From the NCBI RefSeq assembly GCF_030823405.1, contig NZ_JAUSXC010000001.1, forward strand, positions 3,207,001 through 3,271,000: DNA of 64,000 bases, written 5' to 3'. Positions 1 through 64,000 of the stretch are shown here, in pieces. Position 1 is the stretch's first letter, and each line of letters begins with the position of its first letter. The position numbers and the translations under genes were made by a program. Under the pieces are notes generated by a model that saw only the letters and a program-made list of their open reading frames with translations, did no database searches and was not told where the DNA came from. This DNA comes from Chryseobacterium ginsenosidimutans. Lineage in GTDB: Bacteria; Bacteroidota; Bacteroidia; Flavobacteriales; Weeksellaceae.

Positions 1-868
1 TTCCCGCATGCGGATCTGCATGGAAAAACCCGTAATCTAAAATTTGTGACACAAAAAGCCTCAAACCCACTTCAGAAACATTCACCGGATCAATTTTATT
101 GGCTAACAGTGTTTCCTTATCGGTCACTTTTATGCCGTCGATGAACTCCATACAGAGAACATTATTATTGGAGAATTCTGCGTATACCTTCGGAACGTAT
201 GTTTCTTTATTATTTTTGAAATTTCTTCTAAACTGAAGAATATTTTCTCTTTCGTTGATGAATGACACTTCCTCCAGCAAAGATTTCTCGAAAGTCGAGA
301 TCGCCTGTTTCAGATTAAGTTTTTCTCCTATTTCCGAGTAGGATGAAATGAGCTTTTCAAGATCTTTAATCAATAACAAATCATCTTCAATAAGTGTCTG
401 AACATCAGCTTTTTTAATCTTTAAAATCACTTCATTTCCATCGAGCAAAGTTGCTTTATAAACCTGTGCAATGGAAGCCGTCGCTAACGGAACTTTCTGA
501 ATATCAATAAAATGATCTTTTATGGAAATATCAAATTCATTTTCCAGAACCTCTTCTACATTCATGTCTACGACATCCACTTTATCCTGTAATTTCTGCA
601 ATTCCTGGATCAGTTCTGCAGGAAGAAGGTCTTCCCTGTTGCTGAATGTCTGGCCAAGCTTCACAAATGTAGGCCCCAATTCTTCCAATACCAGTCGGAT
701 TCTTTCGTAAACCGTTCCTTTAGAAACAATTTCGTCAGAAGTATTTGGAATTTCCACCTGCTTATTTCCGCTGTTCATTCTCGCCAGCATATCTTTAAAA
801 CCGTATTTACTTAACACGGAAATCAATTTGGCGGATCTTTTCAGTTTTCTTTGTTGCTTGTCAAACAT
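1..868 (-). CDS. UbiB/AarF (ABC1) family atypical kinase, N-terminal 289 residues; truncated by the window edge
   Basis: I translated this frame from the ATG at 866-868; no stop occurs before position 1, so the C-terminus lies outside the window. The segment LGPTFVKLGQTFSNREDLLP (about residues 65-84) is the UbiB/AarF KxGQ signature, followed by a LQDKVD stretch, the Ala-rich loop ATASIAQVYKA (about 134-144) and, at the window edge, FFHADPHAG, which is the family's catalytic and metal-binding segment. The family comprises protein-kinase-like ATPases linked to isoprenoid quinone biosynthesis; here the partner would be menaquinone (inference). It is transcribed away from the small peptide gene at 1031. 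No membrane anchor can be judged because the C-terminus is missing. Confidence 0.9.
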   Translation of the reverse strand, partial: MFDKQQRKLKRSAKLISVLSKYGFKDMLARMNSGNKQVEIPNTSDEIVSKGTVYERIRLVLEELGPTFVKLGQTFSNREDLLPAELIQELQKLQDKVDVVDMNVEEVLENEFDISIKDHFIDIQKVPLATASIAQVYKATLLDGNEVILKIKKADVQTLIEDDLLLIKDLEKLISSYSEIGEKLNLKQAISTFEKSLLEEVSFINERENILQFRRNFKNNKETYVPKVYAEFSNNNVLCMEFIDGIKVTDKETLLANKIDPVNVSEVGLRLFVSQILDYGFFHADPHAG

Positions 869-996
869 ATGTTGAAATGTAAGTGCAATTTAATTCAAAA
901 ATTATTCCTATAATCATATTTCAGTTTTAAAGTTATTTGATGAATTGTAATGATAAATCTGAACAGAAAATGATTCTTTATCATTCAAATATTTTT

Positions 997-1004
997 TAAC
1001 TTTA
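997..1004 (+). promoter_or_regulatory. Possible -7 element of the small peptide gene
   Basis: TAACTTTA differs by one base from the Bacteroidota -7 consensus TAnnTTTG and lies 26 bases before the ATG at 1031. I see no clear -33 TTTG at the right distance, so this is tentative. Confidence 0.3.
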
Positions 1005-1030
1005 CAATACAAATCCTTAAAAATAGTATA

Positions 1031-1180
1031 ATGAAAAATGTAAAGAAAATCTCAAGAGAACAAATGAAAAGCATCTCAGGAAGCGGAATTATCAGAAACT
1101 GCTCCAACAAATGCTGTCCGGACGACGGAAGACCAAGATGTCCGGGACTGATTTGTCCGGCTGTTATCTGTCCGCAATAA
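1031..1180 (+). CDS. 49-aa Cys-rich double-glycine-leader peptide (bacteriocin-like precursor)
   Basis: Short reading frame ATG 1031 to TAA 1178-1180. The first 19 residues form a charged leader ending KISREQMKSISGSG. The remaining 30 residues hold six Cys (24, 28, 29, 37, 42, 47) and are rich in Pro and Gly. The leader shares the pattern [L/I]SR-x-x-[I/M]-K-x-ISG with the peptide at 57416-57601, which also has six Cys after its leader. Such leaders are typical of precursors exported and cleaved by peptidase-containing ABC transporters; Chryseobacterium genomes carry many, annotated as bacteriocin-like. No transporter or modification enzyme is nearby. A strong hairpin terminator follows directly, so it is probably monocistronic. 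Activity is unknown. Confidence 0.75.
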   Translation: MKNVKKISREQMKSISGSGIIRNCSNKCCPDDGRPRCPGLICPAVICPQ

Positions 1181-1194
1181 AATCAAATTAAAAC

Positions 1195-1226
1195 AAAAAA
1201 GGAATGCAATGTTGCATTCCTTTTTA
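1195..1226. terminator. Bidirectional terminator between the peptide and the nitrilase fusion
   Basis: GGAATGCA and TGCATTCC (1201-1208 and 1213-1220) form a stem with a tight loop, flanked by an A-run on the left and a T-run on the right. It can end transcription of the plus-strand peptide gene and of the minus-strand gene that stops at 1231. Confidence 0.85.
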
Positions 1227-1230
1227 TTAT

Positions 1231-2733
1231 TTATTTCAGATAAGTTTCGTACAAATCGTTTCTTCTGTCTTTCATCACCTGAACAGAACCATGGTAGTGA
1301 AGATCTTTCAGTAAATTAAGATCGACATCAACAATTAAAGTCATTTCTGTGTTTGGAGTTGCCTCTCCTTTTACAGCATTCGATGGAAAAGCAAAATCTG
1401 AAGGCGTAAATACCGCAGCCTGACCGAACTGGATATCCATATTATTAACTCCCGGTAAATTCCCTACACAACCTGCAATGGCAACATAACATTCGTTTTC
1501 AATAGCTCTTGCAGCAGCACAGTGTCGCACTCTGATATACGCATTTTGAGTGTCGGTAAGATAAGGAACGAATAAAATTTTCATTCCCTGATCTGCCAGA
1601 ATTCTTGGAAGTTCCGGGAATTCTACATCATAACAGATGACGAGGCCTACTTTTCCGCAGTCGGTATCAAAAACTTTGATCTCATTTCCGCCTTTCATTC
1701 CGTAGTATTTTCTTTCATTTGGCGTAATATGAATTTTACGGTATTCATCTACACGGCCGTCGCGATGAAGAAGGTAACTGATATTATACAGATCATTATT
1801 CTCAAAAACAGGCATGCTTCCGGAAATAATATTGACGTTATAACTGATTGCCAGCTCCGATATTCTATTTTTGATTTCTTCCGTCAGTTTTGCCAGTTCA
1901 ATCATGCTGTCTCTTTCCGAAAGCTTGTTGAAAGGAGCCAACAACGGTGTATTAAACAATTCAGGGAAAAGCACAAAATCAGCCTTGTAATCTCCCATCA
2001 CATTGACAAAAAATTCCACTTGTTCGTAAAAAGCATTGATGTCTTTGAAATGTCTCATCTGCCACTGCACCAATCCAAGACGGATGATACTGTCCTGCAT
2101 TGTATTGGGTTTTTTGCTGTAATAGACGTTATTCCATTGCAGAAGAACGGCATTTTCCTTTGAAGATTCATCTTCCGGAAGATATTTTTTCAGTACCCTG
2201 ATCGGTAAAAAATTATTGGAAAGCTGGAAAGACAATACCGGATCGTAAATTTCTTTATCCCTTACTTTTCGGATATAATCTCTTGCCGAAAGTTCATTGC
2301 TGTATTTGTGATAATTCGGAATTCTGCCGCCTAAAACAATTGATTTTAAGTTTAATAATTCACAAAGTTCTTTTCGGGCATCATATAATCTTCTTCCCAA
2401 CCTCAGTTCGCGGTATTCAGGATCTACAAAAACTTCGATTCCGTACAAGACATCGCCTGTCGATAAGTGGGTATTAAATGTATAATTTCCCGTAATATCA
2501 CTATACGTGTGCTCGTCTCCAAATTCGTTATAATTAACAATGATGGAAAGTGCTACTGCAGCCAATTTACCATCTACGGTGATGCATATCTGCCCTTTAG
2601 GGAATATTCTTGTCAGTTTTTCAATACTTTTTTTAGACCATATTGACTCCGACATTTGTGGATAGGCACGCTTCATCGTAACGACCAATTCTTCATAATC
2701 CTGAACTGTCAGGGGTCTCGTTTCTATTTGCAT
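1231..2733 (-). CDS. GNAT acetyltransferase domain fused to carbon-nitrogen hydrolase (nitrilase superfamily)
   Basis: A 500-residue two-domain protein. Residues 1 to about 200 are a GNAT-like fold; the acetyl-CoA loop is visible as EVFVDPEYRELRLGRRLYDA (about 100-119). From about residue 215 a nitrilase domain follows with its complete Glu-Lys-Cys triad: E258 in LFPELF, K333 in YRKIH and C367 in VICYDVEFPEL. The same architecture is known from Bacillus YhcX and many Bacteroidota. The nitrilase half should hydrolyse an amide or nitrile of unknown identity; substrate and acetyl acceptor cannot be read from sequence. It stands alone on the minus strand and ends at a shared terminator. Confidence 0.92.
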   Translation of the reverse strand: MQIETRPLTVQDYEELVVTMKRAYPQMSESIWSKKSIEKLTRIFPKGQICITVDGKLAAVALSIIVNYNEFGDEHTYSDITGNYTFNTHLSTGDVLYGIEVFVDPEYRELRLGRRLYDARKELCELLNLKSIVLGGRIPNYHKYSNELSARDYIRKVRDKEIYDPVLSFQLSNNFLPIRVLKKYLPEDESSKENAVLLQWNNVYYSKKPNTMQDSIIRLGLVQWQMRHFKDINAFYEQVEFFVNVMGDYKADFVLFPELFNTPLLAPFNKLSERDSMIELAKLTEEIKNRISELAISYNVNIISGSMPVFENNDLYNISYLLHRDGRVDEYRKIHITPNERKYYGMKGGNEIKVFDTDCGKVGLVICYDVEFPELPRILADQGMKILFVPYLTDTQNAYIRVRHCAAARAIENECYVAIAGCVGNLPGVNNMDIQFGQAAVFTPSDFAFPSNAVKGEATPNTEMTLIVDVDLNLLKDLHYHGSVQVMKDRRNDLYETYLK

Positions 2734-2804
2734 TTCAAGTAATTTGTTTAAATTTAAGGAAAATTTACTCGTTACAAAAGTTATTACAAAACATAACTCT
2801 AAAA

Positions 2805-3086
2805 ATGAAAATCTATCGTCTCATTCATACAACAACCATTGTTGTAATTATTATCCTGCGATTCTTTTATTCGGAATCCGGGCATAATATTTCGCATAAT
2901 TTAAAATTACCATTTAATGCAAACATCAATGGAAAAGACGGAAATAATTTTCTGTACTTTTTTGTGGGATTATCAACCTTTATAAACATATTTATGTTTG
3001 ATAAACATAAGGTATTTCAAGTAATATATTATCTATTAATTGCTCTTAACATTTTGCTCATACTATTTTGTCTAAAACAATTTTAA
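2805..3086 (+). CDS. Small hypothetical inner-membrane protein (93 aa)
   Basis: I do not recognise a family. The protein has an N-terminal hydrophobic stretch (about residues 8-22), a second at about 48-65 and a third at about 72-91, separated by a polar segment with several Asn and Gly. This gives three likely membrane helices. It is divergent from the nitrilase fusion and ends at a strong hairpin shared with guaA. Its AT-rich codon use fits the surroundings. It could be an orphan small membrane protein; no function is proposed. Confidence 0.6.
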   Translation: MKIYRLIHTTTIVVIIILRFFYSESGHNISHNLKLPFNANINGKDGNNFLYFFVGLSTFINIFMFDKHKVFQVIYYLLIALNILLILFCLKQF

Positions 3087-3104
3087 CCTTATATAATTTC
3101 AACA

Positions 3105-3136
3105 AAAAATCCTGTCTATAAAAGACAGGATTATAT
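3105..3136. terminator. Bidirectional terminator between the membrane protein and guaA
   Basis: TCCTGTCT (3110-3117) and AGACAGGA (3123-3130) form an 8-bp stem with an A-run before it and a T-rich stretch after it, so it serves both convergent genes. Confidence 0.85.
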
Positions 3137-3155
3137 TTTTTAAACTTAATCAAGA

Positions 3156-4685
3156 TTATTCCCACTCAATCGTTGCAGGTGGTTTGCTTGAAATATCGTA
3201 TGCGACTCTGTTGATACCTCTTACTTCGTTGATAATTCTGCTCGAAACAGTATCTAAAAATTCGTAAGGAAGTCTGCTCCATGTTGCTGTCATAAAGTCG
3301 ATGGTGTTGGCAGAACGAACAACCGCTGTGTATTCGTATGTTCTTTCGTCACCCATTACTCCTACAGATTTTACTGGCAGCAATACTACGAATGCCTGAG
3401 AAACTTTCTCATACAAGTCGTTTTTATATAATTCTTCAATGAAAATATCGTCAGCTTCTTGTAAAATTTTTACTTTTTCAGCATCTACAGCACCTAAAAT
3501 TCTGATTCCCAAACCAGGACCAGGAAAAGGATGTCTGTGTACCAAATGATGAGGAATTCCTAATTCTTCGCCTACTTTTCTTACTTCATCTTTGAATAAT
3601 TCTCGCAAAGGCTCCAATAATTCAAATTCCATTTCCTCCGGAAGTCCGCCAACGTTGTGGTGAGATTTGATCACTGCAGAAGGTCCATTTACCGACTGAC
3701 TTTCAATCACGTCGGGATAAATTGTTCCCTGAGCTAAGAATTTTGCCCCTTCAATTTTATGAGATTCTTCGTCAAAAACGTGAATAAATTCGTTTCCGAT
3801 GATTTTTCTTTTCTGTTCAGGATCGTCAACACCGGCTAATTTGGATAGAAACCTTTTTTTAGCATCAACCAATTTAATGTTCATATGGAAATGCTCTCCA
3901 TAGTTTTCCATTACTTTTACGTCTTCATCTTTTCTCAACAATCCTGTATCTACAAAGATACACTGCAACTGATCGCCAATCGCTTTGTGAATCAAAACTG
4001 CAGCTACAGAAGAATCTACGCCTCCTGAAAGACCCAAAATTACTTTGTTGTCTCCTACTCTTTCTCTGATTTCTTCAACTGTTTTTTCGATATAATTGGT
4101 CAGTTTCCAGTTTTTTTCTGCATCACAAATTCCGAAAACGAAATTCTCCAACATTTTTCCGCCTTCCTCTGTATGAGAAACTTCAGGGTGGAACTGTACG
4201 CAGAAGATTTTCTTTTCTTCATTTGAAATAGAGGCAATTACTCCAGACTTTGCATTTAATTCAAAACCTGCAGGCAATTCCCCAACCTCATCAAAGTGGC
4301 TCATCCAAACAATAGAATTGTTGGTAACCCCTTTTAATAGAGAGCTTTCTTTAATAATATCTAAATGAGCTTTTCCGTATTCGCCTTTTACACCTTTATG
4401 AACTTTTCCGCCCAAAAGATGTGCTGTCAACTGCATTCCGTAGCAAATTCCCAGAACAGGAATTCCCTGCTCGTATAATTCTTTTTCAACCAAATGAGCA
4501 TTCTCTGCATTCACAGAGCTCGGTCCACCTGAAAGGATGATTCCTCTTGGCTGTTTTTCTAAAATAGTTTCTAATGGTGTATTGAAAGGTAAAATTTCAG
4601 AATATACTCCCATCTCACGGATTCTTCTTCCGATAAGCTGGTTGTACTGTGATCCGAAATCTAATATGATAATACCGTTGTTCAT
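3156..4685 (-). CDS. guaA: GMP synthase (glutamine-hydrolysing)
   Basis: Converts XMP to GMP using glutamine and ATP, the last step of guanine nucleotide synthesis. The 509 residues have the normal order: class I glutamine amidotransferase with nucleophile C81 (LGICYGMQL) and H166/E168 (FHPEVSH); an ATP pyrophosphatase domain with the P-loop LGLSGGVDSSVAA (about 217-229); and the dimerisation domain ending PPATIEWE. It lies downstream of purD, but a hairpin terminator (4797-4830) and a palindromic repeat sit between them, so it probably has its own promoter rather than being read from the pur operon. Confidence 0.98.
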   Translation of the reverse strand: MNNGIIILDFGSQYNQLIGRRIREMGVYSEILPFNTPLETILEKQPRGIILSGGPSSVNAENAHLVEKELYEQGIPVLGICYGMQLTAHLLGGKVHKGVKGEYGKAHLDIIKESSLLKGVTNNSIVWMSHFDEVGELPAGFELNAKSGVIASISNEEKKIFCVQFHPEVSHTEEGGKMLENFVFGICDAEKNWKLTNYIEKTVEEIRERVGDNKVILGLSGGVDSSVAAVLIHKAIGDQLQCIFVDTGLLRKDEDVKVMENYGEHFHMNIKLVDAKKRFLSKLAGVDDPEQKRKIIGNEFIHVFDEESHKIEGAKFLAQGTIYPDVIESQSVNGPSAVIKSHHNVGGLPEEMEFELLEPLRELFKDEVRKVGEELGIPHHLVHRHPFPGPGLGIRILGAVDAEKVKILQEADDIFIEELYKNDLYEKVSQAFVVLLPVKSVGVMGDERTYEYTAVVRSANTIDFMTATWSRLPYEFLDTVSSRIINEVRGINRVAYDISSKPPATIEWE

Positions 4686-4704
4686 TTTATAATTAATTTT
4701 TAAA

Positions 4705-4775
4705 TGACATCAGACTTTAGATATCAGAAATCAGACCTTACCGTCTGGATTCTAAATCTGGCATCTGACATTAGC
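4705..4775. repeat. Dispersed CAGA/TCTG imperfect palindrome, copy A
   Basis: Several CAGA motifs on the left (CATCAGACTTTAGATATCAG) face TCTG motifs on the right (TCTAAATCTGGCATCTGACA), giving an imperfect inverted repeat that ends about 20 bases upstream of the guaA start. Related sequences lie just upstream of purM (9640-9702) and of the efflux MFS gene (33458-33536). Confidence 0.55.
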
Positions 4776-4796
4776 TTTCTAATATTAAACGTTTTA

Positions 4797-4830
4797 CAAA
4801 AAAAGACTTGGAAATTGCTCCAAATCTTTT
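4797..4830 (-). terminator. Terminator downstream of purD
   Basis: AAAAGACTTGGA (4801-4812) can pair with TCCAAATCTTTT (4819-4830) with one weak position. On the minus strand the hairpin is followed by a run of T, as expected for factor-independent termination after purD. Confidence 0.7.
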
Positions 4831-4843
4831 TTCCTTAATTTTA

Positions 4844-6082
4844 TTAAAACTTTCCGATGTCTTCTCTGTAGAAGCCGTAATCGAAATGTACATGACTTGC
4901 ATCTTCGTAAACTTTCTTGCGGGCATCTTCGTAAGTTGCTCCCGTAGCTACGATGTTCAGCACTCTTCCACCGTTTGAAACTACTTTGTCTCCTTTTTTT
5001 ACTGCTCCTGCGTATAAAAGCTTGCTATATTTCATTTTATCTTCGCCAACGATTTCAAAGCCGGTCTCAATGTTTCTCGGATAACCTCCCGAGCACATAA
5101 CAAGACAAACCGCTTTTTCGTCTTTAAACTTAAGCTCAATATCTCTTCCTTCCATACAGTCGTTGATAACGTCCAGAAGATTATTTTCCATTAAAGCCAT
5201 CAAAACCTGAGTTTCAGGATCTCCGAATCTCATGTTATATTCCAAAAGATAAGTTCCGTTCTTAGTAACCATTAATCCGAAGAAAATGATCCCTTTAAAG
5301 CTGAAACCTTCCCCTTTAAGACCTGCTACAGTAGGTTCCAAGATATTTTTCTCGAAATCCGCCTGATGTTCTGCCGTAAATTCCGGGCTTGGAGCCACTG
5401 AACCCATACCTCCTGTATTCGGTCCTGTATCACCATTTCCTGCTTTTTTATAATCTTTTGCAGCAATACACGGGAATATTTTTTCACCGTTTGAGAATGC
5501 AATGATTGAAGCTTCAAAACCTTCTAAATATTCTTCGATAACTAAACGAATTCCTGCATCTCCATAAATTCTTCTGATCATAAAATCATGGATCGTAGCT
5601 TCAGCTTCTTCCAAAGTATCGCAGATGACAACACCTTTTCCACCAGCTAAACCACTGGCTTTTACTACCAAAGGAAATTCCTGAGTCTGAACATATTCTT
5701 TAGCCTCATTGTATGAATCAAATACTACAGCTTTTGCCGTTTTGATATCATAGGTCTGCATGAATTTCTTAGAGAAAGCCTTACTTCCTTCCAAGCTGGC
5801 AACTTTTTGATTCGGACCAAAAACTTTAAGATCGTGCTTCTTAAATTCATCCTTCAAACCAGCAACAAGTGGTGCTTCAGGACCTACAATTGTAAGATCT
5901 ACTTTTTCTTTAATGGCGAAATCTCTAAGTTCTTTAATCTCTGATAAATGAACATTTTTCCCTATTACATCGGTAGTTGCGTTTCCGTTAGCAAAAAACA
6001 TTTTAGAAACTCTGGAGTCGTTCTGTAACTTTGCAGCCAGAGCAGACTCTCTTCCACCTTCACCTATGATTAATATTCTCAT
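4844..6082 (-). CDS. purD: Phosphoribosylamine--glycine ligase (GAR synthetase)
   Basis: Joins phosphoribosylamine and glycine with ATP to make GAR, the second step of purine synthesis. The 412-residue protein starts with the typical MRILIIGEGGRESALA nucleotide-binding strand-loop and continues into an ATP-grasp domain with VVKASGLAGGKGVVIC (about 140-155), NTGGMGSVAPSP and EYNMRFGDPETQ. Length is normal for the family. It lies 92 bases downstream of purH in the same orientation, consistent with a pur operon, and is followed by a terminator before guaA. Confidence 0.97.
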   Translation of the reverse strand: MRILIIGEGGRESALAAKLQNDSRVSKMFFANGNATTDVIGKNVHLSEIKELRDFAIKEKVDLTIVGPEAPLVAGLKDEFKKHDLKVFGPNQKVASLEGSKAFSKKFMQTYDIKTAKAVVFDSYNEAKEYVQTQEFPLVVKASGLAGGKGVVICDTLEEAEATIHDFMIRRIYGDAGIRLVIEEYLEGFEASIIAFSNGEKIFPCIAAKDYKKAGNGDTGPNTGGMGSVAPSPEFTAEHQADFEKNILEPTVAGLKGEGFSFKGIIFFGLMVTKNGTYLLEYNMRFGDPETQVLMALMENNLLDVINDCMEGRDIELKFKDEKAVCLVMCSGGYPRNIETGFEIVGEDKMKYSKLLYAGAVKKGDKVVSNGGRVLNIVATGATYEDARKKVYEDASHVHFDYGFYREDIGKF

Positions 6083-6174
6083 ACTTTATTTAATTATCTA
6101 GTCTATAATATTACAAATATATAATTTTGAATGCTATAAATACAATCTCAATATATAATTTAATTCTATTTTAA

Positions 6175-7692
6175 TTAATGAAAAAAATGTCTGATTCCTG
6201 TAAACATCATCGGAATGCCATGCTCGTTCGCTGCTTCAATGCTGTCTTGGTCTTTTACACTTCCTCCCGGCTGGATGATCGCTGTAATTCCTTTCTGAGC
6301 GCAGAAATCTACCACATCACGGAAAGGGAAAAACGCATCAGAAGCCAGAACTAATTCTCCTGTGAACTTTTCTTTTGCTCTTTCAATTGCCTGTTGAGTC
6401 GCCCAGATTCTGTTAACCTGTCCGCCACCGATTCCGAAAGCCTGAATACCGTTTGAAACAACGATAGCGTTAGATTTTACATATTTTACTACTCTCTGAG
6501 AGAACAATAATGCTTTTTTCTGCTCTTCTGTCGGCTGCGTTTCAGTAACCACTTTAATATCATCAGAAAAGATACTGTCGTTGTCCTGAACTAAAATTCC
6601 ACCGTCAACTTTCACCCAAGTCTGTTTGTCGGAAACCGGATTAACAATTTTTATAATTCTTAAATTTTTCTTCTTTCTTAAAATCTCCAAGGCATCCTCA
6701 TCAAAATCAGGAGCCATTACGATCTCAAGGAAAGTTTTGTTTAATTCTTCGGCTGTTGCAGCGTCAACCTTGTAGTTGGTAGCAACAATTCCGCCAAAAA
6801 TAGAAATAGGATCACACTCGAAAGTTTTTTGATACGTTTCCAAAGCTGAAGTTCCGATCGCAACTCCACAAGGTGTAGAGTGCTTCACAGCGCAACAAGC
6901 CATTTCTTCCTTAAATTCATTAACCACTTTCCAACAAAGATCCATATCACGAAGGTTATTGAAAGACAATTCTTTACCTCCCAACTGTTCGAAATCTTTC
7001 ATTGCTCCATTCTCGAAAGTAGAAACATAATAAGCTGCCGTCTGATGAGGGTTTTCACCATATCTTAAATCAGAAACCTTCTTGTAAGATGCATTAAGAT
7101 AAGTTGGATAATCTTCATCTAAAAGCATTCTTGAAATAGCCGCGTCATAAGCAGAAGTAAGGTTAAATACTTTTCCTGCCAGTTTCTTACGTGTTTCAAT
7201 GTACGTATCACCATTTTGTTCCATTTCAATTTTTACCGTTGAATAATCCTCAACATCAGTAATTACCGTCACAGAATCAAAATTCTTAGCTGCAGAACGA
7301 AGCATTGAAGGACCTCCGATGTCGATGAATTCTACCTTCTCATGTAAAGAAATGTTTTTGTTCACATTTTCAAAGAAAGGATAAAGATTCACGATCACCA
7401 TGTCAATCAGATCAATTCCGTGTTCCTGAACAGTCTTCATGTGTTCTTCACTTGAACGAACCGCCAATAAACCGCCGTGAACTTTCGGGTGTAAGGTTTT
7501 CACTCTTCCGTCCAGCATTTCAGGGAAATTAGTAACCTCATCAATCTGAATTGGATTTAAGCCAGCTTCTTTCAAATGTTTGAATGTCCCTCCTGTAGAA
7601 ATCAATTCATAATTCTGGGCTTCCAAAAACTGTGCAAATTCGATCAATCCGCTTTTGTCAGAAACACTGATTAAAACTCTCTTTTTACTCAT
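6175..7692 (-). CDS. purH: Bifunctional AICAR formyltransferase / IMP cyclohydrolase
   Basis: Catalyses the last two steps of IMP synthesis. The 505 residues begin with an MGS-like IMP cyclohydrolase domain ([24 protein letters not shown] at about 62-74) followed by the AICAR transformylase domain with RYGENPHQ (210-217) and the catalytic K270-H271 pair in [11 protein letters not shown]. Full length with the expected C-terminal [11 protein letters not shown]. The 223-base upstream gap contains a hairpin at 7735-7759 and a short dispersed repeat, so purH may have its own regulated leader. Confidence 0.97.
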
Positions 7693-7734
7693 TTTACTTT
7701 CGATTTTTTACTTTTTACAGCTATTCCAAACTGT

Positions 7735-7759
7735 AAACCGGGTCTTTCACCTCCGGTTT
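7735..7759 (-). promoter_or_regulatory. Hairpin in the purH 5' leader
   Basis: AAACCGG (7735-7741) and CCGGTTT (7753-7759) are perfect complements around an 11-base loop, about 45 bases upstream of the purH start. There is no T-run after it. A role in mRNA stability or control is speculative. Confidence 0.35.
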
Positions 7760-7866
7760 TACTTTATTTTACTTAGATTTTTGCTTTTTTTTCGAAATAT
7801 TTTTTCCAAAATCTAAGGTGTTTTTTCTAATATTCATTTGTCATTTTGAAATCTTTACTAATGTTT

Positions 7867-7891
7867 AGATTCCTACGGAATAACAAACTGG
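7867..7891. repeat. Short dispersed repeat, copy 1
   Basis: AGATTCCTACGGAATAACAA here resembles AGATTTCTACGGAATGACAA at 11317-11336. Both are in intergenic DNA and neither is part of a gene I can recognise. Confidence 0.4.
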
Positions 7892-7915
7892 ATGCTCTTT
7901 TTTAACGCAAAGGCC

Positions 7916-8482
7916 TTATTTATTTCCTAATACTTTATTGATCGCTATTGGGAAAATTTCATATTCAACTAAATGAACTTTTTCCGCTACCGTTTCGGGA
8001 GTATCCTTTTCTGTTACTGCGAATGATTTTTGAAGAATAGCTTCTCCTTCATCGATTCCCGGAGTCACAAAATGTACGGTTGCTCCACTTTCTTTTTCTT
8101 TAGCTTCAATAACCGCATGATGAACATGATGTCCCCACATTCCTTTTCCTCCATATTTTGGTAATAAAGCAGGATGAATATTGATTATCTTACCACTCCA
8201 GTTTTCACAAAACTCAGGCTTTAAAATTGATAGAAACCCTGCCAATACGATTAAATCTGTATTTTCAGGAATGATTTCACTCAATTCGCTGCTGAAATTT
8301 TTTCCTCTCGGAATCAGAACGTTTTTTATATTATGATTTTGGGCTCTTTCCAATCCGTAACATTCTCTGTCTGCAACAACTAAAGATATTTTTGCATTTT
8401 GGATTTCTCCACTATCAATGGTATCAATAATTCTCTGAAGATTAGATCCTGAACCTGAAACAAGTATAACTATGTTTTTCAT
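7916..8482 (-). CDS. purN: Phosphoribosylglycinamide formyltransferase
   Basis: Transfers a formyl group from 10-formyl-THF to GAR. I start it at the ATG at 8480-8482, giving MKNIVILVSGSGSNLQ and 188 residues, the normal PurN size. A longer frame to 8563 is open, but its extra 27 residues are encoded by a palindrome and a REP-like repeat and look nothing like PurN. Family features are the phosphate-binding SGSGSNLQ loop, NIHPALLPKYGGKGMWG with the catalytic His, and GIDEG. The gene follows purM, separated by 153 bases made up mostly of repeat DNA. Confidence 0.96.
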   Translation of the reverse strand: MKNIVILVSGSGSNLQRIIDTIDSGEIQNAKISLVVADRECYGLERAQNHNIKNVLIPRGKNFSSELSEIIPENTDLIVLAGFLSILKPEFCENWSGKIINIHPALLPKYGGKGMWGHHVHHAVIEAKEKESGATVHFVTPGIDEGEAILQKSFAVTEKDTPETVAEKVHLVEYEIFPIAINKVLGNK

Positions 8483-8494
8483 GTTTATTTTGTG

Positions 8495-8527
8495 AGCCTT
8501 ATCAAGGTTTGAAACCTTGACAAGGCT
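8495..8527. repeat. 33-bp palindrome upstream of purN
   Basis: AGCCTTATCAAGGTTT and AAACCTTGACAAGGCT pair over 16 positions with one weak pair and a 1-base centre. A half copy, AAACCTTGACAAGCTT, occurs at 15535-15550 upstream of the GMC oxidoreductase gene, so this is probably another dispersed element. Confidence 0.7.
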
Positions 8528-8542
8528 TTCTATATTATTAAC

Positions 8543-8637
8543 TAGCCCCGATTGTAGCGGCATCCTTTTTTGTTGCGGCCGGAGCGAAGCGGAGGCCGTA
8601 ACAAAAAAGATATAGCGGAAAGCGGGATTAAGCTCCT
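8543..8637. repeat. REP-like dispersed repeat, copy 1 (95 bp)
   Basis: Starts TAGCCCCGAT and ends GCTCCT. The core is a 16-bp hairpin (8565-8580 with 8594-8609) around the loop GGAGCGAAGCGGA. A second 95-bp copy at 11381-11475 differs at seven positions. The right end overlaps the purM stop codon by two bases. I recall similar elements as common in flavobacterial intergenic DNA, but that is memory rather than a search. Confidence 0.8.
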
Positions 8638-9628
8638 AAAATTTTAAATCTATTTTTTCGCTTCCTTCTGTAATTTCTCCGATTTCGTAAGCATCGTCAA
8701 GAAGGTGTAATACTTTTTCCGCGTGTTCTGCGTCCACTACGACGATCATCCCAACACCCATGTTGAATGTTCCGAACATCTCTTCACGAGCTACACCTCC
8801 TCTTTTCTCCAATTCCAACATAATACTTGGAATTTTGATTTTTGAAGCGTCGATTGAAGCACAAAGTCCGTCACCAATAATTCTTGGAATATTTTCGTAC
8901 AATCCACCACCTGTAATGTGAGCGATACCTGCAACCTGTACTTCTTCAATCACCTTGTGAATATCTTTGTAATATAATCTAGTCGGAACTAAAAGTGTTT
9001 CATACAAAGGTTTTCCTTCGAATTCTTCTTCAAAATCCGGAAATACTTTTCTTACCAAAGAAAATCCGTTTGAATGGAAACCTGAACTTGGGAGAGCAAT
9101 GATTTTATTACCTGGTTTGATCTTAGAACCGTCGATAATCTGATCTTTTTCAACAATTCCTACACAAAATCCTGCAACATCATAATCTCCCGGCTGATAC
9201 ATTCCCGGCATTTCAGCAGTTTCCCCACCGATCAATGCGCAGTTGTTATCTTTACAAGCTGCCACCATTCCTAAAACGATCTCAGCAGCGATTTCAGAAT
9301 CTAATTTTCCGCACGCCAGATAATCTAAAAAGAACAATGGTTTTGCACCGTGACAAAGAATATCGTTTGCACACATTGCAAAACAATCTACTCCGATAGA
9401 ATCGTATTTTTTAGAATCTAAAGCTACTTTCAGCTTCGTTCCTACTCCATCAGTTCCTGAAACCAAAACAGGATTTTTGTATCCTCCGATCTCATAGAAA
9501 GCTCCAAAACTTCCCAAATGATTCAATACATTGGAATTGTGAGTTTCGCCCACTGCTTTCTTGATCTTATCAACGGTTTTGTATCCTTCTTCTTTGTCTA
9601 CTCCTGCTGATTTGTACGTGTTGCTCAT
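8636..9628 (-). CDS. purM: Phosphoribosylformylglycinamidine cyclo-ligase (AIR synthetase)
   Basis: Closes the imidazole ring of FGAM to make AIR. The 330 residues show the PurM signatures SGTDGVGTKLKVA (about 58-70), GGETAEMPGMY (about 138-148) and LPSSGFHSNGFSLVRK. The start MSNTYKSAGVDKEEG matches the usual PurM N-terminus, which includes part of the ATP-binding surface. It appears to be the first gene of the purM-purN-purH-purD series. Its stop codon touches a REP-like repeat, which may affect read-through to purN. Confidence 0.97.
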   Translation of the reverse strand: MSNTYKSAGVDKEEGYKTVDKIKKAVGETHNSNVLNHLGSFGAFYEIGGYKNPVLVSGTDGVGTKLKVALDSKKYDSIGVDCFAMCANDILCHGAKPLFFLDYLACGKLDSEIAAEIVLGMVAACKDNNCALIGGETAEMPGMYQPGDYDVAGFCVGIVEKDQIIDGSKIKPGNKIIALPSSGFHSNGFSLVRKVFPDFEEEFEGKPLYETLLVPTRLYYKDIHKVIEEVQVAGIAHITGGGLYENIPRIIGDGLCASIDASKIKIPSIMLELEKRGGVAREEMFGTFNMGVGMIVVVDAEHAEKVLHLLDDAYEIGEITEGSEKIDLKF

Positions 9629-9639
9629 GTTTTATTTAG

Positions 9640-9702
9640 ATTTTTAGATGCTATATCTCAGATTGCAGACTATTTGTAATCTAATATCCGGCATCTGATG
9701 TC
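9640..9702. repeat. Dispersed CAGA/TCTG imperfect palindrome, copy B
   Basis: Contains TCTCAGATTGCAGAC facing ATCCGGCATCTGATG, close to copy A, which has AATCTGGCATCTGACA. It lies within about 12 bases of the purM start, the same placement as copy A upstream of guaA. Confidence 0.5.
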
Positions 9703-9744
9703 CCTTATCTTTTATTACTTTTATATCAATTTTAGAAAATAAAA

Positions 9745-9774
9745 AAGCCGACAATCTTTGTAGATTATCGGCCA
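9745..9774 (-). terminator. Terminator downstream of the FMN reductase gene
   Basis: GCCGACAATCT (9747-9757) pairs with AGATTATCGGC (9762-9772 region); the one mismatch becomes a G-U pair on minus-strand RNA. The minus strand continues into a T-run, so it ends transcription coming from the gene at 9901-10452. Confidence 0.75.
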
Positions 9775-9900
9775 GTATTTTATCTCAGAATTTCAGAGCC
9801 CACAATTTTCCCTTTTTCGGAGAAATATTGATTATAAGAGGTCTGAATTTTCATCTTTTTTCTTTTTGCAAAGATATTAATTTTAAATTAATATTCAAAT

Positions 9901-10452
9901 CTATTTTTCAAGGATAGATTCAATAGCCGAAATTTTCTGAACTTTCTCTTTTAATTCACTGTCTTTCTCTTCATTAGAAATTTTTTGTGCCGATTTATCA
10001 AAATTATCATTAAAGAAAGGAAGCGTAAAAGTTTCTACAATATTTCCACCGTGAAGAGGGAAACGCTTTGTTGCAGCCTCCAAAACACCTGCTCCACCTC
10101 TTGCTCCTGGAGCTGTTGTCATCAATAGCATCGGTACTTCATTCCACACTGCTCTGTCTTTGATCCTCGAAGTCCAGTCGAAAACATTTTTGAATGCTGC
10201 AGAATAAGTTCCATTATGTTCGGATAACGAAACCAAAAGCATATCTGCATTGTCTATTTTTGCTGCGAAATTTTTTGCTTCCTGCGGAACTCCACTTTCA
10301 ACTTCTCTCTGATGTTTATAAATTGGCATTTCAAAATCGTTCATATCTACGATTTCTACTTCCGCATTTTCAAATAATGTGGTGGCATAAGTTACCAGCT
10401 GTCTATTGATTGATGAATCAGAATTACTTCCTGCTACTGCTAAAATTTTCAT
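9901..10452 (-). CDS. NAD(P)H-dependent FMN reductase family protein
   Basis: A 183-residue flavodoxin-like reductase. The FMN phosphate loop is at the N-terminus (AVAGSNSDSSINRQL, about 6-20) and LLVSLSEHNGTYSAAFKNVFDW (quoted as its core SEHNGTYSAAFKN, about 77-89) is the second flavin-contact segment. The family reduces FMN, quinones or azo compounds. It lies next to a pirin, an HxlR regulator and an azoreductase, which suggests a shared role in quinone or electrophile stress (inference). A -7 element at 10478-10485 gives it its own promoter, and a hairpin terminator follows. Confidence 0.88.
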   Translation of the reverse strand: MKILAVAGSNSDSSINRQLVTYATTLFENAEVEIVDMNDFEMPIYKHQREVESGVPQEAKNFAAKIDNADMLLVSLSEHNGTYSAAFKNVFDWTSRIKDRAVWNEVPMLLMTTAPGARGGAGVLEAATKRFPLHGGNIVETFTLPFFNDNFDKSAQKISNEEKDSELKEKVQKISAIESILEK

Positions 10453-10477
10453 TATTTTTTATCTGTTTTAAAGTTTA

Positions 10478-10485
10478 CAAATTTA
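10478..10485 (-). promoter_or_regulatory. -7 element for the FMN reductase gene
   Basis: Reads TAAATTTG on the minus strand, matching TAnnTTTG, about 25 bases before the start codon at 10450-10452. Confidence 0.5.
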
Positions 10486-10489
10486 ATTA

Positions 10490-11218
10490 TTATTTAAGAT
10501 AAGAAGGTAATTCCATTGGAACTTCCATTAAAAGAATTTCGGCATCTTCAACTGCCTCAATATTAAAGCTTTGAGTATCCCATATTCCTAACCCATCTTT
10601 TTCATTTAAAATTCTGTCACCCACTTTTGCACTTCCTTTCAACACAAAAGCGTAGACTCCGTTTCCTTTTTTGTTGAGTGTATAATTTTTACCGTTTCCT
10701 TTAGTGAAATTAGCTAAATTAAACCATGCATCCTGATGAATCCAAACGCCGTCGTCATTTTTGTTCGGCGATAAAATCTGTTGAAAACCATTAATTTTTT
10801 CTCCTTCTTTAATACTTTTCTGATCATATCTCGGTTCAACATTTTCTTCTTTTGGAAAAATCCAGATCTGTAAAAACTTTACAGCTTCATCTTTATTTTT
10901 GTTGTATTCACTATGCATTACACCTGTTCCGGCACTCATCACCTGAATTTCTCCTTTTTTGATAACAGCAGTCGTTCCCATCGAATCTTTATGTTCCAGA
11001 TCGCCTTCCAAAGGAATTGAAATGATTTCCATATTTTTGTGAGGGTGCGTTCCAAATCCCATTCCCTGAGAAACGGTGTCATCATTCAACACTCTCAACA
11101 CTCCGAAATGTGATCTTTCTGTATTTTGATAGTTCGCAAAACTGAATGTATGATAACTATTTAACCAACCATGATTGGCATGACCTCTTGTATCTGCTTT
11201 ATGATATACTGTTTTCAT
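10490..11218 (-). CDS. Pirin family protein (YhaK/YhhW type)
   Basis: A 242-residue bicupin. The N-terminal cupin has the pirin metal motif GFGTHPHKNMEIISIPLEG (about 55-73), with His residues and Glu positioned for Fe binding, and GVMHSEYNKNKDEAVKFLQI follows at about 100-119. Family members include quercetin dioxygenases and redox sensors. The gene lies between the FMN reductase and a REP-like repeat downstream of HxlR, all on the minus strand. A -7 element at 11239-11246 suggests its own promoter. The substrate is unknown. Confidence 0.92.
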   Translation of the reverse strand: MKTVYHKADTRGHANHGWLNSYHTFSFANYQNTERSHFGVLRVLNDDTVSQGMGFGTHPHKNMEIISIPLEGDLEHKDSMGTTAVIKKGEIQVMSAGTGVMHSEYNKNKDEAVKFLQIWIFPKEENVEPRYDQKSIKEGEKINGFQQILSPNKNDDGVWIHQDAWFNLANFTKGNGKNYTLNKKGNGVYAFVLKGSAKVGDRILNEKDGLGIWDTQSFNIEAVEDAEILLMEVPMELPSYLK

Positions 11219-11238
11219 ATTGTTAATTATTTATAGTA

Positions 11239-11246
11239 CAAATTTA
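11239..11246 (-). promoter_or_regulatory. -7 element for the pirin gene
   Basis: Reads TAAATTTG on the minus strand, 20 bases upstream of the start codon. No clear -33 box was found. Confidence 0.5.
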
Positions 11247-11316
11247 CGGCTTGCAGATAGGGAAAATGTTGACGTAGGATAAGAAACGTGAGAGGTATTT
11301 TTTATAATGATTGTTA

Positions 11317-11340
11317 AGATTTCTACGGAATGACAAATTG
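11317..11340. repeat. Short dispersed repeat, copy 2
   Basis: AGATTTCTACGGAATGACAA matches the segment at 7867-7886 with two changes. It is 40 bases from the REP-like copy at 11381. Confidence 0.4.
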
Positions 11341-11380
11341 GGTGGTTATTGTGTATGATTAAAAAGAACGACAAATACCC

Positions 11381-11475
11381 TAGCCCCGATTGGAGCGACA
11401 TCCTTTTTTGTTGCGGCTGGAGCGAAGCGGAAGCCGTAACAAAAAAGATATAGCGGAAAGCGGGAAATAGCTCCT
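11381..11475. repeat. REP-like dispersed repeat, copy 2 (95 bp)
   Basis: Same length and ends as copy 1 at 8543-8637. In the stem the pair C8580-G8594 of copy 1 is replaced by T11418-A11432 here, a compensatory change that preserves pairing. Like copy 1, it lies between two minus-strand genes. Confidence 0.8.
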
Positions 11476-11509
11476 GAACAATAAATAATTGGTAATGAGT
11501 ATTATTTTT

Positions 11510-11890
11510 CTAGTCGTTTTTCTCAACTTCTGCCGGACTTCCGAAAATATGCTTACGGTGATTTTCGCCCCAGTCTTTTAAAGATTCTACGACTGGCCTT
11601 AGTGTCTTTGTGTGTGCAGTAGGAAAATATTCAATACTTACGGGATAGGTATCTTTGACCAACCTTTCAACCAACCCATTTTGTTCAAGCTCTTTTAATT
11701 CTTTGGCTAACACCTTTGAAGTAAGTTTCGGAATACTTCTTTCAATTTCAGTAAAACGTCTGTTTCCAGCATCTAAAGAAATAATAATCTGCAGTTTCCA
11801 CTTGCCATTGATAACATCTAAGGTATCACGAACCGGCTTTAATGCATGCATGCAATCTTTATGATTATGTTGTTTTTCCATTTTTTTCAC
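11510..11890 (-). CDS. HxlR (DUF24) family winged-helix regulator
   Basis: A 126-residue regulator with the HxlR signature: DVINGKWKLQIIISLDAGNR (about 25-44), RFTEIERSIPKLTSKVLAKE (recognition helix region) and NGLVERLVKDTYPVSIEY (wing). It has a single Cys, C13 in NHKDCMHALKPV, at the position where redox-sensing relatives such as Bacillus YodB carry their reactive thiol. It is divergent from an azoreductase, the same pairing as YodB with AzoR1. An 14-bp dyad in the 80-base gap is the probable operator. The start may be M1 or M4. Confidence 0.93.
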   Translation of the reverse strand: MKKMEKQHNHKDCMHALKPVRDTLDVINGKWKLQIIISLDAGNRRFTEIERSIPKLTSKVLAKELKELEQNGLVERLVKDTYPVSIEYFPTAHTKTLRPVVESLKDWGENHRKHIFGSPAEVEKND

Positions 11891-11910
11891 TTTCCTTTAG
11901 GTAACTGCTA

Positions 11911-11924
11911 TACTTTGGAAAGTA
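11911..11924. promoter_or_regulatory. Probable HxlR operator
   Basis: TACTTTGGAAAGTA is a perfect dyad (TACTTT/AAAGTA, 2-base centre) in the hxlR-azoreductase intergenic region. It covers the TTTG that serves as the azoreductase -33 box, so binding would repress that promoter. Confidence 0.65.
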
Positions 11925-11941
11925 AATTTACAATAATTTTG
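11914..11941 (+). promoter_or_regulatory. Azoreductase promoter
   Basis: TTTG at 11914-11917 and TAATTTTG at 11934-11941 are spaced by 16 bases, slightly shorter than usual for Bacteroidota promoters. The -7 element ends 29 bases before the ATG at 11971. Confidence 0.55.
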
Positions 11942-11970
11942 TCAATTATAAAACGAAAAATTTCAACAAA

Positions 11971-12567
11971 ATGGCAAACATTTTAAATATCCAGTCAAGT
12001 ATCAGCGGAGAAAATTCTGTGAGCAACAAACTTTCTCAAGCCGTTATCAACCAATTACTGAAAAAAAATCCTGACAGCAAAGTTGTTGTTCGCGATTTGG
12101 CTTCTAACCCTATTCCCCATTTGGAAATTCATCATTTCAGTGCTGCGAGAATTGCAGATGAAGAAAAAAATGACGAACAAAAAGAAGCTTCAAAATATTC
12201 TGACGAATCATTACAGCAAATTCAGGAAGCTGATATTATTGTAATCGGTGTTCCTTTCTATAACTTCACTTTCCCATCAACATTGAAATCATGGATCGAC
12301 AGTATTGCCGTTGCCGGAAAAACTTTCTCTTATGCAGACGGAACACCAAAAGGTCTTCTTCAAAATAAGAAATTATATTTAAATTTTGCAGTTGGAGGTG
12401 TTTACGAAAACGGACTTATTGAAAATATGGAGCATTATCTAAAAACTTTATTCGCCTTCATGGGAATTACTGATGTCGAAGTTTTCCAATCTCAGGGATT
12501 GATGGTTCCTCAATTGAAAGATGAGAATTTAGCTAAAACAGTGGCGAAAATTGAAGAATTAGTTTAA
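11971..12567 (+). CDS. azoR: FMN-dependent NADH-azoreductase
   Basis: A 198-residue flavodoxin-fold enzyme that reduces quinones and azo compounds with NADH. The FMN phosphate loop is NIQSSISGENSVSNKL (about 6-21). The segment GVPFYNFTFPSTLKSWIDSI (about 94-113) is the hallmark of AzoR, and AVGGVYENG is the second flavin loop. It is transcribed away from the HxlR regulator, with a dyad operator over its -33 box, so induction by electrophiles or quinones is likely. Downstream lies a MITE-like palindromic element before the convergent MFS gene. Confidence 0.94.
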   Translation: MANILNIQSSISGENSVSNKLSQAVINQLLKKNPDSKVVVRDLASNPIPHLEIHHFSAARIADEEKNDEQKEASKYSDESLQQIQEADIIVIGVPFYNFTFPSTLKSWIDSIAVAGKTFSYADGTPKGLLQNKKLYLNFAVGGVYENGLIENMEHYLKTLFAFMGITDVEVFQSQGLMVPQLKDENLAKTVAKIEELV

Positions 12568-12627
12568 TTTAAACTATGATAAAATTAACAATTAAGATCA
12601 AAATTAAGTTGTTAAGATTGAATTTAT

Positions 12628-12801
12628 TTTAACCACAAAAGGAACAAAAGATTAACACATTAGTTATTTAAGTTCATCATGAACTGCAAATAAGAACACA
12701 TAAGTTTTAAAAATCTTGATTTTTATTCTTTTGCAAACTTTTGTTTTCAAAATAGCTAAACTTTAAAAGCAATAATATCTTTTGTGCCTTTTGTGGTTAA
12801 A
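12628..12801. mobile_element. MITE-like element with 25-bp terminal inverted repeats
   Basis: Left end TTTAACCACAAAAGGAACAA (from 12628) and the reverse complement of the right end (to 12801) match over 25 bases with one mismatch. The 174-bp unit has no reading frame and contains a smaller dyad, AGTTCAT/ATGAACT (12671-12685). It fills the gap between convergent azoR and the MFS gene. A nonautonomous mobile element is inferred; no transposase is in the window. I could not identify a clear target duplication. Confidence 0.6.
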
Positions 12802-12804
12802 TTT

Positions 12805-13971
12805 TTAAAAGGCTTCTTTTATTTTAGAATTTCTTTTTAAATAGAAAAGGAGAACACAGATGAGAATCATACAAACAATCAGAAACCGGAAAATAACATT
12901 GGTTTGATTGGAAAAATTCCCCAAAACGTTGGTTATTATTCCGGTTCCGATTTGGTTGGCTGCCATTAAAAATCCGGAAACCAAGACTGATAATGTGGGA
13001 AATTCTACCGTTCCCCAACCGATAGATCCCGGAAATATACTTCCCATGAAAAATCCGATCAAAAACATCATTACTATTATGATATTTACATTAGGATAAA
13101 TTAATAGTAAAAAAAGTAATCCTGCAACAATCAAAGGAGTGACAAGGAAAAGGTACGAAAGATCATTGTTTCTTGAGAAAATCCCGAAAAGCAGACGGTT
13201 TAAAGCTATTCCGCCCCAAAATAATGATAATCCCAAGCTCGCTTTATTATTATCTAATCCCTGATTTTTAAGAATTATCGCACCAAAACTTCCGAAAGTC
13301 CCTTCAATAAAGCCGTATAAAACGATTACGATAAAGAAAATCCACAATTTTGATGGAATTTTAAAATGCTTGGGTAGTTCGAAAAATGTTCCTTTTTCAA
13401 GTTTTAAAAATAAAAACAGGATAAAAATTATTGTCACCAAAAGAAATATACTTGCAGGAACATACATCCAGTTTTTCACATTTCCTATTAAATTCATCAT
13501 CATTGGAGAAGTTGACGTTCCCAATCCCACCAAAAACTGTAATATTAAAATTGCGGAAGATTTATTTTTTTCAAATAAACTTGCTGCTAAAGGATTTAAA
13601 GTTGTAATTGAAAGACCGAAACCTGAACCTGTGAATGCCACCAAAACCATTAATATCGGAAATAATAAGGATTTATCGTTCATGAAAAACTGAAGCATCC
13701 ATAAAACTCCTGTTGAAGTAATCATTAATAATAATCCGACCACCAAAACGATTTTTGGCCCAAATTTATTCACCAAAAACGGAGCTCCCAAACACGAAAT
13801 GATAATACAAATCACCTGCGGAATGAATAAACTCCCAAACTGCGATGATGAAAGCCCAAAAAGTGAAGAATCTATAAAAGCTGTCCCCAAAGCCGGAAAT
13901 ACCACAAAATTAACTCCCGTAAAGAAAGCTAATAAAAAGATGATGACGATTTGGACTATCCTGGAATTCAT
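12805..13971 (-). CDS. MFS transporter (unassigned substrate)
   Basis: A 388-residue, 12-helix major facilitator protein: the N-terminus IVQIVIIFLLAFFTGVNFVV is helix 1, and LVNKFGPKIVLVVGLLL is the family's loop 2-3 region. The start codon overlaps the GMC oxidoreductase stop by 4 bases (13968-13971), so the two are translationally coupled and may act on the same compound. No substrate can be assigned. The stop is only three bases from the right end of the MITE-like element. Confidence 0.88.
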   Translation of the reverse strand: MNSRIVQIVIIFLLAFFTGVNFVVFPALGTAFIDSSLFGLSSSQFGSLFIPQVICIIISCLGAPFLVNKFGPKIVLVVGLLLMITSTGVLWMLQFFMNDKSLLFPILMVLVAFTGSGFGLSITTLNPLAASLFEKNKSSAILILQFLVGLGTSTSPMMMNLIGNVKNWMYVPASIFLLVTIIFILFLFLKLEKGTFFELPKHFKIPSKLWIFFIVIVLYGFIEGTFGSFGAIILKNQGLDNNKASLGLSLFWGGIALNRLLFGIFSRNNDLSYLFLVTPLIVAGLLFLLLIYPNVNIIIVMMFLIGFFMGSIFPGSIGWGTVEFPTLSVLVSGFLMAANQIGTGIITNVLGNFSNQTNVIFRFLIVCMILICVLLFYLKRNSKIKEAF

Positions 13972-15500
13972 AATCTCAGAACATTATTTTTAAGATGATC
14001 TCCTACCCTCAAAGCCATTGCAATGATTGTAAGGGCAGGATTTACAGCACCGCTTGACACGAAAAATCCACCATCAACAATGTACAGGTTTTCTAAATCA
14101 TGTGCTTTACAATTTGTATCTACAACTGAATTTTTAGGATCTAATCCCATTTTTGTAGTTCCGTTTTGATGAGCAGGTGAAGCAATATCCATCCCTTTGC
14201 TGAAATAAATGCCTTTAAATAAAAAGCTTTCAAATTTCCCGGAAGCTTTTAAGGCTTTAATTAATTCTGCTTTCAACAATTCATGCCCCTTTTCGTTATT
14301 TGAACTGTAAGTGATTTTAATTTGTCCGTTTTCCACTGTCACTCTATTTTCAGGATCGGGCAAATCCTCTGAAGTCAACCAAAAATCTACGGCGTGCTGT
14401 GCCATTAATTCAAACGTAAAACCCGGTGCAGCAATCGGACTGTCTGCTTTTATCTGATGTTCATCAGATTTTCCAAGCATCTGGATGTGCCCCAACGGAA
14501 ATTCATAATCTTTATTGGCGTGGTAAAAATCATTGATTCCGAATGTCTTTCCGAATTTTGTGTGATTAGGTTCTGTGTATAACGCGACCAATGCAGAATT
14601 TTGATGGAACATATAATTTCTGCCTACCTGATCTGATGAATTAGCAAGACCATTTGGGAATTTGTCACTTTTACTTTCCAAAAGAAGTGCCGCTGAATTG
14701 ATTGCTCCTGCAGAAAGAATAATTACATCTGAAGTCAATATTTTTGTTTCTCCGTTTTGTTCGACAACAATTTCAGTGATTTTGGTTCCATCTTCGTTTG
14801 CATTTAATCTCAAAACCTTTGTATTGACCATTAATTCAACATTTGGATGTTCCAATGCTTTTGCTAACGAACACAGATGAGCATCGCCTTTTCTTTCGGC
14901 TGCATCGGGAAAACCGTCGAAGCGGTCTAAAGTATAAGGTGGATTAGCTGTTTCGTGGGGTTTAAAATTAACTCCAATCGGTAAATTGAACGGATGCCAT
15001 CCATAATCAATTAACTCATCAACGACTTCCTGAATTCTCGGTTCGTGCGGCAAAGGCGGATTAGTATAAGGTTCAGAATCAAAAGGTTCAGTAGGATCTG
15101 ACCCTCTTTTTCCATGAACATGAAAAAGCTTCTCTGCTTCAAGATAATAATCCTTTAAATCCTGATATTGAATAGGCCAAGCCGGAGAGATTCCGCCATA
15201 ATGGTGTATTTCTTTAAAATCTTGTTCTCTTAAACGAAACAAAGCGGCCCCGTAAAATTTGGTGTTTCCGCCCACGCTATAATGCATTCCGGGACGAAAC
15301 GGCTTGTTGTGCTTATCAAGCCACAAATCTGTGGTTGTATATCTGTTTTTCTGGAAGACTTCTACAGAATCCCAGTTCTCTTTTTCTACGGGAATATAAT
15401 CTCCTCTTTCAATCACAAGAATATTTTTTCCGCTATCTGCCAATCGATAAGCCATTGTTGCGCCTCCTGCCCCGCTTCCTATTATAATGATGTCGTACAT
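13968..15500 (-). CDS. GMC-family FAD-dependent oxidoreductase
   Basis: A 510-residue flavoenzyme. The FAD-binding GxGxxG is at the N-terminus (DIIIIGSGAGGATMAYRLA, residues 3-21), with the ribose-binding Glu in VIERGD. The GMC features GGNTKFYGAALFR (about 77-89), LSAGAINSAALLLES (signature 2) and the C-terminal GTTKMGLDP and GAVNPALTIIAMAL segments are present. It resembles the bacterial gluconate/choline-dehydrogenase type. No secretion signal is visible, so it is probably cytoplasmic. Coupled to the MFS gene downstream. The substrate, likely an alcohol or sugar, is unknown. Confidence 0.92.
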   Translation of the reverse strand: MYDIIIIGSGAGGATMAYRLADSGKNILVIERGDYIPVEKENWDSVEVFQKNRYTTTDLWLDKHNKPFRPGMHYSVGGNTKFYGAALFRLREQDFKEIHHYGGISPAWPIQYQDLKDYYLEAEKLFHVHGKRGSDPTEPFDSEPYTNPPLPHEPRIQEVVDELIDYGWHPFNLPIGVNFKPHETANPPYTLDRFDGFPDAAERKGDAHLCSLAKALEHPNVELMVNTKVLRLNANEDGTKITEIVVEQNGETKILTSDVIILSAGAINSAALLLESKSDKFPNGLANSSDQVGRNYMFHQNSALVALYTEPNHTKFGKTFGINDFYHANKDYEFPLGHIQMLGKSDEHQIKADSPIAAPGFTFELMAQHAVDFWLTSEDLPDPENRVTVENGQIKITYSSNNEKGHELLKAELIKALKASGKFESFLFKGIYFSKGMDIASPAHQNGTTKMGLDPKNSVVDTNCKAHDLENLYIVDGGFFVSSGAVNPALTIIAMALRVGDHLKNNVLRL

Positions 15501-15534
15501 TTTAAAAATTTAATCAATCTAAATTAGAGATTTA

Positions 15535-15550
15535 AAACCTTGACAAGCTT
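15535..15550. repeat. Half copy of the AAACCTTGACAAG palindrome
   Basis: AAACCTTGACAAGCTT matches the right arm of the palindrome at 8495-8527 except for one missing G. The left arm is not present here. Confidence 0.4.
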
Positions 15551-15629
15551 AATAAAAAATTAAATTTCAATAGATTATATGAATGGATGTTGAAAGTTAT
15601 ATCGTAAATACTATACTTAATATAAATGA

Positions 15630-15653
15630 AAAAGCGGACCAAAGCCCGCTTTT
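15630..15653 (-). terminator. Terminator of the starch-utilisation operon
   Basis: AAAAGCGG and CCGCTTTT pair around an 8-base loop just after the last gene (stop at 15689). The T-run is short. A nearly identical hairpin occurs at 19579-19599 inside the operon. Confidence 0.6.
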
Positions 15654-15688
15654 AATGTTTATCTTGAAATAATTATGGTAAGTTGTAA

Positions 15689-17107
15689 TTAAAAATGTAC
15701 CTGCTGAATTTCTTCTTCAATTTCTTTAGGAGTTTCATGTTCAGTTTTAATAAAGATCATTGTAAGAATTGCTCCGATCAGCATACAAACACCTCCTACT
15801 ACAACATAATCCATTGCCTGATTTCCGAATATATTACTAACAATTGGGCCTCCGAAAAGTCCGTTGATAATTTGAGGAATTACAATAAAAAAGTTGAAAA
15901 TCCCCATATAAACTCCCATCTTCTTCTGCGGAATTGCATCAATCAACATTGCATAAGGCATTGCTAAAATACTTGCCCATGCAAAACCAAGACCTATCAT
16001 TGAGATTTTAAGATATGCAATATCTTTAATAAAATACATCGAAATCAAGCCCAATCCGCCACATAAAAGAGCTAAAGCGTGCGTCTGTTTCTTACCAATA
16101 ACTTTAGCAATCGGCGTTAATAGAAACGCAAACGGAATCGCCCAAAGGTTGTAATATCCAAATAATTTTCCTGTTAAATCTCCAGCTTTATTAAATTCAA
16201 CTGAATGCGTATCCGCAGGAGAAAGTCCGAAATGATGAGTCGCCAAAGCACTTGTTGTAAATACCCACATGGTAAATAATGCAAACCACGAGAAAAATTG
16301 TACCAATCCAAGTTTTTTCATCAATGGTGGAATCTTAGCAAAATCTTTAAAAATATCAGCAAATTTTGACGGTTCTTCTACAATTTCTTTTCCGCCCTCA
16401 AATTCAGCAAATTGCTGTGGTGAATATTCTTTTGTTGTTAAAATCGTGTAAAGAATAGTCAATATTAAAATTCCTGCCCCACAATAGAAAGCATAAATTA
16501 CATTATTGGCAACAAACCCTGCAGGTGCAACATTTGAAACGCCTAATTGTGTAAGCCAATCAGGTAAATACGAGCCGATTACCGCGCCAATCCCGATCAG
16601 AATTGTCTGAACTGAAAACCCTATCGTTCCTTGATGTTTCGGAAGCATATCACCTACCAAAGCTCGAAAAGGCTCCATTGCAACATTGATAGAAGCATCC
16701 ATCATTGCAAGAAAAATCACTGCTAACAATAAAACATTTGCAGCCATCATTTGCGTCGCCGAAGCGGCATTGGGAAGCATAACCAAACCAATTGCACATA
16801 AAACTGCACCAATTAAAAAGTAAGGTTTTCTTCTCCCAAGCGGGCTCCAAGTATTATCACCCATATGTCCGATAATCGGCTGAACAATTAATCCTGTAAT
16901 CGGTGCAACCAGCCAAAACCATGACAATTCGTGAACATCTGCCCCGAAATTGGCCAAAATTCTACTCGCATTTCCATTTTGCAAACCAAAAGCCATCTGA
17001 ATTCCCAAAAATCCCATGCTCATATTAATGATCTGAAGCATCGATAAATTCGGCTTTTTTCTTCTTCCTAATTTACCTGTGTCGTATTTTCCTGCCATCT
17101 CTGCCAT
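15689..17107 (-). CDS. SLC45-type MFS sugar transporter (probable maltose importer)
   Basis: A 472-residue, 12-helix transporter. The segments NGNASRILANFGADVHELSW (about 44-63), PIIGHMGDNTWSPLGRRKPY (about 77-96) and MDASINVAMEPFRALVGDML (about 135-154) are characteristic of the bacterial SLC45-like/glycoside group found in Bacteroidota sus loci. It would carry maltose or glucose made by the periplasmic enzymes across the inner membrane. The start codon overlaps the stop of the NTF2-like gene by one base. As the last gene of the operon, it completes the route from outer-membrane capture to cytoplasm. Confidence 0.88.
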   Translation of the reverse strand: MAEMAGKYDTGKLGRRKKPNLSMLQIINMSMGFLGIQMAFGLQNGNASRILANFGADVHELSWFWLVAPITGLIVQPIIGHMGDNTWSPLGRRKPYFLIGAVLCAIGLVMLPNAASATQMMAANVLLLAVIFLAMMDASINVAMEPFRALVGDMLPKHQGTIGFSVQTILIGIGAVIGSYLPDWLTQLGVSNVAPAGFVANNVIYAFYCGAGILILTILYTILTTKEYSPQQFAEFEGGKEIVEEPSKFADIFKDFAKIPPLMKKLGLVQFFSWFALFTMWVFTTSALATHHFGLSPADTHSVEFNKAGDLTGKLFGYYNLWAIPFAFLLTPIAKVIGKKQTHALALLCGGLGLISMYFIKDIAYLKISMIGLGFAWASILAMPYAMLIDAIPQKKMGVYMGIFNFFIVIPQIINGLFGGPIVSNIFGNQAMDYVVVGGVCMLIGAILTMIFIKTEHETPKEIEEEIQQVHF

Positions 17108-17628
17108 TATTGCTTCAGTTTTTGGATTAATAGATCTTCGATCGGTGTTTTTTCTACCACTACTTTATCTACAACATCGTTCGGAACAGTTACAGAAAGT
17201 ACATATTGCTTCACTTTCCATTGTCCGTTGAGTTTTTCAACGACACCTGAACCACGGCAGATCTTCATTTGGGTATCCAACAATTCATCAAACCAAGCCA
17301 GCTTTCCGTCTCTGCTGAAATAGATATTCCTTTTTAATGAGGTGAAATTCCAAGTTTTCTTTTTGTCGAAATAAGGTTTTGCCCAAACCATGAAAGCTTG
17401 TTTATCCCAGATTTCAGTAGCATCTGTACCGATAAAAGTAGATTCTTCAGCATAAAAATTAAAATATGCATTAAAATCAGCTTTTGCAGCAGCAACATTA
17501 AAATCATCAAGCAACTTGCCGATTTCAATTTTTTCTTTTCCAAATTCTCCATTTTTTGATTGAGCAGAAATTTCTGCAACCCCAATCATTAAAAGGATTA
17601 ATGTAAAAACAATTATTATTTTTTTCAT
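17107..17628 (-). CDS. Secreted NTF2-like (SnoaL/DUF4440-type) protein
   Basis: A 173-residue protein with a signal peptide (MKKIIIVFTLILLMIGVAEISAQ). The mature part has the NTF2-like pattern: an N-terminal helix (IEIGKLLDDFNVAAAKADFN), YAEESTFIGTDATEIWDK at about 62-79, then strands ending NGQWKVKQYVLSVTVPND. It lies 9 bases after the GH13 gene and overlaps the transporter start, so it belongs to the starch operon, but a small-molecule binding role is only inferred. Confidence 0.8.
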   Translation of the reverse strand: MKKIIIVFTLILLMIGVAEISAQSKNGEFGKEKIEIGKLLDDFNVAAAKADFNAYFNFYAEESTFIGTDATEIWDKQAFMVWAKPYFDKKKTWNFTSLKRNIYFSRDGKLAWFDELLDTQMKICRGSGVVEKLNGQWKVKQYVLSVTVPNDVVDKVVVEKTPIEDLLIQKLKQ

Positions 17629-17637
17629 ATTTAAGTT

Positions 17638-19491
17638 TTATTTTTTTAGTTCAATAATCATCGAAGTTTTTGCAGGAATAGCCATATTATTTTGTAAAGA
17701 CAGTTCTTTTCCTGAAATTACATCTTTTCCTGTTTTTATATTAGTCAAAGATTCCGCAAAGCGTTTTAAATCTAAAGACTGATCTTTTTCATTATTGTTA
17801 ATGACTACCATCACACTTTCCTTTTCATTGTAGCGGAAATAGACATATACATTATTTTCGGGTGCAAAATGTTTTGTTTTTCCGGTATGAATAACCGGTT
17901 TATTTTTTCTCCAGTTCAACAGTTTTTTTGTGAAATCAAAATAATCTTTCTGAATATTGGTTCTGCCGTTTTCGGTAAAAGCATTCTGCTTATCGTCTTT
18001 CCACCCTCCGGGAAAATCTCTGCGGATATCTCCGTCTCCAACTGTTTTGCTGCCCTGCATTCCTATTTCATCTCCGTAATAAATTTGTGGAATTCCCCTC
18101 ATTGTAGCAATCATTGAAAGCACAAGTTTATACTTTCCAATATCACCTTTAAAGTCATCATTTATTCTATTGACATCATGGTTTCCCACTAAAATCAAAA
18201 GATTATTAATATCCGGATATAAAAAATCGTTGGTCAGTACATCATAAATTCTCACCATTCCTTTATCCCATTCTTCTTTTGATTCATTAACTGCAGTAGC
18301 CATGATATCATGTAACGGAAAATCCATCACAGAGGGTAAATATGAATTGAATCCTTCAATCGCCCCAACTTTACTGTCTTTCTGCCAATAGGCAATGTGA
18401 GCAGGACTGTGCATCAGTGTTTCGCCTACGATATTAAAATCAGGATACTCATTCATTACACGTTTTGCCCATTGGGTAACGCCTTCGCGGTTATTATACG
18501 GATAGGTATCAACACGGATTCCATCGAGATTTGCTGCTTCTGTCCACCAAATTGCATTTTGCACCAAATAATTCACAACCAGTGGATTGCTGTCATTCAT
18601 ATCCGGCATTGTACTATCGAACCAGCCGTTGACACATCCTTCTATATCTGATTTTGATGCATTGGGATCAAAATGTGCAGCCTGTCTGTAATTGCTTCTT
18701 TTGAATCCTTTTTCACCATCACTCCAGTAATGAATCCAGTCTTTGGAAGGCAGATCCTGTATCATCCAATGATGAAGTCCCCAATGGTTCGGGACAAAAT
18801 CCATAATGAGTTTCATATCTCTTTTGTGAAGTTCATCGGAAAGGCGGAAAAAATCTTCATTGCTTCCAAAACGTGAATCTATTTTATATAAATCACTTGA
18901 GGCATAGCCGTGGTAGGAATACGTTTTTTCATTATCTTCAGTTAATGGAGTCGACCAAAACGTGGTAGCTCCCAATTCTTTTATATAATCCAGATTCTGA
19001 ATAATACCCTGCAAATCTCCGCCATGTCTTCCACCGTCAAAATTTCTGTTTGCTTTTTCAAAAACATCCGGTTGGCTGTCATTCTTAGGATTTCCGTTCG
19101 CAAAACGATCCGGAACAACAAGATAGATTACATCCGAACTGTTAAATCCTCTTCGGTTCGCAGAATTTGTATTTCTCTGCTTCAGTTCGTAAGAATAGGA
19201 ATCAATGATTTTATTTTTATTTTTGATATTGATTTTAAATTTCGGAACATTGATTTCGCCTGTGTTTAAAGTAAGAAAAACATAGTTTGGATTTTCAACT
19301 TTCTGGATATTTTTCGCCTTAATTCCATCAGAAAGTTCAATTTCATTTTTAGCAATATCTTTTCCATACACCAAAATCTGAAGTTCAGGATTTTTCATTC
19401 CTTTCCACCAAAAAGCAGGTTCTACTTTCTGAATTTGAGCAAGAGAAATCACTGCTGATGAGAGTGCAATAATTGTATATAATTTTTTCAT
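17638..19491 (-). CDS. Periplasmic GH13 enzyme (cyclomaltodextrinase/neopullulanase-like)
   Basis: A 617-residue glycoside hydrolase with signal peptide (cleavage near residue 19). An N-terminal immunoglobulin-like domain (about 20-105) of the cyclomaltodextrinase type precedes the GH13 barrel. The catalytic residues are visible: D328 in DGIRVDTY, E357 in NIVGETLM and D439 in LVGNHDVNR. The role is hydrolysis of alpha-1,4-glucan or cyclodextrin oligosaccharides in the periplasm, comparable to SusA. It sits between the GH97 gene and the NTF2-like gene. A hairpin at 19579-19599 precedes it and could lower its expression relative to upstream genes. Confidence 0.93.
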   Translation of the reverse strand: MKKLYTIIALSSAVISLAQIQKVEPAFWWKGMKNPELQILVYGKDIAKNEIELSDGIKAKNIQKVENPNYVFLTLNTGEINVPKFKINIKNKNKIIDSYSYELKQRNTNSANRRGFNSSDVIYLVVPDRFANGNPKNDSQPDVFEKANRNFDGGRHGGDLQGIIQNLDYIKELGATTFWSTPLTEDNEKTYSYHGYASSDLYKIDSRFGSNEDFFRLSDELHKRDMKLIMDFVPNHWGLHHWMIQDLPSKDWIHYWSDGEKGFKRSNYRQAAHFDPNASKSDIEGCVNGWFDSTMPDMNDSNPLVVNYLVQNAIWWTEAANLDGIRVDTYPYNNREGVTQWAKRVMNEYPDFNIVGETLMHSPAHIAYWQKDSKVGAIEGFNSYLPSVMDFPLHDIMATAVNESKEEWDKGMVRIYDVLTNDFLYPDINNLLILVGNHDVNRINDDFKGDIGKYKLVLSMIATMRGIPQIYYGDEIGMQGSKTVGDGDIRRDFPGGWKDDKQNAFTENGRTNIQKDYFDFTKKLLNWRKNKPVIHTGKTKHFAPENNVYVYFRYNEKESVMVVINNNEKDQSLDLKRFAESLTNIKTGKDVISGKELSLQNNMAIPAKTSMIIELKK

Positions 19492-19578
19492 TTGTAATTG
19501 TTTTGTGATTTAAAAATCTTACAAATTCTAAATTTATCTGTAAGGTTTATATATTTTGGTTAAGTCATTCTTTAAGAA

Positions 19579-19599
19579 AAGCGGACTTTAAGCCCGCTT
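19579..19599 (-). terminator. Hairpin between the GH97 and GH13 genes
   Basis: AAGCGG and CCGCTT pair around a 9-base loop in the 149-base gap. On the minus strand it is followed by TTTTC. A partial terminator or mRNA processing site within the operon is possible. Confidence 0.45.
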
Positions 19600-19640
19600 C
19601 TACTCATCAATATTGACGTTAATTTAAATTTAAAAACAAA

Positions 19641-21800
19641 TTAATTTACCGGTTTAATTGAAACAGCAAATCCGCCACTTCTTACCATTTTAAAATTAAT
19701 CTTTGATTTGCTCGTAATCTGTTTTTTGTAAATATTATAGCTTTGAGGATTGTTGATATAATCGGCATCTTTTCCGTCTTCGTAGATGGTGGCTTCATAT
19801 TTTTTACCTTTATCCAAGAAAGAGAAATCTACTGTATAATCACGTTTATTTTCATCCGTAATACCACCGACAAACCAGTTTTCCGTACCTTTTGCTTTTC
19901 TGGCTGTAATTACATAATCTCCCGGTTCCGCCGACAAGATTTTTGTATCATCCCAATCTGCAGCAACATCTTTAATAAACTGGAATGCATCCATATGCTT
20001 TTTGTAATTTTCAGGTAGATCCGCCGCCATCTGAAGTGGCATATACATCGTAACATACAACGCTAACTGTTTTACCAAAGTAGTTTTTACAAATCGGGTA
20101 TCTCCAGGAAAATAATAATCTAATTTTGTCTGGAAAATTCCCGGTGTATAGTCCATAGAACCTCCCATCCATCTTGTAAATGGTAAAATTGTCTGGTGAT
20201 CGGGATTATTACCTCCGAAAGCTTCATATTCCGTTCCACGAGCTGCTTCTGCGGAAATATAGTTGGGATAAGTGCGGCTTTCTCCTGTCGGACGCACCGA
20301 TTCGTGAGAATTGACCATAATTTTATACTCATTTGCTTTCTCTGCAATTCTGTAAAAATGGTTGATTGTCCATTGAGAATAATGATGCTCGCCTCTTGGA
20401 ATAATATCTCCGACATAACCTGTTTTTACAGCATCATAACCATATTTATTCATCAATTGGAAAGCTTTGTCTGCCCATCTTTCATAATTCGTTGCAGAAC
20501 CTGAAGTTTCATGATGCATGATTAATTTAATTCCTTTAGAATGAGCATATTCATTCAACATTTTAATATCAAAATCGGGATAAGGCGTTATAAAATCGAA
20601 AACAAATTCTTTGGAATGCCCGAACCAGTCTTCCCAACCGATATTCCAGCCTTCAATTAGTAAACCTTTGAAACCGTTTTCTGCCGCAAAATCGATATAT
20701 TCTTTAACTTTAGTATTATTTGCAGCATGTTTTCCAGTTGGAGTTAATTTTGAGAAATCAGTTTGTCCGATACGAACATTTGATTCCGGCTGCGCATATG
20801 CCCACTGAGATTTTCCGATGATCATCTCCCACCAGACTCCCATATATTTTGTAGGGTGAATGTAAGAAGTATCTTTATATTTTGTAGGTTCGTTAAGATT
20901 AAAAATCATTTTTGAAGCCATTAATTCTTCTGCTTTCGGAGAAACAATGATTGTTCTCCAGGGTGTCACAGAAGGTGTTTGGATATATCCTTTTGCTCCC
21001 TGTCTGTCGGCTGTAAGGTGAGTTTTAAATTTAAAATTCTGAGCATCAACTTCTAGATGAGAAGCCGGATAATCTAAAACTGCAGCCTCTGCAACGTTGA
21101 TGTATAAAGGATCTTTACCTTCTTTTTTCAACATTACCGGTGACTGAACGGCATTTTTAATCAAAGTTTGAGAAGCATTTGCATCTGCAGCTTGAGGCCA
21201 TCTTGCAGGAATTTCAGAAACTTTTGTTTCCTGATATTTATATTCCTGAGAATCATAATCTGCAACGATCCACCATGCTTTCAGGTCTGTAGGAAAATCG
21301 ATTTCAGAATCTTCCTCGCGAATTGTGAAATAATTCAGGTTTTTCTGTTGCGGAAATTCATATCTAAATCCCAACCCATCATTAAACAATCTGAATTTTA
21401 CAATAATATTTCTGTCAGCCGATGCCTGATTAAGCGTAACTGCCAATTCATTGTAATTGTTTATGTAATTTTTCTTTTCACCAAGAACAGGCTGCCAAGT
21501 TTCATTTTTAGAATCTCTTTTTTCGTCTGTTTTAGTGAAACCATTATTCAGATCAAATTTTGCATCTTCCGGTTTTGCAATTTCTGAAGCGAATTTTATA
21601 GAGGTATCCTTAAATAATCTCAATCCCAATTTAGAATCTTCAACTACCACATTCCCATTGTATTTAAGGTTGTAGTAAGGTACACCTCCTTTCAACTGGA
21701 AATTCATTTCGAACTTTCCATCCGGTGATTTTAAAGATTGTGCATTAACACCCACAAACATCATTGAGAGCAAAAAAGCTCCAACTGTAATTTTCTTCAT
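19641..21800 (-). CDS. susB: GH97 alpha-glucosidase, SusB-like
   Basis: A 719-residue periplasmic enzyme with signal peptide MKKITVGAFLLSMMFVGVNA. It has an N-terminal beta-supersandwich, a barrel and a C-terminal domain. Glu residues appear at 186, 383, 431, 500, 518 and 524 (motifs HHETSG, NSHESVRPTG, SAEAARGTEYEA). Each is eight less than the number I recall for the calcium and catalytic Glu set of Bacteroides SusB, which places the protein in the inverting alpha-glucosidase subgroup rather than the Asp-nucleophile retaining one. It releases glucose from malto-oligosaccharides. It lies downstream of susE behind a perfect hairpin. Confidence 0.93.
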   Translation of the reverse strand: MKKITVGAFLLSMMFVGVNAQSLKSPDGKFEMNFQLKGGVPYYNLKYNGNVVVEDSKLGLRLFKDTSIKFASEIAKPEDAKFDLNNGFTKTDEKRDSKNETWQPVLGEKKNYINNYNELAVTLNQASADRNIIVKFRLFNDGLGFRYEFPQQKNLNYFTIREEDSEIDFPTDLKAWWIVADYDSQEYKYQETKVSEIPARWPQAADANASQTLIKNAVQSPVMLKKEGKDPLYINVAEAAVLDYPASHLEVDAQNFKFKTHLTADRQGAKGYIQTPSVTPWRTIIVSPKAEELMASKMIFNLNEPTKYKDTSYIHPTKYMGVWWEMIIGKSQWAYAQPESNVRIGQTDFSKLTPTGKHAANNTKVKEYIDFAAENGFKGLLIEGWNIGWEDWFGHSKEFVFDFITPYPDFDIKMLNEYAHSKGIKLIMHHETSGSATNYERWADKAFQLMNKYGYDAVKTGYVGDIIPRGEHHYSQWTINHFYRIAEKANEYKIMVNSHESVRPTGESRTYPNYISAEAARGTEYEAFGGNNPDHQTILPFTRWMGGSMDYTPGIFQTKLDYYFPGDTRFVKTTLVKQLALYVTMYMPLQMAADLPENYKKHMDAFQFIKDVAADWDDTKILSAEPGDYVITARKAKGTENWFVGGITDENKRDYTVDFSFLDKGKKYEATIYEDGKDADYINNPQSYNIYKKQITSKSKINFKMVRSGGFAVSIKPVN

Positions 21801-21830
21801 ATTGACAATTTATAAACTTTAAAAATAAAG

Positions 21831-21856
21831 AAAGTGTTGCCGAAAAGCAACACTTT
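21831..21856 (-). terminator. Perfect 10-bp hairpin between susE and susB
   Basis: AAAGTGTTGC and GCAACACTTT pair perfectly around a 6-base loop. On the minus strand the hairpin is followed by CTTTATTTTT. It may act as a partial terminator or 3' stabiliser separating the binding-protein genes from the enzyme genes. Confidence 0.6.
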
Positions 21857-21877
21857 GCTGTTGAAATTTATTCTATC

Positions 21878-22990
21878 TTATAATTTTGTAACGGTTAATT
21901 TGTAATTAGCCGAATTATGTACATCTAATTCGATTTTATAATTCCCTGCAACATCTACTTTGTAATTAGGATCATCCGTAACCGTTCCTTCAGAATTCAA
22001 ATAAGTTATTACACTTGCTCCAGAAGTCAGAGTTTGATCTCCAGCCGCCGGTTGGAATTTTATAACCCAGTCGTCATTGGCTCTAAACTTAAATAATCCA
22101 GTATTACTCAAAGCAATTGAATTGATGATATAAGTTTTTGTAGCTGGATTATAGACAAAATTTGTATCTGAATTCCATCCTGTAGGCGTAGCATCACCAA
22201 TAATCCCGAAGTTAGCAACTACATCAGAATATGTATTTGCATTCCAATCAACTTTTATGTAATGTGCTCCAACTGCCGTTGCTGGTATATCAGAACCGTC
22301 AACAACTAATTTACCCGTCATTGTACCATCATCACCTTTATTTCCCGGCCAGTCTTCATTGATAGTGAATTTATGTTTTCCTGCATCACCAGTACTTGTG
22401 ATATAAATAAATCCTCTATATTTTCCATCTTTTTCAGGAGAAAATAGATTGGGAGAATTACTTGGGGTCCAATCTGCGTACCCCGCTGCTCCTGCATATC
22501 CTCCAGGAACATTGATTTTAGGATATACTAAGTCAGGATTTGGGGTATAAGGAGTTATCGTAAGATTTATAACATTCGAATAAAAAAATGCTGATCCAGC
22601 TTTTGTTTTTAATCTTGCTTCAATTTGATTTGCCGTATCTGGTGTTGCTCCTAAATTAAACATAATAGCATTTAACTGAGCATGAGTAATAGAGGTTGTT
22701 GTCAAATCATTTCCTGCATCAAAACCGATACTATTCTTAAAATTTGTTCCTTTAATTCCGAATTCTATCTGCTGTGATGGAACTATAGCTAAATTAAAAG
22801 TTGGTTTTACACAAGTAAAACTTATTATAGGATCACCTGCCATTAATTCATTCAAAACAGCAGTGGTTTTGTCTGAAGAAACTTTACCTTGACTTGTTTC
22901 GTTAAGAACTGCTTGATCTTCATCTTTTTCACACGAAATAATCCAAAGACCGATAAAAGCTATCGTTAATATTTTAAATAAATGTTTCAT
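21878..22990 (-). CDS. susE: SusE/SusF-like outer-membrane starch-binding lipoprotein
   Basis: A 370-residue lipoprotein with lipobox ending at C20 (GLWIISC) followed by EKDED, an acidic stretch typical of lipoproteins exported to the cell surface in Bacteroidota. The N-terminal SusE domain is at about 45-150, and two repeated beta-rich modules follow (GKYRGFIYIT and NTGLFKFRAN regions), resembling starch-binding SusE/F modules. It would bind glucan at the surface next to SusC/SusD. The gene starts 23 bases after susD. Confidence 0.88.
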   Translation of the reverse strand: MKHLFKILTIAFIGLWIISCEKDEDQAVLNETSQGKVSSDKTTAVLNELMAGDPIISFTCVKPTFNLAIVPSQQIEFGIKGTNFKNSIGFDAGNDLTTTSITHAQLNAIMFNLGATPDTANQIEARLKTKAGSAFFYSNVINLTITPYTPNPDLVYPKINVPGGYAGAAGYADWTPSNSPNLFSPEKDGKYRGFIYITSTGDAGKHKFTINEDWPGNKGDDGTMTGKLVVDGSDIPATAVGAHYIKVDWNANTYSDVVANFGIIGDATPTGWNSDTNFVYNPATKTYIINSIALSNTGLFKFRANDDWVIKFQPAAGDQTLTSGASVITYLNSEGTVTDDPNYKVDVAGNYKIELDVHNSANYKLTVTKL

Positions 22991-23012
22991 TTTTAATAGT
23001 GCTTTTAAATAA

Positions 23013-24611
23013 TTAATACCCAGGGTTCTGAACTAAATTAGGGTTTGCGACAAGATCTTTTGCAGGAATCGGATAAAGATTTCTATAATTTTCAACAGCT
23101 TTTCCGTCTTTTATATTTCCTTTCCATGGCCAAACATAATCTCCTGTTGTAAATTTACCATATCTGATAAGGTCTGTTCTCCTCGTCAATTCCCAAGATA
23201 ATTCTCTTGCTCTTTCGTCTAAAATAAAATCCAAATTGATAGAAGATACATTACCAGTTGTGTTACCGTAGGCTCTTTGTCTTAAATCATTTACATTAGT
23301 AACAGCAGTAGCTATATTTCCATTACCTCCTCTAAGAGTAGCTTCAGCATACATCAAATAAATATCTGCCAAACGATACAGTGGAATATCAGCCTCAACC
23401 CAATTGTTATTAGACCCTGGTGTGTTATCACTTTTAACATTTTTAAACTTGATAAAAGCGTAACCATCATTAAATGAACCTAAATCATTTATTTCTAAAT
23501 TTTGTCCGCTAGTATAAAAATTACCTCTTTTATCAGCTCCACTTGTTGGAAATTTATTTACAAATGCTTTAGTTGTTCTAATACCACTCCATCCTCCGTT
23601 AATTCCAAAATCTGCAGCAGGCATTGTTCCACCTACTGAAGCGTGTACTAAATAAGTCGTCCCGCCATTTGTTTGTGTATTTATACCATCAAAATTAACA
23701 GTAAATATTGCTTCAGGGTTATTAAGATTATTATCAGCTAAAAATAGAGACTGATAATTGGATTTTAATGAATATCCAGCATTGATAACTTTATTACAGT
23801 AAGTTATACAATCATTATTTCTTTGAGTTCCTGTATAAACACTTGCATTCAGATATAATCTTGCCAATAATGACCAAGCTGCCGCTTTATCAGCTCTACC
23901 ATAAGTATTAGCTTTAGGATTTTTCAAATCATTTGCAGATGCTAATAATTCTTGCTCTACATAATTAAAAAGAGCAGCTCTTTCTATTCTTTGAGGAGGA
24001 TTAATAGATCCTGGAAGATAAGTTTCGTCTGCAAATGGTACATTTCCAAATAAATCCAATGCATGATAATATGACTGTGCTCTTAGAAACCTTGCTTCTG
24101 CACGCATATACTTTGCTTCCGTTAAATTATCTCCTGTAATATTATTGGATGCTAATTTCTCATCCGTTACATTTCTAAGGAACTCATTACAGAAAGCTAT
24201 TTCCGTATAAATTCTATAATATAATGCAGCAATAAATTCATTGGAAGAATCCCAAGTCATCTTATGTATCGTATGCAAATTCCCATCATTCCAACCAATT
24301 ACTGCTTCGTCAGTAGAAATTACTTGCATAGTATACATTAATCGTGTATACTGTGAGAAACCACCATTAATACCATTGATATCACTATCAGGATAAGTAG
24401 CTCCATCTCCGCTTACTTGGCCCCCCATTGCTAAACCTCCATACAATTTAGCTAGCGCATTAGGGTAATTTGCAAAATCTTTAAAAACACTTGCAGATGT
24501 AACATCTGTAATTGGCTCTCTCTCGAGATCATTAATACATGAGGTTACTGATAACAGGCCAACAACAGCTGCCGTTAATATTATATTTCTTGTTATTTTA
24601 TTTGTTTTCAT
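23013..24611 (-). CDS. susD: SusD/RagB-family glycan-binding lipoprotein
   Basis: A 532-residue surface lipoprotein with lipobox Cys at residue 25 (GLLSVTSC). It contains the TPR-like helices of the SusD fold (AEARFLRAQSYYHALDLFGN at about 173-192; RADKAAAWSLLARLYLNASV at about 243-262) and the C-terminal SusD region ADIYLMYAEATLRGG and DERARELSWELTRRTDLIRY. It forms the lid of the SusC transporter and captures oligosaccharides. It follows susC with a 12-base gap, the standard paired arrangement. Confidence 0.96.
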   Translation of the reverse strand: MKTNKITRNIILTAAVVGLLSVTSCINDLEREPITDVTSASVFKDFANYPNALAKLYGGLAMGGQVSGDGATYPDSDINGINGGFSQYTRLMYTMQVISTDEAVIGWNDGNLHTIHKMTWDSSNEFIAALYYRIYTEIAFCNEFLRNVTDEKLASNNITGDNLTEAKYMRAEARFLRAQSYYHALDLFGNVPFADETYLPGSINPPQRIERAALFNYVEQELLASANDLKNPKANTYGRADKAAAWSLLARLYLNASVYTGTQRNNDCITYCNKVINAGYSLKSNYQSLFLADNNLNNPEAIFTVNFDGINTQTNGGTTYLVHASVGGTMPAADFGINGGWSGIRTTKAFVNKFPTSGADKRGNFYTSGQNLEINDLGSFNDGYAFIKFKNVKSDNTPGSNNNWVEADIPLYRLADIYLMYAEATLRGGNGNIATAVTNVNDLRQRAYGNTTGNVSSINLDFILDERARELSWELTRRTDLIRYGKFTTGDYVWPWKGNIKDGKAVENYRNLYPIPAKDLVANPNLVQNPGY

Positions 24612-24623
24612 CTTACTTACTAA

Positions 24624-27431
24624 TTAAAATTGAAAATTAAGACCTAATGAATATACTCTAGGCATTTGATAGTAACCGTTATCTATCCCTCCAAAAACTT
24701 CGGGATCTATTCCAGAATATTTACTTATCACAAAAACATTTTGTGCCATTCCATACACTCTTAAATTACTTCCCTTAGAAAATATATCTCCAAAATTATA
24801 TCCGATGTTAACGTTGTCTAATCTTAAGAAAGATGCATTTTCAACATGCAGATCTGAAAAATATTGCGGAACCTCAAACTGATAAACAGGTGCCGTAGAA
24901 TAAACATTCTGTAAATACTCATTTGTAGAAGCAGATTGTAATGAACTGTTTGAAGATGCATTATTATAAACATAGTTACCTAATATTGCTCTAGCGCTCA
25001 AACCTATATCCCAAGCATTATAAGAAACTTTTGTAGAAAATCCTAAAATTGCATCTGGTGTTGTAGATTTATAATAATATTTATCAGACGTATCTATTTT
25101 TCCATCACCATTTCTATCAACATATACACCATCTAATGGTTTTCCATTATTGTCATACACTTGTTGATAAACCCAAAAAGAATTAGGCGCATAACCAACA
25201 GCATGTGCTTGGATTGTATTTCCAGAACCTCCTTCAATTCCTCCTACAGGAATATTGAAGTTTGCATCTGCTCTTTCTAATAGTTTAGTTATTTCAGGTT
25301 TGTAATGAGTTGCATTAAAACTTACTTCCCATGTAGTGTTTTGATTTTTTACAGGAACTACAGTAATACTACCTTCGATCCCTCTACTTACCATATTTCC
25401 TACATTTAATAAGTTTTGATTACTTAAATCCCCTGCAGGAACATTAGAAAGAACCAATAAATCTTTTGTATCTTTTCTAAACCAATCTAATGATCCGTAA
25501 ATCCTGTTCTTCATAAATCCATAATCTAACCCAATATTTTTAGTAGTTGTAGTTTCCCATGTAAGGTTAGGATTGTAAATATTTGGACGATACATAAAAT
25601 AATACTGATTTCCAAATTGATATCCAGCCCCAGGCCCACTTGGATTATAAGCTGCATAAGCAGGATAATTGAACGGCTTGTTTCCATCCAACGCTGGCAA
25701 TTCTTGTTGCCCTGTCCTACCCCAACCTGCTCTTAACTTTAATGTATTAATTGCAGAAATATTCTTAATAAAACTCTCCTCATTTAACTTCCACGCCACT
25801 GAAACTCCTGGAAAATATCCCCAAAGATTATCTCTAGTTCCATTAAAAAATCTTGAAGAACCATCTCTCCTTAATGATCCTGAAATCACATATTTATCTG
25901 CAACAGTGAAAATAGCTCTACCAAAGAATGATATTAAAGTATTTTGTGTTTCAAAACTGTTTGCAACAGTTATAAAAGGCTCAACCCCTTTGTAAGTTGT
26001 GGAACCAGGAATTGATGTTACGAAATCTTGATATGAATACCCAGCAGTAACATCTACAGCTGTGTTGATTGTAGAAATATTTTTAACATAATTGAAATAA
26101 GTTTCTAATAATTTACTTTTTTTCTCCATACTATAAATATTCGAACTGCCCTTGTCATTAAATCCAGATTTATAGATTGCATTAACTTTCTTCTGCCCTT
26201 CACTTTTTGTATAATCATAACCAGCATTCACATTAAAATGTAAATCTGGAAGGAAATGAAATTTATAGTCTAACTGAACATTTCCCAAACCTCTTAAAAC
26301 AGAAGAAACATCATGGTTAGCCATTAAAGTAGCTAACGGATTTGCATTTGCATTTACATTTAAGCCTCCGTTCAATAACCACTCATAATATCCTCCATAA
26401 TTAGAGTTACCAGAATAAACTGGCTGTGTAGGGTCAAAATAAGTTGCAGATTTTATAACTCCTCCATCTACAAATCTATTATCAGTAAAAGTACCTTTTG
26501 CACTTACATTAACAGATAAATGATTATCAAAAAACTTAGGATTTAAATTTAAACCTACCGAAGTTCTTCTAAATGAGTTTGTTCTTACAATACCATTTTG
26601 CTCATTATAACCTACAGACAGACGATAAGGTAAACCTTTTATCCCTCCAGAGAATGCAACATTATTATCAGTCCCCCAAGCTGCTTGATAAATTTGGTCT
26701 TGCCAATTAGTATCAGTACTTCCCAATTTTGCTTTATATGCAGCTGATGCATATGTGTTAACAAAGTTCCTAAATTCATCAGCGCTTAACACATCCACAT
26801 TACCCATTTTTGTGGAAACAGAAGCTGTTGTAGAAAAATTGACCTTAAATCGACCAGCACTTCCTTTTTTCGTCGTAATTAAAATTACCCCATTTGTAGC
26901 ACGATTACCATAAATAGCCGTTGCTGATGCATCTTTTAAAATATCAAATGTTTCAATATCATTAGGGTTGATTAATGATAGAGGATCAGATACACCATTT
27001 ACCCCAACAAAATCTTGCGGGACACCATCAATAACAATTAACGGAGAATTATTACCATTAAGCGATGCTGTTCCTCTAATTCTAATTGTTGTACCAGATC
27101 CAGGAGCTCCACTATTATTAGTAACCTGTACACCAGGGGTTTTCCCTTGAATTAATTGTCCTGCTGAAGTCGCTCCTCCGTTGAAATCTTTAGCTGAAAC
27201 AGATGTAATAGACCCTGTAAGATCAGATTTCTTCTGCTTTCCATACCCAATCAAAACAACCTCCTCAATTTTTTTCTCTTTGGTTGTAGAGTCTTTTGTC
27301 TGCGCATGCATCATTGAACTAGCCAATAGAAATGCAGGCGCAATTTTTAATACCGTTGTAAAATTTTTCACAATATCGTTTTTTATATAGTTTCGTTTTA
27401 TTCTTGAATTGGCATTAAGCCAGCCTTGCAA
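24624..27431 (-). CDS. susC: SusC/RagA-family TonB-dependent outer-membrane transporter
   Basis: A 935-residue receptor that imports oligosaccharides with TonB energy. The TonB-box/plug begins IEEVVLIGYGKQKKSDLTGS (about 54-73), followed by GVIDGVPQ-like plug motifs and a beta-barrel ending in Phe (YSLGLNFQF). It lacks the N-terminal carboxypeptidase-regulatory-like domain that many SusC proteins have. The annotated ATG gives a 20-residue extension before the signal. An in-frame GTG at 27369-27371 would start directly at a compact signal peptide (KNFTTVLKIAPAFLLASS), and I consider that start credible. It heads the starch operon. Confidence 0.95.
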   Translation of the reverse strand: MQGWLNANSRIKRNYIKNDIVKNFTTVLKIAPAFLLASSMMHAQTKDSTTKEKKIEEVVLIGYGKQKKSDLTGSITSVSAKDFNGGATSAGQLIQGKTPGVQVTNNSGAPGSGTTIRIRGTASLNGNNSPLIVIDGVPQDFVGVNGVSDPLSLINPNDIETFDILKDASATAIYGNRATNGVILITTKKGSAGRFKVNFSTTASVSTKMGNVDVLSADEFRNFVNTYASAAYKAKLGSTDTNWQDQIYQAAWGTDNNVAFSGGIKGLPYRLSVGYNEQNGIVRTNSFRRTSVGLNLNPKFFDNHLSVNVSAKGTFTDNRFVDGGVIKSATYFDPTQPVYSGNSNYGGYYEWLLNGGLNVNANANPLATLMANHDVSSVLRGLGNVQLDYKFHFLPDLHFNVNAGYDYTKSEGQKKVNAIYKSGFNDKGSSNIYSMEKKSKLLETYFNYVKNISTINTAVDVTAGYSYQDFVTSIPGSTTYKGVEPFITVANSFETQNTLISFFGRAIFTVADKYVISGSLRRDGSSRFFNGTRDNLWGYFPGVSVAWKLNEESFIKNISAINTLKLRAGWGRTGQQELPALDGNKPFNYPAYAAYNPSGPGAGYQFGNQYYFMYRPNIYNPNLTWETTTTKNIGLDYGFMKNRIYGSLDWFRKDTKDLLVLSNVPAGDLSNQNLLNVGNMVSRGIEGSITVVPVKNQNTTWEVSFNATHYKPEITKLLERADANFNIPVGGIEGGSGNTIQAHAVGYAPNSFWVYQQVYDNNGKPLDGVYVDRNGDGKIDTSDKYYYKSTTPDAILGFSTKVSYNAWDIGLSARAILGNYVYNNASSNSSLQSASTNEYLQNVYSTAPVYQFEVPQYFSDLHVENASFLRLDNVNIGYNFGDIFSKGSNLRVYGMAQNVFVISKYSGIDPEVFGGIDNGYYQMPRVYSLGLNFQF

Positions 27432-27577
27432 TTTATAAAAAAATTATAATTATCATAAAATTATTATAATTTTAGATAAATTTATGTACATTAAACGAGT
27501 AATTTTAATCAAACACCTATTTTTCAATTACTTAAGTTAATTATGCGAGACATAACAATAATTTTACATTAACAATA

Positions 27578-27597
27578 AGTTAAACTACCGTTTAACT
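27578..27597. promoter_or_regulatory. Dyad, possible operator upstream of susC
   Basis: AGTTAAAC and GTTTAACT are perfect complements around TACC. The site lies 147 bases upstream of the susC ATG and 108 bases upstream of metG. A LacI-type or other dimeric regulator could bind it; no regulator gene is next to the operon here. Confidence 0.4.
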
Positions 27598-27675
27598 AAA
27601 TGTAATATTTAAAGTATCACTAATCACCAAAAGCCTTTAAAAACACCAACTTTATAAACTTTCAAGGATAATCCC

Positions 27676-27683
27676 TATCTTTG
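27676..27683 (+). promoter_or_regulatory. -7 element of metG
   Basis: TATCTTTG matches TAnnTTTG and ends 21 bases before the ATG. No good -33 box is seen. Confidence 0.5.
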
Positions 27684-27704
27684 TATTTCAAAAATTTACT
27701 ATAA

Positions 27705-29738
27705 ATGTCAAACATAAAAATGATTACGGCAGCTTTGCCATATGCAAACGGACCGGTTCATATAGGACATTTGGCAGGTGTTTATATTCCTGCGGATGTT
27801 TACGCAAGATTTCAGAGAAGATCGGGAAAAGATGTTGCTTTTATCTGTGGATCAGATGAACATGGAATTCCTATTACCATAAGAGCAAAAAAAGAAGGCG
27901 TTACTCCTCAGAATATTGTAGATCAGTATCATGAGATCATCAAAAAGTCTTTCTCAGATTTGGGGATTTCTTTTGATGAATATTCCAGAACGACTTCTAA
28001 AAAACATTACGAAACAAGTCAGGACTTTTTTAGAACGCTTTACGATAAAAATAAATTTACAGAAGAAGTTTCTGAGCAGTATTTTGATGAGCAGGCTAAT
28101 GAATTTTTAGCCGACAGATATATTGTAGGAACCTGCCCGAATTGCGGTAATGAAAATGCTTACGGAGATCAGTGTGAGAGATGTGGTTCTACCCTTTCTC
28201 CGTCAGAACTGATCAATCCAAAATCAATGTTGAGCGGAAATGTTCCTATTTTAAAAGAAACAAAAAACTGGTATTTACCTTTAAATGAATACGAAGATTT
28301 CTTAAATGAATGGATCATTGAAGGTCATAAAGACGACTGGAAACCCAATGTTTACGGACAAGTAAAATCTTGGTTAACAGATGGTTTAAAACCTCGTGCT
28401 ATGACCAGAGATCTTAACTGGGGCGTTCCCGTTCCGCTTCCGAATGCTGAAGGGAAAGTACTTTACGTTTGGTTTGATGCGCCAATCGGATATATTTCTT
28501 TCACCAAAGAATGGGCAGCGAAACACGGAAAAGACTGGAAAGATTACTGGCAAAGTGAAGAATCTGATTTGGTTCATTTTATCGGAAAAGATAATATCGT
28601 TTTCCACTGTATTATTTTCCCGGCGATGATGAAGGCTCACGGAGACTACATTATGCCGACAAATGTGCCTGCTTTTGAATTTTTGAATCTTGAAAACGAT
28701 AAAATTTCAACATCAAGAAACTGGGCAGTTTGGGCACACGAATATGTTCAGGATTTCCCTGGACAGCAGGATGTATTAAGATATGCTTTGCTTTCTTCCG
28801 CTCCTGAAACAAAAGATAACAACTTTACATGGAAAGATTTCCAGACTAAAAATAATTCTGAATTGGTTGGAATTTTCGGAAATTTCATCAACAGAGTTGC
28901 CGTTTTAGTTCATAAATATTATGATGGAATTGTACCTCAAGGTGATGTAAATGCCCCGGAATTGCAGGAAATCAATAAATCAGCGAAAGAAATTTCAGGA
29001 TTCTTAGAAAACTATGAATTCAGAAATTCTTTAACCGCATTAATGAATTTAGCACGTTTCGGAAACCAATATCTTCAGGCAGAAGAACCTTGGAAAACGA
29101 TTAAAAATAATCCTGAAAAAGCAGCTCAGTCACTATTTGTAGGCGCTCAGATTGCGGTTGCTCTGGCACAGTTGTGTGAACCGTTTATGCCTTTCAGTTC
29201 TGAAAAGTTATTGAATATGTTTAATGTTCAACAAACCAACTGGAGTGATGTTGAAACAAAATCTGTTTTAATTGAAACGGGTCATAAAATCAACGAATCA
29301 TCTCTTCTATTCTCAAAAATCGAAGATGATGTTATTGAAGCTCAGATTCAAAAATTAGAAAATACAAAACAAAGTAATAAAAAAACAAACCCTAACGCCA
29401 ACCCAATGAAAGACGAAATACAATTTGATGATTTTGCAAAAATTGATTTGAGAACTGCAACGATTCTTGAAGCTGAAAAAGTAGAAAAAGCAGATAAATT
29501 GTTAAAGCTTAAAGTTGACACGGGAGTTGATGTAAGAACTGTGGTTTCAGGGATTGCCGAAAGTTTCACTCCGGAAGAAATAATCGGGAAACAGGTAATG
29601 ATCTTGCTAAATCTTGCTCCAAGAAAAATCAGAGGAATTGAATCTCAGGGAATGTTGTTATTAACTACAAAAGCTGATGGGAAATTATCTTTTGTAACGC
29701 CTGATGAAACGGTGGAAAATGGTATTGAGATAGGATAA
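27705..29738 (+). CDS. metG: Methionyl-tRNA synthetase
   Basis: Charges tRNA-Met. The 677 residues include the HIGH motif (HIGH at 19-22), a zinc knuckle with C144, C147, C157 and C160, and the KMSKS loop in the variant form KISTSR (333-338). A C-terminal tRNA-binding (Trbp111-like) domain starts near 570 (FDDFAKIDLRTATILEAEKV) and is joined by a Lys/Asn-rich linker (about 548-565). The variant loop and fused dimerisation domain are usual in this class. It is divergent from the starch operon and ends in a strong terminator. Confidence 0.98.
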   Translation: MSNIKMITAALPYANGPVHIGHLAGVYIPADVYARFQRRSGKDVAFICGSDEHGIPITIRAKKEGVTPQNIVDQYHEIIKKSFSDLGISFDEYSRTTSKKHYETSQDFFRTLYDKNKFTEEVSEQYFDEQANEFLADRYIVGTCPNCGNENAYGDQCERCGSTLSPSELINPKSMLSGNVPILKETKNWYLPLNEYEDFLNEWIIEGHKDDWKPNVYGQVKSWLTDGLKPRAMTRDLNWGVPVPLPNAEGKVLYVWFDAPIGYISFTKEWAAKHGKDWKDYWQSEESDLVHFIGKDNIVFHCIIFPAMMKAHGDYIMPTNVPAFEFLNLENDKISTSRNWAVWAHEYVQDFPGQQDVLRYALLSSAPETKDNNFTWKDFQTKNNSELVGIFGNFINRVAVLVHKYYDGIVPQGDVNAPELQEINKSAKEISGFLENYEFRNSLTALMNLARFGNQYLQAEEPWKTIKNNPEKAAQSLFVGAQIAVALAQLCEPFMPFSSEKLLNMFNVQQTNWSDVETKSVLIETGHKINESSLLFSKIEDDVIEAQIQKLENTKQSNKKTNPNANPMKDEIQFDDFAKIDLRTATILEAEKVEKADKLLKLKVDTGVDVRTVVSGIAESFTPEEIIGKQVMILLNLAPRKIRGIESQGMLLLTTKADGKLSFVTPDETVENGIEIG

Positions 29739-29756
29739 TATTTCACAATTTTAGAT

Positions 29757-29786
29757 AAAAAAGACGCATTAATTATGCGTCTTTTT
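29757..29786. terminator. Terminator of metG (bidirectional)
   Basis: AAAAAGACGCAT and ATGCGTCTTTTT pair around a 5-base loop, with flanking A and T runs. It also serves the convergent methyltransferase gene. Confidence 0.9.
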
Positions 29787-29823
29787 ATTTTTTACTGTCA
29801 TTGGAAGTGAAACAACAATTACA

Positions 29824-30528
29824 TTATTTCTTAGTCAGTTTCGCCAGATAACAATCTTCATCCTGTAATACTTTTTCTATTTTAAATCCGTTATTTTCTG
29901 CGGCATTTTTTAGTGTATTGAAATCAAGATACAGCCATTTTATAGGATCTTCAGATTCTTTTTTATAATGAACGGTGTAATCCAGTTCGCCATAATAACC
30001 TTCTGCAGGAATATAAACTCCGCCGTCTTCATCACGATCGAACATATACAAAATATCAGTGCTATCAATTAGGATCTGACCATTTTGATTCAATAAAGAA
30101 TATAATTTTTTAAGATAAATATCAATCACTTGCAGGCTTTGAAAAATCCCCGTTCCGTTCATCAATAATAAAATGGTGTCAAAAGTTTCTCCGGAAAAAT
30201 GAAGCATATTTTTTGAAACTGCTTTTTTGATTCCTCTTAATTGGCAAACTTCAATCGATTTCGGCGAAATATCTAAAGCGGTAACATCTAATTTTCTTTC
30301 ATTCTGAAGATACAACGAATGCGAACCCGCCCCTGCTCCGATATCCAGAACTTTTCCATGAGATAATTTTAAGGCTTTCTGTTCGATTTTATTCATTTCT
30401 TCAAAATCACGGAAAAGATACTCAACTGGTAGTTCATCCAGTTCAGAAATTGAAGTTTCAGTCTGCAGATCTTCAGGATTTTCGTTGTGAAAATAATCCC
30501 AGATCGCTTTACCCATTAGGTCTTTCAT
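29824..30528 (-). CDS. Class I SAM-dependent methyltransferase
   Basis: The SAM-binding motif I is VLDIGAGAGSHSLYLQ, followed by LDVTALDISPKSIEVC (motif II) and DTILLLMNGTG (motif III). I start it at the ATG at 30526-30528 (MKDLMGKAIWDYF), giving 234 residues. The frame is open to 30582, but the promoter -7 element TATCTTTG lies inside that extension (30546-30553), so an upstream start would not be transcribed. An ATG at 30514-30516 is another option. Substrate unknown. It is divergent from the serine hydrolase, with two inverted repeats in the gap. Confidence 0.85.
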   Translation of the reverse strand: MKDLMGKAIWDYFHNENPEDLQTETSISELDELPVEYLFRDFEEMNKIEQKALKLSHGKVLDIGAGAGSHSLYLQNERKLDVTALDISPKSIEVCQLRGIKKAVSKNMLHFSGETFDTILLLMNGTGIFQSLQVIDIYLKKLYSLLNQNGQILIDSTDILYMFDRDEDGGVYIPAEGYYGELDYTVHYKKESEDPIKWLYLDFNTLKNAAENNGFKIEKVLQDEDCYLAKLTKK

Positions 30529-30545
30529 GTCGAATATTAAAGAAG

Positions 30546-30553
30546 CAAAGATA
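30546..30553 (-). promoter_or_regulatory. -7 element of the methyltransferase gene
   Basis: Reads TATCTTTG on the minus strand, 17 bases upstream of the chosen ATG. A TTTG (30580-30583) is 26 bases farther upstream, slightly more than the usual spacing. Confidence 0.5.
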
Positions 30554-30601
30554 ACAGTTTTGAGTGGGAAGTCAGAAAACAAAAATCTCTTTTAATTATA
30601 G

Positions 30602-30635
30602 TGTTTCTAAAATTAATTGAATCATTTTAGAAACA
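30602..30635. repeat. Perfect 12-bp inverted repeat between divergent genes
   Basis: TGTTTCTAAAAT and ATTTTAGAAACA are exact complements with a 10-base spacer. The site lies 74 bases upstream of the methyltransferase start and 93 bases upstream of the serine hydrolase. It could be an operator or cruciform; there is no T-run for termination. Confidence 0.6.
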
Positions 30636-30727
30636 TCTTGCAAAAGCCTATGCCAAGCGTGATATTGTCGTATATTTGGCAGCCAGCTGATTAAATGCAC
30701 ACAAACAATAATATCTACATATAATTT

Positions 30728-31768
30728 ATGAATTATAACAAACAAATTTCGTTGATAGCAACACTTTTTATACTTGTAACAAATTGTTTATTTGCACAAT
30801 CAAGAGAAATAAAAGAGATTGATTCATTAATGAAATATTCAAATTCAATTGGTATATTTAATGGAAATATTCTTGTTTCAAAAAATAACAAAATAATTTA
30901 TGATGCTTCATTTGGTTTCACTGATGCAACAAAAACAGAAAAACTAACTAAAGAATCTAAATTTCACTTAGGCTCAATTACCAAAGAATTCAGTGCTGTA
31001 GCTTTACTTCAATTACAAGAAAAAGGAAAATTAAAATTATCTGACAGTGTTTCTAAATTTATACCCGAATTCCCAAATTGGGCCAACGAAGTCACAATTA
31101 AAGACCTATTACAATACACAAGCGGAATGCCCAACGTCAATTGGAAAAAAATTAAAAATGATAAAGATATTTTTGATGGATTAGTGTCGATTGAAAAATT
31201 AAATTTTAAGCCTGGGACAGATTATGATTACAATAACAATAATCTTTTTTTGCGACAATTCATTATTGAACGATTGACAGGAATTCCATTTAAAACATAT
31301 TCAGAAAAATTCATATTCCAACCGTTAGGAATGAACTCTTCTGTAATGACCCCTTTTGAAAATGAAAAAAACGTGGCTAAAGGTTTTAATAATAATTCTA
31401 TACAAGATCCTGTAGAATTACCAATAACCGGAGGAACTTATACTACCACGTATGATTTATTAAAATGGACAGACAGTCTTCATTCTAAAAAAATTGTGAA
31501 CAAAAAGTCTCTTTATGAATTAGGGCAACACTTTAATATCCTGGAAACCCAATCAGCATTAGGAAATGCAAAATTCAAAAATAAAAAACTGATAGAGCAT
31601 ATTCATGATGGCAGAGCAGGAAATTTTGAGGCTATTCTATTTTCAGATATTGAAAAAAAGATAACAATTATTTTATTATGCAATAATTATAATGGAAAGA
31701 TTTCTGATATTTCTGAAGCAATAAATGCTATTTTGCAAAATAAGAAATTTGATTTTCCAAAAAAGTAA
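30728..31768 (+). CDS. Serine hydrolase (beta-lactamase class C/penicillin-binding-like), secreted
   Basis: A 346-residue protein with signal peptide (cleaved after about residue 23, LFAQ). The active-site SxxK is S-I-T-K in LGSITKEFSAVALLQLQEKG (about 82-101), and a YxN-type motif, YDYNNNN, is at about 166-172. Family members are esterases, D-aminopeptidases or peptidoglycan hydrolases; a true beta-lactamase function is not indicated. The gene is more AT-rich than its neighbours and is preceded by unusual inverted repeats (30602-30635 and 30651-30681), so recent acquisition is possible. Confidence 0.87.
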   Translation: MNYNKQISLIATLFILVTNCLFAQSREIKEIDSLMKYSNSIGIFNGNILVSKNNKIIYDASFGFTDATKTEKLTKESKFHLGSITKEFSAVALLQLQEKGKLKLSDSVSKFIPEFPNWANEVTIKDLLQYTSGMPNVNWKKIKNDKDIFDGLVSIEKLNFKPGTDYDYNNNNLFLRQFIIERLTGIPFKTYSEKFIFQPLGMNSSVMTPFENEKNVAKGFNNNSIQDPVELPITGGTYTTTYDLLKWTDSLHSKKIVNKKSLYELGQHFNILETQSALGNAKFKNKKLIEHIHDGRAGNFEAILFSDIEKKITIILLCNNYNGKISDISEAINAILQNKKFDFPKK

Positions 31769-31853
31769 CAGTCTAAAAAGTAAAATGCCACTAAAAAAAG
31801 CAAAGCCCAATCTCAAAACAAGAAAGGGCTTCGCAAGTGAAAAACAAGGTTTT

Positions 31854-33446
31854 TTATATCGCAGGTCCTGCTGCATCTTTTATTTCTTCTGATAATTTTA
31901 TTCTTTCCCGCATTCGTCTTCTGCCAATGACAGATTTTCCTCTTATCAGTCTTATTAATCTTGGATATTTGAATTTCTCTTCACCAAAATGATGGGTAAA
32001 AACATAGATTAAAATTCCAAAACCTGCTAAGACAATATATCCGAAAATCTTTTTATTGGCTGAAATAATCGCATTTAACTGAATGGTTTTCATGTTGGCA
32101 GCTACATTTTGAGATGTTACCGTCATCCCATCCATATATACCGCCAGATCTCCTAAACTTACAACCTGAAACTGATACTGGAACCAGGAAAATATGGCAG
32201 AAAACAACCCTACTGTGAGAAATGTTCGCCAAACCAAAGCCAATCCGATTGCAGCCAGCATATCGTTTAATTCCAATTTATCTAAAGTATAATACCATAC
32301 CGAAATGAATAATGCTGTCATTCCGAAGCCTTTTAAAAACATCGGCAAATACCAGTTTTCATAGTTAAATTCCAGAACCATCGAGAAATACATGATGATT
32401 GAATATCCCAACATCGCAGAAAATCCTGAAAAGATGTACATTTTTAAAGGTCTGTCTTTTTTAAACCAGAAAATGGCAAGAACTCCGGCAATAATGATCC
32501 CTGGAACCATCATTATATTTACTTTTGCATTCGTTAATTGATCATATCCTAAAACTCCAACCGTAAAAATATTCTGAAGAGATGCCGTCGCCATAAACAT
32601 TCCCAGACACAGCAACATAAATAATCCGTGCATCACATTATTTCTTGAGAAAATCTTAAATGATAGATAAGGTCTTTTCAAATGAGTCTGACGAACAACT
32701 AGTAGTGAAAAGCTTACAAAAGCGGCAATACCGGCATTCATAATTTTGGAGGAATTCAGCCAGTCCTGTTGTTTTCCAAAAGCAAAAACGTAGGCCGAAA
32801 ACATAAATGTGGAAACAAAAAATAAGATACTCAGCCAATCGATATAATACAATGGAACTTTGAGCGCAAAATATTGGTTATGCATAAAAATCCACTGAAT
32901 TAATGCCAATATAAAGCACAAAACCGAAATAATTACAAAAAACTGCTGCCAGTTATACAATACCGAAATTTCCACCGCATAATATCCCGCTACCTGATTC
33001 ATGATTAATACAAAAGTGTAAAATACTCCGTAAAACATTCCGCGGTTTCCGATCATTGCCATCAGCGGTAAAAATAATTCTATCGCAACCACCATTTTAC
33101 AAAACCCTAGCAATAAAGAACTTGCAATAATTACACTGGGTTCCGCCGTTGTTGCATTAATGTAATTTAGTATTCCTAAAAGAACCAAAACCGTCGTGAT
33201 TTTATCCCGTATTTTGAATCTCATTTTCAGTCTCAACACAATCGGCATCGCTGCTCCCATCCCAATTGTTGTCGCATAATTGGCAAACATATAATATTCC
33301 GAAAGTGCGCCGGTTCCACCCACCATATAGCTGATGTTCCCTGTGTAAACACCTCCCAAAGGCATTACAACTGTCATCAATAAAACTATTAATAAAAGCT
33401 GTATAGGCTTGGGTACCCAATCGTGATATAGTCCTTTGTTGTACAT
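31854..33446 (-). CDS. MFS efflux transporter (14-helix-like), inner-membrane pump
   Basis: A 530-residue transporter with about 14 hydrophobic helices. The N-terminus is WVPKPIQLLLIVLLMTVVMP, with MPIVLRLKMRFKIRDKITTV as the loop 2-3 region and a positively charged C-terminal tail (RGKSVIGRRRMRERIKL). It is the last gene of a TolC-HlyD-MFS set and should form an EmrAB-TolC-like tripartite pump. It begins 90 bases downstream of the HlyD gene, separated by a palindromic repeat. The exported compound is unknown. Confidence 0.88.
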   Translation of the reverse strand: MYNKGLYHDWVPKPIQLLLIVLLMTVVMPLGGVYTGNISYMVGGTGALSEYYMFANYATTIGMGAAMPIVLRLKMRFKIRDKITTVLVLLGILNYINATTAEPSVIIASSLLLGFCKMVVAIELFLPLMAMIGNRGMFYGVFYTFVLIMNQVAGYYAVEISVLYNWQQFFVIISVLCFILALIQWIFMHNQYFALKVPLYYIDWLSILFFVSTFMFSAYVFAFGKQQDWLNSSKIMNAGIAAFVSFSLLVVRQTHLKRPYLSFKIFSRNNVMHGLFMLLCLGMFMATASLQNIFTVGVLGYDQLTNAKVNIMMVPGIIIAGVLAIFWFKKDRPLKMYIFSGFSAMLGYSIIMYFSMVLEFNYENWYLPMFLKGFGMTALFISVWYYTLDKLELNDMLAAIGLALVWRTFLTVGLFSAIFSWFQYQFQVVSLGDLAVYMDGMTVTSQNVAANMKTIQLNAIISANKKIFGYIVLAGFGILIYVFTHHFGEEKFKYPRLIRLIRGKSVIGRRRMRERIKLSEEIKDAAGPAI

Positions 33447-33457
33447 GTTTTTGTATA

Positions 33458-33536
33458 TTAGATTTCAGATAATAGACCTCAGATTTCCGGCTAACTGCAT
33501 TGTTTCTCACTTCAAAGTCCAGAATCTGAAATCTTA
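33458..33536. repeat. Dispersed CAGA/TCTG palindrome, copy C
   Basis: AGATTTCAGA (33460-33469) and TCTGAAATCT (33525-33534) are perfect 10-bp terminal inverted repeats of a 75-bp unit. Internal CAGATTTCCGG resembles copies A and B. It fills the gap between the HlyD and MFS genes of the efflux operon. Confidence 0.55.
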
Positions 33537-34649
33537 TTAATTAATAGTAATATTCATATTCATTCCCGCGCTCAGCTTATTAACATCTTCTTTTTTGTTG
33601 GAAGCTGTAAACTCTATTCTTACAGGAATTCTCTGTTGTACTTTGATGAAATTCCCTGTCGAATTATCCGTCGGCACACTTGAATACCTTGAACCTGTCG
33701 CCGCCGAAATCGCCGTTACCACACCTTCAAATTTTTGTCCGCCAAGCGCATCGGCCGTCATCATCATTTTTTCTCCGATTTTAATATTCGGCATCTGGCT
33801 TTCTAAAAAGTTGGCGGTTACCCATTTTTGATTGTTTAAAACAATAGTTGCCACCTGTTGTCCCGGCTGAATCAACTGTCCTTCAGAAATTGTTCTTCTT
33901 CCCATAATTCCATCATACGGAGCAGTAATTACGGTATAAGAGAGATTGATTTTCGCCATATCTAATGCTGATTTTGTTCTTTTGATTTCGGCATCAATAA
34001 TTCCGAATTTGCTTTTCACTTCGGTTGTAGAAAGATTGGCAGATTGTTTTTGATTAACCAACGTTTCGTAAGCTGCTTTCTGAGCATCATATTCGGTTTT
34101 TACCTGATCATATTGCTGTCTTGTCACCGCTTCAGAAGTCAGCAGGTTTTTATATCTGTTTAAATTCTGTTCAGCATTCCAAAGTCTTGCTCTTGCTCCC
34201 GCAATGTTAGATTCCATTACATTTACATTATTGGAAACCGTATTTACCGAAGAATTTGTCGCTATACGTTGAGCCAGCGCATTTTGATAAGCCGCTTCTG
34301 CCTGTCCCAATTGTGTTAAAATTTCACGATCATCCAAAATTGCCAGCGTATCTCCTTTTTTAACCTGCTGATGTTCAATAAATTTTATTTCTCTGATATA
34401 AGCCGAAACCCGCGTATTGATTGGGTTGATAAATTCCTCAACCTGAGCTGCTTCTGTATACGTTTTATCTCCGACATGAAAATATTGACGAACCAGCCAG
34501 TATAATCCAAAACCGATAATCGCAAATACCACAATATTTGAAATAATGGCTTTTAGCTTATTCTTTTTTCTTTCTTTTTTATTCGCAGTTCCGCCTGTAT
34601 TTGCAGGAGCCGATTGCGTATTTTGGGTATTTTGTTCCTTGTTTTCCAT
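33537..34649 (-). CDS. HlyD/EmrA-type membrane-fusion protein
   Basis: A 370-residue periplasmic adaptor. A short Asn/Gln/Lys-rich cytoplasmic tail precedes one membrane helix (about 33-51, AIISNIVVFAIIGFGLYWLV). The lipoyl-like half motif AYIREIKFIEHQQVKKGDTL (about 87-106) follows, then a long coiled-coil hairpin (about 115-220) and the second lipoyl half with ITAPYDGIMGRRTISEGQLI (about 240-259). It bridges the MFS pump and TolC. The start is 19 bases after tolC. Confidence 0.93.
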   Translation of the reverse strand: MENKEQNTQNTQSAPANTGGTANKKERKKNKLKAIISNIVVFAIIGFGLYWLVRQYFHVGDKTYTEAAQVEEFINPINTRVSAYIREIKFIEHQQVKKGDTLAILDDREILTQLGQAEAAYQNALAQRIATNSSVNTVSNNVNVMESNIAGARARLWNAEQNLNRYKNLLTSEAVTRQQYDQVKTEYDAQKAAYETLVNQKQSANLSTTEVKSKFGIIDAEIKRTKSALDMAKINLSYTVITAPYDGIMGRRTISEGQLIQPGQQVATIVLNNQKWVTANFLESQMPNIKIGEKMMMTADALGGQKFEGVVTAISAATGSRYSSVPTDNSTGNFIKVQQRIPVRIEFTASNKKEDVNKLSAGMNMNITIN

Positions 34650-34668
34650 TGTTTTTCAGTTTTTAAAA

Positions 34669-35979
34669 TTAAAGAGTTCCCGTAGATTTCAGAAGATTAT
34701 AATATTGATACAACACGTTGATTTCTGCATTTGCATAATCCAGCTCGGATTGTAATTTTTGGTTCTGCGCATCAATCATTTCTGCCTGTACCGCCAACTG
34801 ATTCAGATATTTAGCTTCTGTAATTTTATAGTTTTCTTCCGCTAGCTTTTTAGCATCATTAAGAATATCCGCCTGCTGAATTGATTCCTGATATTTAACA
34901 TATGCAGCATTCACCGTCATATCAATATTCTGCTGAGTGAGAGTCATTGCATCATTTGCCTGATTTTTCTGAAGCTCTCCCAATTTCACTCTTTCTTTCG
35001 TTTTATACAGATTGTCAATATTATAGCTCAGAGAAACTCCCGTCTGCCAACCGCTCGAATACATATCCAACACCGGATTTCTCGTCGTGATAGGTCTCTG
35101 TAAAGTATACCCTCCGAATCCTGCTACAGTCGGCATTTTATCGGTTTTTATAATTTCTATATTTTTATCTGCAACATCGATATTTGTTTTGGCAGACTTT
35201 ATTAACGGATTACTGTCGTGGGCAAGATTCATGTAATAATCCATGCCGATTCCGGAGTTTTTATCCGTTAATTCTTCAATCGGAATAATTTCTGTATCAG
35301 TCGGTAAACCCAAAGCAATACTTAAATTATAATTAAGGATTTTCTTATTGTTTTTTAAGGTTAAAATTCCCTGATCTAAGTTTTTGATCGCCAACTCACC
35401 CCGGATGACTTCATTTCGGGTAACCATCCCCTGCTGATAGAATTTCTGGATGTTTTTTAGTCGTTCCTGAGCCAGTTTTTTATTGTTCTGGAAAACTTCC
35501 TGCTGATTTAAAATTTTATAAACATCTAAATAATTGGATATTACCAAAAATTTCACATCCTGTTTATTCTTTTCAAAATCAAGCTCAGAAAGCTGCTCAC
35601 GAAGTCCTGCCAATTCAATAGACTTGTTCACCAATCCGCCTTTGAAGATGAGCTGAGTCGCCTGAACTGCATAAGAGCTCCCATAATGAGGCATCGGAAT
35701 AGTCGTAGAATTTGAAAAATCTTTGTCGATGGCGATCACATTTCCCAAATAAAACTGACTTGTAGAAGCTGTAATCGTTGGTAACTTCTGGAGTTTTGTA
35801 ACGTTTGTATTTTGTTTTGCAATGTCGATATTCTGTGCTGAAACTTTCAGCTGCTGATGATTTTGCACCGCCAATTCAGCGACCTCATTTGCTGTAAGCT
35901 GTTTGATTTCCTGTGAAAAAAACAGCGCAGGAAAGACTGCTATCACGAGTGACAGAGCTGTTTTTATTTTGTTTACCAT
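34669..35979 (-). CDS. TolC-family outer-membrane efflux protein
   Basis: A 436-residue outer-membrane channel with a signal peptide (about residues 1-22, FPALFFSQ). It has two repeats of the OEP fold with long helices: LTANEVAELAVQNHQQLKVS (about 28-47) and AAYVKYQESIQQADILNDAK (about 358-377), and conserved ITASTSQFYLG strands. It is the first gene of the efflux operon. Upstream lie a well-formed promoter and a perfect dyad over its -33 box, immediately after the AraC regulator gene. Confidence 0.93.
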   Translation of the reverse strand: MVNKIKTALSLVIAVFPALFFSQEIKQLTANEVAELAVQNHQQLKVSAQNIDIAKQNTNVTKLQKLPTITASTSQFYLGNVIAIDKDFSNSTTIPMPHYGSSYAVQATQLIFKGGLVNKSIELAGLREQLSELDFEKNKQDVKFLVISNYLDVYKILNQQEVFQNNKKLAQERLKNIQKFYQQGMVTRNEVIRGELAIKNLDQGILTLKNNKKILNYNLSIALGLPTDTEIIPIEELTDKNSGIGMDYYMNLAHDSNPLIKSAKTNIDVADKNIEIIKTDKMPTVAGFGGYTLQRPITTRNPVLDMYSSGWQTGVSLSYNIDNLYKTKERVKLGELQKNQANDAMTLTQQNIDMTVNAAYVKYQESIQQADILNDAKKLAEENYKITEAKYLNQLAVQAEMIDAQNQKLQSELDYANAEINVLYQYYNLLKSTGTL

Positions 35980-35999
35980 TGTACCTTATTTTACGAGTA

Positions 36000-36030
36000 C
36001 AAAGTTATGGCGATCAGAAACTCAAACAAA
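36000..36030 (-). promoter_or_regulatory. Promoter of the efflux operon
   Basis: On the minus strand, TTTG (36027-36030) lies 19 bases before TAACTTTG (36000-36007), the ideal Bacteroidota spacing. The -7 element ends 20 bases before the tolC ATG. Confidence 0.7.
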
Positions 36031-36038
36031 TGTTTGAG
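36021..36038. promoter_or_regulatory. Probable operator of the efflux operon
   Basis: CTCAAACAAATGTTTGAG is a perfect dyad (8-bp arms, AA centre) that covers the -33 box. Related bases recur at 36053-36061 (GTTCAAATG), so a second half site is possible. The adjacent AraC protein is the natural candidate to bind it. Confidence 0.6.
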
Positions 36039-36067
36039 AATTGGAAAAAGATGTTCAAATGTAAGAT

Positions 36068-36913
36068 TTATCCTTCAAACTGATTTCGATATTGCGACGG
36101 ACTTTCACCCAAATGCTTCTTAAAAAAATGCGAAAATGAGTATTGATCGCTAAACCCAAGAATTGAAGAAACTTCTGAAACAGGCTTATTAGAAGAGTTT
36201 AACAGCACTTTTGCCTCATTAATGACAATTAGAGCAATAATCTGACTGGCTGACTTTCCCGTAATCGTTTTAACCACCGATGAAAGATGTCTGGTTGTAA
36301 TCGATTGTCGTTCTGCATAAAATTCTACCGATCGTTCCGTTAAATGAAACTGAGTAATATCTGTCAGAAAAATAAAAACAATCTCTTCTTGTCTCGACAT
36401 ATGACTCATAGAACTATTGTCTTCCTTAGAAATAATACCCGCCATTTGATAACAAAAAACCGAAAAAAGATGTTCTACAATCTCTTTCTTGTAGGTCATT
36501 TCCGTTTCGGAATCCAAAATATATTTAAGAAAATTCACACTTTTCCAGACTACATCCATTTCATCCTGAAGAAAAGGAACTCCAATATTCATTTGCTGCC
36601 TAAAGTAACGATAGGTAATCAACCGATTAAATTTCAATGATAAAGCTGAGATAAATTCCCGTTTATAAGAAACCATTCGCGACTGAAAATCATCGCTTAC
36701 AGAAATCATTTCGTAAACAGTCTGCGGATCGGTCACCATAAACATATTGGCAGAAAGTTCAAGATCACTAAAATGCTGTTTAAGTTTTATAGTTCCCGAT
36801 TTAATAAATATAAATGCCGGATTATCAGGACGGAACGGCTTATCGACAGCGATTCTCTCGAAGATATTATGTTGCGTAAAAATCTCAACCCCGAATTTTT
36901 CTAAGACAGACAT
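36068..36913 (-). CDS. AraC-family transcriptional regulator
   Basis: A 281-residue regulator. The N-terminal 170 residues are a cupin-like effector domain (PAFIFIKSGTIKLKQHF at about 34-50). The C-terminal double helix-turn-helix ends with the AraC signature VSSILGFSDQYSFSHFFKKH (about 250-269), then LGESPSQYRNQ. It is encoded directly upstream of the TolC-HlyD-MFS operon in the same direction, so it probably controls the pump. Its own promoter is so close to its ATG that the mRNA may lack a 5' leader. Confidence 0.93.
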   Translation of the reverse strand: MSVLEKFGVEIFTQHNIFERIAVDKPFRPDNPAFIFIKSGTIKLKQHFSDLELSANMFMVTDPQTVYEMISVSDDFQSRMVSYKREFISALSLKFNRLITYRYFRQQMNIGVPFLQDEMDVVWKSVNFLKYILDSETEMTYKKEIVEHLFSVFCYQMAGIISKEDNSSMSHMSRQEEIVFIFLTDITQFHLTERSVEFYAERQSITTRHLSSVVKTITGKSASQIIALIVINEAKVLLNSSNKPVSEVSSILGFSDQYSFSHFFKKHLGESPSQYRNQFEG

Positions 36914-36917
36914 AGCA

Positions 36918-36949
36918 CAAATGTAAGCAAAGTCTTGAGTGATTGCAAA
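36918..36949 (-). promoter_or_regulatory. Promoter of the AraC regulator
   Basis: On the minus strand, TTTG (36946-36949) is 20 bases before TACATTTG (36918-36925), a full match to the Bacteroidota consensus. The -7 element ends only four bases before the ATG. Confidence 0.7.
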
Positions 36950-36983
36950 AATTTATTATTTTAGTGTTTTACAAATTTATACT

Positions 36984-37457
36984 ATGAGAAAGATTGATTT
37001 ATTATTTGCAGAATATAGTGAGAGCCACAGAAATGCAACCAACAAATTCATTCACTGGATCTGCGTTCCATTAATATTCTGGACGATTTTAGGATTTATT
37101 TCTCTTATTCCGTCAAAATCAATTGGCTTTATATATATTGGTGAAATCAGCTACGTAAGTCTTCTTGCTATGACTTTAGTAACTATATTTTATATGAGAC
37201 TTTCTTTTTTAATCGGTTTAATCATGATTTTTGTGATGACTTTAATGGAAAGTTTTGCCTATGGAATCAATATTCGTTTTAAAGAGAATTCATGGATGGT
37301 TTATCTCATCGTTTTCATTGTCACTTGGATCTTACAATTTGTCGGACATAAAATTGAAGGTAAAAAGCCATCTTTTTTTAAAGATTTACAGTTTCTTTTA
37401 GTAGGACCGATCTGGCTCTTAAGCTTTATTCTTAAAAAACTGGGAATCAAGTATTAA
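36984..37457 (+). CDS. Mpo1-like/DUF962 membrane protein
   Basis: I start at the ATG at 36984 (MRKIDLLFAEYSESHRNATN), which matches the family N-terminus; 15 more codons upstream are open but lack family similarity. The 157 residues have the conserved YxxxHxxxxNxxxHxxxxP pattern (His and Asn in SHRNATNKFIHWICVPLIFW) and four or five membrane helices. The yeast member Mpo1 is an Fe(II)-dependent dioxygenase in fatty acid alpha-oxidation; the same chemistry here is inference. The stop codon overlaps that of the convergent DUF2891 gene. Confidence 0.88.
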   Translation: MRKIDLLFAEYSESHRNATNKFIHWICVPLIFWTILGFISLIPSKSIGFIYIGEISYVSLLAMTLVTIFYMRLSFLIGLIMIFVMTLMESFAYGINIRFKENSWMVYLIVFIVTWILQFVGHKIEGKKPSFFKDLQFLLVGPIWLLSFILKKLGIKY

Positions 37458-38521
37458 TCTTCCAAAGCGTACACCGCAAAACTTGCCAGCCAATGATCTC
37501 CTCCATAATTTCCCTGGAAAAGTAGTGGAAGTCCGTTGTTTAAAAATACTGTTGATGTTTTCTGAAATTCTTTTTTCAAATGATGATTATCGGGAAGCGA
37601 TTTTGCAATTCCTTTCATACACCATGCTTTTGTGAAAGATAATCCGACTAAGTGAACTGTTTGATAATCGCTTAAATCACTTACAATTGGGATCTTTTCG
37701 ATGTTCTCCAAACTTCGTTTTTCGTAGAAATTATTTAACCATTTAACAAAATCTTTCTGAGGAAGAACTCTTCTCATCAGATCAGCAATTTCCAGACTTG
37801 GTGAAAAGAAATCTGAACCATCAGGCTCAAGATAAGCCGGAGTTTTTGTATTGTTTAAGTAAAAATATTTTGCTCTTTCTATCAACTGGTTTTCAAAATC
37901 CTTATCATGATTTGCTCTTGCCCAATCGAGTGCAAAAACCATAGCAAAAGCTGTATTCGGATGAACACCTGTCCTATTCGGATAGGTTTGTTTTGGCAGA
38001 TAAGTTTTCCATGAGCTTAAAATTTTATCTGTTAGAGGTTTTAAATTCTGATGCCATATTTTAGCTTTTGGATCGTCCCAGGTTGCCAATTCTTCGTCTA
38101 ATTTTAATAACCACGCCCATCCGTAAGTTCTTTCAAATGTTGTCGTTAATTGATATTTTGTAAAATAATCTGCTTCTGCCTGAAGATTTTCTTTTTTAAA
38201 TGAATGATCAAGTATATCTTCAATATCATTTGCAATTGGTAAATTAGGTTTTGTCTTTAAAAGTCGAACCAACATCCAATGCCCATGAACAGAGCTGTGC
38301 CAGTCGAAACAACCATAAAAGGCTGGGTGTAGATCTTTTGGACTTAAGGAAACTTCATTCGCAGTATTAATAATATGCGCTGTTTTGTTTGGGTACTCCT
38401 GATTGATGCAGTGAAGCGGTTTTTCAGATAGTTTGATCGCCATTTCGTCTGTTAACTTCGGAACTTCCTGCGCATACAAGAAAAATGGAGAAAATATAAT
38501 AGCTAAAAGACTCTTTTTCAT
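37454..38521 (-). CDS. Secreted DUF2891 protein
   Basis: A 355-residue protein with signal peptide MKKSLLAIIFSPFFLYAQ. The family hallmark is visible as HPAFYGCFDWHSSVHGHWML (about 64-83), with further conserved patches YGWAWLLKLDEEL and GVHPNTAFAMVFALDWAR. DUF2891 proteins are predicted alpha/alpha-barrel enzymes of unknown substrate, possibly carbohydrate-active because of the barrel. It converges on the DUF962 gene with overlapping stops and no terminator. Confidence 0.85.
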   Translation of the reverse strand: MKKSLLAIIFSPFFLYAQEVPKLTDEMAIKLSEKPLHCINQEYPNKTAHIINTANEVSLSPKDLHPAFYGCFDWHSSVHGHWMLVRLLKTKPNLPIANDIEDILDHSFKKENLQAEADYFTKYQLTTTFERTYGWAWLLKLDEELATWDDPKAKIWHQNLKPLTDKILSSWKTYLPKQTYPNRTGVHPNTAFAMVFALDWARANHDKDFENQLIERAKYFYLNNTKTPAYLEPDGSDFFSPSLEIADLMRRVLPQKDFVKWLNNFYEKRSLENIEKIPIVSDLSDYQTVHLVGLSFTKAWCMKGIAKSLPDNHHLKKEFQKTSTVFLNNGLPLLFQGNYGGDHWLASFAVYALED

Positions 38522-38677
38522 CCAATAAAAATATAAAATAATTTTATTTTTATTGACTTAACGAAACAAAAACATCAATAAGTACTTTTTTTTCATGAAT
38601 TTATAGTAATTACTAAAAACTTCACATCAAATATGAAATTAAGCATAATTTTTGATAGGATTCAGCAAAACTTATTC

Positions 38678-39556
38678 ATGAGAAAATTACTTTTACCTTT
38701 ATTTTGTCTAATTCTTATTAATTGCAACAAATCTCCTGACCACAAAGTAGACGCTAGCTTAGTTGATGTTATTCAAGAGGATAAAGTAGTTTCTGCGGCT
38801 ACAGAACCATCGCCACCGAATTCAATTTCAGAAAAGTCAATGCCTGATGATGAAGCTGACGACACTTCTGATTCACCAAATAAAATTGACACTATCTCCA
38901 AGAAAATCATCAAAAATGGTGATATGCGGATTCAGGTTGGTGATATTAAAAAAGCTCAGAATCAAGTAAATGAAATTATAAAAAACAACAAAGCGTATAT
39001 TCAGAAAGAAGAATTTCAAAATACGGATACAGATGAAAATCTGAATATTACCATCAGAGTTCCCCATAAAAACTTTGATCCTTTGGTAAATTCTTTTTCA
39101 AATGGAATCGGTTCTGTTTTGTCAAAAAACATTTCCTCAAGTGACGTCACAGAAGAATATACAGACGTTTCCATAAAATTAGCCAACAAAAAAATCTATC
39201 TTGAAAAGTATCGGGATATGCTTAAAAGCGCTGCTACGACAAAGGATATTTTAGAAATTCAGGAAAATATCCGTGAATTGGAAGACGAAATTGATGTTTC
39301 GGAAGGCAGACTCCGGTTTATTGATGACCGAGTGAATTACAGTACTTTGAATTTAAGTTTATACAAAGAAAAAGTAAGGAGCTTAACAACCTCAAATGTT
39401 GGTTTCGGAAGCCGTTTCGGAGATTCTTTAACTGAAGGCTGGAATAGTTTTGTAGCTTTTTTCCTTGGTGTGATTTCACTTTGGCCTTTCTTTTTATTGA
39501 TTCCTTTGATCATTTTTGTCTGGAAAAAATGGAGAATCAGAAGAAGAAAAAAATAA
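38678..39556 (+). CDS. DUF4349 lipoprotein
   Basis: I start at the ATG at 38678 (MRKLLLPLFCLILINC), which places a lipobox Cys at residue 16; the open frame from 38633 would bury the signal behind 15 polar residues. A low-complexity acidic linker follows, then the DUF4349 domain (KIIKNGDMRIQVGDIKKAQN to NYSTLNLSLYKE), which includes a coiled coil (DILEIQENIRELEDEIDVSE), and a C-terminal membrane helix with a Lys/Arg tail. Function unknown; an envelope role is likely from topology. Confidence 0.87.
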   Translation: MRKLLLPLFCLILINCNKSPDHKVDASLVDVIQEDKVVSAATEPSPPNSISEKSMPDDEADDTSDSPNKIDTISKKIIKNGDMRIQVGDIKKAQNQVNEIIKNNKAYIQKEEFQNTDTDENLNITIRVPHKNFDPLVNSFSNGIGSVLSKNISSSDVTEEYTDVSIKLANKKIYLEKYRDMLKSAATTKDILEIQENIRELEDEIDVSEGRLRFIDDRVNYSTLNLSLYKEKVRSLTTSNVGFGSRFGDSLTEGWNSFVAFFLGVISLWPFFLLIPLIIFVWKKWRIRRRKK

Positions 39557-39557
39557 A

Positions 39558-39590
39558 GAAAAATCCGAATATTGATTAATATTCGGATTT
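39558..39590. terminator. Bidirectional terminator
   Basis: AATCCGAATATT and AATATTCGGATT pair around a 3-base loop, flanked by A and T runs, between convergent genes. Confidence 0.85.
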
Positions 39591-39609
39591 TATATTTTAA
39601 AATTAAATT

Positions 39610-39987
39610 CTAAGCATTAAAATGATTTTTCACTGTTTCTAAAACCTGTTCATCAGACATTTGTTGTGCAGTATCTAAGGTAATATCCAAATTCTTGAAT
39701 TGAGCCGTATCTTGAAGATAATGTTTCAACTCCTCCTGAATTTGTCCCGGACCTGTAATATACACCTCCTGAGAATTCGTAAGTAGATGTTCTACCTCTT
39801 TAAAGAACTTTACTTTATTGGTTCTTTCAGCGTTGTTTCCTGCATTCTCACTTGAGTTACCATGCTGGATTTCTGCTTTTACAGGACTGCAAAGGAAAAA
39901 TTTAAATGCATTTTGAGCATCATGATTTTTTACAACTACAGCTTTTTCGCTATCAATCCAAAGTCCTGCTAATTTTTTTTCAGACAT
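39610..39987 (-). CDS. Small eRF1-domain-like protein (translational machinery protein family)
   Basis: A 125-residue soluble protein. It begins with GLWIDSEKAVVV and has EVYITGPGQIQEELKHYL (about 73-90) and a final MSDEQVLETVKNHF. This three-part pattern matches small bacterial proteins related to the third domain of eRF1/Dom34 (baeRF-like), as I recall them. Such proteins may bind ribosomes, but no function is demonstrated. The middle (about 40-56) is Asn/Glu-rich and variable. It stands alone on the minus strand. Confidence 0.6.
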   Translation of the reverse strand: MSEKKLAGLWIDSEKAVVVKNHDAQNAFKFFLCSPVKAEIQHGNSSENAGNNAERTNKVKFFKEVEHLLTNSQEVYITGPGQIQEELKHYLQDTAQFKNLDITLDTAQQMSDEQVLETVKNHFNA

Positions 39988-40059
39988 AATTTAATTTTTT
40001 AAAGTTATGTTGTACTATAGACAAGAATGATGCTAAGCTTACGTTAATGCATGTTAAAG

Positions 40060-40758
40060 TTATTTACCCAAAACAAATACAGCCGGAATTTTATGCAGTT
40101 CCGGCTTTTGTTTTTGCCATTCTTTGATGGTTTTTGTTTTGATAAATTCGTGTTCAGGATCGTTGATATTTGCTGCGATGCAAAGTTTAGTGTTCGGAGG
40201 TAAAAATTTACATAAATCTTCAAAAAGCGGATTGTTTCTGTAAGGCGTTTCCATGAAAATCTGAGAATATCCTGTTTTCTGAACCATATTTTCTAGATGC
40301 AGAATCTGCTTTTTCTTTTCCCCTTTTTCAATCGGGAGATAGCCATTGAAAGTAAATTCCTGGCCGTTGAAACCACTTGAAATCAAAGCTAAAATAATTG
40401 AGGAAGGTCCTGAAATAGGGATAACCCTAATATTTTTTTCATGACACCATTTTACAATCAGGTTTCCGGGATCGGCGATACATGGAAGTCCGGCTTCTGA
40501 TAACAATCCGAAATCTTGTCCATTTAGCATTCTGTCCTGAGCTTCTTTTATATCTGCATTTTCCGTGTATTTATCTAACAGAAAAAGTTTTAAATCTGAC
40601 TGTTTCTTCTCAGGAGCGAAAAATTTAACCACCTTTCTTGCAGTTTTTTCGTTTTCTACAAAAAAGTAATCAGTTTGCATGATGTATTCTTTGATAACAG
40701 GCGAAAAATGCGTGATAGAAGTATTTTCAGATAGATAAGCTGGAAGTAAAAAAAGCAT
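40060..40758 (-). CDS. RsmI-like SAM-dependent methyltransferase (tetrapyrrole-methylase fold)
   Basis: A 232-residue protein shorter than E. coli RsmI (about 286). The family core is clear: GLLSEAGLPCIADPGNLIVK (about 83-102), IPISGPSSIILALISSGFNG (about 116-135) and IFMETPYRNN. RsmI 2'-O-methylates C1402 of 16S rRNA. Because this copy is shorter and lacks the first SAM loop GNLGD, it may be the Bacteroidota paralogue with another target. It follows the phosphatase gene by 47 bases. Confidence 0.85.
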   Translation of the reverse strand: MLFLLPAYLSENTSITHFSPVIKEYIMQTDYFFVENEKTARKVVKFFAPEKKQSDLKLFLLDKYTENADIKEAQDRMLNGQDFGLLSEAGLPCIADPGNLIVKWCHEKNIRVIPISGPSSIILALISSGFNGQEFTFNGYLPIEKGEKKKQILHLENMVQKTGYSQIFMETPYRNNPLFEDLCKFLPPNTKLCIAANINDPEHEFIKTKTIKEWQKQKPELHKIPAVFVLGK

Positions 40759-40805
40759 TTTATAATATTTATGAAGATTGAAGTTAATTAAAAACTAAAA
40801 TAAGA

Positions 40806-41255
40806 TTATTGTAAGACCTGTTCAGCGATTTTGTTACAGCCTTTTTCTAACAACTGAAAAACGTTTTCAAAATCGTCCATTCCGCCCCAATACGGATCAG
40901 GAACTTCCGCATTTTCATGATCGCCTAAAACCTCCATGAATAAAGACACTTTTTGCCTTTGCTGTTCATTTTCTGTTTTAGAAATGACATCTTCAAAAAC
41001 ATCAATATCCATACAGTAAATTTTATCAAAATTTTTAAAATCTGCATTTGTAATGGGTCTTGATCTTTGTTTTGAAATATCAATATTATGATTTTCCGCT
41101 GTTTTTATTGCTCTTTTGTCCGGATGTTTTCCTTCGTGCATGGAAATTGTTCCTGCTGAATCAACAAAAAAGTTTTCAGGAACTTTCGTTTTCATAATTC
41201 CTTCTGCCAAAGGACTTCTACAAATATTTCCCAGACAAACCATCAATATTTTCAT
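40806..41255 (-). CDS. Low-molecular-weight protein-tyrosine phosphatase
   Basis: A 149-residue enzyme with the complete P-loop CLGNICRSP (nucleophile C7, R13) and the general-acid Asp in the VPDPYWGG segment (about 116-123). Family members dephosphorylate Tyr-P proteins or arsenate. The lack of ars genes nearby favours a phosphatase role. It lies between dnaA and the RsmI-like gene, all minus strand, but a terminator separates it from dnaA. Confidence 0.93.
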   Translation of the reverse strand: MKILMVCLGNICRSPLAEGIMKTKVPENFFVDSAGTISMHEGKHPDKRAIKTAENHNIDISKQRSRPITNADFKNFDKIYCMDIDVFEDVISKTENEQQRQKVSLFMEVLGDHENAEVPDPYWGGMDDFENVFQLLEKGCNKIAEQVLQ

Positions 41256-41309
41256 TGTTTTTGATTTAAAATTTAATGTCTAAACTTTAATAATAAGCAA
41301 AACTAAACA

Positions 41310-41341
41310 AAAAATGAAGAATAAAATTATTCTCCATTTTT
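41310..41341 (-). terminator. Terminator of dnaA
   Basis: AAAATGAAGAAT pairs with ATTCTCCATTTT with one internal mismatch; the minus strand then runs into a T-rich stretch. Confidence 0.65.
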
Positions 41342-41363
41342 GATATTTAAATTAAATTATTTC

Positions 41364-42818
41364 TTATTGTTTGATTCTCTCACCCAATTCCTTTACATAC
41401 TTCTTTACTTCTTTGTCAATCTTAGAAACATCCTTGATTGTGTCACAAGCATACATTACTGTTGAGTGGTCCTTACCTCCCATTTCTTCACCAATTTTAG
41501 TGAATGTGGAATTGGTAAGTTCTTTAGCAAAATACATTGCCAATTGTCTTGGAAGAGCAATTTCTCTTTTTCTTGTTTTAGATAAAAGCTGTTCTCTTTT
41601 AATGCCGAAGTAATCGCACACAACATCCTGAATATAAGGAATATTGATGATTTTCTTCTGGTTTGCAGCAATTTTATTGATGGTATCTTTTAACAGTTCA
41701 AGACTAAGATCTGTTTTATAAACCGTAGAATAAGCGATCACAGAATTAATAACCCCGATAAGCTCTCTTACGTTTGTTTTTGTTTCAACAGCAAGGAAAT
41801 CCAGCATATCATCAGTCAGGACAATTCCGTCTCTGCTTAATTTATCAACAATGATTTTCTTACGGGTTTGTACATCAGGAGATTTAATTTCTGCAGAAAG
41901 TCCCCATTTGAAACGAGAAACAATCCTATCCTGAATATCCATAATGTCTGCAGGAGCCTTATCAGAAGTAAGGATAATTTGCTTTCCATTTTGATGCAAA
42001 TGATCAAAAATATGGAAGAAACTGTCCTGGGTTGCAGATTTTCCTGATAAGAACTGGATATCATCAATGATTAAAACATCAACCATCTGATAGAAATTGG
42101 CAAATTCCGTCTGTTTATGAGCTTTTGCTGCTGAAATAAACTGCTGAATGAATTTTTCAGATGATAAATAAAGAACCACTTTATCTGGAAACTGGCTTTT
42201 TACTTCCAAACCTACAGCCTGTCCTAAGTGAGTTTTTCCTACACCGTAGCCTCCATATAAAAACAATGGGTTGAAAGCTGTTGCACCCGGTCTTTTCGCG
42301 ATCGATCTCGCTACTGTTGCCGCAAATTTATTACTCTCTCCTTCTACATAATTGTCAAAAGAGAAATCAGATTTCAAATTAGAATCAATATTTACCTTTT
42401 TGATTCCCGGAAGCACAAACGGATTTACAATATTAGCCGAAAATCCTTGTGGCATTGTTTCCTGCGTTTTTGGGGTAGAAACACTTTTCCCCTTCATATT
42501 CATTGTAACGGGTTTTTCTAAACCGGCAGGCTTATTTTCCATTACAGAATACCATAATTTCACTCCTTTTCCTATATTTTTCTTCAGGGCAGCAGAAAGT
42601 AAGGACAGGTAATTGTCCTCAATATATTCCTTGTAAAAATCACTCGGTACCATCAACGTAAGGTTGTTATCAACCAATGAGATCGGCTGTACCTTATCGA
42701 ATAGTAAATCGAAAGATTTTTCAAGTTTTTTCAGATCAGAATTATCTTCAGCAGCGTTCAAATTATCGCGCATGAACTGAATACATTTCTGCCATATCAA
42801 CATTAAATTTCCATCCAT
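41364..42818 (-). CDS. dnaA: Chromosomal replication initiator DnaA
   Basis: A 484-residue AAA+ ATPase. N-terminal domain I (1 to about 85) and a variable linker with KTQETMPQGF precede the ATPase domain, with Walker A GGYGVGKTHL (about 189-198), Walker B VLIIDDIQFLSG and the sensor region. The C-terminal DNA-binding helix-turn-helix has the DnaA signature GGKDHSTVMYACDTI (about 451-465). The 138-base gap upstream shows no cluster of DnaA boxes, so the origin is not here. It is divergent from the thioesterase-pheA pair. Confidence 0.98.
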   Translation of the reverse strand: MDGNLMLIWQKCIQFMRDNLNAAEDNSDLKKLEKSFDLLFDKVQPISLVDNNLTLMVPSDFYKEYIEDNYLSLLSAALKKNIGKGVKLWYSVMENKPAGLEKPVTMNMKGKSVSTPKTQETMPQGFSANIVNPFVLPGIKKVNIDSNLKSDFSFDNYVEGESNKFAATVARSIAKRPGATAFNPLFLYGGYGVGKTHLGQAVGLEVKSQFPDKVVLYLSSEKFIQQFISAAKAHKQTEFANFYQMVDVLIIDDIQFLSGKSATQDSFFHIFDHLHQNGKQIILTSDKAPADIMDIQDRIVSRFKWGLSAEIKSPDVQTRKKIIVDKLSRDGIVLTDDMLDFLAVETKTNVRELIGVINSVIAYSTVYKTDLSLELLKDTINKIAANQKKIINIPYIQDVVCDYFGIKREQLLSKTRKREIALPRQLAMYFAKELTNSTFTKIGEEMGGKDHSTVMYACDTIKDVSKIDKEVKKYVKELGERIKQ

Positions 42819-42926
42819 AATTAAGCCCTGATTGATTCTTTAGTTTGTACTGTTTTTCAGAAGGAGGACAAAGGTCTCATTTTTTTATTTTAAAAAAAAA
42901 TTTTACGGTTATTGATTATTTAAAAA

Positions 42927-42934
42927 TATATTTG
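42927..42934 (+). promoter_or_regulatory. -7 element of the thioesterase-pheA unit
   Basis: TATATTTG matches TAnnTTTG and ends 22 bases before the ATG at 42957. Confidence 0.5.
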
Positions 42935-42956
42935 TATGTATAATTGAGTAATAAAA

Positions 42957-43367
42957 ATGATACACACAAAACATTCATTACGAGTACGTTACGGAGAGAC
43001 AGACCCCATGAAATACGTTTATTATGGCAACTACGCACAGTATTTGGAAATTGGAAGAGTCGAACTTTTTCGAAGTATAGGAATGTCATATAATGAGATT
43101 GAAAATCAAGGAATTTGGCTTCCGGTTTCGGACTATAAAATTAAGTATTTGCGACCCGCTTTCTATGATGAAAAGTTGGAAGTTCATACCTACGTTAAAA
43201 AAATTCCGGGTGTAAGAATTGAATTTGAATATGAAATTTTTAATGAAGAAAATATTAAGATCACAGAAGCCTCTACCACTCTTTTCTTTTTAGATGCAAA
43301 AACAAATAAAGTAATAAAATGTCCTGATTATCTGATGAAATTAATCGAAGAAAACTGGACCGAATAA
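42957..43367 (+). CDS. YbgC/FadM-type acyl-CoA thioesterase
   Basis: A 136-residue hotdog-fold protein. The catalytic segment is RYGETDPMKYVYYGNYAQYL (about 11-30), with the usual Asp in GETDPM and Tyr-Gly-Asn-Tyr, and KIKYLRPAFYDEKLEVHTYV follows. It hydrolyses acyl-CoA thioesters. It precedes pheA by 43 bases in the same direction and may be cotranscribed, though no metabolic link is obvious. Confidence 0.92.
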   Translation: MIHTKHSLRVRYGETDPMKYVYYGNYAQYLEIGRVELFRSIGMSYNEIENQGIWLPVSDYKIKYLRPAFYDEKLEVHTYVKKIPGVRIEFEYEIFNEENIKITEASTTLFFLDAKTNKVIKCPDYLMKLIEENWTE

Positions 43368-43410
43368 GTTCATAAACAATTAAATTTTTAATTAAATAAA
43401 AAATAAAATA

Positions 43411-44259
43411 ATGAAGATTGCATATTTGGGTCCACAAGCGAGCTTTACACAACTTGCTGCTGTACAGCTTTTCCCGAATGAAGAGCTTTTGCCACAGGCA
43501 AATATTTTAGATTGTTTTATTGCAATCGAAAACGGAGAAATCGAAAAAGCCGTTGTTCCGTTGGAAAATTCTATTGAGGGAACGGTTTCTATGACGCTGG
43601 ATTATTTGTATAAAACACCTCAGATCAAAATTGAAGCGGAAGCTGTAATGCCCATTGCCCATCATTTGATGGTACATCCTGATTGTAATATTGAAAACAT
43701 TGAGAAAATTTATTCTCACCCGCAGGCTTTGGCGCAAAGCTTTCATTTTTTGGATAAGCAGTTTAAGAAAGTTCAAAAGCAGGATTTCTCTTCTACCGCT
43801 GCAGCCGCAAAACATGTTTCTGAAAACAGTGACAGAAATCTGGCAGCAGTAGCCAATCAATTTGCCGCAAATTTGTATGGTTTAAAAATTATTCACAGAA
43901 ATATTCAGGATTTTGAACAAAATCATACCCGTTTTGTTATTATTTCAAAAAAGCAAAATACCTATGTGAATGATAACTTGAAAACACTGGGTGAAAAATC
44001 CGGAATATTAATCACCCTTCCTGAAGATCATGCAGGAGGTCTTCATCAGGTTTTATCGGTTTTTGCATGGAGAAATATGAACCTCAGCAAGATAGAATCC
44101 CGAACACTAAAAACAGGATTGGGAAATTATTTCTTTTTCATTACTGTTGTCGGAAAATGGGATTCCGTTTTACATCAAAATGCTTTGGAGGAACTTAAAG
44201 CACTGGATGCAACAGTTGACTTTTTAGGAAATTATAAAGAATTTCTTTTAGACAGCTAG
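43411..44259 (+). CDS. pheA: Prephenate dehydratase
   Basis: Converts prephenate to phenylpyruvate in phenylalanine synthesis. The 282 residues contain the PDT core (MKIAYLGPQASFTQLAA; PLENSIEGTVSMTLDYL) with the catalytic Thr-Arg-Phe in NHTRFVIISKK (about 171-181). A C-terminal ACT domain has GGLHQVLSVFAWRNMNLSKI and ESRTLK, the effector-binding region for phenylalanine feedback. No chorismate mutase domain is attached. Nothing else of the aromatic pathway is in the window. Confidence 0.96.
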   Translation: MKIAYLGPQASFTQLAAVQLFPNEELLPQANILDCFIAIENGEIEKAVVPLENSIEGTVSMTLDYLYKTPQIKIEAEAVMPIAHHLMVHPDCNIENIEKIYSHPQALAQSFHFLDKQFKKVQKQDFSSTAAAAKHVSENSDRNLAAVANQFAANLYGLKIIHRNIQDFEQNHTRFVIISKKQNTYVNDNLKTLGEKSGILITLPEDHAGGLHQVLSVFAWRNMNLSKIESRTLKTGLGNYFFFITVVGKWDSVLHQNALEELKALDATVDFLGNYKEFLLDS

Positions 44260-44575
44260 AAAACTAAATCCAAAAGATTCATTTTCCGAGTTATAGCTTC
44301 TGTATTAAAAAAAATTTACATTTAATTCAAGCCACTAGCTTTCAATAAGTTAATTAGTTAAAAAAATACATTTTCGATACTTTTTCAAAACCAACCTGCG
44401 CAATTTTTTTGTAGATTAAATTTAATACAATAACTTTGTAATTGTAAAATTAATAGAAATATCAAATTACTATTAAGAATTATTTAAAGATAAAATTTTA
44501 TTCTGCACAATATTTGACGTATATTTACACAAAACTAACTGAGAATATACCATTAACTAATTTAAATTTTTAAAC
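44260..44575. other. 316-base AT-rich gap; contains one strong promoter and a long 5' leader
   Basis: No reading frame with coding character, no hairpin terminator and no repeat match. It contains the promoter at 44408-44438; the remaining 130 bases up to 44576 would be the mRNA leader of the secreted protein gene. Confidence 0.6.
44408..44438 (+). promoter_or_regulatory. Promoter of the secreted protein at 44576
   Basis: TTTG (44408-44411) and TAACTTTG (44431-44438) are spaced by 19 bases, a full consensus match. The predicted transcript starts near 44444, about 130 bases before the ATG. Confidence 0.65.
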
Positions 44576-45313
44576 ATGAAAACTAAAATTTGTAGCGCGC
44601 TTTTGGCTATTATGTCTATTTCAGTGGTAGCTCAAAGTGGATGGGTAGGTATTAATACTGCCAATCCTCAAGCTAACTTAGATGTAAACGGAACAGCTAA
44701 AATCAGACAAACTCCTGATGCGCCTTCTTTGACTGGATATCAAATTTTGGCATCAAACCAAAATACAGGTGGAGATAACCAAATATCTCAGGTAGATCCG
44801 CAGCTTATTGCTAATTATGTTATCAACAATGGTGTAAATACTAGTGTTTATGCTGCAAAAAAATCTTCAGGAATAAGTTTAATTGATTTAGGAATACTAC
44901 TACCAAACGGCTTCAGACCTGTCAACTTTTTAGCATCTGAAAGAACTGTAGGATCTGCATCATTATTTTCTGATACCGACAATACTTACACTGTACCATC
45001 AAACGGAACTTACGCAATTGGCTTTACTTTCCGTTACGGAACCGGGTTACAGGCAGCTTTATTGTCAAATTCTCCAGGAGTAGGACTTTTAAGAACCAGA
45101 GCCGGTGTATCTACTTTAATAGATTCTCGTGCATTCAGTGGAGCAAACCTAATATTATTGAGTTTAACAATCTCAGAAACAAGCGTAAATTCACTTTACT
45201 CTTTACAAACCGGAGACAAAATCTCATTTGGACTTACCGGAGCTTCTGTACTTAATGTAGGATTATTAGGATCAAGTGTTGGTTCTTTCTTCATTTATAA
45301 AGTATCGAATTAA
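44576..45313 (+). CDS. Secreted protein with possible C1q/TNF-like C-terminal domain
   Basis: A 245-residue protein with signal peptide MKTKICSALLAIMSISVVAQ. Just after it is WVGINTANPQANLDVNGTAK, a short motif common in flavobacterial surface proteins and tail-fibre-like domains. The C-terminal half has the spaced strand pattern YTVPSNGTYAIGFTFRYGTG (about 142-161) and DKISFGLTGASVLNVGLLGS, similar to C1q-like jelly-rolls. The fold assignment is an inference. Surface display or adhesion is plausible. A 130-base untranslated leader is predicted. Confidence 0.65.
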   Translation: MKTKICSALLAIMSISVVAQSGWVGINTANPQANLDVNGTAKIRQTPDAPSLTGYQILASNQNTGGDNQISQVDPQLIANYVINNGVNTSVYAAKKSSGISLIDLGILLPNGFRPVNFLASERTVGSASLFSDTDNTYTVPSNGTYAIGFTFRYGTGLQAALLSNSPGVGLLRTRAGVSTLIDSRAFSGANLILLSLTISETSVNSLYSLQTGDKISFGLTGASVLNVGLLGSSVGSFFIYKVSN

Positions 45314-45407
45314 GAAATTTTTTATATAGTTTAATCACTCTACAGAATTTATCCATTATACATCGTATGATGGATTATTCGTTTTATAAGGTTTAGAAAA
45401 CATTGAT

Positions 45408-45415
45408 TATATTTG
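45408..45415 (+). promoter_or_regulatory. -7 element of the DUF2339 gene
   Basis: TATATTTG matches TAnnTTTG and ends 19 bases before the ATG at 45435. Confidence 0.5.
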
Positions 45416-45434
45416 ATTTACTAAAAAGCAAAAA

Positions 45435-47669
45435 ATGATTTATCCTCTGATCATTCTATTAATAATCTTGGTTATTTTTCTATTTAATAACCTCAATACT
45501 AAGGTTAAGAAGCTGGAAAGAGAAATTTCTGAACTTAAAAACCTTGTCGATCAGAAGAAAACTTCAATAAAAGAGGAACAACAGAAAATACAAACTTCAA
45601 CACCGCTTTCAGAAACCGATAAACAACCACAAAAAATTTCTATAGATCATCCTGAAATCGATAATATTGGTGATTCATCAAGACAAGAAAAAGATTGGCT
45701 TACCCCTGTTTTTGATTTTTTAAAGCAAAATGCTTTAACTGTTGTCGGAATTTTCACTTTAGTCTTAGGAATCGGCTATTTTGTAAAATATGCCCTCGAT
45801 AAAAACTGGATCGGTGAAGCTCCAAGAGTCGGAATCGGATTTTTAGTTGGAGTCGGGATTATTGCTGCCGGTCATTTTTTAAGAAAAAATTATTCGGTTT
45901 TTGCATCTATTATTACCGGTGGCGGAATTGGTGTTCTTTACTTTACCATTACCATTGCTTTTCGGGAATATCATCTGTTTTCACAGAATATTTCTTTTTT
46001 TATTACATGTTTAATTACTTTAATTTCTATTGCACTTTCCTATTATTACAAAAGCGAAATATTAATTATTTTCTCTCTTTTTGGCGGTTTTTTGGCTCCA
46101 TTAATGATAAGTACGGGTGAAAGTAATTATCTTTTCCTGTTTACTTATATTACTGTTCTTAATATCGGAATGCTCGCAGTAATTTTCTTAAAAGAATGGA
46201 AAAGTGTCGGTTGGGTTTCTTTTATTTTTACTAATATTTACCTTTCCTTCTGGACATTCGAAAAAACAAAGATCCTCAGTATCTATTTTTATATTGCAAA
46301 CTATATCATTTTTTATTTGTTTGCATTACAAAATTATTTAAAAAAAGGAGCTTTACTTTCTTTCGATATTTTAATGCTTGTATTAATAAATTTCATCAGC
46401 GTTATCGGTTTGGTGTATATTTTCAACACATTACAATATGAACCTGTAATAATTTTTCCTATTGGTTTTGCTTTGGTGAATTTATTTTTACTTTATAAAG
46501 AATATTCTAAAAAGAGTTTTGATATAAATTATTCTGTCTTTACAGGTATTGCAATAAGTCTTATCACCATTGCGGTTGCTTTACAGTTCAAAGCTCACTT
46601 AATAACCAGCGTTTGGGCTATTGAAGCTACCCTTCTTTTATTTATATGGAAAAAGACCAATAATCTCAGTATTTTTAAAATAGCTTTCTATGTTTTATTT
46701 CCTTTGGTGATTATCGCACAGATGATAACCTGGACCGAATATATTGATGCAAAAAAACTGACAGTAATTTTTAATCCGATATTTCTGACAAGCTTTATAA
46801 CAGTAATAACGACTTTTGTTAATCTGATTTTATTGAGAAAACTTTCTGATACGGAAAGCAAAAACTTTGATTTCTTTGAAAACATCTTTACAATTGTAAG
46901 TTATGCAGTAATATATGTCGCACTTCTACTCGAAATCCTGTACCATATCTCAGAAAAGCCATGGATTGTGATTTTCAGCATTGCGATGCTTTTCACTTTA
47001 TATTATATTTTCATCATCTTATTATTCAGAAAGAAGCTCGATATCAATAAAATTTTGGAAAATGCACTCTTTTACCTGTTTCTATCTTTAATTATTATTG
47101 ATACTTTAGTTTCTGGTTCTGGAATTGTTTCTAATTATTTATCAAAAAAAGTTAGCCTCAGCTTTTATGGATTATACCTGCTATATTGGATTCCATTCCT
47201 TTATATAATGCTGAATATCTTATCAAAATCCGACTTTTTTAAAGTTAAATTTTCCTTCTGGTTTATTGCAGCAGCTTTTATTACAGCCATAAGTGGTGAG
47301 CTATATCATTTTTACTTATTAATCAATGCCAGCCAGATTTCAGAGGTTTCTAAGCTTGGGAAACACTTCAGCCTGCTTTATTTACCTATAATTTGGGCAG
47401 TTCTAGCAAGTTTTTTTATATATAAAGGATTAAAAAACGATATTTCAGAATACAGCAAAATAGGTTTTGCATTAATTTTTATTATGATTTTAAAATTATA
47501 CACTTATGATGTATGGGAAATGGACAATGTATCCAGAATAATAGCTTTTATTATATTGGGAATCATCTTATTATTAAGCTCATTTTTGTTTCAAAGATTA
47601 AAAAAAATCGTAAAAAAAATGGTTGAAAGGAAAGATGAAAATCAGGAAATACAGAATTCAGAATCCTAA
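45435..47669 (+). CDS. DUF2339 polytopic membrane protein
   Basis: A 744-residue inner-membrane protein with about 20 hydrophobic segments. One N-terminal helix is followed by a coiled coil (about 20-50) and a polar linker (about 50-85). The DUF2339 core then starts with WLTPVFDFLKQNALTVVGIF and YFVKYALDKNWIGEAPRVGI (about 110-129). The tail is Lys/Glu-rich. The family has no established function. It is a single gene with its own promoter; nothing around it points to a role. Confidence 0.88.
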   Translation: MIYPLIILLIILVIFLFNNLNTKVKKLEREISELKNLVDQKKTSIKEEQQKIQTSTPLSETDKQPQKISIDHPEIDNIGDSSRQEKDWLTPVFDFLKQNALTVVGIFTLVLGIGYFVKYALDKNWIGEAPRVGIGFLVGVGIIAAGHFLRKNYSVFASIITGGGIGVLYFTITIAFREYHLFSQNISFFITCLITLISIALSYYYKSEILIIFSLFGGFLAPLMISTGESNYLFLFTYITVLNIGMLAVIFLKEWKSVGWVSFIFTNIYLSFWTFEKTKILSIYFYIANYIIFYLFALQNYLKKGALLSFDILMLVLINFISVIGLVYIFNTLQYEPVIIFPIGFALVNLFLLYKEYSKKSFDINYSVFTGIAISLITIAVALQFKAHLITSVWAIEATLLLFIWKKTNNLSIFKIAFYVLFPLVIIAQMITWTEYIDAKKLTVIFNPIFLTSFITVITTFVNLILLRKLSDTESKNFDFFENIFTIVSYAVIYVALLLEILYHISEKPWIVIFSIAMLFTLYYIFIILLFRKKLDINKILENALFYLFLSLIIIDTLVSGSGIVSNYLSKKVSLSFYGLYLLYWIPFLYIMLNILSKSDFFKVKFSFWFIAAAFITAISGELYHFYLLINASQISEVSKLGKHFSLLYLPIIWAVLASFFIYKGLKNDISEYSKIGFALIFIMILKLYTYDVWEMDNVSRIIAFIILGIILLLSSFLFQRLKKIVKKMVERKDENQEIQNSES

Positions 47670-47781
47670 TAAAAGACTTTATTTATAATTATTATTTAAT
47701 TTATTGTAAATTTTTATTCACATTTTATAAATAATAACTATATTTATCAAGTTTTTAACAGTTACATATTTCTAAAACATT

Positions 47782-48213
47782 ATGAAAAAATTACTCTACT
47801 CTTTTTTACTATTGTCTTCAGCTACTTTATTTGCCCAGAAGAATCCAACTACAAAGTTTGCAGTTGCCAATGATATTGTTGGAACAGTAGATATGTTTAA
47901 TACTCACAAAAACAAAATCCAAAGTACACAAACGTATAAAGCTGCAAATCTTCCTCAAAACCTAAAAAAATTCGGGTATATTGCTGAAAACGGATTAGTG
48001 GAATACAAATTTAAAAGCGGACAAGGTGTTTTAGACAGACTGTCTCTTTCAGAATTGAATGCGCAGTATGGACTTGCAAAAAACACTCCTGTTTTCATTG
48101 ACGGATATGAGTTTACAAATACCGACACTTTGATATATGGAGATATTTTAGGTAACATGGAAGTTATTGACAACAAAGGCAGTAAGGCTGTATCAATCAT
48201 CACAAAAAAGTAA
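47782..48213 (+). CDS. Small secreted protein of unknown function (143 aa)
   Basis: A signal peptide (MKKLLYSFLLLSSATLFAQ) and a mature region of about 124 residues, which contains VPVFIDGYEF-like text (NTPVFIDGYEFTNTDTLIYG, about 102-121). I do not recognise a family. It resembles a small beta-rich periplasmic protein. It ends at a strong terminator shared with rarA. No metal, heme or enzymatic motif was seen. Confidence 0.7.
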   Translation: MKKLLYSFLLLSSATLFAQKNPTTKFAVANDIVGTVDMFNTHKNKIQSTQTYKAANLPQNLKKFGYIAENGLVEYKFKSGQGVLDRLSLSELNAQYGLAKNTPVFIDGYEFTNTDTLIYGDILGNMEVIDNKGSKAVSIITKK

Positions 48214-48235
48214 TTTCTCAGATCATATTTAAATG

Positions 48236-48266
48236 AAAGGATACTCGCTTGAGTATCCTTTTTTAA
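48236..48266. terminator. Bidirectional terminator
   Basis: AAAGGATACTC (48236-48246) and GAGTATCCTTT (48251-48261) pair perfectly around GCTT, followed by T-rich DNA that includes the rarA stop region. Confidence 0.9.
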
Positions 48267-49540
48267 TATTTATTATTCCATTTTTTCTTCAGTTCTTCGT
48301 AGATTTTCTTCTCTGTAGAATTGTTTCCCGGCTCATAAAGCTTTACATTTTCAATCTCTTCCGGAAGAAAACTCTGATCGACAAAATTCCCCTCATATGA
48401 GTGAGCATATTTATACTCTTTACCATAATCAAGATCTTTCATCAGCTTTGTCGGCGCATTTCGTAAATGTAACGGAACCGGCAGATTTCCCGTCCGTTTT
48501 ACCAAAGCCAAAGCATCATTTATTGCCATATACGTGGAATTACTTTTTGGAGAAACAGCAAGGTAAACAGCAGTTTCACTCAAAATAATTCTTGCTTCCG
48601 GATTTCCGATAACATTTACTGCCTGAAAACAATTGTTCGCGATAACCAAAGCATTCGGATTTGCCAAACCTATATCTTCAGCCGCCAGAATCAGCATTCT
48701 TCTCGCAATAAATTTAATATCTTCGCCACCTGCAATCATTCTGGCAAGCCAATAAACCGCTCCATTAGGGTCACTTCCACGCATTGACTTTATAAAAGCC
48801 GAAATTATATCGTAATGCTGTTCACCATTTTTATCATAAAGCGCCATTGTCTCCTGCAAAACTTCCAGGACATCTTCATTCTTTATTTCTAATTTTGCTG
48901 AATTCTTGTATTGATTTAAAACCAATTCGACAGAATTAATCAGTTTCCTTGCATCACCACCGGAATACTGTATAAATGCTTCCTTTTCAGCTATTTTAAA
49001 ATCAGTTTTTTCATCTTTATTAAAACTTTCCGAAGCAGTATCAATTAGTTCTTCCAGCTTATCGTAGCTTAAAGCCTTTAAAACATACACCTGACTTCTG
49101 GAAAGTAAAGCTGAAACCACTTCAAAACTAGGGTTTTCAGTTGTTGCACCTATTAAAACAATCCAGCCTTTTTCTACTGCATGAAGCAAAGAATCCTGTT
49201 GAGATTTATTAAAACGGTGAATTTCATCAATAAAAAGAATCGGCGATTTTCCCGAAAAAAGGTTCTGTTTTTTGGCATCTTCTATCACATCACGAACATC
49301 TTTCACGCCCGAAGAAACCGCAGAAAGCTTATAAAATTTCCTGCCTGACTGTTCAGAAATAATTTCCGCTAATGTAGTTTTACCCGTTCCCGGCGGTCCC
49401 CAGAAAATAAGAGAATTCAAAGAATTATTCTCCAGCATTTTTCTGATTGTCCCCTTTTCTCCGGTCAGATGTTCCTGCCCGAGAACTTCGTCTAAAGTTT
49501 TCGGTCTTAATTTTTCAGCTAATGGAATATTTTGGTTCAA
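48263..49540 (-). CDS. rarA: Replication-associated recombination protein A (RarA/MgsA)
   Basis: A 425-residue AAA+ ATPase related to clamp loaders that acts at stalled forks. N-terminal LAEKLRPKTLDEVLGQEHL (about 6-24) is the family start, Walker A is WGPPGTGKTTLAEII (about 48-62), Walker B is ILFIDEIHRFNKSQ, and sensor 1 is GATTENPSFEV. The C-terminal SGDARKLIN and MRGSDPNGAVYWLARMI segments (about 245-265) are specific to RarA. Full length. It converges on the secreted protein gene. Confidence 0.96.
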   Translation of the reverse strand: MNQNIPLAEKLRPKTLDEVLGQEHLTGEKGTIRKMLENNSLNSLIFWGPPGTGKTTLAEIISEQSGRKFYKLSAVSSGVKDVRDVIEDAKKQNLFSGKSPILFIDEIHRFNKSQQDSLLHAVEKGWIVLIGATTENPSFEVVSALLSRSQVYVLKALSYDKLEELIDTASESFNKDEKTDFKIAEKEAFIQYSGGDARKLINSVELVLNQYKNSAKLEIKNEDVLEVLQETMALYDKNGEQHYDIISAFIKSMRGSDPNGAVYWLARMIAGGEDIKFIARRMLILAAEDIGLANPNALVIANNCFQAVNVIGNPEARIILSETAVYLAVSPKSNSTYMAINDALALVKRTGNLPVPLHLRNAPTKLMKDLDYGKEYKYAHSYEGNFVDQSFLPEEIENVKLYEPGNNSTEKKIYEELKKKWNNKY

Positions 49541-49715
49541 GATTTTAAATTTGATTAAAGTATTTTTATAAAGCTTCCAGATCAGTCTATAGTTTTTCAG
49601 GATTTTTAAACCATAAAACCAGCAAATCGATAAACATAGGAATTTCTCCGACGAAACGCCCTTTTACCTCTCTGAAACTTCTAACAAATTTAAACTAATT
49701 TTCAATTTTTTACCC

Positions 49716-49723
49716 TATTTTTG
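49716..49723 (+). promoter_or_regulatory. -7 element of yidD
   Basis: TATTTTTG matches TAnnTTTG and ends seven bases before the TTG start at 49731, so the transcript may begin at or near the first codon. Confidence 0.5.
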
Positions 49724-49730
49724 CATTGTT

Positions 49731-49973
49731 TTGAAACTTACACTCAACAAAATAGTCACTTTTCCTTTGGTAATACTCATCAGATTTTACCAATGGTTTA
49801 TTTCGCCTTTACTTCCAAAAAACTGTCGATATGAACCTACCTGCTCGCACTATATGGTAAAATCGCTGCAGGTTCATGGTATTTTTAAAGGATTTTGGCT
49901 GGGCGTAAAAAGAATTTCAAAATGTCATCCTTGGGGAGGAAGCGGCTATGATCCCGTTCCGCCAAAAAAGTAA
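49731..49973 (+). CDS. yidD: Membrane protein insertion efficiency factor YidD
   Basis: An 80-residue protein with the complete YidD pattern: [20 protein letters not shown] (about 14-33), [17 protein letters not shown] with the conserved Cys and His, and [14 protein letters not shown] (about 64-77). It assists YidC-dependent insertion of membrane proteins. Translation appears to start at TTG 49731, since no ATG precedes the conserved region. Downstream lgt starts 33 bases later, so the two are probably cotranscribed and both serve envelope biogenesis. Confidence 0.92.
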
Positions 49974-50006
49974 AATTTAAATAATTAAACTACTAAAAAA
50001 ATAGAA

Positions 50007-51275
50007 ATGAGTAATATTTTTTTCAGAATTTATCTCGTAATCTTCGCGTTCATCACACAATGTCTTTTTGCGCAAAATTATCCGGACGGAATGTCTGACG
50101 GAACATTAAAGGTAAGTTCTGCCGATATTCCCGTAAAAATCTATGCTACAACAGAATTGGGAGACTTAAATGTATTTCCTGACAGAAAAGTAGACGGAAA
50201 TGTGCTGATCATTATGAATGAATCAAATTTTGAACCTGCCTATTTCAATTTCAGTGAATTGACCTTAACTAAACTTAAAGATTCAAAATATCAGTTTTTA
50301 GACAAGAATTTCAAATTAATTGAAACACCTGTAACTAAAGAAAATATTGAAAATTTTAAATATGCTGTAAAATCAAATAAACCAATTACAACAGCCGATA
50401 ACGTAGATCTGGAAACCCCTTTTAAAATCTGGGATCCTTCAAAAGGAATTGAGTTAGGTCCAGTTACACTTCACTTTTATAGTTTAATGTTCATTTTTGC
50501 GTTCGGTTTCGGATATGTCTTAATGAACAGAATTTTCAAAATTGATAATGTTAATCAAAAATATTTAGAGCCCCTTTTCACCTGGACGCTAGTCGGGACG
50601 ATTCTCGGAGCAAGAATGGGACACGTCATTTTCTACCAGCCAGAGCTTTTCAAAGAAGATTTCTGGAGTGTATTTTTACCGATCAGTACGAAAAACGGTC
50701 TGAAATTCACAGGGTTTTCAGGTTTGGCAAGTCACGGAGCAACAATAGCTTTGATTTTCACGACACTGTATTATTCATTTAAAATCATCAAGAAAAATCC
50801 GTTCTGGGTTTATGACAGATTAGGAATTGTAGTTTCTCTGGGCGGTGCTTTTGTAAGATTGGGCAACTTCTTCAATTCTGAGATCATCGGTAAACCGGTT
50901 GATCCGAGTTCGCCTTTCGCTTTACTTTTCCCACAGCAAAGCAGTGAATACGGTGTGACAGTTCCCCGTTATCCGGCGCAGTTATTTGAAGCTTTCGGAT
51001 ACATTTGCCTATTCGTTTTATTATGGATTTTATACAAGAAAACCAACAAGAAATATCAGCAGGGATGGTTATTCGGATTATTCTTTATTATCCTTTGGGC
51101 GATCCGATTTTTTGTAGAATTCTTAAAAGAACCGCAAGGAGATGAGTTTATTCATTTCGGAGGGTTAAATACTGGGCAGATCTTATCAATTCCTTTTATG
51201 ATAGCAGGAGTTGTAATTATGATTATTTCCAAGAAGTTTAAAATCACTCAGGCTGAGAACGAAAAACCTGAGTAA
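50007..51275 (+). CDS. lgt: Prolipoprotein diacylglyceryl transferase with an extra N-terminal secreted domain
   Basis: Lgt lipidates the lipobox Cys of prolipoproteins. The catalytic part starts near residue 145 and has the conserved GARMGHVIFY (R203, H206), SGLASHGATIAL (H243) and VRLGNFFNSEIIGKP (R284, N287, N290, E292) segments with about seven helices. Unusually, residues 1 to about 145 add a signal peptide (ending LFAQ) and a polar domain of about 120 residues. E. coli Lgt is about 290 residues, while this is 422. The extra domain would face the periplasm. Confidence 0.93.
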   Translation: MSNIFFRIYLVIFAFITQCLFAQNYPDGMSDGTLKVSSADIPVKIYATTELGDLNVFPDRKVDGNVLIIMNESNFEPAYFNFSELTLTKLKDSKYQFLDKNFKLIETPVTKENIENFKYAVKSNKPITTADNVDLETPFKIWDPSKGIELGPVTLHFYSLMFIFAFGFGYVLMNRIFKIDNVNQKYLEPLFTWTLVGTILGARMGHVIFYQPELFKEDFWSVFLPISTKNGLKFTGFSGLASHGATIALIFTTLYYSFKIIKKNPFWVYDRLGIVVSLGGAFVRLGNFFNSEIIGKPVDPSSPFALLFPQQSSEYGVTVPRYPAQLFEAFGYICLFVLLWILYKKTNKKYQQGWLFGLFFIILWAIRFFVEFLKEPQGDEFIHFGGLNTGQILSIPFMIAGVVIMIISKKFKITQAENEKPE

Positions 51276-51327
51276 ACAAGTTAATTGCGGATAAACCGAC
51301 TTAGTTATTCGTTAGATTATATAAATT

Positions 51328-51366
51328 AAAAAAGGGAAATCTGAATAATACAGATTTCCCTTTTTA
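51328..51366. terminator. Bidirectional terminator between lgt and nnr
   Basis: AAAGGGAAATCTG and CAGATTTCCCTTT form a 13-bp stem around a 7-base loop, with A and T runs on the two sides. Confidence 0.9.
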
Positions 51367-51385
51367 TTTATAGATGAGACTTTAA

Positions 51386-52900
51386 TTATAATATTCTTTC
51401 GACATTTCCATTTAATTCTGCAAAGACATTTCCAAATTCATTAATGACATCTGTCGGAAGCATTGATTCTTTAGAATATTTCTCTGATGCAGATTCTGCA
51501 GCTTTTCCATGAAACCAAACTGCTAAAACAGCACTTTCTTCTTCAGAATAATTTTGCGCCAGAAATGAAGTTAAAATTCCTGTTAAAATATCTCCACTTC
51601 CGCCTTTTGCCAATCCGGAGTTACCCGTAATATTGTAAAAAACCTTTCCTTCGGGAGTTATAACCTGCGTGTGATGATCTTTCAAAACAATATAAATAGT
51701 AAGTTCTTTTGCCTTACTTATTGCAAATTCCAATCTGTCAAAAGAATTTTCTGTTGCTCCGAATAATCTTTCAAATTCTTTCGGATGTGGTGTAATGATT
51801 GATTTTTTGGGAATTAATTTTAAATTATTTTTATCCTGAGAAATTATATTAAGAGCATCTGCATCTAATATTAGCGGTTTTGAATAATCTTTTAAAAACT
51901 TCAGGAAACTTTTTACTGTCTTTTCATTTGTTCCTAAACCGGGACCAATTCCGCAAACTGCATGTTCATCGATCTCAAAATTATCAATAAAATCAATTCC
52001 TCCTTCTATAAACATAGCTTCAGGATTAGAAGTCTGCAAAACTTCATAACCGCATTTCGGAGCAAGTGTAAAAGTAAGCCCGGACCCTGATTTCATGGCT
52101 GATTTCGTAGCAAGAACCACAGCTCCAATTTTACCGTAACTTCCTCCGGCAATTGTCACTTTTCCATAGGTTCCTTTGTGTGAAAATTCATCTCTGATTC
52201 TGAACTTTTTCCCAACAATTTCATCAGTTATAACAAAATCACTCGTTTCAGTCTCCGAGATATAGTCTTCATTTAAATTAATATCTAAAATCTGAACTTT
52301 CCCGGCATATTTTCCTGATTCAGGATGAAGAAAAGCCTTTTTCCAGAATTGAAAGCTTAACGTATAATCGGCTTTAAAAATTGTTGAATCTGCTGAAGAA
52401 ACATAATCTGCAAAAAGCCCTGAAGGCAGATCTATTGAGATTTTAATATTGTTTTTCAGGTTTAAAAATTCAATTAATCCTTTATATTCTCCTTCTAAGT
52501 CTCTCGACAATCCCGTTCCGAAAAGCGCATCAATAATCACCGTCCTATTGTCAAAACGATAGTCTTTTGCATCTTTAAATTCTTTGACAGTTATTCCCGA
52601 AATGTCTTTTAAATCTTTAAAATTACTATTGGCGTCCGGTGAAAATTTTGCTTTTGGATTGGTAAAAACATCTACATCAAAACCTTTTAAATATAGCATT
52701 CTGGCAATAGCAAAACCATCGCCTCCATTATTTCCGTTACCACAAAAAACCGCAAAATTTCTATGATTTTTACAATTTTCAAAAATCCAGTCAACACACG
52801 ATTGTGCAGCTCTTTCCATTAATTGAATAGACAGGATCGGTTCGTTTTTTATCGTATACTGATCACAATTGCGAATCTGTTCTGCTGTGAAAATTTTCAT
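51386..52900 (-). CDS. nnr: Bifunctional NAD(P)HX epimerase / ADP-dependent dehydratase
   Basis: Repairs hydrated NADH and NADPH. The N-terminal half is the YjeF_N epimerase (FCGNGNNGGDGFAIARMLYL, about 52-71; ALFGTGLSRDLEG with the catalytic Asp region). The C-terminal half is the ribokinase-like dehydratase (GGSYGKIGAVVLATKSAMKS at about 252-271; ITPHPKEFERLFG; NSGLAKGGSGDILTGILTSF near 431-450). The 504 residues equal the normal fused length. It is a single minus-strand gene. Confidence 0.96.
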   Translation of the reverse strand: MKIFTAEQIRNCDQYTIKNEPILSIQLMERAAQSCVDWIFENCKNHRNFAVFCGNGNNGGDGFAIARMLYLKGFDVDVFTNPKAKFSPDANSNFKDLKDISGITVKEFKDAKDYRFDNRTVIIDALFGTGLSRDLEGEYKGLIEFLNLKNNIKISIDLPSGLFADYVSSADSTIFKADYTLSFQFWKKAFLHPESGKYAGKVQILDINLNEDYISETETSDFVITDEIVGKKFRIRDEFSHKGTYGKVTIAGGSYGKIGAVVLATKSAMKSGSGLTFTLAPKCGYEVLQTSNPEAMFIEGGIDFIDNFEIDEHAVCGIGPGLGTNEKTVKSFLKFLKDYSKPLILDADALNIISQDKNNLKLIPKKSIITPHPKEFERLFGATENSFDRLEFAISKAKELTIYIVLKDHHTQVITPEGKVFYNITGNSGLAKGGSGDILTGILTSFLAQNYSEEESAVLAVWFHGKAAESASEKYSKESMLPTDVINEFGNVFAELNGNVERIL

Positions 52901-53074
52901 ATGTGGAAGTGATTAAAATGTACTGACAAGCAATTTACAAAAAGTAATTTTAAAAATACATTAAATAAAATTAACGGAATTCTTATCTGGTTATTAAACA
53001 GTTCCTTTTACAATATCCATTTATAATTAACCATAAAAATGTGACATTTATATTTTTTTTTGTACCTTAAACCC

Positions 53075-53082
53075 TACTTTTG
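53075..53082 (+). promoter_or_regulatory. -7 element of mscL
   Basis: TACTTTTG matches TAnnTTTG and ends 27 bases before the ATG at 53110. Confidence 0.5.
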
Positions 53083-53109
53083 TGATAATAATACTTAAAA
53101 ATATAGATT

Positions 53110-53496
53110 ATGGGATTCGTTAAAGAATTTAAAGATTTCGCCTTCAAAGGTAACGTAATTGATCTTGCAGTCGGTGTCATTATTGGTGCTGCATTCAGTG
53201 CCATTGTAAAATCATTTGTGGATGATATTATCACTCCCCTGCTTTTAAATCCGGCTTTGGAAAAAGCAAATGTAAAAAACATTGCAGAACTTTCCTGGAA
53301 TGGTGTAAAATACGGTAATTTTTTATCATCAGTAATCAGCTTTCTTATTGTAGCTTTTGTTTTATTCTTATTAATTAAAGGGATAAACAGCTTCAATAAA
53401 AAACCGGAAGAAGTTGCAGCTCCTGTAGTACCAACGGAAGATCAAAAATTGTTAATGGAGATCAGAGATTTGCTGAAAAATAAAAACAATTTATAA
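53110..53496 (+). CDS. mscL: Large-conductance mechanosensitive channel
   Basis: A 128-residue channel that releases solutes during osmotic downshock. The N-terminal amphipathic helix MGFVKEFKDFAFKGNVIDLA precedes TM1 with AVGVIIGAAFSAIVKSFVDD (about 20-39), a loop of about 30 residues, TM2 (SVISFLIVAFVLFLLIKGIN, about 78-97) and a short cytoplasmic helix (EDQKLLMEIRDLLKNK). Length and layout are standard. It has its own promoter and terminator. Confidence 0.97.
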   Translation: MGFVKEFKDFAFKGNVIDLAVGVIIGAAFSAIVKSFVDDIITPLLLNPALEKANVKNIAELSWNGVKYGNFLSSVISFLIVAFVLFLLIKGINSFNKKPEEVAAPVVPTEDQKLLMEIRDLLKNKNNL

Positions 53497-53499
53497 GAT

Positions 53500-53527
53500 A
53501 AAAGCACTTCAATTGAAGTGCTTTTTT
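53500..53527. terminator. Terminator of mscL (bidirectional)
   Basis: AAAAGCACTTC and GAAGTGCTTTT are perfect complements around a short AATT centre, followed by a T-run. Confidence 0.9.
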
Positions 53528-53549
53528 ATATTTTAAACAATAAAATTAC

Positions 53550-54509
53550 TTATTGAATCTGCAAAATGCTGGAAATCTGTTCAGCTAAAGAAAGCCCGAT
53601 TCTGTCCTGAGCTTCCAAAGTAGAAGCTCCTGTATGAGGAGTTAAAGAGATCTTTGAATGATTCAGAATTGCCTTTGAAGGTGTTGGTTCGTTGATGAAA
53701 ACATCAAGACCTGCAAACTTTACTTTTCCTGAATCTAAAGCTTCAATCAAAGCAGTTTCATCAATTACTCCACCTCTTGAGCAGTTGACAATTGCTACAC
53801 CATCTTTCATCATTGCAAATTCATTTTTGCCGATCATATAACCGTCTTTCTGAGCCGGAACATGCAGTGTAATGAAATCAGAATGCTGCAAAACATCCTG
53901 AAGCGGTTCTGTTTCTATATGTACATTAATGAACTGCTTGTTGTAAAAAGTAACTTTAATAGCTGCTTTCCCAATATTATTATCAGCTGCAATCACTCTC
54001 ATACCAAGACCTAAAGCGATTTTTGCCACTTCCTGCCCGATTCTTCCCATTCCAATAATACCTATTGTTTTCCCTTTCAGCTCGATGCCTGCAGCATAAG
54101 CTTTTTTCAAACCTGCAAACTCTGTGTCACCAACTAAAGGCATTTTTCTGTTTGAATCCTGCAAAAATCTTGCTCCTGAAAACAAATGTGCAAAAACCAA
54201 TTCAGCAACTGATTCTGAAGAAGCAGATGGTGTATTGATTACATGAATTCCTTTTTCTCTTGCATAATCTACATCGATATTGTCCATTCCTACACCGCCT
54301 CTTCCGATAATTCCCAAAGATGGACAGCTATCAATAATATCTTTTCTCACCTGCGTTGCACTACGCACCAAAATTGTACGGATTTTGTGCTCATTAATAT
54401 AATCTATCAAAAGATCCTGCGGAACTTTTGTAGTAATCACTTCAAAACCTTTCTCAGTCAATGCATCAATACCAGACTGATCCAAGCCATCGTTTGCTAA
54501 AACTTTCAT
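53550..54509 (-). CDS. serA: D-2-hydroxyacid dehydrogenase, probable D-3-phosphoglycerate dehydrogenase
   Basis: A 319-residue NAD-dependent dehydrogenase without an ACT domain. The nucleotide loop is GIIGMGRIGQEVAKIA (about 149-164). Catalytic segments are NCSRGGVIDETALIEAL (Arg, about 239-255), DVFINEPTP (Glu) and LTPHTGAST (His, about 292-300). The length fits short-form SerA. The usual neighbour serC is absent, so the serine pathway assignment rests on sequence type only; other 2-hydroxyacids are possible. Confidence 0.8.
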   Translation of the reverse strand: MKVLANDGLDQSGIDALTEKGFEVITTKVPQDLLIDYINEHKIRTILVRSATQVRKDIIDSCPSLGIIGRGGVGMDNIDVDYAREKGIHVINTPSASSESVAELVFAHLFSGARFLQDSNRKMPLVGDTEFAGLKKAYAAGIELKGKTIGIIGMGRIGQEVAKIALGLGMRVIAADNNIGKAAIKVTFYNKQFINVHIETEPLQDVLQHSDFITLHVPAQKDGYMIGKNEFAMMKDGVAIVNCSRGGVIDETALIEALDSGKVKFAGLDVFINEPTPSKAILNHSKISLTPHTGASTLEAQDRIGLSLAEQISSILQIQ

Positions 54510-54595
54510 AAAACTTTTATAGATTTAATAATTAAAAAACTAAATGATTAAAAATATTACAAATAAATTAATCGTTTAATCTTTACACTAAATTT

Positions 54596-55006
54596 TTATT
54601 CCTCCTCTCTGAAAACTTCAATAGTTACCTGTTTTTCAACAAGATCTGTAAATCTCCCCTTATATCTCGTTGCTCTTACCAGATGATTATCAATCCAATG
54701 ATAATTTCCGCCTCTTGGTTTTCCACACAAAACACTGTGATATTTAAATCCATGTTTGTCTAACCAATCAATTGTAATCTGCTTAAGATTTTCTGTTCTT
54801 GAAGTAAAAAAACAGATTTGGTGTCCTTCGTCATACCATTTATTAATTGTCTCCAAAGCATCCGGAAAAGGCTCACAAGTTACCATTCTTTCGGGTTCTT
54901 CATTAGGAACGTCTTCTGTAATCGTTCCGTCGATATCAATTAAATAATTTTTTACTCCGTCCTTCAGAATCGGACTAATGTGCTCTATATACTCTAATTC
55001 CATCAT
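54596..55006 (-). CDS. Small HAD-superfamily hydrolase
   Basis: A 136-residue minimal HAD protein. The nucleophile motif is YLIDIDGTITEDVPN (D24, D26), followed by the Thr/Ser motif FFTSRTENLKQIT (about 71-83) and KPRGGNYHWIDNHLV. No large cap domain is present. In Bacteroidota it is sometimes annotated as phosphoheptose isomerase, which the DxDGT motif does not support. The substrate is unknown. It has a -7 element at 55021-55028. Confidence 0.8.
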   Translation of the reverse strand: MMELEYIEHISPILKDGVKNYLIDIDGTITEDVPNEEPERMVTCEPFPDALETINKWYDEGHQICFFTSRTENLKQITIDWLDKHGFKYHSVLCGKPRGGNYHWIDNHLVRATRYKGRFTDLVEKQVTIEVFREEE

Positions 55007-55020
55007 AAAAATTTGAATGG

Positions 55021-55028
55021 CAAAGTTA
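55021..55028 (-). promoter_or_regulatory. -7 element of the HAD gene
   Basis: Reads TAACTTTG on the minus strand, 14 bases upstream of the start codon. Confidence 0.5.
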
Positions 55029-55263
55029 CGGCTTTTCGTTTAAACGAACCCGTGAAACTCAGTTTATATTAAAATTTCGGAAGATAAATTACTATTTCAC
55101 GATTATATTACCAATTAAACTATATTTTTTACAATTACATTTTTATACCTTTCAATAAGTATTTTATATTTATGGTAATAGTCTCAATTTTGTTTTAAAC
55201 CATCGATATATTGCAAAAACCATGATGTTTTACCAAAAATTTCCAAAATACATATATAAAACT

Positions 55264-55271
55264 TACATTTG
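55264..55271 (+). promoter_or_regulatory. -7 element of the idi unit
   Basis: TACATTTG matches TAnnTTTG and ends five bases before the ATG at 55277, suggesting transcription begins at or next to the start codon. Confidence 0.55.
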
Positions 55272-55276
55272 TAGAA

Positions 55277-55786
55277 ATGGAAGAATTCGTAGTTTTAGTA
55301 AATTCACAAGACGAAGTTTTAGGCCTAATGGAGAAGCAGCAAGCTCACATCAACGGCTTATTACATCGTGCTTTTTCTGTATTTTTATTCAACAGTAAAG
55401 GTGAAATGCTTTTGCAGAAAAGAGCTTCTGAAAAATACCATTCTCCTTTAAAATGGACGAATGCTGTTTGTTCGCATCCAAGAATTGAAGAAACTTATAT
55501 CGAAGGGGCAAAACGCAGATTACAGGAAGAATTGGGAATTGAAGCTGAACTTTCAGAAAAATTCAATTTTATTTATAAAGCTGACGTTGGAAACGGACTT
55601 TGGGAACATGAGCTTGACCATGTTTTTGTGGGAACTTTTGAAGACGAATTTCAATTAAATAAGAAAGAAGTGGAAGAAGTACGATATGTTTCTATGCAGG
55701 ATCTTAATAGAGAAATGACAGAACATCCGGAACATTTTACAGAATGGTTCAAAATCATTTTAGAAGAATACAAACACAATTTTTAA
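55277..55786 (+). CDS. idi: Isopentenyl-diphosphate delta-isomerase, type I
   Basis: Interconverts IPP and DMAPP for isoprenoid and menaquinone synthesis. The 169-residue Nudix-fold protein has HINGLLHRAFSVFLFNSKGE (about 24-43), the catalytic WTNAVCSHPR segment (about 60-69, active-site Cys) and the Nudix helix GAKRRLQEELGIEAE (about 77-91). It heads a run with the secreted protein and gcvT, separated by gaps of 4 and 13 bases. Its promoter abuts the ATG, so the mRNA may be leaderless. Confidence 0.95.
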   Translation: MEEFVVLVNSQDEVLGLMEKQQAHINGLLHRAFSVFLFNSKGEMLLQKRASEKYHSPLKWTNAVCSHPRIEETYIEGAKRRLQEELGIEAELSEKFNFIYKADVGNGLWEHELDHVFVGTFEDEFQLNKKEVEEVRYVSMQDLNREMTEHPEHFTEWFKIILEEYKHNF

Positions 55787-55790
55787 TTTG

Positions 55791-56267
55791 ATGAAAAATA
55801 TAATTGCAGCATTTTTTTTAATTATAGGCTTTTTTTCGTTTGCTCAATCGGTTCCGACAACAGTTTATGAAAGCAAAAATTACTCTATTGCACTTCCACA
55901 AGGCTGGAAAGTGACCAATGACAGCGATATCATCAATATTTTTCCAAGCAATCAAATCGGAGCCATAACGATTTCAGAATATCACGATCTGAATCTTCCA
56001 AAAACGGAGACCAAAAAATTCATCCTTGCACTTTACAAATCTTCTGACGACGAAAAGAAAGTAAGAAGTAAAAGCGGTAAAAAAGGCTATACAGAATATT
56101 TTTATGAATACTTTGATGAAAAAGAAAAGCTGATCTGGATTACTAAAGTTTTACAGAAAGATAAAGATATGTTTCTTGTTTCCATCAATTGTACACAAAA
56201 ATACTGGAACGGAAATTATATGAAGCTTTTCAACGAAGCTTTTGAAAGTTTTAAAATAAAGAAATAG
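55791..56267 (+). CDS. Small secreted PsbP/DUF1795-like protein
   Basis: I start at the ATG at 55791 rather than the in-frame TTG at 55788. The 158 residues have a signal peptide ([19 protein letters not shown]) and then [20 protein letters not shown] (about 27-46), the strand-turn-strand start shared with PsbP and DUF1795 proteins, and a C-terminal helix ending [10 protein letters not shown]. Function unknown. It sits four bases after idi and 13 bases before gcvT. Confidence 0.72.
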
Positions 56268-56280
56268 AAATAAATTAAAT

Positions 56281-57357
56281 ATGAAGAAAACAGCATTGTA
56301 CGACAAACACGTTTCTTTGGGAGCTAAAATCGTACCTTTCGCAGGTTTTGAAATGCCTGTACAATATTCCGGAGTGACGGAAGAACATTTTGCAGTAAGA
56401 GAAAAAGCAGGTTTGTTCGACGTTTCTCACATGGGACAGTTTTTCATCGAAGGTGCAGGTTCTAAAGATCTTTTACAATTTGTTACGACAAACAATGTAG
56501 ACACTCTAGAAAACGGAAAAGCTCAATATTCATGCCTTCCCAACGAAAATGGAGGAATTGTAGATGATCTTATCGTTTATAAAATGGAAGACGATAAGTA
56601 TTTCGTTGTTGTAAATGCTTCAAATATTGATAAAGACTGGAATCATATTTCAAAATATAATACTTTCGGAGCAAAAATGACGAATGCTTCTGATGACATG
56701 TCGTTATTAGCAGTACAAGGTCCGAAAGCTACTGAAATTCTTCAGAAATTAACGGAGACCAATCTTTCTGAAATTCCTTACTATAACTTCACCATTGGTT
56801 CTGTTGCAGGCTTGGATGATATCATTATCTCAAATACAGGATATACAGGAAGCGGAGGTTTTGAAATTTATTTCAAAAACGAATCTGCAGAAAAACTTTG
56901 GGATGCTATTATCGATGCCGGTAAAGAAGAAGGAATTATCCCTTGCGGATTGGCTGCCAGAGATACTTTAAGATTAGAAAAAGGTTTCTGTTTATATGGG
57001 ATGGATATTGATGATACCACTTCACCAATCGAAGCAGGATTGGGATGGATCACAAAATTCGATAAAGAATTTATTTCTAAAGATACTTTTGCAAAACAAA
57101 AAGAAGAAGGTATTACAAGAAAATTAGTCGGTTTCGAATTGCAGGACAAAGGTGTGCCAAGACACGATTATCCTGTTGTAGATGCAGAAGGAAACGTGAT
57201 CGGAAGAGTAACTTCAGGTACTCAGTCACCAATGAAAAAGATCGGATTAGGATTGGCTTATGTTGATAAACCTCACTTCAAATTAGGTTCTGAGATCTTT
57301 ATTCAGGTAAGAAATAAAAATATTCCGGCAAAAGTAGTTAAAGCTCCTTTTGTATAA
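56281..57357 (+). CDS. gcvT: Aminomethyltransferase (glycine cleavage T protein)
   Basis: The T protein transfers the aminomethyl group of glycine to THF. The 358 residues start [20 protein letters not shown] and include [13 protein letters not shown] (about 46-58), [15 protein letters not shown] (about 95-109, with the folate-contact Asp) and [14 protein letters not shown] (about 188-201). GSGG replaces the commoner GEDG in that loop. The length is normal. gcvP and gcvH are not in the window. It ends at a strong terminator whose T-run overlaps the stop of the convergent peptide gene. Confidence 0.96.
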
Positions 57358-57383
57358 ATAAAAAATACGTTTAAATAAAAAAA

Positions 57384-57415
57384 AAGAGATTGTAAAAATT
57401 ACAATCTCTTTTTTT
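57384..57415. terminator. Bidirectional terminator after gcvT
   Basis: AGAGATTGT and ACAATCTCT pair around a 7-base loop, with A and T runs. The T-run leads directly into the stop codon of the minus-strand peptide at 57416. Confidence 0.9.
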
Positions 57416-57601
57416 TTATCTGCAAATACAGCAAAGCGATCGGTCGGGAGTACAAATATCTCCTTTTCCGGGAGTATTTGAAACGACTCCGCCTGCGCCT
57501 CCACATAACAAGTTGCAAGAAGCAGGTGGTACAATTCCTCCGCTGATTCGTTTTATATCTGTTCTGCTTAAGCTTTTGATCTTCTGAATTTTGTCTATCA
57601 T
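57416..57601 (-). CDS. 61-aa Cys-rich double-glycine-leader peptide (bacteriocin-like precursor)
   Basis: A small protein whose leader (residues 1-22) ends SLSRTDIKRISGG, a canonical double-glycine site. The 39-residue core holds six Cys (29, 33, 50, 57, 58, 60) and a Gly-rich stretch (CGGAGGVV). The leader matches the peptide at 1031-1180 in the pattern [L/I]SR-x-x-[I/M]-K-x-ISG, and both cores have six Cys but otherwise differ. Export and cleavage by a peptidase-containing ABC transporter is expected, but none is encoded nearby. Two longer overlapping frames in the same place show no such features. A perfect -7 element lies upstream. Confidence 0.8.
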   Translation of the reverse strand: MIDKIQKIKSLSRTDIKRISGGIVPPASCNLLCGGAGGVVSNTPGKGDICTPDRSLCCICR

Positions 57602-57623
57602 AATAATATTTTTGGTTTAATAA

Positions 57624-57631
57624 CAAATATA
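57624..57631 (-). promoter_or_regulatory. -7 element of the second leader peptide
   Basis: Reads TATATTTG on the minus strand, 22 bases upstream of the ATG at 57599-57601. No -33 box at the expected distance. Confidence 0.5.
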
Positions 57632-57708
57632 GCATTTTAGATAACACTACATCATATTCAGTTCAAAAAAAACATTATAAGCGATTGACAACAAAACAGT
57701 TGACATTT

Positions 57709-58062
57709 TTAATTTGAATTAAAGAAAGCTCTTATTTTTCCAAGGTTTTCTTTATCACTTCCTATAAAAATTTCATTATCCGTAAGAAAAACAGGACGCT
57801 TCAAAAATGTGTAATGATCAAGCAACAATTCTTTAAAATCACTTTCCCCCAAAGTCTTTATATCCAATTCTCTCAATTTGATCTGAGTAGACTTTTTACT
57901 GAATAAAGCCTCATAAGATTTTGTCTGCTCATACATTGCCTCCAGTTCATCTTTGGTAATAGGCTCTTTTTTTATTTCGCGAAGTTCCCAGCCTTTAAGA
58001 CTGAACTGTCCTAAAATTTTTCTGCAGGTATCACATGTATTAAGATAGAATACTTTCTTCAT
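57709..58062 (-). CDS. ArsC/Spx-like thioredoxin-fold protein
   Basis: A 117-residue protein with the family start VFYLNTCDTCRKILGQF, where C10 and C13 form a CxxC redox site, and the region KRPVFLTDNEIFIGSD (about 87-102) that contains the conserved Arg-Pro. Members are arsenate reductases or YffB/Spx-like proteins. The CxxC and lack of ars genes leave the substrate open. Standalone minus-strand gene. Confidence 0.85.
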   Translation of the reverse strand: MKKVFYLNTCDTCRKILGQFSLKGWELREIKKEPITKDELEAMYEQTKSYEALFSKKSTQIKLRELDIKTLGESDFKELLLDHYTFLKRPVFLTDNEIFIGSDKENLGKIRAFFNSN

Positions 58063-58186
58063 TATATTTTTAAATCTATTATTTTGTTAAAATTAAACTT
58101 AATAAAAAGTTCAATCTGTAAAAGTAAGATTTAATCGGTGATATTAAAAATTATTAAATACCTTTATTCAATCAAATTTTTAAAAA

Positions 58187-58654
58187 ATGGAGAACATACC
58201 TATTACTTTTCAGTTTATTTCTGAGCCTTCAGATGTTAATTACGGGGGAAATGTACATGGAGGAAGCGTTATGAAATGGATTGATCAGGCTGGTTATGCT
58301 TGTGCAACAACCTGGAGCGGTAATTACTCCGTAACTGTTTATGTTGGCGGAATCCGTTTTTATGAACCAATAAAAATCGGGGAAATTGTAAAAGTGGAAG
58401 CTCAGGTCATCTATACAGGCTCTTCAAGTATGCATATTTCGATCAATGTTTTTTCCAGAAACCTGAAACAGCCTAATTTCGACAAAAAAACACACTGTAT
58501 TATCGTTTTTGTAGCGGTTGATGAAAACGGAAAAAAACTTCCTGTTCCAAAATGGATTCCAAGTACCGAAGAAGAAAAACAACAGGAGCAATACGCAAAG
58601 CGACTGATGGAACTTAGAACCCAGATTGAAGATGAAATGAAACCATTCTTGTAA
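58187..58654 (+). CDS. Acyl-CoA thioesterase (YciA/BFIT-like hotdog)
   Basis: A 155-residue hotdog protein. NYGGNVHGGSVMKWIDQAGY (about 18-37) has the catalytic Asn-His-Gly-Gly and Asp of the acyl-CoA hydrolase family, followed by VYVGGIRFYEPIKIGEIVKV. A charged helix ends the protein. It hydrolyses medium- or long-chain acyl-CoA. The downstream TIM-barrel gene starts one base after its stop, so the two are cotranscribed. Confidence 0.92.
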   Translation: MENIPITFQFISEPSDVNYGGNVHGGSVMKWIDQAGYACATTWSGNYSVTVYVGGIRFYEPIKIGEIVKVEAQVIYTGSSSMHISINVFSRNLKQPNFDKKTHCIIVFVAVDENGKKLPVPKWIPSTEEEKQQEQYAKRLMELRTQIEDEMKPFL

Positions 58655-58655
58655 A

Positions 58656-59528
58656 ATGCAGAGAAAAGACTTTATAAAACTTTCTTCGTTAGGTTTCTTA
58701 GGATTATGTTCCTGTGGAACTTCTAATTTTAAAAGCAATAAAAAAACATTGGCAATTCAATTATATACAGTTCGGGATGCAGTTGCCGAAAATTTGGAAA
58801 GAACATTAGAAAAGTTAGCAAATTTAGGGTTTACAGAACTCGAAATCTACGGTTATAATGGATCTTTCTTTGGAAAAACACGAAATGAATTTCAATCTAT
58901 TCTAAAAAATATCGGTTTAAAAGTGATCAGTTCACATCACACCACCGGAATTCTTCACAAGGATCAGGGGACTTTATTAAGCAGTTGGGAAAAAACAGTT
59001 GAAGATCTACACTTTATCGGTTCAAAATATATGGTTTGTTCTTATCTTTTTCCTGAAGAAAGAAGTGTTGAGAATTATAAAAAACTTCCTGAATTACTTA
59101 CTACATCAGGAGAAATTGCAAAAAAGGGAGGAATTCAGTTTGCATATCATAATCATGACTTTGAGTTTGAAAATTTTGATGACACTCAAAATATTTATGA
59201 TTTTATCTTAAAAAATACTTCGCCAGATTTAGTAAAAATGGAATTGGATCTTTATTGGATCTCAAAAGCAGGTTTAGATCCATTAGCTTATTTTGAAAAA
59301 TACCCGAAAAGATTTCCGTTGTGGCATGTAAAAGACATGAAATCCGGAACAAAAGACTTTGCAGAAATCGGAACCGGAACTATTGATTTCGAGAGGATTT
59401 TTGAAGCTAAAGAAAAGGCAGGTTTAGAATATTGGTTTCTGGAGCAGGATTCCAGTGATAAGGATATTTTTGAAAGTATACAGATCAGCAAAAAGTACAT
59501 CTCGGAAAATGGTTTCTTTTTAAAATAA
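58656..59528 (+). CDS. Secreted sugar phosphate isomerase/epimerase-like TIM-barrel lipoprotein
   Basis: A 290-residue xylose-isomerase-like barrel. The N-terminus (RKDFIKLSSLGFLGLCSC) has a twin-basic-like start and a lipobox-type Cys near residue 18, so export is likely. Metal and substrate segments are LEIYGYNGSFFG (Glu), VISSHHTTG (His), FAYHNHDFEFE (His, about 167-177), KMELDLYWISKAG (Asp) and WHVKDMKSG. Related proteins act on sugars or keto sugars. The substrate is unknown. Start is immediately after the thioesterase. Confidence 0.85.
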   Translation: MQRKDFIKLSSLGFLGLCSCGTSNFKSNKKTLAIQLYTVRDAVAENLERTLEKLANLGFTELEIYGYNGSFFGKTRNEFQSILKNIGLKVISSHHTTGILHKDQGTLLSSWEKTVEDLHFIGSKYMVCSYLFPEERSVENYKKLPELLTTSGEIAKKGGIQFAYHNHDFEFENFDDTQNIYDFILKNTSPDLVKMELDLYWISKAGLDPLAYFEKYPKRFPLWHVKDMKSGTKDFAEIGTGTIDFERIFEAKEKAGLEYWFLEQDSSDKDIFESIQISKKYISENGFFLK

Positions 59529-59532
59529 TATT

Positions 59533-59540
59533 TATATTTG
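59533..59540 (+). promoter_or_regulatory. -7 element of the fluoride riboswitch transcript
   Basis: TATATTTG matches TAnnTTTG. Transcription would start near 59547, just before the aptamer, leaving it intact. Confidence 0.6.
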
Positions 59541-59547
59541 CAATACA

Positions 59548-59602
59548 AAAGGAAATGGTGTTCTTCCTTACCCAACCGCCTTCAAAAGCTGATGACGCCT
59601 GA
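59548..59602 (+). ncRNA. Fluoride riboswitch (crcB motif) aptamer
   Basis: The conserved elements occur in order. AGGAA/TTCCT (59550-59554 and 59564-59568) is the P2-like stem enclosing ATGGTGTTC. The single strand AACCGCC (59574-59580) follows, then GCTGATGACGCCT (59588-59600). GGTGTTC of the loop can pair with GACGCC to make the pseudoknot that defines this class. It lies directly upstream of a CLC-F exporter gene, the classical target. Confidence 0.92.
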
Positions 59603-59632
59603 TTATAAGATTATTAACAGTAATTAATCAGG
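59598..59632 (+). promoter_or_regulatory. Candidate expression platform of the fluoride riboswitch
   Basis: CCTGATTA (59598-59605) is fully complementary to TAATCAGG (59625-59632). The first three bases belong to the aptamer pseudoknot strand, and the partner lies seven bases before the clcF ATG. Mutually exclusive pairing would couple fluoride binding to start-site accessibility. Confidence 0.55.
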
Positions 59633-59638
59633 TAAATT

Positions 59639-60943
59639 ATGTCTAAACTTCAACGAAATTTCAGCAGTAAAATAAAATTTCAAATAAATTTTTTCTTTAG
59701 AAAATATCCGGCTTTACCCTATATTTTTAAATGGCTTTTCATCAGTCTTATCATTGGAGCTTTTTCAGGAACGGCCTCTGCAGGTTTTTTACAATCTTTG
59801 GAATGGACAACCCATTTCAGAGAAAATCATATTTGGATAATCGCTTTTTTGCCCGTTGCCGGATTTCTGATCGGACTTTTATATTATTACTTTGGAAAAG
59901 ATGTCGAAGCAGGAAATAATTTGCTGATAGATACTATTCACGATCCAAAAAAAATTATTCCTTTCAAGATGGCTCCTTTTGTATATTTGGGAACTATTGT
60001 AACTCACTTTTTCGGAGGTTCGGCAGGCCGTGAAGGAACTGCACTTCAGATGGCAGGAGCAATCGCAGATCAATTGAGTAATCCTTTAAGGCTTGATAAA
60101 AGTGAAAGAAAAATATTAATTATTTCGGCTATTGCTGCAGGTTTCGGATCTGTTTTTGGAACACCTTTGGCCGGAGCGATTTTCGGACTGGAAGTTTTTT
60201 TGATAGGAAAAATTCGTTACAATGCCATTTTTCCGGCTTTTGCTTCTGCAATTTTTGCAGATTGGGTGACGGATCTCTGGAAGGTAAAACATACACACTA
60301 TCATATTGATTTTATTCCGAAACTTGAATTCTTGCCTGTTTTATATAGTATTTTAGCCGGAATTATATTTGGGATTTGTGCCGCAGCCTTCAGTAAAATG
60401 ATGCATTCAGTTAGTTCTGCTTTTAAATCTAACATAAAATATCCTCCACTCCGTCCTGTAATTGGCGGAATTATTGTTGCTGGTGCTGTTTTTTTGATGG
60501 GAACAACAAAATATATCGGTTTGGGAATTCCAACGATCTTAGAAAGCTTTGAAAAACAACTTCCTTTGTATGATTTTGCTTTAAAAATGATCTTTACTAT
60601 CGTTACGCTTTCAGCAGGCTTTAAAGGTGGTGAAGTAACGCCTTTATTCTTTATTGGTGCGACTTTGGGAAGTGCTTTATCATTGTTTATTCCTCTGCCT
60701 TTCGGTTTGTTAGCAGGAATGGGATTTGTCGCAGTTTTTGCAGGGGCAACCAACACTCCACTTGCCTGTATGATGATGGGAATTGAATTATTCGGGGCAG
60801 AAAGTGGTGCTTATATTGCAATTGCCTGCATTGTATCTTACTTATTATCAGGAAATAACAGCATTTACATGAAACAAAAGATCGGTGAAGCAAAAAATCG
60901 TCGATTTGAAAATCTTAATGATAAAAGTTTTCATGATTTATAA
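59639..60943 (+). CDS. clcF: CLC-type fluoride/proton antiporter (CLC-F)
   Basis: A 434-residue CLC-fold exporter with about 10-12 helices. The gating glutamate segment GSAGREGTALQMAG has E132. The usual GSGIP chloride motif of canonical CLCs is replaced by AGNNLLI (about 91-97), a trait of the fluoride-specific branch. Later motifs GSVFGTPLAGAIFGLEVF and GFKGGEVTPLFFIGATLGSA are present. A fluoride riboswitch immediately upstream strongly supports a fluoride-expelling role. It has no partner gene downstream. Confidence 0.93.
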   Translation: MSKLQRNFSSKIKFQINFFFRKYPALPYIFKWLFISLIIGAFSGTASAGFLQSLEWTTHFRENHIWIIAFLPVAGFLIGLLYYYFGKDVEAGNNLLIDTIHDPKKIIPFKMAPFVYLGTIVTHFFGGSAGREGTALQMAGAIADQLSNPLRLDKSERKILIISAIAAGFGSVFGTPLAGAIFGLEVFLIGKIRYNAIFPAFASAIFADWVTDLWKVKHTHYHIDFIPKLEFLPVLYSILAGIIFGICAAAFSKMMHSVSSAFKSNIKYPPLRPVIGGIIVAGAVFLMGTTKYIGLGIPTILESFEKQLPLYDFALKMIFTIVTLSAGFKGGEVTPLFFIGATLGSALSLFIPLPFGLLAGMGFVAVFAGATNTPLACMMMGIELFGAESGAYIAIACIVSYLLSGNNSIYMKQKIGEAKNRRFENLNDKSFHDL

Positions 60944-61087
60944 CTGTTAATTAAAGATTTCAAATTCAACAATTTCTTAAATAATATTTTAAAATTGTTT
61001 AAAATTTAAACATTATCATTTTTAATTTGTAATTTTAATCAGAAAGATTCTGAGAAAATATTTTTAATCATCCAAACCTCAATAATT

Positions 61088-61375
61088 ATGGAAAATATAA
61101 AGTTTGAAATATCTCCATATCAAGATGAATTGCAGATATTAATTGATGAAAAAAAAGCGGGATATATGTCCATAGAAATTGATGGCAGACTATTAATTGT
61201 CTACTATACAAAGCTTGAAGAAGAGCATGAAGGTAAAGGGTATGCCAAAATTCTTCTTGACGAATTGGTACGCTATGCTGAGGAAAAGGATTTACTGGTA
61301 GATCCAGAATGCGATTTTGTGAGACAGCAATTTGAAAATCATCCTTCAAGATATAAAGATATCTGGCACGCCTAG
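61088..61375 (+). CDS. Small GNAT-family acetyltransferase (YjdJ/Gtn-like)
   Basis: A 95-residue minimal GNAT. The acetyl-CoA binding segment is EEEHEGKGYAKILLDELVRY (about 44-63), where GKGYAK replaces the classical QxxGxG/A, followed by PECDFVRQQFENHPSRYKDI, a pattern shared by the small COG2388 family. Acceptor unknown. Its stop lies one base from the stop of the convergent MBL gene. Confidence 0.85.
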   Translation: MENIKFEISPYQDELQILIDEKKAGYMSIEIDGRLLIVYYTKLEEEHEGKGYAKILLDELVRYAEEKDLLVDPECDFVRQQFENHPSRYKDIWHA

Positions 61376-61376
61376 A

Positions 61377-62474
61377 TTAATCTTCCCACCAGGTTTTGAA
61401 TTGATTGTCTGATTTATTCAGATCAACAGGTTCACCAATTATTGGTGTTAAAATATGTAGATTTTTAGCTTTTCCGAGGCTTGTCACTTTCTCTAAAGGT
61501 TCATTCCAAGCATGCAAAGCCAAAGCAAATTTTGATGAGTGAACAGGTATAATATTTTTAGCATTTACATCAATACTTGCCTGAACAACATCTTCCGGTA
61601 AGGCATGAATATATTTCCAGGCTTCGTTATACTGTCCGTTTTCGATAATTGCGTAATCAAAAGGTCCGTATTTTTCACCGATCATTTTAAAATGAGTATC
61701 ATAACCGCTGTCACCTCCTAAAAATAACTTTTTCGTAGGAGTTTCAAGAACGTAAGAAGTCCAGAGTGTGACATTTCTTTTCACCTTTCTACCAGAAAAA
61801 TGTCTTGCCGGAGTAAATGTAATTTTAATCTCGTTTTTTAAATCGACTTCACTCCCCCACTCTTCTTCAATCAGATTTTCAGATTGATAACCCCATCTTT
61901 CCAAATGTGCACCCACTCCCAAAGGCAAAATGACTTTCTCAACTCTGTTTTTTATAGCTTTTACAGTAGGATAATCCAAATGATCGTAATGATCATGAGT
62001 AATTACCAAATAATCAAGATTCGGAATGTCTTCTGCCTTAAAAATATCTGCTCCTGAGAAAGCTTTATTGAAAAATTTAAATGGAGAGCCATACAAACTC
62101 AAAACCGGATCAATTAAAAAAGAAACTCCATCGGTTTGAATATAATAAGACGAGTGTCCCAACCAAACGAAAATATCCTGATCTTTCGGTAGATTTTTAA
62201 GATCTGTATGTACTGATGGAATATTTTTTAACGGTTTTAAAAGTGGATTTTTCTTTTTAAAAAAGAAATTATACATCACTTTCGGCATTGTATATCCTTC
62301 TGTAAGCGAAGGGGTATAGCTGAGGTTCTGAAACTGCTTGTTTTTATAATGTTTCGATTGCTGCATTCTTTTCAGCCTTTCTCCTTTTGCTTCTGCACCA
62401 AAAACTTCCTGACTTGTAATCATTAAGTATAATAAAAATATTAAAACTACGATTGCAATAATTGTATAAATCAT
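61377..62474 (-). CDS. MBL-fold metallo-hydrolase (NAPE-PLD-like), membrane-anchored
   Basis: A 365-residue protein with an N-terminal membrane helix (about 2-20). The metallo-beta-lactamase motif THDHYDHLDYPTVK (about 158-171) supplies HxHxDH. Also seen are WLGHSSYYIQTDGVSFLIDP (about 107-126), FLGGDSGYDTHF (Asp) and IIPVHSSKFALALHAW (His). This arrangement is the NAPE-PLD/UlaG-like group that hydrolyses phosphodiesters or lactones. The substrate is unknown. It has its own -7 element at 62492-62499. Confidence 0.9.
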   Translation of the reverse strand: MIYTIIAIVVLIFLLYLMITSQEVFGAEAKGERLKRMQQSKHYKNKQFQNLSYTPSLTEGYTMPKVMYNFFFKKKNPLLKPLKNIPSVHTDLKNLPKDQDIFVWLGHSSYYIQTDGVSFLIDPVLSLYGSPFKFFNKAFSGADIFKAEDIPNLDYLVITHDHYDHLDYPTVKAIKNRVEKVILPLGVGAHLERWGYQSENLIEEEWGSEVDLKNEIKITFTPARHFSGRKVKRNVTLWTSYVLETPTKKLFLGGDSGYDTHFKMIGEKYGPFDYAIIENGQYNEAWKYIHALPEDVVQASIDVNAKNIIPVHSSKFALALHAWNEPLEKVTSLGKAKNLHILTPIIGEPVDLNKSDNQFKTWWED

Positions 62475-62491
62475 TTCTTAAAAATAGGTAT

Positions 62492-62499
62492 CAAATGTA
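62492..62499 (-). promoter_or_regulatory. -7 element of the MBL-fold gene
   Basis: Reads TACATTTG on the minus strand, 17 bases upstream of the start codon. Confidence 0.5.
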
Positions 62500-62589
62500 T
62501 GATAATATATAACATGACGATTAAAAAATAATAAACCTTTAATTTTAACTAAAAAATAATTAATTTTAGTAGTTTAGTTTTTAATTTTG

Positions 62590-64000
62590 ATGTCCAAAAA
62601 AACAAAAGTGCAGAAAAGTTATTTTATCCTTTTTTCATTTCTAATTATAACTTCCTGTGGATCAGTCAGAAGACACAATGAGCAACAGACAACCTGTATT
62701 CCGCCTGAAAAGCTGAAAGAAGACGTTGATTTTGCTTATTCCAAGCTGAAAGAGATGCATCCGCAGCTGTATTGGTATATTTCGAAGGACACTTTAGATT
62801 ATAAATTTGACAGTATAAAAAACACCATTAATGAATCACTTACTCCGCTTCAGTTTTATTTTAAACTGCAGCCTGTGATTTCAGATATTCGTGAAGGGCA
62901 TCTTTCATTGAGAATTCCATCAAAAAGAATTACAAAAAAAGAGATTAAAACATTAGAAAGTAAAAAAGGAATGTTCAGCCGTTTTGAATATTATGTAAAA
63001 GGAGATCATCTTTTTATTATTCAAAACAAAGACTCCATCGAACATATAAAACCTGGAACGGAAATTTTGACAATTGATCATATTCCGGTTTCCTATTACA
63101 TAAAAAGATATAAAAAACTGATTAGCAGTGATGGTTTCAATACCACATTTCAACCTTATTTTCTGAAAGATCTCTTTTTTAATTATTATGTTGCAGAAAA
63201 AGGCTACGAAGATAGTGCAACCCTTGAAACGATATATAACGGAAAGAAAAAAACGTATCAGCTAACCAGAGAAGACAAATCTGAAAATGACCTTAAGCAG
63301 GATAAAGAAAATAAAAAACGGACTCAGGAGAAAAAAATAAACGATTATATTGCTTTCAGCGATTCTTATAACAGGAACTTCAAGTTTTTGGATAAAGACA
63401 GTACGATTGCTTACATAAAAGTGAAAAGTTTTTCAAGCGACTATTCTGAAAAGTTCTATCGGGAAACATTTAAGAAGATTAAAAGTGCAAAATCACCTTA
63501 TTTGATTGTTGATGTCAGAAATAATTATGGCGGTTCTTTAGAGGAGATCAATAATCTTTATTCTTACTTGAGTCCTGAACCTTATGTTTTGATAAAACCT
63601 TCTCAGGTAAATTCTAAAGTTGCACCCTTAAAAACAAATTATTTCCGAAAAGGTAATCCTTTTCAATATATCTTTAAAGGTATCACTTATCCTACTTTTT
63701 TCTTCGCCCAAACTCTAAGTACCTATAAAAAAGACGGAAAATTTTATTATAAAGTAAAACCTGACAAGAAATCAAAACCAAATAAAGATGCCTTCAACGG
63801 AAAAATCTTTGTGTTAATTAACGGAGGAAGTTTTTCTGCATCATCAATTATTACATCTAAGCTTAAAAATGATAAAAGGTCGATTCTCGTTGGTGAAGAA
63901 ACCGGTGGCGCGAATGACGGAACTGTTGCCGGATTTTATTCTTATCAGACTCTTCCGAATTCTAAAATAGATCTTCCGATTGGTTTACTCTTCGTACAGC
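62590..64000 (+). CDS. S41-family peptidase, lipoprotein; truncated by the window edge
   Basis: I translated from the ATG at 62590; the frame stays open to 64000, giving the first 470 residues. A signal peptide ends in the lipobox FLIITSC (Cys near residue 23). The middle resembles a degenerate PDZ-like domain. The S41 protease core is seen as LIVDVRNNYGGSLEEINNLY, and the nucleophile segment as VLINGGSFSASSIITSKLKN, followed by VGEETGGANDGT. Family members are C-terminal processing-like peptidases. No partner gene is visible before the window ends. Confidence 0.9.
   Translation, partial: MSKKTKVQKSYFILFSFLIITSCGSVRRHNEQQTTCIPPEKLKEDVDFAYSKLKEMHPQLYWYISKDTLDYKFDSIKNTINESLTPLQFYFKLQPVISDIREGHLSLRIPSKRITKKEIKTLESKKGMFSRFEYYVKGDHLFIIQNKDSIEHIKPGTEILTIDHIPVSYYIKRYKKLISSDGFNTTFQPYFLKDLFFNYYVAEKGYEDSATLETIYNGKKKTYQLTREDKSENDLKQDKENKKRTQEKKINDYIAFSDSYNRNFKFLDKDSTIAYIKVKSFSSDYSEKFYRETFKKIKSAKSPYLIVDVRNNYGGSLEEINNLYSYLSPEPYVLIKPSQVNSKVAPLKTNYFRKGNPFQYIFKGITYPTFFFAQTLSTYKKDGKFYYKVKPDKKSKPNKDAFNGKIFVLINGGSFSASSIITSKLKNDKRSILVGEETGGANDGTVAGFYSYQTLPNSKIDLPIGLLFVQ

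Follow-up and report, generated by a model that had tools for sequence, protein, structure and literature searches.

The window, the whole stretch of DNA that was analysed (64,000 nucleotides, C1:3207001-3271000 of the 4.30 Mb single-contig genome of Chryseobacterium ginsenosidimutans), contains two small genes for cysteine-rich peptides, P0001 and P0002 (Table 1). P0001, the subject of this study, is flanked by gcvT, an ArsC-family gene and a thioesterase gene, and its translation places cysteines at residues 29, 33, 50, 57, 58 and 60. The sequence-only reading had placed a six-cysteine leader peptide here without naming a strand, and was right as to both the frame, which is ATG-initiated, and the cysteines. 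The leader carries hydrophobic residues at I19 (-4), I16 (-7), L11 (-12) and I8 (-15), and the mature peptide is predicted to be the 39-residue core, released by cleavage behind Gly22. The inverted repeat next to the stop codon is probably a two-way terminator common to gcvT and the P0001 gene. TATATTTG bears a weak resemblance to the Bacteroidetes -7 element; no TTG stands at the usual spacing upstream of it.

Table 1. Positions of the two precursor genes, of the elements of the P0001 locus and of the exporter.
Feature	Position	Strand	Description
Precursor peptide P0001	57416..57601	-	61 aa, six Cys; ATG 57601-57599, TAA 57418-57416
P0001 leader	57536..57601	-	residues 1-22, Gly-Gly end; from register and sequence
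P0001 core	57419..57535	-	residues 23-61, C-x3-C-x16-C-x6-CC-x-C; from alignment
Perfect 11-bp inverted repeat	57385..57409	.	T run on each side; from sequence reading
TATATTTG, -7-like element of the P0001 gene	57624..57631	-	22 nt 5' of ATG
Second window precursor P0002 (1031 peptide)	1031..1180	+	49 aa, six Cys, NF047798 leader
C39-ABC exporter	G000:C1:27956-30148 (far outside the window)		PF03412

The listed ORFs flanking P0001, three of which were scanned with profiles, include no recognisable gene for a receptor or regulator, nor was an immunity gene recognised adjoining it. P0001 has no match in Pfam and none of relevance in NCBIfam, its family profile has no match among PDB sequences at E <= 1, and a PHROGs search with either was unproductive, matches at E 0.09 and above being ignored. 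The predicted structure of P0001 is poor (pLDDT 58.7). Elsewhere in the window, a fluoride riboswitch (59542-59608) directly precedes a ClC-type channel gene (59639-60943), perhaps a fluoride exporter, and two Flavo-1 RNAs (RF01705) occupy 8540-8633 and 11378-11471.

P0002 matches the NCBIfam model NF047798 with E 3.4e-8 and 33.5 bits (cut-off 23.5), and scores below the cut-off for NF047792. P0001 is not matched by NF047798 at E <= 10 and does not attain its curated cut-off of 23.5 bits; 28 of the 43 P0001 homologues are matched at E <= 10, the best at 4.3e-5, and the leader of the P0001 family is about four residues longer at the N-terminus. By these comparisons, P0001 is a divergent relative of NF047798, not a formal member. 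A leader HMM trained on 15 leaders of the same genome, P0002 included and P0001 left out, ranks P0001 second (E 0.003, 11.1 bits), behind P0002, among the 170 window ORFs with an ATG start and 30-120 aa. Over the last 14 leader positions, P0001 has a log-odds score of 23.1 versus -1.3 for the next window ORF, and none of 100,000 shuffles of its residues 2-30 attains its leader score; the likeness to the P0002 leader pointed out in the sequence-only reading is more than chance. P0001 has the features of a double-glycine leader for C39 peptidases, with G and G at -2/-1 and I, I and L at -4, -7 and -12. In its homologues the latter three positions are all hydrophobic by alignment column (43/43), with Gly at -2 in 42 and Gly at -1 in 42; setting the cleavage site by a regular expression, which itself requires a hydrophobic -4, likewise gave 43/43. 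The same three positions are hydrophobic in 22/22 precursors of the C. ginsenosidimutans genome, with cleavage sites placed by eye. In the C39 peptidase LahT150, the groove seats leader residues -4, -7 and -12 (PMC6363468, in part). Matches of P0001 in the distant genomes G062 and G068 (E 0.003-0.006) lie inside frames of 683-684 aa and were dismissed as chance.

Near full-length homologues of P0001 are present in 67 of 173 genus genomes, including G004, whose copy has an internal stop. Matches at E <= 0.001 occur in 70 genomes, from which the count of 67 excludes G136 (weak, mainly leader) as well as G102 and G157 (partial); the other 103 lack P0001 at this threshold. The six core cysteines are invariant across 43 intact aligned copies. 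Pooled over 51 non-independent close pairs, dN/dS is 0.22 for the whole gene, 0.33 for the leader and 0.18 for the core, so that the core is kept under purifying selection and not diversified, which weakens an arms-race reading. The cores do differ within the genome, as had been claimed, but the P0001 core is conserved between species, and at one site. As judged from this conservation, P0001 is a real small gene. A spurious ORF might be suspected from the shortness of the frame and its lack of a name in any curated protein model, and is refuted, to the point of having next to no probability, by the near full-length homologues, the invariant cysteines and the low dN/dS.

Either gcvT or the ArsC-family gene is found within about 1.5 kb on either side at all 43 homologue loci, and both at 36; on this evidence the homologues occupy one site, between these two genes. 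Where genomes have no P0001, gcvT, the ArsC gene and the thioesterase gene remain in 20/20 loci read, and no convincing replacement leader peptide was found there. Four HMM matches of 2.8-4.4 bits at such loci, including one that in L256 falls between gcvT and the ArsC gene, show no leader followed by a double glycine and were rejected. In L071 (G132:C1, ~1414429-1415094) the P0001 gene is duplicated in tandem, the two copies being separated by a gcvT fragment, which offers a glimpse of copy origin.

The genome of C. ginsenosidimutans contains 15 NF047798 loci over cut-off; at E <= 10 the matches number 22, of which some are due to chance. Our own 24-leader model, which includes the P0001 family and is partly circular in being trained on leaders that it finds, has 21 matches at E <= 0.01; with one further leader (E 0.34) judged real by eye, the total is 21-22 leaders, divergent ones like P0001 included. 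The leader scan that the sequence-only reading had proposed thus recovers a dispersed family. Its members have 2 to 8 Cys and cores that look dissimilar; the supposed six cysteines hold for P0001 and P0002 and not as a family rule. Most members are scattered single genes, as had been supposed, with the exception of three leader genes in or near the export hub (at 23.2, 27.5 and 27.7 kb), including the two precursor genes between its VKOR and exporter genes, and of neighbouring pairs at 471 kb and 3.03 Mb. Among 296 sampled genomes of the order, the leader family is listed for 27 of 29 same-genus genomes and for 4 among all others. P0002 has matches at E <= 0.001 in 144/173 genus genomes, and the richest genus genome has at least 49 leaders (scoring limit E <= 0.01).

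The cis-regulatory RNA DUF805b (RF02914) is located just 5' of leader-peptide genes at L002, L006, L013 and L015 of the same genome, and at the hub loci L049, L089-L091, L094, L101 and L102. The first four are the elements found in 20 scanned loci of the C. ginsenosidimutans genome (L011 left out), one hub-linked and three unlinked; in 12 hub loci, 10/10 elements found lie 18-25 nt before a leader-peptide ATG. At the P0001 locus no such element was found. A pattern scan of genome contigs gave at least 116 stretches, with 83 sites in the 80 that were listed. DUF805b as a switch specific to the leader family was rejected, since among the matches listed it precedes many unrelated genes, mostly in Bacteroidota; no open-access paper naming it was found. 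A further motif, TANNTTTG, occurs in 7 of 24 leader-gene upstream regions versus 1.9 in base shuffles (3/2000 attain 7), but two of the 24 regions probably belong to no gene.

Exactly one C39 peptidase domain (PF03412) over cut-off is present in the genome (E 1.9e-36), unlinked to P0001. It belongs to a hub consisting of the C39-ABC exporter, a fusion of VKOR (vitamin K epoxide reductase) with Thioredoxin_4 (VKOR-DsbA) upstream of it, two precursor genes in between, and HlyD, at a distance of ~1.06 Mb from P0001, measured along the shorter arc of a presumed circular contig. With 15 loci and one C39 peptidase, the genome differs from the case of two loci only and no peptidase-containing transporter, on which the sequence-only reading would have been given up. 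As in bacteroidetocin-type systems, a disulfide-forming enzyme adjoins the exporter in the hub, whereas P0001 itself does not share one locus with a thiol oxidoreductase and a C39-ABC exporter. P0002 homologues adjoin the hub VKOR gene in 7/25 hub loci, which ties unlinked leader genes to the hub; 3/25 hub loci show no leader peptide, which counts against service by the hub. Five hub loci searched with P0001 contain no homologue of its core, the best match (L090, E 3e-5, 36%) being mainly to the leader. In G193, the VKOR gene and a P0002 homologue lie ~150 kb from the listed C39 genes, so that the hub genes do not form a single operon in every genome. Other genus genomes possess up to 7 C39 peptidases, and service by one exporter is therefore plain only in the C. 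ginsenosidimutans genome. No lanthipeptide or radical-SAM gene was recognised among the profile-scanned hub ORFs, and a reading along such lines was dropped for that reason.

The N-termini of the VKOR fusions are matched by PF03412 in 6 of 24 cases at E <= 1 (best 0.029). An hhalign comparison with C39 is in register, but not significant (probability 0.3%, E 0.23), and Foldseek retrieves PCAT1 at E 3.1e-3, yet with a TM of only 0.15. A C39-like leader binder at this N-terminus is a lead only. Five hub peptides (L101:5512-5883, L102:3190-3366, L103:4435-4611, L111:4712-4888 and L113:5803-5976) have the cysteine order C-C-CC-C-C, like that of inhibitor cystine knots.

Across the 173 genus genomes, with leaders called at E <= 0.01 and the VKOR fusion at E <= 1e-10, both are present in 160 and neither in 9. 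Two genomes have leaders only (G099, with one weak leader, and G137, with four), and two have VKOR only (G052, a weak match, and G190, a fragmented assembly). The association has a Fisher value of 9.6e-12, inflated by kinship. A gcvT tree covering 71 of these 173 genomes shows 6 changes each for the leader and hub traits; it contains only 5 independent pairs differing in the hub, of which 3 have leaders that agree, 0 have leaders that oppose and 2 have leaders that do not differ (sign test, p 0.25). Co-occurrence is supportive of a shared hub, not conclusive. G137 is a natural exception: it has four leader peptides, whereas both the VKOR fusion and the C39 peptidase are missing at these thresholds.

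We consider it about three in four probable that P0001 gives rise to a secreted mini-peptide with disulfide bonds, cleaved and exported in trans by the shared hub. The C39 domain of the exporter would bind the 22-residue double-glycine leader and cut behind Gly22, the ABC exporter and the HlyD adaptor would pass the 39-residue core out of the cell, and the VKOR-DsbA fusion of the hub would form disulfides from the six invariant cysteines. About twenty other scattered leader-bearing genes would use the same hub in trans. Service in trans by one exporter, already suspected in the sequence-only reading, is strongly suggested by counting, with a single C39 peptidase over cut-off, and by the hub-linked P0002 homologues of relatives; the cleavage of P0001, its export by the hub and disulfide formation we infer from sequence.

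Bacteroidetocins are a precedent for the proposed leader cleavage, export and oxidation. They too combine a GG leader and paired Cys with a thiol oxidoreductase and an exporter of C39-ABC type. Their activity is attenuated when the five-TM gene, the thiol oxidoreductase gene or the peptide gene is deleted and is abolished by insertions in the region of four genes, which in E. coli are sufficient (PMC6671954, in part). In that system one precursor with a 15-residue leader and four Cys lies beside the exporter (PMC6671954, in part), whereas the C. ginsenosidimutans genome has many unlinked precursors with 2 to 8 Cys, and VKOR and DsbA in one protein. Prochlorosins and synechococsins combine many genome-scattered precursors with one machinery, as proposed for the dispersed leader family, their precursors being of Nif11 type and their enzyme, ProcM, of LanM type (PMC10783134, in part); the scanned hub ORFs, in contrast, include no recognisable lanthipeptide enzyme, and the expected modification is disulfide formation. 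The pneumococcal C39-ABC exporters ComAB and BlpAB likewise handle several GG peptides encoded at separate loci (PMC7595303, in part). Unlike the system proposed here, this network is Gram-positive and comprises few peptides. To our knowledge, VKOR-DsbA is not part of it. The NCBIfam entries NF047798 (leader_Chryseo, 'bacteriocin-like protein') and NF047792 (CCPGW family putative bacteriocin) share the leader register and the genus-wide family; NF047798 misses P0001, the P0001 core family has no model, and the NF047798 listing is silent on exporter and dispersal.

The role outside the cell is the least certain part of this explanation. Because purifying selection acts on the core, which keeps to one site, and no immunity gene was recognised beside it, a secreted signal or another conserved extracellular effector, leaving by the shared exporter, falls just short of even odds. 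Pneumococcal double-glycine signals such as BriC exit by a shared exporter (PMC7595303, in part), and the fixed genomic site would suit such a role; it is less well served by the listed flanking ORFs, among which no receptor or regulator was recognised, by the 103 genomes without P0001 and by the broken copy in G004. A classical bacteriocin, engaged in an arms race and killing kin bacteria, is a somewhat weaker candidate. It would agree with the family name given by NCBI and with the patchy occurrence of P0001, missing at all 20 gcvT loci read from P0001-less genomes; moreover, the bacteroidetocins described above (GG leader, four Cys, thiol oxidoreductase, C39-ABC) kill Bacteroidales, and no immunity gene is obvious in their region (PMC6671954, in part). 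A core with lower dN/dS than its leader (in those 51 non-independent pairs) and common to many species, and neighbours such as gcvT, the ArsC-family gene and the thioesterase gene, argue against it.

Export itself would be in doubt if P0001 were a cytoplasmic Cys-rich (metal-binding) peptide whose leader likeness is convergent and which the hub does not serve. That NF047798 misses P0001, whose leader is longer, and that Pfam, NCBIfam and PDB searches are empty as described, would fit this, but the shuffles, the NF047798 matches to 28/43 homologues and the -4/-7/-12 register held in 43/43 make it improbable.

P0001 as a secreted, hub-served precursor may belong to something larger: we regard it as an even bet, for all parts jointly, that the genus has a secreted mini-protein platform with one hub and a changing precursor repertoire, of which P0001 would be a conserved member outside any arms race. 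The hub would comprise C39-ABC, HlyD and a VKOR-DsbA whose N-terminus may bind leaders; the precursors, numbering from one in some genomes to at least 49 in others, would yield disulfide-rich peptides, some of them knottin-like (C-C-CC-C-C), and part would be encoded behind DUF805b. Bacteroidetocin-like export, prochlorosin-like dispersal and the leader family named by NCBI are already known, and with the pneumococcal precedent they correct the claim of a little-described system; what looks new is the combination, together with the P0001 core family, the fused VKOR-DsbA hub tied to dispersed precursors and the genus-wide scale. The literature search covered open-access papers, in part, and its finding no paper or bench study on a dispersed-leader/hub system is a weak absence; within the same literature, nothing was found on VKOR with peptidase C39 in Bacteroidetes, and for Chryseobacterium bacteriocins with a double-glycine leader one paper came up, which deals with graspetides. 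If the proposal is true, one exporter-oxidase pair would produce, across a widespread genus, a whole collection of natural peptides rich in disulfides, and the proposal would explain how many unlinked 'bacteriocin-like' gene products leave the cell. There would be one gene whose deletion probes all dispersed precursors together, and a way of having bacteria secrete cystine-rich mini-proteins.
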